DNA from: Pseudomonadota bacterium | GTDB taxonomy: Bacteria; Pseudomonadota; Alphaproteobacteria; Rhizobiales; Xanthobacteraceae | Reading direction: 5' to 3' | Assembly: GCA_023392205.1 (NCBI GenBank) | Contig: JAEVZN010000379.1 | Span: forward strand, 1 to 10,297 | DNA: 10,297 nucleotides | In this document: piece after piece, positions 1 to 10,297 of the stretch | Position numbering within the stretch: the first letter of the stretch is position 1 | How the letters are laid out: each line of letters opens with the position of its first letter | The notes under the pieces: generated by a model | Database searches by the model: none | Told to the model about the DNA's origin: nothing | The model's input: the letters and a program-made list of their open reading frames with translations, nothing else | Position numbers and translations under genes: made by a program

Positions 1-32
1 CAGGATACGCTTCCGTCAAAACATGAACCGCT

Positions 33-1049
33 CTAAGGTGCCCGAAAGACATGTCCCGCAGGAACGCCGACGCAGACATCCAGCAGGAAATTGTCAAGTC
101 CGAACCGCGCCACGGACCGGGTATAGGCGCGGCTGCCGATGAGCGAGGCGATGGACCTCGTCCGCGTCCGGAAGGACTTTGAGGAGTAAAGCTTCAGCCG
201 CAAGCCGGCATAGCGCCGTGCCAGATCGAAATGATCGACAGCGGCTTCAATTTTGCTTGTGTCCGACGCCAGCTCCCGCAATTCCGCCAGCAGAGCCAGC
301 CGGTTCTCCGCTGCGAGGGCAGCAGCTTTCGCGTAATAACCTGCATGGGTCACGCTATGCAGCGTGTAGGCAATCCGCCGGGCGGGCAGCCAGCCGGAGG
401 TGTTTGCACCATGCTGACGATAGCTTGCGAGTTGCTCCGGGATGTAGGCGATAGCTCCGAAAACCGATCCGAGAAACTGAAACCACTGATCATGCGGCAT
501 GCATTCGGTTGGACAATATGTATCGACCGACCGGGCGTGAACCGCAGAAAAGTCGAGCAGTGATCGCCTGATCACCTGCGAAAAGCCGGGGATGATCGTC
601 CACAGCGGCAGTTCCAGCGGCGCGTAAGTCCGGGGCGCCATCATCCGGAAAGTCTGTGCAATCGGATTGCAATTCCGATCTACAACCGCAGCGTTGTGAA
701 ATGCGAGCATCACGGCCGGATCGGCAAACGGCTTGCTCAGTCTTTCGAGCTTCTCAGGATGCCACAAATCGTCCTGATCGCAGAAGGCGATAAGATCGCC
801 CCGGCAAAGGTGGGCGGCCTTGAGAAAATTTTTGCGATATCCCAGCCGAGCATCATTCCGGAAAATCCGGACCGGGAACGGCGAATCGCGAGAAAAGTGC
901 TCGACGAGTTGGACGGTGTCGTCAGTGGAAAGATCGTCACAAACGACAAGTTCGTCGGGATATCGGCTCTGTCGCGCAAGCGACTCGAGCTGCGCCACCA
1001 CATAGCGCGCGCCATTATGCGTCGCCAAAGCGACGGATAGGGTCCCCAT
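33..1049 (-). CDS. Family 2 glycosyltransferase (rhamnosyltransferase-like)
   Basis: This 338-residue protein is a GT-A fold, family 2 glycosyltransferase that probably adds a sugar to a surface polysaccharide or glycolipid on the cytoplasmic side of the membrane. The N-terminus has the typical opening SVALATHNGARYV (residues 5-17). An Asp pair follows at residues 38-39 (VVCDDLSTDDT), then the metal/nucleotide-sugar DxD-type motif DQDD at 91-94, and an HD pair at 186-187 (MPHDQWF) where this family usually has its catalytic acid/base. The segment YRQHGANTSG (210-219) is common in rhamnosyltransferase-like GT2 enzymes. I see no clear membrane segment, and the C-terminal third looks helical. 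The start is the ATG at 1049; a TTG two codons upstream (1055) is possible, and an in-frame TGA lies just beyond it. It is transcribed away from the lipid operon and shares its upstream region. Donor and acceptor sugars cannot be told from the sequence. Confidence 0.88.
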   Translation of the reverse strand: MGTLSVALATHNGARYVVAQLESLARQSRYPDELVVCDDLSTDDTVQLVEHFSRDSPFPVRIFRNDARLGYRKNFLKAAHLCRGDLIAFCDQDDLWHPEKLERLSKPFADPAVMLAFHNAAVVDRNCNPIAQTFRMMAPRTYAPLELPLWTIIPGFSQVIRRSLLDFSAVHARSVDTYCPTECMPHDQWFQFLGSVFGAIAYIPEQLASYRQHGANTSGWLPARRIAYTLHSVTHAGYYAKAAALAAENRLALLAELRELASDTSKIEAAVDHFDLARRYAGLRLKLYSSKSFRTRTRSIASLIGSRAYTRSVARFGLDNFLLDVCVGVPAGHVFRAP

Positions 1050-1072
1050 CCCCAAGCCCCCACACTCATACG

Positions 1073-1096
1073 TTCAGGAACGAACCCGTTCCTGAA
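1073..1096. repeat. Perfect 10-bp inverted repeat, possible operator
   Basis: The left arm TTCAGGAACG (1073-1082) and right arm CGTTCCTGAA (1087-1096) are exact reverse complements, separated by AACC. No T-run follows on either strand and both neighbouring genes point away from it, so it is not a convincing intrinsic terminator. Its place between divergent genes suits a dimeric regulator's binding site. On the minus strand it could instead form a hairpin in the leader of the glycosyltransferase mRNA. Confidence 0.6.
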
Positions 1097-1104
1097 GAAA
1101 AGCC

Positions 1105-1135
1105 TTGCAAAATGGTACATCTTTCCGGGTAAATA
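1105..1135 (+). promoter_or_regulatory. Weak candidate sigma70-type promoter for the synthase operon
   Basis: TTGCAA at 1105-1110 resembles a -35 box, and TAAATA at 1130-1135 resembles a -10 box, with a 19-bp spacer (18 if GTAAAT is used). The spacer is longer than ideal. The -35 lies 8 bp after the inverted repeat at 1073-1096, so a protein bound there would sit just upstream of polymerase. An alternative pair is TTGTCG (1157-1162) with TTATCA (1179-1184), spaced 16 bp. Neither is strong. Confidence 0.2.
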
Positions 1136-1169
1136 CCGCAACACTAAACGCAGTGGTTGTCGCGGTTTT

Positions 1170-1184
1170 TGATAGCCGTTATCA
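1170..1184. repeat. Short dyad TGATA-N5-TATCA
   Basis: TGATA (1170-1174) and TATCA (1180-1184) form a 5-bp dyad around GCCGT, 17 bp before the chosen synthase start. It could be a small regulator site or overlap a -10 element. Dyads this short arise often by chance, so the support is weak. Confidence 0.2.
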
Positions 1185-1201
1185 GGCTGGGGCCGGAAAG
1201 G

Positions 1202-4200
1202 ATGCGGGGTTCGGGGGGACTTTTGACGACGACGATACACAATTTGCGGGAAAACGTCGCAGTCGTCGGATGGGCGTGCCGGTTTCCGGGTGCCCATTCG
1301 ATTTCTGACCTGTGGTCTGTGCTCGTCGAGGGACGTTGCACCGTAACGGAAATGCCTGCGGATCGTTTTCCGCTGGGGCGGTTCGCGCATCGCGGAAAGC
1401 AGGTTCGCGGAAAAAGTTATACATGGGCCGCCGGCGTCCTCGACGATGTATTCGGGTTCGATCCGGAGGTTTTCGGAATTGCCCCGCGCGAAGCGGAGCA
1501 GATGGACCCCCAGCAGCGCCTCCTGCTCGAATTGACATGGGAGGCGCTGGAGGATGCGGGAATAAGACCCTCAAGCCTTGCCGGTAAGGATATAGGCGTC
1601 TTCGTCGGCGCATCGCTCACCGATTACGGGAATATACTCTCAGGCGACCCCGCGCTCGCCGACGCCCAATTTGCGACCGGCAATTCGCTCGCGGTGCTGT
1701 CGAACCGGATTTCATACGTTTTCGATTTGAAGGGTCCGAGCCTCACAATCGATACGGCTTGCTCATCCTCACTGGTGGCGCTTCACCATGCGGTCGAGGC
1801 ATTGCGCAGCGGCCGTGTCGATACCGCAATTGTCGGCGGCGTGAATGTGATCGCGAGCCCGGCCGGCTTCATCATGTTCTCGCAGGCTTCGATGCTTTCG
1901 CCGACCGGCCGGTGCCGGGCATTTTCGGCCGATGCGGATGGCTTCGTGCGCGCCGAGGGAGGCGCCGTTCTGGTCCTGCGCCGCGCCGGGCTGGCGCAAC
2001 TTGAACTGAACCCCGTCCATGGATTTGTCCTCGCTTCGGATGTGAATTCGGACGGCCGCACACCAGGAATTCTGCTCCCGTCCGGCGCTGCGCAGGAAGA
2101 ACTCGTGAGCCGGGTCTATGCCCGTTCCGGCATCCCGGCATCTCAGCTCGCATTCGTGGAGGCGCACGGGACCGGAACACAGGCTGGCGATCCGATTGAG
2201 GCGCATGCCATAGGTCGCGCACTTGGCGCGGTCCGGAAAGATGCGCTTCCGATCGGATCGATCAAAACGAACATCGGACATCTCGAACCCGCCTCCGGGA
2301 TTGCGGGGGTCATCAAATCCATCCTGGCACTCAATTACGGCTTGCTGCCGCGCTCGCTGCATTTCTCCGCGCCGAATCCGCGCATCGATTTCGATGGGCT
2401 GGGATTGCGGCCGGCAGACAGCCCGATCCTGCTGCCCAATGCAGCCAAGCAATGCGCGGGCGTCAATTCATTCGGGTTTGGCGGCACCAATGCCCATGTG
2501 GTGGTGGCGGGAGGCAAGCCGGCGGACGTTCGGGAAGGAGTAGGAGCAGGCGCTTCCTATTTCTTCATATCGGCCAAGAGTGCTCCTGCGCTCCGTCAAC
2601 TCGCCCAGGAATATCGGTTGCGCCTGGCCCATCTCTCCAACACCGATGCGTCGGCCATGGCTTCCGTGGCTGCGTATCGCCGGGATCATCTGGATTATCG
2701 GCTGATGCTGCCGTTTGGCGCGGACAGCGATATCCTGCGCAAGCTCGACGCCTTTTTGGAAGACGATGCGATCGAAGGCTTTTCGGCCGGCCAGGCTGTT
2801 GGCCAGAACATGCCGGTTGCATTCGTCTATTCGGGCAACGGCGCACAATGGGCGGGGATGGGCATTTCGGCGTATCGCCACAATACAGTGTTTCGCGAGA
2901 CCTTCGACGATATCGACCGGCTGTTTGCTCCGCTGGCCGGCTGGTCGTTGCGCGAATGCATGCAAAGCGCCGAATTGCCGGAGGCCCTCAACAGGACCAA
3001 TGTCGCGCAGCCTTTGATTTTCGCAATTCAGGTCGCGGCGACGCATGCCCTGCGCGAGAGCGGCATCGTCCCTTGCGTGGTCCTCGGCCACAGCGTCGGA
3101 GAGGTCGCCGCAGCCTATGCATCCGGCGCGATTGATCTGGCTGCTGCGGTCAAGGTCATCTTTTTCCGGAGCAAGCACCAGGAAGAGACGCGCGGTCAGG
3201 GTCGCATGATTGCGCTTTCGGCCTCTGCCGATGCGGCGAAGCAATTGATGGACGATGGCGCGAGCCTGGAAATCGCCGCCTTCAACAGTCCATACTCGAT
3301 CACTGTCGCCGGGTCCGACGAGGATATCGCAGCATTTCGTGCACGCGCGCGCGCTGAGTCGATCGCAACCCTCGACCTTGGCCTGGAATATCCGTTTCAC
3401 ACCGCCGCCATGGATGCGCTCGAAGCGGGACTGAAGCGCGATCTGCATGATGTCGTCGCGATCGACGGGACAATACCGTTTGTCTCTTCCGTGACCGGAC
3501 GATGTCTTCCCAGCAGTCGGCTCGACGGAAGATATTGGTGGCAGAATGTGCGCGAGCCGGTGCGGTTCGATGCTGCCGTCGGAGAGGCCGCGCGGCAGGG
3601 CGCCCGCTTTTTCATCGAATTGGGACCGCGCGGATTGCTCACCAAGCATATCGAGGACATTCTGAAGGATCATCCCGATCCGACGTATGCCTGCGGCACC
3701 CTCGAACGTCATGATGACGATTGCGATCCCTTTCCCGCGATTCTTTGCAAGGTTCTGGTTGCCGGAGCGAAGGTCGATTTCGACTGTATATTCGGCGGCG
3801 ATCCGGGTGCCGTCACCGCTTTGCCTGCATATCCGTGGCAGCGCCGGCATTTCCGTCTCGGCGCAACCGTCGAGGCGCATGGCACCTTCGAATCACATCG
3901 CACACGTTATTCCGGCGCCCGCCTTTCGGAGCACGACCTCGAGTGGCACGCTCATATCGACACGCTTGTCATGCCAGAATTGGCCGATCATCGCGTCGGC
4001 GAGCAAACGATTTTCCCTGGAACCGGGTTTTTGGAGATGGCGCTCAGCGTCGCGCGGGAATGGGTGAAATCGGACCAGATCGGCATTGCGGAATTCGAGA
4101 TCCTGAAGCCGCTCGACCTGTCGCTGGAGGAAACGCGGCATGTGATGACCAGGATTTCGCCGGTCTCGAATGCCATCGAAATTCTCAGCCGCCCGCGGCT

Positions 4201-7200
4201 GACCGAAGGCGACTGGCTTCTGAATTGCCGCGGAAAAATCCTCCAGGGGCGCGCGGGCGCCGAGCCGGAGCCTGAGACAGGACCACCCGGTGAAGCGACA
4301 ATTGCGTCGGAAATATATCGACTCACCGAGCGTCACGGCCTGCACTATGGACCGGCATTCCGGCTGGTCACGCAAGCCCGTCGCGCCGGCGATCGCATTG
4401 TCGTCGATCTCGCCGAGCATCCTCAGATCGAACAGGTGTCCCTCGACCCGGTGCGACTGGATGCCTGTAGCCACGCTATGCTGTTGGTGTTCGCGGAGCT
4501 GAGCGCCTGGGAACGTGGTGTCACCTACATTCCGGTCCGGATCGATGAGATTTTGCTGTTTCTGCCGGGTGCTGTTATCCGGCGTGCTGTCATCGACATC
4601 GTCTCGAAGGGCGAGCGATCGATCCTCGTCAATTATAGAATATTTTCCGAAGACGGCGCGATCATTGCCGAATTGCGCGGCGTACGCGCGCAGGCAATCC
4701 CGATCCGGCGTCCGGTCCTGCTCGAAGCGAACGCCGTTGTGGAGCAGAGACGGCTGATTGCCGCCGACCTGGCTGCACCTCTGGATCTGTCCGGCGAGAT
4801 CGCGATGAAGGGCAAGGCGACTGAACTCGACCGCGCCGACCTTGTACTCGATGCCTGGGCCATCGCGCTGGTATCCGAGTTCATGCGCGTGTTCGCAGAT
4901 GAGGGAATGGTCTATCCCGAGCGTCTGATTGAAGACCGTCGCTGGCCGCCGGAGCAGCTGGAGTGGTTGAGCGGGCTGCTCGATCGCCTCGGTGCCGCCG
5001 GACTGACCGAACGGGTCGGCAACCGCTGGCGTCTCACCGACGAGATCGAGCTTCCTTCGGCAACAGAGATGTTGCAGACCCTTTATGACGAGCATCCTGA
5101 ATGTGCCGCCGATTTGCTTCTGGCGGGCGACATGAACTCGTGGCTGGCCAGAGTGAAGGCTCAGGGCAGATTTTCTGAACCCGCAATAGTGACGCGCGAA
5201 AGCATGGATTTCCGCAACCTCGTCGGATCCGGGGATCGGGCGCGTGGTGCGCTACTGGGCGATCTTGTCCGCCATTCCATAGACTGGCCCGATGACCGCG
5301 CATTGCGTGTACTGCATATCGGCGCATATGCCGCTGCCGCTGACTTGGTGTCGTATCTGGAGTCCAGGGACGCGCTCCAGACTTTCTACGAGACCGATCC
5401 GGGGCGATGCGAGAGCACCATGCCGCGACGCCTGCGTGGCGGCCGGGTGGTCGAATTCCTTCCTGACGAAAACTTTGACCTTGTCCTTGCCGTGGACGGA
5501 CTGTCTCGGTCCGCCGATCTTTCCGGCCTTCAGACGTTGCTGGCGCCGGGCGGACGACTGCTCGCGGTTGAAGCGCCGCCCAGCATCTATGAGGACGTCG
5601 TCCTCGGCTTGAGCAAGTCCGTTCAGCGCCTTTTGCGCCGCTCCGCGGAACAATGGCGGGACGTCCTCGCGCGCGCCGGTTTCAAGTCTGTCGACGTCGG
5701 TATCGGAGAAAAGGCTGCAATTGTTATCTCCGCGCTCTCCAGTCAAAGCCTGTCTGCGGGGGAAGCCGGCGGTCCAAAGGGTGCAAGCTATCATTTTGTC
5801 CCGGATATTTCGGACGAGCATCTGGCCGGGCGGCTACGCAACTATCTTGTAGCCTGTGAGAGCGGAGGAGACGTCGCTCCGGTTTACATCTGCGCGTTGC
5901 CGCAGATCGCAAAAACTTGTGACACTTCGCTTCTCACCGGCCTTCTCATGAAGATCAGGGCCTTTGCCGAGGGAGTGGCGGAGAATGAAGTTCCGGTCTG
6001 GTTCGTGTTCAATGGCAACGCAGATCTTCCTGTGAACCGCGCGCTATGGGCGGCGACACGGGTGGTTGCAAACGAATATTCCAATCTCCGGGTCCATCGT
6101 GTGTCGATGGAGCAAGGATATTCGGACACTGATCTTGCCGTATTTGGTCGGCTGATCGCCGGCGGTACCGCCGAAACAGAGATACGCATCGATAACGGAG
6201 TTATGCGGGCAATCCGCATCGAGGCTTTCGGCAGCCCCGCGTCGGCGCCCGTTGGCGAGGCTGCCACCCTGGAACGGCAACACGATATCGCAGATCGCCT
6301 GCGCTGGGTTCCGGTATCGCGCCGAGCGCCGGGTGATGACGAGGTCGAGGTTGCGGTCGAGGCGAGCGGGCTCAACTTCCGCGACGTCATGTGGATGCTG
6401 GGTCTTCTGCCGGACGATATTCTCGAAGACGGATTCGCCGGGCCGACACTTGGGCTCGAATGCGCCGGCATTGTGATCCGCTGCGGGTCGAAGGTCGGCA
6501 ATTTCAAAGTGGGCGACCGCGTGGTGGGGTTCATTCCGTCCGCCTTTTCAACACACGTGACGGTCGGCTGCCGGCATGTGATGCGCATTCCCGGACAGAT
6601 CACGGCGGCCGCGGCTGCGACCATTCCGGTGGCCTTCCTCACGGCGCATTACGGACTTGTGACCCTGGCCAGACTGAAGGCCGGGGAATGGGTGCTCATC
6701 CATTCGGCCGCCGGCGCGGTCGGGCTTGCGGCGATCCAGATCGCACAGGCGCGGGGCGCGCGCATCGTGGCGACCGCAGGGTCAGCGGCCAAACGTGACA
6801 TGCTAAAGGCCCTGGGCATCGAGCATGTGCTGGATTCGAGGTCGCTGGCCTTTGTCGACGAGGTCAGAAAGCTCGTCCCGCAGGGTATCGACGTGGTGCT
6901 CAACAGTCTGGCCGGCGAAGCGATGGAGCGAAGCTTGGCCTGCCTGCGGCCATTCGGACGTTTCATCGAACTCGGTAAACGCGATTATATCGCCAACACG
7001 CATATCGGCCTGCGCCCGTTCCGCAAGAATGTCAGTTATTTCGGTGTCGACGTGGATCAACTGGTCGGCCGGCAGGCGGCGGTCGGTCGCAAGGTATTCG
7101 CGGCCGTGATGAAGAACGTCGAGAAGGGCGTTTACCGGCCGCTTCCGCATAGCGTGGTTCCGGCCTCCGATACGCTTGAGGCATTCGCTGCCATGCAGGC

Positions 7201-8470
7201 GGCGGCGCATATCGGCAAGATCGTGATCACGCCTCCGCGCGCCGTGGCGCAACGGGAAGCCGCATTCGAGATCGCATCTGATCGCACCCATGTTGTGACG
7301 GGCGGTCTTGGCGGGTTTGGTCTGGCAACGGCTCAGTGGCTGGTGGATCGCGGCGCGCGTCATCTCGTTCTGTGCAGTCGCAGCGGTCCGGAATCCGAAG
7401 AGGCTAAACAGGCCTTGCGCGATTTCGAGGCGAAAGGCGTTCAGGTCCTTGCCGCCCGATGTGATGTGTCGGATCGCGCGGCGATCGAAGACCTGTTCGC
7501 CCGGATCGAGGCCACCATGCCGCCGGTCTGCGGCGTCATGCATGCCGCGATGGTTCTCGACGATGCCCTGATGAGTAATCTCGATGCGGAGCGCGTCGCG
7601 CGTGTGCTGCGTCCCAAGATTGCCGGTGCCAACCACCTGCATGAACTCACGCAAGGAATGCCGCTGGACTATTTGGTGATGTTTTCGTCCATCACCACGA
7701 TCTTCGGCAATCCAGGACAGGCCAATTATGTGGCGGCCAATGCCTATCTCGAAGGGCTGGCGCAATATCGTAAGCGGCTGGGACTGCCGGCTCTCGCGGT
7801 GGGCTTCGGACCCATCTCCGATGTCGGCGTTGTGGCAAGGAACGAGGCCCTGCAGGACAGCTTGCGTGCCGTGGGCGGATTGCACGGGATGAAGTCGCGC
7901 GACGCGCTCGACCTGCTTGGACAGGCGATGCAACGATTCCGTGCTGACCCGGACCGGGCGGTTGTCACCATCGCTGCGCGAGATGGAAACATGGCGCTCG
8001 ACCGGTTGCCGGTCATCAAGTCGCCGACCTATGCGGCATGGGCCAGTCTGCGCGCAATCGCGAATGTCGCGGGCCAGATGGATCTGCGCGTGCTGGTCAG
8101 GGAGAAAGAAATCCACGAGGTAAGGGAACTGGTGGCCGACGTCGTCTCCTCACAGGTTGCCGCGGTCCTCCGCACGCAACCCGATATGCTGGTCCGTACG
8201 CGTGCGTTGACCGAAATGGGTCTCGATTCCCTGATGGCGCTCGAACTTGGATTGAATTTGGAAAAAGCATTCGGGATCGAAATACCGCTGACTGTTTCGG
8301 CTGCCGACCTGACGATCGGAAAGCTCGCCGACCGGATCGTGGTGCTGGCGGGGGGTGGGCGGCCGACAGACGACGAGCGCGCCGACACTCTCGCGGGTTC
8401 GCATCTGCCCGATATTCGTCCAGAACAGGTCGATGCACTTGAGGCGATCATCGCCGCAAGGGCGAAATGA
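1202..8470 (+). CDS. rkpA: Fully reducing type I polyketide/fatty acid synthase, RkpA-like
   Basis: This 2422-residue cytosolic megasynthase contains a single complete reducing module and probably works iteratively to make a saturated or nearly saturated acyl chain. Domains in order: KS (about 17-435) with Cys187 in TACSSS, His322 in EAHGTGT and His360 in NIGH; AT (about 539-830) with Ser631 in GHSVGE, Arg656 and His733 in YPFHT; DH (about 905-1165) with His930 and the Asp1087/His1091 pair in LDACSH; a degenerate methyltransferase region (about 1210-1510); a KR structural half (about 1525-1675); ER (about 1695-2010) with nucleotide-binding HSAAGAVG at 1834-1841; KR (about 2025-2215) with TGGLGGFG at 2033-2040, an LDD motif at 2119-2121 (B-type signature), Lys2139, Ser2163, Tyr2176 and Asn2180; and ACP with Ser2343 in MGLDSL for the phosphopantetheine arm. 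A tail of about 38 residues follows the ACP. There is no thioesterase or reductase release domain. I chose the ATG at 1202, 17 residues before the conserved KS start; in-frame TTG codons at 1157, 1223 and 1244 are alternatives. The next two genes follow with almost no gap, as in rhizobial rkpAGH. Domain calls are firm; the rkpA name rests on gene order and architecture. Confidence 0.9.
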   Translation: MRGSGGLLTTTIHNLRENVAVVGWACRFPGAHSISDLWSVLVEGRCTVTEMPADRFPLGRFAHRGKQVRGKSYTWAAGVLDDVFGFDPEVFGIAPREAEQMDPQQRLLLELTWEALEDAGIRPSSLAGKDIGVFVGASLTDYGNILSGDPALADAQFATGNSLAVLSNRISYVFDLKGPSLTIDTACSSSLVALHHAVEALRSGRVDTAIVGGVNVIASPAGFIMFSQASMLSPTGRCRAFSADADGFVRAEGGAVLVLRRAGLAQLELNPVHGFVLASDVNSDGRTPGILLPSGAAQEELVSRVYARSGIPASQLAFVEAHGTGTQAGDPIEAHAIGRALGAVRKDALPIGSIKTNIGHLEPASGIAGVIKSILALNYGLLPRSLHFSAPNPRIDFDGLGLRPADSPILLPNAAKQCAGVNSFGFGGTNAHVVVAGGKPADVREGVGAGASYFFISAKSAPALRQLAQEYRLRLAHLSNTDASAMASVAAYRRDHLDYRLMLPFGADSDILRKLDAFLEDDAIEGFSAGQAVGQNMPVAFVYSGNGAQWAGMGISAYRHNTVFRETFDDIDRLFAPLAGWSLRECMQSAELPEALNRTNVAQPLIFAIQVAATHALRESGIVPCVVLGHSVGEVAAAYASGAIDLAAAVKVIFFRSKHQEETRGQGRMIALSASADAAKQLMDDGASLEIAAFNSPYSITVAGSDEDIAAFRARARAESIATLDLGLEYPFHTAAMDALEAGLKRDLHDVVAIDGTIPFVSSVTGRCLPSSRLDGRYWWQNVREPVRFDAAVGEAARQGARFFIELGPRGLLTKHIEDILKDHPDPTYACGTLERHDDDCDPFPAILCKVLVAGAKVDFDCIFGGDPGAVTALPAYPWQRRHFRLGATVEAHGTFESHRTRYSGARLSEHDLEWHAHIDTLVMPELADHRVGEQTIFPGTGFLEMALSVAREWVKSDQIGIAEFEILKPLDLSLEETRHVMTRISPVSNAIEILSRPRLTEGDWLLNCRGKILQGRAGAEPEPETGPPGEATIASEIYRLTERHGLHYGPAFRLVTQARRAGDRIVVDLAEHPQIEQVSLDPVRLDACSHAMLLVFAELSAWERGVTYIPVRIDEILLFLPGAVIRRAVIDIVSKGERSILVNYRIFSEDGAIIAELRGVRAQAIPIRRPVLLEANAVVEQRRLIAADLAAPLDLSGEIAMKGKATELDRADLVLDAWAIALVSEFMRVFADEGMVYPERLIEDRRWPPEQLEWLSGLLDRLGAAGLTERVGNRWRLTDEIELPSATEMLQTLYDEHPECAADLLLAGDMNSWLARVKAQGRFSEPAIVTRESMDFRNLVGSGDRARGALLGDLVRHSIDWPDDRALRVLHIGAYAAAADLVSYLESRDALQTFYETDPGRCESTMPRRLRGGRVVEFLPDENFDLVLAVDGLSRSADLSGLQTLLAPGGRLLAVEAPPSIYEDVVLGLSKSVQRLLRRSAEQWRDVLARAGFKSVDVGIGEKAAIVISALSSQSLSAGEAGGPKGASYHFVPDISDEHLAGRLRNYLVACESGGDVAPVYICALPQIAKTCDTSLLTGLLMKIRAFAEGVAENEVPVWFVFNGNADLPVNRALWAATRVVANEYSNLRVHRVSMEQGYSDTDLAVFGRLIAGGTAETEIRIDNGVMRAIRIEAFGSPASAPVGEAATLERQHDIADRLRWVPVSRRAPGDDEVEVAVEASGLNFRDVMWMLGLLPDDILEDGFAGPTLGLECAGIVIRCGSKVGNFKVGDRVVGFIPSAFSTHVTVGCRHVMRIPGQITAAAAATIPVAFLTAHYGLVTLARLKAGEWVLIHSAAGAVGLAAIQIAQARGARIVATAGSAAKRDMLKALGIEHVLDSRSLAFVDEVRKLVPQGIDVVLNSLAGEAMERSLACLRPFGRFIELGKRDYIANTHIGLRPFRKNVSYFGVDVDQLVGRQAAVGRKVFAAVMKNVEKGVYRPLPHSVVPASDTLEAFAAMQAAAHIGKIVITPPRAVAQREAAFEIASDRTHVVTGGLGGFGLATAQWLVDRGARHLVLCSRSGPESEEAKQALRDFEAKGVQVLAARCDVSDRAAIEDLFARIEATMPPVCGVMHAAMVLDDALMSNLDAERVARVLRPKIAGANHLHELTQGMPLDYLVMFSSITTIFGNPGQANYVAANAYLEGLAQYRKRLGLPALAVGFGPISDVGVVARNEALQDSLRAVGGLHGMKSRDALDLLGQAMQRFRADPDRAVVTIAARDGNMALDRLPVIKSPTYAAWASLRAIANVAGQMDLRVLVREKEIHEVRELVADVVSSQVAAVLRTQPDMLVRTRALTEMGLDSLMALELGLNLEKAFGIEIPLTVSAADLTIGKLADRIVVLAGGGRPTDDERADTLAGSHLPDIRPEQVDALEAIIAARAK
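4829..5731 (+). other. Degenerate (pseudo) C-methyltransferase domain within the synthase
   Basis: Residues of about 1210-1510 sit between DH and ER, where highly reducing PKSs carry a C-methyltransferase. The start (LDAWAIALVSEFMR, then GLTERVGNRWRL at 1267-1278) resembles the helical lead-in of such domains. RVLHIGAYAAA (1369-1379) aligns with the SAM-binding consensus (V/L)LEIGAGTGG, but the acidic residue and the glycine run are replaced by His and by Tyr-Ala-Ala-Ala. The later strand NFDLVLAVDGLSR and the LLAPGGRLLAVE segment (1446-1457) keep the fold's usual pattern. I infer a catalytically dead domain kept for structure, as in animal FAS. Confidence 0.6.
8458..8462 (+). promoter_or_regulatory. 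Ribosome binding site supporting the GTG start of the oxoamine synthase
   Basis: AAGGG lies inside the last codons of the synthase, 9 bases before GTG at 8472. The nearby ATG at 8467 reads into TAA after three codons, so it cannot start the next protein. This favours GTG 8472 and suggests translational coupling to the synthase stop at 8468-8470. Confidence 0.5.
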
Positions 8471-8471
8471 A

Positions 8472-9806
8472 GTGGTAAAGCCTTCCATTGCCGATCTACA
8501 GGCGCGGCAGGAATTGCTGGCCCGGGTGTCGTCGATGTCACGCGAGGCGGCGCAGCCTGATTATTCGGAATTCACGAGAGTGTCGTCGCTTCCGGGCTAC
8601 GACGATCTCCGCCTCCAGTTCCAGATCGGCGCGACCTACGGCATCGATAATCCCTTTTTCCGGATGCACGAGGGACGTGCCGATTCCAGAACCGTGATCG
8701 ACGGAAAACCGGTTCTGAATTTTTCCTCTTACGACTATCTCGGACTCAATGGCCATCCCGAAGTGATCGCTGCGTCGCAGGAAGCGATCGCCCATTTCGG
8801 CGTGTCCTGCGGAGCGAGCCGGCATGTGGCCGGCGAACGGCAGATCCACCGTGAACTCGAATTGGCTCTCGCCGGGCTCTACGGCGTGGACGATTGTGCG
8901 GTCTTTGTCAGCGGCTATGCCACCAATCTCGGAGTGATCGGCCAGATGCTCGGGCCGAAGGATTTGATGATTCACGATGCCGTCATGCATAACAGCGCCA
9001 TCATGGGTGCCGAGCTTGCCGGATGCAAAAGGCTGAGCTTCCAGCACAATGATTTCGACGATCTCGACCGGATACTGAGCAGGGAACGGAGCCAGTATGC
9101 GCGGGTACTGATTGTGGTCGAAGGTCTGTACGGGATGGACGGCGATATTCCCGACCTCCCGCGCCTGGTCGAGATCAAGCGCAAGCATCATGCATGGCTC
9201 ATGGTGGACGAGGCGCATGCTTTGGGTGTGCTGGGGCGCACCGGGCAGGGCATCCATGAGCATTTTGGCATTGCCGGGACCGATATCGACCTGTGGATGG
9301 GAACATTGTCGAAGTCGCTGGCCTCCTGCGGCGGCTACATCGCGGCGTCCTCGGAACTGATCTTGTATCTGAAGAATACTGCCGGCGTGTTCGTGTTTAG
9401 CGTCGGTATGCCCCCGGTCATTGCGACAGCGGCGGCGACCGCATTGCGGGTCTGGCGGCGCGAGCCGGAACGTGTGCGCGCTCTGCATGCCAATGGACAA
9501 AGGTTTCAGGACGGCGCAAGGGCGGCGGGACTCGATACCGGAACCGGCATCGGCGCCGCCATCTGTCCGGTGGTCATCGGCGATTCCATGAAAGCCGTAA
9601 TATTGTCCCAGCAATTGCTGAAACGCGGGGTCAATGTGCAGCCGGTCATGTATCCTTCCGTTCCGGCAAAGGCGTCGCGATTACGCTTTTTTGTGACCCG
9701 GACGCACACATCGGAAGATATCGACCGCGGGCTTTGCATTTTGCGTGAGGAAATGGCGGGTCTTGGCGATACGATGCGGGGGATGAAAATACCGGGCTAT
9801 AGCTAG
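8472..9806 (+). CDS. rkpG: PLP-dependent alpha-oxoamine synthase, RkpG-like
   Basis: This 444-residue enzyme belongs to the alpha-oxoamine synthase family (BioF, Kbl, serine palmitoyltransferase, HemA), which condenses an acyl thioester with an amino acid, releases CO2 and gives an alpha-aminoketone. Visible family features are NFSSYDYLGL (83-92), GASRHVAGERQIHRELE (114-130), SGYATN (147-152), His173 in DAVMHNS (expected to stack on PLP), DEAHALGVLG with Asp246 and His249, and TLSKSLASCGGY with the PLP lysine at Lys281. Spacings of these residues match the family. About 80 residues precede NFSSYDYLGL, longer than in BioF or Kbl. The GTG at 8472 follows the synthase stop by one base, so the partner substrate is most likely the synthase's acyl-ACP; the amino acid is unknown. 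It could be named BioF or Kbl by similarity searches, but there are no biotin or threonine-degradation genes here. An in-frame ATG at 8535 is a less likely start. The rkpG name rests on gene order and the N-terminal extension. Confidence 0.9.
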   Translation: MVKPSIADLQARQELLARVSSMSREAAQPDYSEFTRVSSLPGYDDLRLQFQIGATYGIDNPFFRMHEGRADSRTVIDGKPVLNFSSYDYLGLNGHPEVIAASQEAIAHFGVSCGASRHVAGERQIHRELELALAGLYGVDDCAVFVSGYATNLGVIGQMLGPKDLMIHDAVMHNSAIMGAELAGCKRLSFQHNDFDDLDRILSRERSQYARVLIVVEGLYGMDGDIPDLPRLVEIKRKHHAWLMVDEAHALGVLGRTGQGIHEHFGIAGTDIDLWMGTLSKSLASCGGYIAASSELILYLKNTAGVFVFSVGMPPVIATAAATALRVWRREPERVRALHANGQRFQDGARAAGLDTGTGIGAAICPVVIGDSMKAVILSQQLLKRGVNVQPVMYPSVPAKASRLRFFVTRTHTSEDIDRGLCILREEMAGLGDTMRGMKIPGYS

Positions 9807-9814
9807 GTCATCGT

Positions 9815-10297
9815 TTGAAACGGACTATCCTGATCACTGGAGCATCGAGCGGCATCGGCGCCGCTTTGGCCCGGCATTATGCTGCGCCAGGGATGATTCT
9901 CGGACTGATGGGGCGCAATGAGGCCCGGCTGACCGGCGTTGCGGAGGAATGTATCCGGCGTGGGGCGGCAGTGGATGCGATGCTCTCCGATGTCCGGGAC
10001 CGGGCCAGAATGCAAGACCTGATCGAACATTTCGAACGGCGTCATGGCACGGATCTGGTGTTTGCCAATGCGGGCGTGACAGGCGGGGCGCGCGCAAACT
10101 CCGTATTGGAGCCAAGCGAACTGGCGCTTGTCCTGATGGAGACCAATGTTCAGGGTGTCATGAATACGATCCACCCACTGTTCGAACCGATGCTCGCGCG
10201 GGGACATGGGCAGATCGTGCTGGTTGGTTCGCTGGCCGGATTCGTGACCCTGCCCGACGCACCAAGTTATTGTGCGAGCAAACACGCGGTATTGACC
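9815..10297 (+). CDS. rkpH: Short-chain dehydrogenase/reductase, RkpH-like (cut by window end)
   Basis: The first 161 codons of a classical SDR are present and the frame stays open to the window end; the family is usually about 240-270 residues, so roughly 90 or more are missing. The Rossmann glycine motif is TGASSGIG at residues 8-15, followed by NAG (85-87), Asn111, Ser139 in LVGSLAG, and Tyr152/Lys156 in YCASK, so the Asn-Ser-Tyr-Lys catalytic set is complete. The start is a TTG at 9815, eight bases after the oxoamine synthase stop; no ATG lies near, and the glycine motif begins at residue 8, as expected for a classical SDR. The upstream Shine-Dalgarno match is weak, so coupling to the previous gene is likely. 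By position it should reduce the aminoketone made by the oxoamine synthase to an amino alcohol, as 3-ketosphinganine reductase does. That role is inferred; the sequence itself only shows an NAD(P)H-dependent oxidoreductase. Confidence 0.85.
   Translation, partial: MKRTILITGASSGIGAALARHYAAPGMILGLMGRNEARLTGVAEECIRRGAAVDAMLSDVRDRARMQDLIEHFERRHGTDLVFANAGVTGGARANSVLEPSELALVLMETNVQGVMNTIHPLFEPMLARGHGQIVLVGSLAGFVTLPDAPSYCASKHAVLT

Follow-up and report, generated by a model that had tools for sequence, protein, structure and literature searches.

Three adjoining genes for a synthase (PKS), an alpha-oxoamine synthase (AOS) and a reductase (SDR) raise the question of which lipid they make and what the lipid is used for. 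The window, meaning the whole stretch of 10,297 nucleotides analysed, probably proteobacterial, holds these genes at 1202-10297 on a single strand with their catalytic motifs present, as a sequence-only reading had proposed. In the ORF map all three lie on the + strand, separated by 1 base (PKS-AOS) and 8 bases (AOS-SDR). Judged by its genes, the operon is a diverged new member of the SgaABC/RkpA-RkpG-RkpH group. We consider, with a probability of about 0.55, that it makes a sphingoid base, most likely the phosphoglycerol-sphinganine anchor of a Kdo-linked capsule.

The PKS gene is a single open frame from the ATG at 1202 to the stop at 8468-8470. Its product (1202..8470, + strand) was assigned by Pfam domains, motifs and alignment with 28 RkpA-type synthases as an RkpA/SgaA-type fully reducing iterative type I PKS/FAS of 2422 aa. 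It consists of one module in the order KS (1250-2365), AT (2822-3769), DH (3935-4702), ER (6332-7228), KR (7286-7819) and ACP (8144-8338), all on the + strand and all with Pfam scores over the cut-offs. The motif scan and the family alignment revealed intact catalytic motifs, namely the KS Cys/His/His, the AT GHSVGE and the DH His and Asp, together with the ER and KR nucleotide-binding motifs, the KR Ser/Tyr and the ACP Ser. The strict DH pattern HxxxGxxxxP had no match in the PKS; in the alignment the DH His and Pro are correctly spaced and the Gly, which also varies in relatives, is displaced. The strict ER pattern had no match either, and the ER motif differs by one residue from the usual GGVG.

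A long insert lies between DH and ER (about 4703-6301, + strand). The DH-to-ER distance is 613 aa in the window and 633-734 aa in the 28 RkpA-type synthases, compared with 297-345 aa in three other PKSs; the insert is common to the 28 and absent from the three, and its use as a class mark was derived in this analysis, not from the literature. It contains a degenerate methyltransferase-like motif, VLHIGAYAAA (5309..5338, + strand, from the alignment), whose position is not conserved across the RkpA-type family and which is probably a non-functional methyltransferase remnant. With an RkpA-type HMM made without the window, the window PKS scored 2236 bits, above the best non-RkpA-type PKS frame in the set (1547 bits) and below most RkpA-type frames. 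A PKS homologue search was dominated by multi-module synthases and added only that the database contains the window's own protein. By its single module, catalytic residues and long insert, the window PKS is classed as RkpA/SgaA-type.

The AOS gene (8472..9806, + strand, GTG start) encodes an RkpG/SgaB-type PLP-dependent enzyme of 444 aa, assigned by PF00155, motifs, a tree and an AlphaFold2 model; its length is that of database protein P0001. The PLP lysine K281 (codon 9312-9314, + strand, located by motif and alignment) and residues His173, Asp246, His249 and Arg405 are invariant across 40 aligned family members, window included. In a quick tree with SH-aLRT support only and several long outgroup branches, the window AOS clusters with those of S. 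meliloti, Shinella, Methylobacterium and other loci (98% SH-aLRT), within a clade of RkpA-type-PKS-linked AOS and apart from SPT, Kbl and BioF. Most loci in its clade were capsule-linked. The relatives P0003 and P0006, on contigs of 62.8 and 20.1 kb, have AOS 75-76% identical to that of the window. By score alone the window AOS could not be placed, since with an AOS HMM made without the window two loci without an RkpA-type PKS, L020 (662 bits) and G291 (625 bits), outscored it (594 bits).

The third gene encodes the first 161 aa of an RkpH/SgaC-type SDR (9815..10297, + strand, TTG start; PF00106, family HMM 177 bits), the window end cutting the gene. The TGxxxGIG, NAG and YxxxK motifs were seen, and relatives in other AOS loci were 36-49% identical among the matches listed (best five, 42-49%). 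The enzyme is presumed to be a 3-ketosphinganine reductase. Judged by relatives of 261-271 aa, the part in the window is about 60% of the gene. The idea of a complete three-step route therefore holds in its logic and intact motifs, while for the reductase it leans on the N-terminal part.

The gene order had been likened to rhizobial rkpA-rkpG-rkpH, and this was borne out by the S. meliloti locus L012 and the Shinella locus L017, which share the PKS-AOS-SDR order and strand. The S. meliloti genes also resemble the window in the DH-ER insert of the PKS and in the AOS clade; they differ in that the two AOS are 46% identical and that PF00884 and PF05159 genes (rkpI- and rkpJ-like, for a sulfatase-fold and a KpsS-like protein) follow downstream, the rkp names in L012 being assigned here by order and domain content, not by record. 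A lipid carrier or anchor had already been put forward as the hypothetical product of rkp-1 in two papers (PMC3557214, PMC4881576), and one of them describes rkp-1 mutants as deficient in K polysaccharide (PMC4881576).

The product of such genes had been thought never to have been structurally defined, a view overtaken in 2025, when the products of the homologous SgaA-SgaB of Pseudomonas fluorescens MYb115 were determined as very-long-chain sphinganines (C24/C26/C28) that were lost in both deletion mutants (PMC12134224). Together with the putative reductase SgaC, SgaAB most likely yields phosphoglycerol-sphinganines, and the 154 Da shift fits the phosphoglycerol proposed by the authors; among SgaAB homologues Burkholderia is dominant (PMC12134224). 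Like the window, SgaABC combines a one-module iterative PKS adjoining an AOS with a ketosphinganine-reductase-like SDR and has the same proposed sphinganine route, but the MYb115 SDR is six locus-tag steps from the PKS whereas the window SDR directly follows the AOS. In sequence comparisons MYb115 was represented by L013, a Pseudomonas plasmid locus that is its closest stand-in; the L013 AOS is 51% identical to that of the window and lies in a neighbouring clade. L013 carries PhyH, KpsC-like, GNAT and LTAS-like genes between the counterparts of SgaB and SgaC. The window genes add one more member to a pathway for which the class of product has been known since 2025.

The Burkholderia capsule cluster, whose AOS gene we take to be wcbT, resembles the window in having a one-module PKS (WcbR-type) and an AOS. 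The Wcb system was compared by descriptions and by two related plasmid loci from Burkholderiales, L015 and L016; unlike the window, these two loci carry an LpxC-like deacetylase gene between PKS and AOS, an upstream SDR and an AOS of a neighbouring clade. Serine palmitoyltransferase (SPT) with 3-ketosphinganine reductase performs the same two-step chemistry, but uses an acyl-CoA or discrete acyl-ACP donor, while the window chain would come from a dedicated PKS. Fungal fumonisin and sphingofungin clusters contain an AOS as well. In these clusters too the products come from a PKS and the SDR is KDSR-like (PMC12134224). The products are decorated toxins, unlike what is proposed here; the comparison was drawn on chemistry. 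Text of PMC3908369 names WcbR and RkpA together as a synthase type apart from SwfA of sponge symbionts, which has the same KS-AT-DH-ER-KR-ACP module and is followed there by a thioester reductase/sulphotransferase, with no AOS.

Based on these comparisons, the PKS/FAS would iterate, its own ACP carrying the long saturated acyl chain, and the AOS would join this chain to an amino acid, most likely serine. This step would release CO2 together with a base resembling 3-ketosphinganine, whose ketone the SDR would then reduce to give sphinganine, and a sphingoid base would thus be made independently of ordinary fatty acid synthesis. In most relatives the genes belong to a locus for a Kdo-linked capsule of the ABC-transporter type, and the base would most likely serve as the lipid end of the capsule. 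Phosphoglycerol may be added to the base, the enzyme in some loci being LTA-synthase-like (rhizobial RkpI), and KpsS and KpsC would put Kdo on phosphoglycerol-sphinganine instead of phosphatidylglycerol. For the window organism we infer by analogy the chain length, the amino acid, the RkpI phosphoglycerol step, the use as an anchor and the presence of a downstream capsule locus.

The capsule link was examined in a survey of loci. Capsule core genes lay within about 19 kb in 32/41 RkpA-type loci vs 3/19 other AOS loci, and KpsC/KpsS-like genes nearby in 26/41 vs 0/19, counts that are uncorrected for relatedness and include several loci cut by contig ends; the Fisher and sign tests made on them take no account of phylogeny. 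In 10 genomes with both AOS kinds, KpsC/S-like genes were near 10/10 RkpA-type and 0/10 second-AOS loci. At the genome level, PF05159 was present in 15/16 genomes with the PKS-AOS pair vs 61/382 without it; in the gammaproteobacteria-centred first set it was found in 7/8 genomes with an RkpA-type pair and in 0/4 other-AOS genomes. KpsC/S capsules do not need the pair, since 61 of the 76 PF05159 genomes lacked a detected one. LTAS-like genes occurred in 9 of the 41 RkpA-type loci and SDRs in 20. The nearest solved structures to two LTAS-like proteins were LTA primase and the phosphoglycerol transferase GacH (2/2 tested) and LtaS (1/2), with no phosphoethanolamine transferase among the matches listed. 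RkpJ of L012 and its Pseudomonas counterpart matched the KpsS model under its cut-off.

The RkpA-type class was defined by a PKS score over 1900 bits, and G1080, whose PKS is split over several frames, was included manually. HMM seeds were taken from capsule-linked named records (9 of 40 listed matches; 697 records matched); PKS and AOS seeds included the window, and score tests on the window used window-free HMMs. The first round comprised 37 distinct AOS places from two samples, of which 32 were retrieved and 31 counted; G006:C19, G291:C10, G545, G541 and G615:C12 were left out, the last later serving as a control, and G541 and G545, with flanks unseen, were counted as pair-lacking at the genome level. 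G001 was left out of the counts, its locus being cut on a 5.4 kb contig. The second round covered 397 genomes in the order of G392, which was assigned to Hyphomicrobiales on the near identity between its AOS and the one in Methylobacterium L014; 108 genomes had matches, and 10 of the 11 highest-scoring places were used, the eleventh, G1087, being in the paired set. This set comprised 10 of 14 genomes with two matches, which supplied G615, another 9 RkpA-type loci that were new, and 10 second-AOS loci as controls; G380, G823, G827 and G1018 were omitted, as both matches scored as one kind.

Since the genes of relatives are often among capsule genes, the lipid is suggested to anchor a bacterial capsule; we did not find this link between a sphinganine operon and capsule genes in print. 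The strongest competing explanation, which we regard as possible but rather doubtful, is a free sphinganine or phosphoglycerol sphingolipid with a membrane or secreted role, the capsule linkage reflecting shared regulation or location only. Extracts of MYb115 contained free C24-C28 sphinganines and, most likely, phosphoglycerol-sphinganines, lipids that were linked to the protection of C. elegans, and capsule is nowhere mentioned in that report (PMC12134224). Within about 19 kb, nine of the 41 RkpA-type loci (G334, G624, G452, G380:C9, G815, G1080, G931, G920 and G984) had no capsule core gene. For G931, G984 and G815, Pfam searches of ten neighbouring ORFs, picked by a mechanical rule, found none either; four ORFs matched a sugar aminotransferase, a sulphur transporter, a GNAT and, weakly, TPR, and the remaining six had no match. 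In G334, G452 and G624, PF05159 genes were present on other contigs. G380, the genome nearest the window's clade in the tree, has two copies, one with transporter genes nearby, and had no PF05159 match. Planktothrix and Streptomyces plasmids with fused PKS-AOS genes likewise had no capsule matches in the stretch examined. A free lipid is opposed by the 10 vs 0 contrast within genomes and the recurring KpsC/S-like genes, which make shared location alone hard as an explanation, and by the description of rkp-1 mutants mentioned above. A 2005 paper, listed by its title in PMC4881576, reports that the poly-Kdo capsule of S. meliloti 1021 has a phospholipidic anchor, which may be an ordinary phospholipid; phosphoglycerol-sphinganine is a phospholipid too, and an ordinary glycerophospholipid would oppose a sphinganine anchor.

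A broader form of the capsule-anchor proposal can be advanced only tentatively, namely that RkpA-RkpG-RkpH, the WcbR-type synthases and SgaABC are one system building a phosphoglycerol-sphinganine anchor for ABC-transporter Kdo-linked capsules, with RkpI adding phosphoglycerol and KpsS/KpsC adding Kdo. LTA-synthase-type domains act outside the cytoplasm and KpsS/KpsC inside it, so that a flip or another order of steps would be needed. If there is one system, a large group of Gram-negative capsules would hang on a sphingolipid, not phosphatidylglycerol, and the protective sphingolipids of P. fluorescens would be capsule-anchor intermediates. If the capsule link itself is right, the rkp-1 lipid gains a concrete, testable structure, the need of capsule formation for all three enzymes is explained, and sphingoid bases are predicted in many bacteria that have not been regarded as producers.

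The amino acid used by the AOS bears on the product. The AlphaFold2 model (pLDDT 86) had SPT structures 8guh/3a2b as best PDB matches (TM-score 0.93 by target, 0.82 by query), in line with the SPT/3-ketosphinganine reductase analogy drawn earlier. BioF, Kbl and classical SPT were each rejected as assignments, the AOS falling under all NCBIfam cut-offs: it scored 361.7 bits on the BioF model TIGR00858 (cut-off 426.45) and 325.1, 280.6 and 230.2 bits on the classical SPT equivalogs (cut-offs 640, 500 and 670). Since the scores are higher on BioF than on SPT models, alanine may be a substrate, and the same route with alanine or glycine would give a 1-deoxy-sphingoid-like base. The SR motif GASRHVAGER, which we take to resemble BioF at the corresponding position, points the same way. 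This variant is nevertheless unlikely, as the nearest solved folds are SPTs and the preference of SgaB for serine over alanine and glycine is virtually exclusive (PMC12134224). A BioF or Kbl of biotin or threonine metabolism lying beside the PKS by chance shares the superfamily, in which many relatives are labelled 8-amino-7-oxononanoate synthase, but is already disfavoured and highly improbable given the BioF and Kbl cut-offs, the identity of 35-37% to solved SPT, Kbl and ThaOS (S. multivorum SPT, 37%), the AOS start one base past the PKS stop and the PKS-AOS pairing in 41 loci, a set defined by that pairing.

Promoter and terminator scans over 950-1300 found nothing, and a search for a near-identical copy on a plasmid found none. 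The sole gene adjoining the operon within the window is a divergent family 2 glycosyltransferase gene (33..1055, - strand, PF00535), whose product gave weak matches to TuaG/EpsE-type models, far under the cut-offs; no GT2 relative was found in the loci surveyed at E 1e-8. It probably belongs to the same surface-polysaccharide locus as the operon. In three cases the longest contig for its relatives was of the same size as that for the AOS relatives.

The operon comprises three adjoining genes on the forward strand: a one-module type I PKS/FAS of 2422 residues (1202-8470), with KS, AT, DH, ER, KR and ACP domains in this order; a PLP-dependent alpha-oxoamine synthase (AOS) of 444 residues (8472-9806), starting with GTG one base after the PKS stop; and a short-chain dehydrogenase (SDR), starting with TTG at 9815, 8 bases after the AOS stop, and cut by the window end after 161 residues. 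All PKS domains carried their motifs, those of DH and ER being recognized by alignment instead of strict patterns. The LDD motif of the KR and the YPFH motif of the AT are of the kinds which we take to be typical of B-type ketoreductases and malonyl-specific AT domains, respectively. Motif scan and alignment found AOS residues His173, Asp246, His249, Lys281 and Arg405 all in place, and both the cofactor motif and YxxxK were found in the SDR by motif scan. A database protein (P0001), likewise of 444 aa, matched the AOS at 100%. The AOS scored under the curated cut-offs of the SPT, BioF and Kbl models, and the best structural match of its AlphaFold2 model (pLDDT 86, pTM 0.82) was the SPT of Sphingobacterium multivorum (8guh, 3a2b; TM-score 0.93 by target, 34% identity).

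The window operon is a new, diverged member of the SgaAB-type pathways, a kind known since 2025. In P. fluorescens MYb115, the PKS SgaA and the AOS SgaB give C24, C26 and C28 sphinganines, which are lost on deletion of sgaA or sgaB; SgaB, once purified, joins acyl-CoAs to serine and makes scarcely any use of alanine or glycine; the SDR SgaC is the presumed reductase, and compounds of +154 Da are most likely phosphoglycerol sphingolipids (PMC12134224). The sequence-only reading of the three genes as an operon making a sphingoid-like lipid is right, as judged by gene content, motifs and the SgaAB precedent described in PMC12134224, while its remark that the product class was structurally undefined has been superseded, since the products of SgaA and SgaB are reported in that paper.

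The PKS has a long DH-ER insert holding a degenerate methyltransferase-like motif. In the alignment, 613 residues separate the DH aspartate from the ER start, versus 633-734 in 28 RkpA-type synthases and only 297-345 in three other PKSs paired or fused with an AOS; two more long frames, apparently antisense, were set aside. With HMMs built without the window, the PKS scored 2236 bits, under most RkpA-type synthases but over both synthases of genome G380 (2038 and 1906) and all other PKS frames (best 1547). The AOS scored 594 bits, whereas 662 and 625 bits were reached by the AOS of an Acidisoma locus (L020) and of genome G291 although these have no RkpA-type PKS, and by AOS score alone the window is not separable from such loci. 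In a quick ML tree of 70 AOS sequences, it fell in a clade of 36 rows (98% SH-aLRT) with the S. meliloti (L012), Shinella and Methylobacterium loci and several genomes; the Pseudomonas plasmid (L013) and two Burkholderiales AOS (L015, L016) formed a neighbouring clade (87%). The closest sequences were database proteins (73-77% identity); next came sequences with 56-62% identity, among them MAGs under the labels Bradyrhizobium, Pseudolabrys and Xanthobacteraceae, so that the source is probably an alphaproteobacterium. Database contigs with proteins identical to those of the window did not exceed 10.8 kb.

Relatives of the operon tend to lie beside capsule genes. Nine of the 40 matches listed in a plasmid-collection search were opened, and six of these (S. 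meliloti, Pseudomonas, Methylobacterium, Caballeronia, Paraburkholderia and Shinella) had an RkpA-type PKS immediately before the AOS or one gene off. Capsule or polysaccharide-export genes were near five of the six by annotation; in the Methylobacterium record, which is unannotated, they were found by HMM. Past the SDR, the S. meliloti locus has a PF00884 protein (RkpI-like) and then a PF05159 protein (RkpJ-like) that matched the KpsS model below its cut-off. Flanking DNA of about 19 kb was compared for core genes (KpsC/S-like, LTAS-like, KpsM, KpsT, KpsE and KpsD); these and the following paired-genome and PF05159 counts are raw, kinship being ignored. At least two kinds of core gene were near 24/41 RkpA-type loci versus 0/19 other AOS loci, KpsC/S-like genes near 26/41 versus 0/19, and an SDR near 20/41 versus 14/19. 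Any core gene was near 32/41 versus 3/19, nine RkpA-type loci having none. In ten genomes with both AOS kinds, KpsC/S-like genes were near the RkpA-type AOS in 10/10 and near the second AOS in 0/10. The second AOS of these genomes (L180-L199) is 42-46% identical to that of the window, has an SDR close by in 9/10 and shows no capsule linkage. In a first, class-level set, PF05159 was present in 7/12 genomes with an AOS match (7/8 with the RkpA-type pair, 0/4 others). In a 398-genome sample from the phylum to which G001 belongs, it was present in 15/16 with a detected pair versus 61/382 without; the pair therefore predicts KpsC/S-like genes, but not conversely, as 61 of the 76 genomes with such genes had no pair.

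In well-studied capsules, Kdo is put on a phosphatidylglycerol acceptor by KpsS and then extended by KpsC (PMC12220298). A phosphoglycerol-sphinganine presents the same head group on a single long chain. The exact KpsS acceptor is lyso-phosphatidylglycerol. In L013 the order is PKS, AOS, PhyH, KpsC-like, GNAT, LTAS-like and SDR, and PKS and SDR lie six locus-tag steps of five apart. Because this equals the span from KW062_RS19805 to KW062_RS19775 in MYb115, the cluster published for sphingolipid synthesis may be a capsule locus in its own right; the main text of PMC12134224 contains none of capsul, Kdo, lipoteichoic, KpsC, polysaccharide or anchor. For two LTAS-like proteins, the nearest solved structures were LTA primase and GacH, a phosphoglycerol transferase, with LtaS also among those of the Pseudomonas protein; one search gave an extra weak match to an immunoglobulin-binding protein. 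The rkp-1 product was earlier proposed as a lipophilic carrier or anchor (PMC3557214, PMC4881576), and a joining of this idea to SgaAB chemistry was not found among the open-licence PMC papers listed (at most 20 per search). The proposed capsule-anchor role is a new, testable point, and for the window itself we infer it.

Several observations limit the capsule reading. By the title of a 2005 paper cited in PMC4881576, poly-Kdo capsule from S. meliloti 1021 is reported to carry a phospholipidic anchor, which may be a glycerophospholipid or the lipid proposed here. An LTAS-like gene was near only 9/41 RkpA-type loci (1/19 other AOS loci), and therefore the phosphoglycerol step would have no assigned enzyme in most. 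LTA-synthase-type enzymes act at the outer face of the membrane and KpsS/KpsC at its inner face, which makes the sequence of steps uncertain. G380, the genome nearest the window's clade, has transporter genes beside one copy and no PF05159 gene. Within that clade, support for the capsule reading is limited to the divergently transcribed family 2 glycosyltransferase (GT2; 33-1055, reverse strand). The longest contigs for GT2 relatives and AOS relatives were of identical size in three cases (27,164, 20,097 and 64,185 bases), and these exact matches suggest conserved linkage, with GT2 recurring next to the PKS-AOS pair in this clade.

Variant loci were also observed. L015 (12949-13875), L016 (12935-13849), G308 and G676 carry a gene for an LpxC-like deacetylase, placed between PKS and AOS or next to them; this enzyme has no obvious pathway role unless an acetylated sugar or N-acyl group is removed. 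In Planktothrix (L018:7611-15209), a Streptomyces plasmid (L019:10383-15206) and G523:C320, PKS and AOS apparently lie in a single frame, and the fetched stretches of these loci gave no matches to capsule genes. In the Acidisoma capsule locus (L020:13142-15215), SDR and AOS lie by KpsC/S-like, LTAS-like and ABC transporter genes; the stretch lacks a PKS, so ordinary acyl-ACP might also serve as the source of such a capsule lipid. In G1080 (L152-L153), the RkpA-type PKS gene is split into several frames and the adjoining AOS is intact. The L012 record (CP090106.1) is titled S. meliloti plasmid pSymB; its 3.7 Mb length, secD gene and rkp-1 genes, which PMC3557214 places on the chromosome, suggest a mislabelled chromosome.
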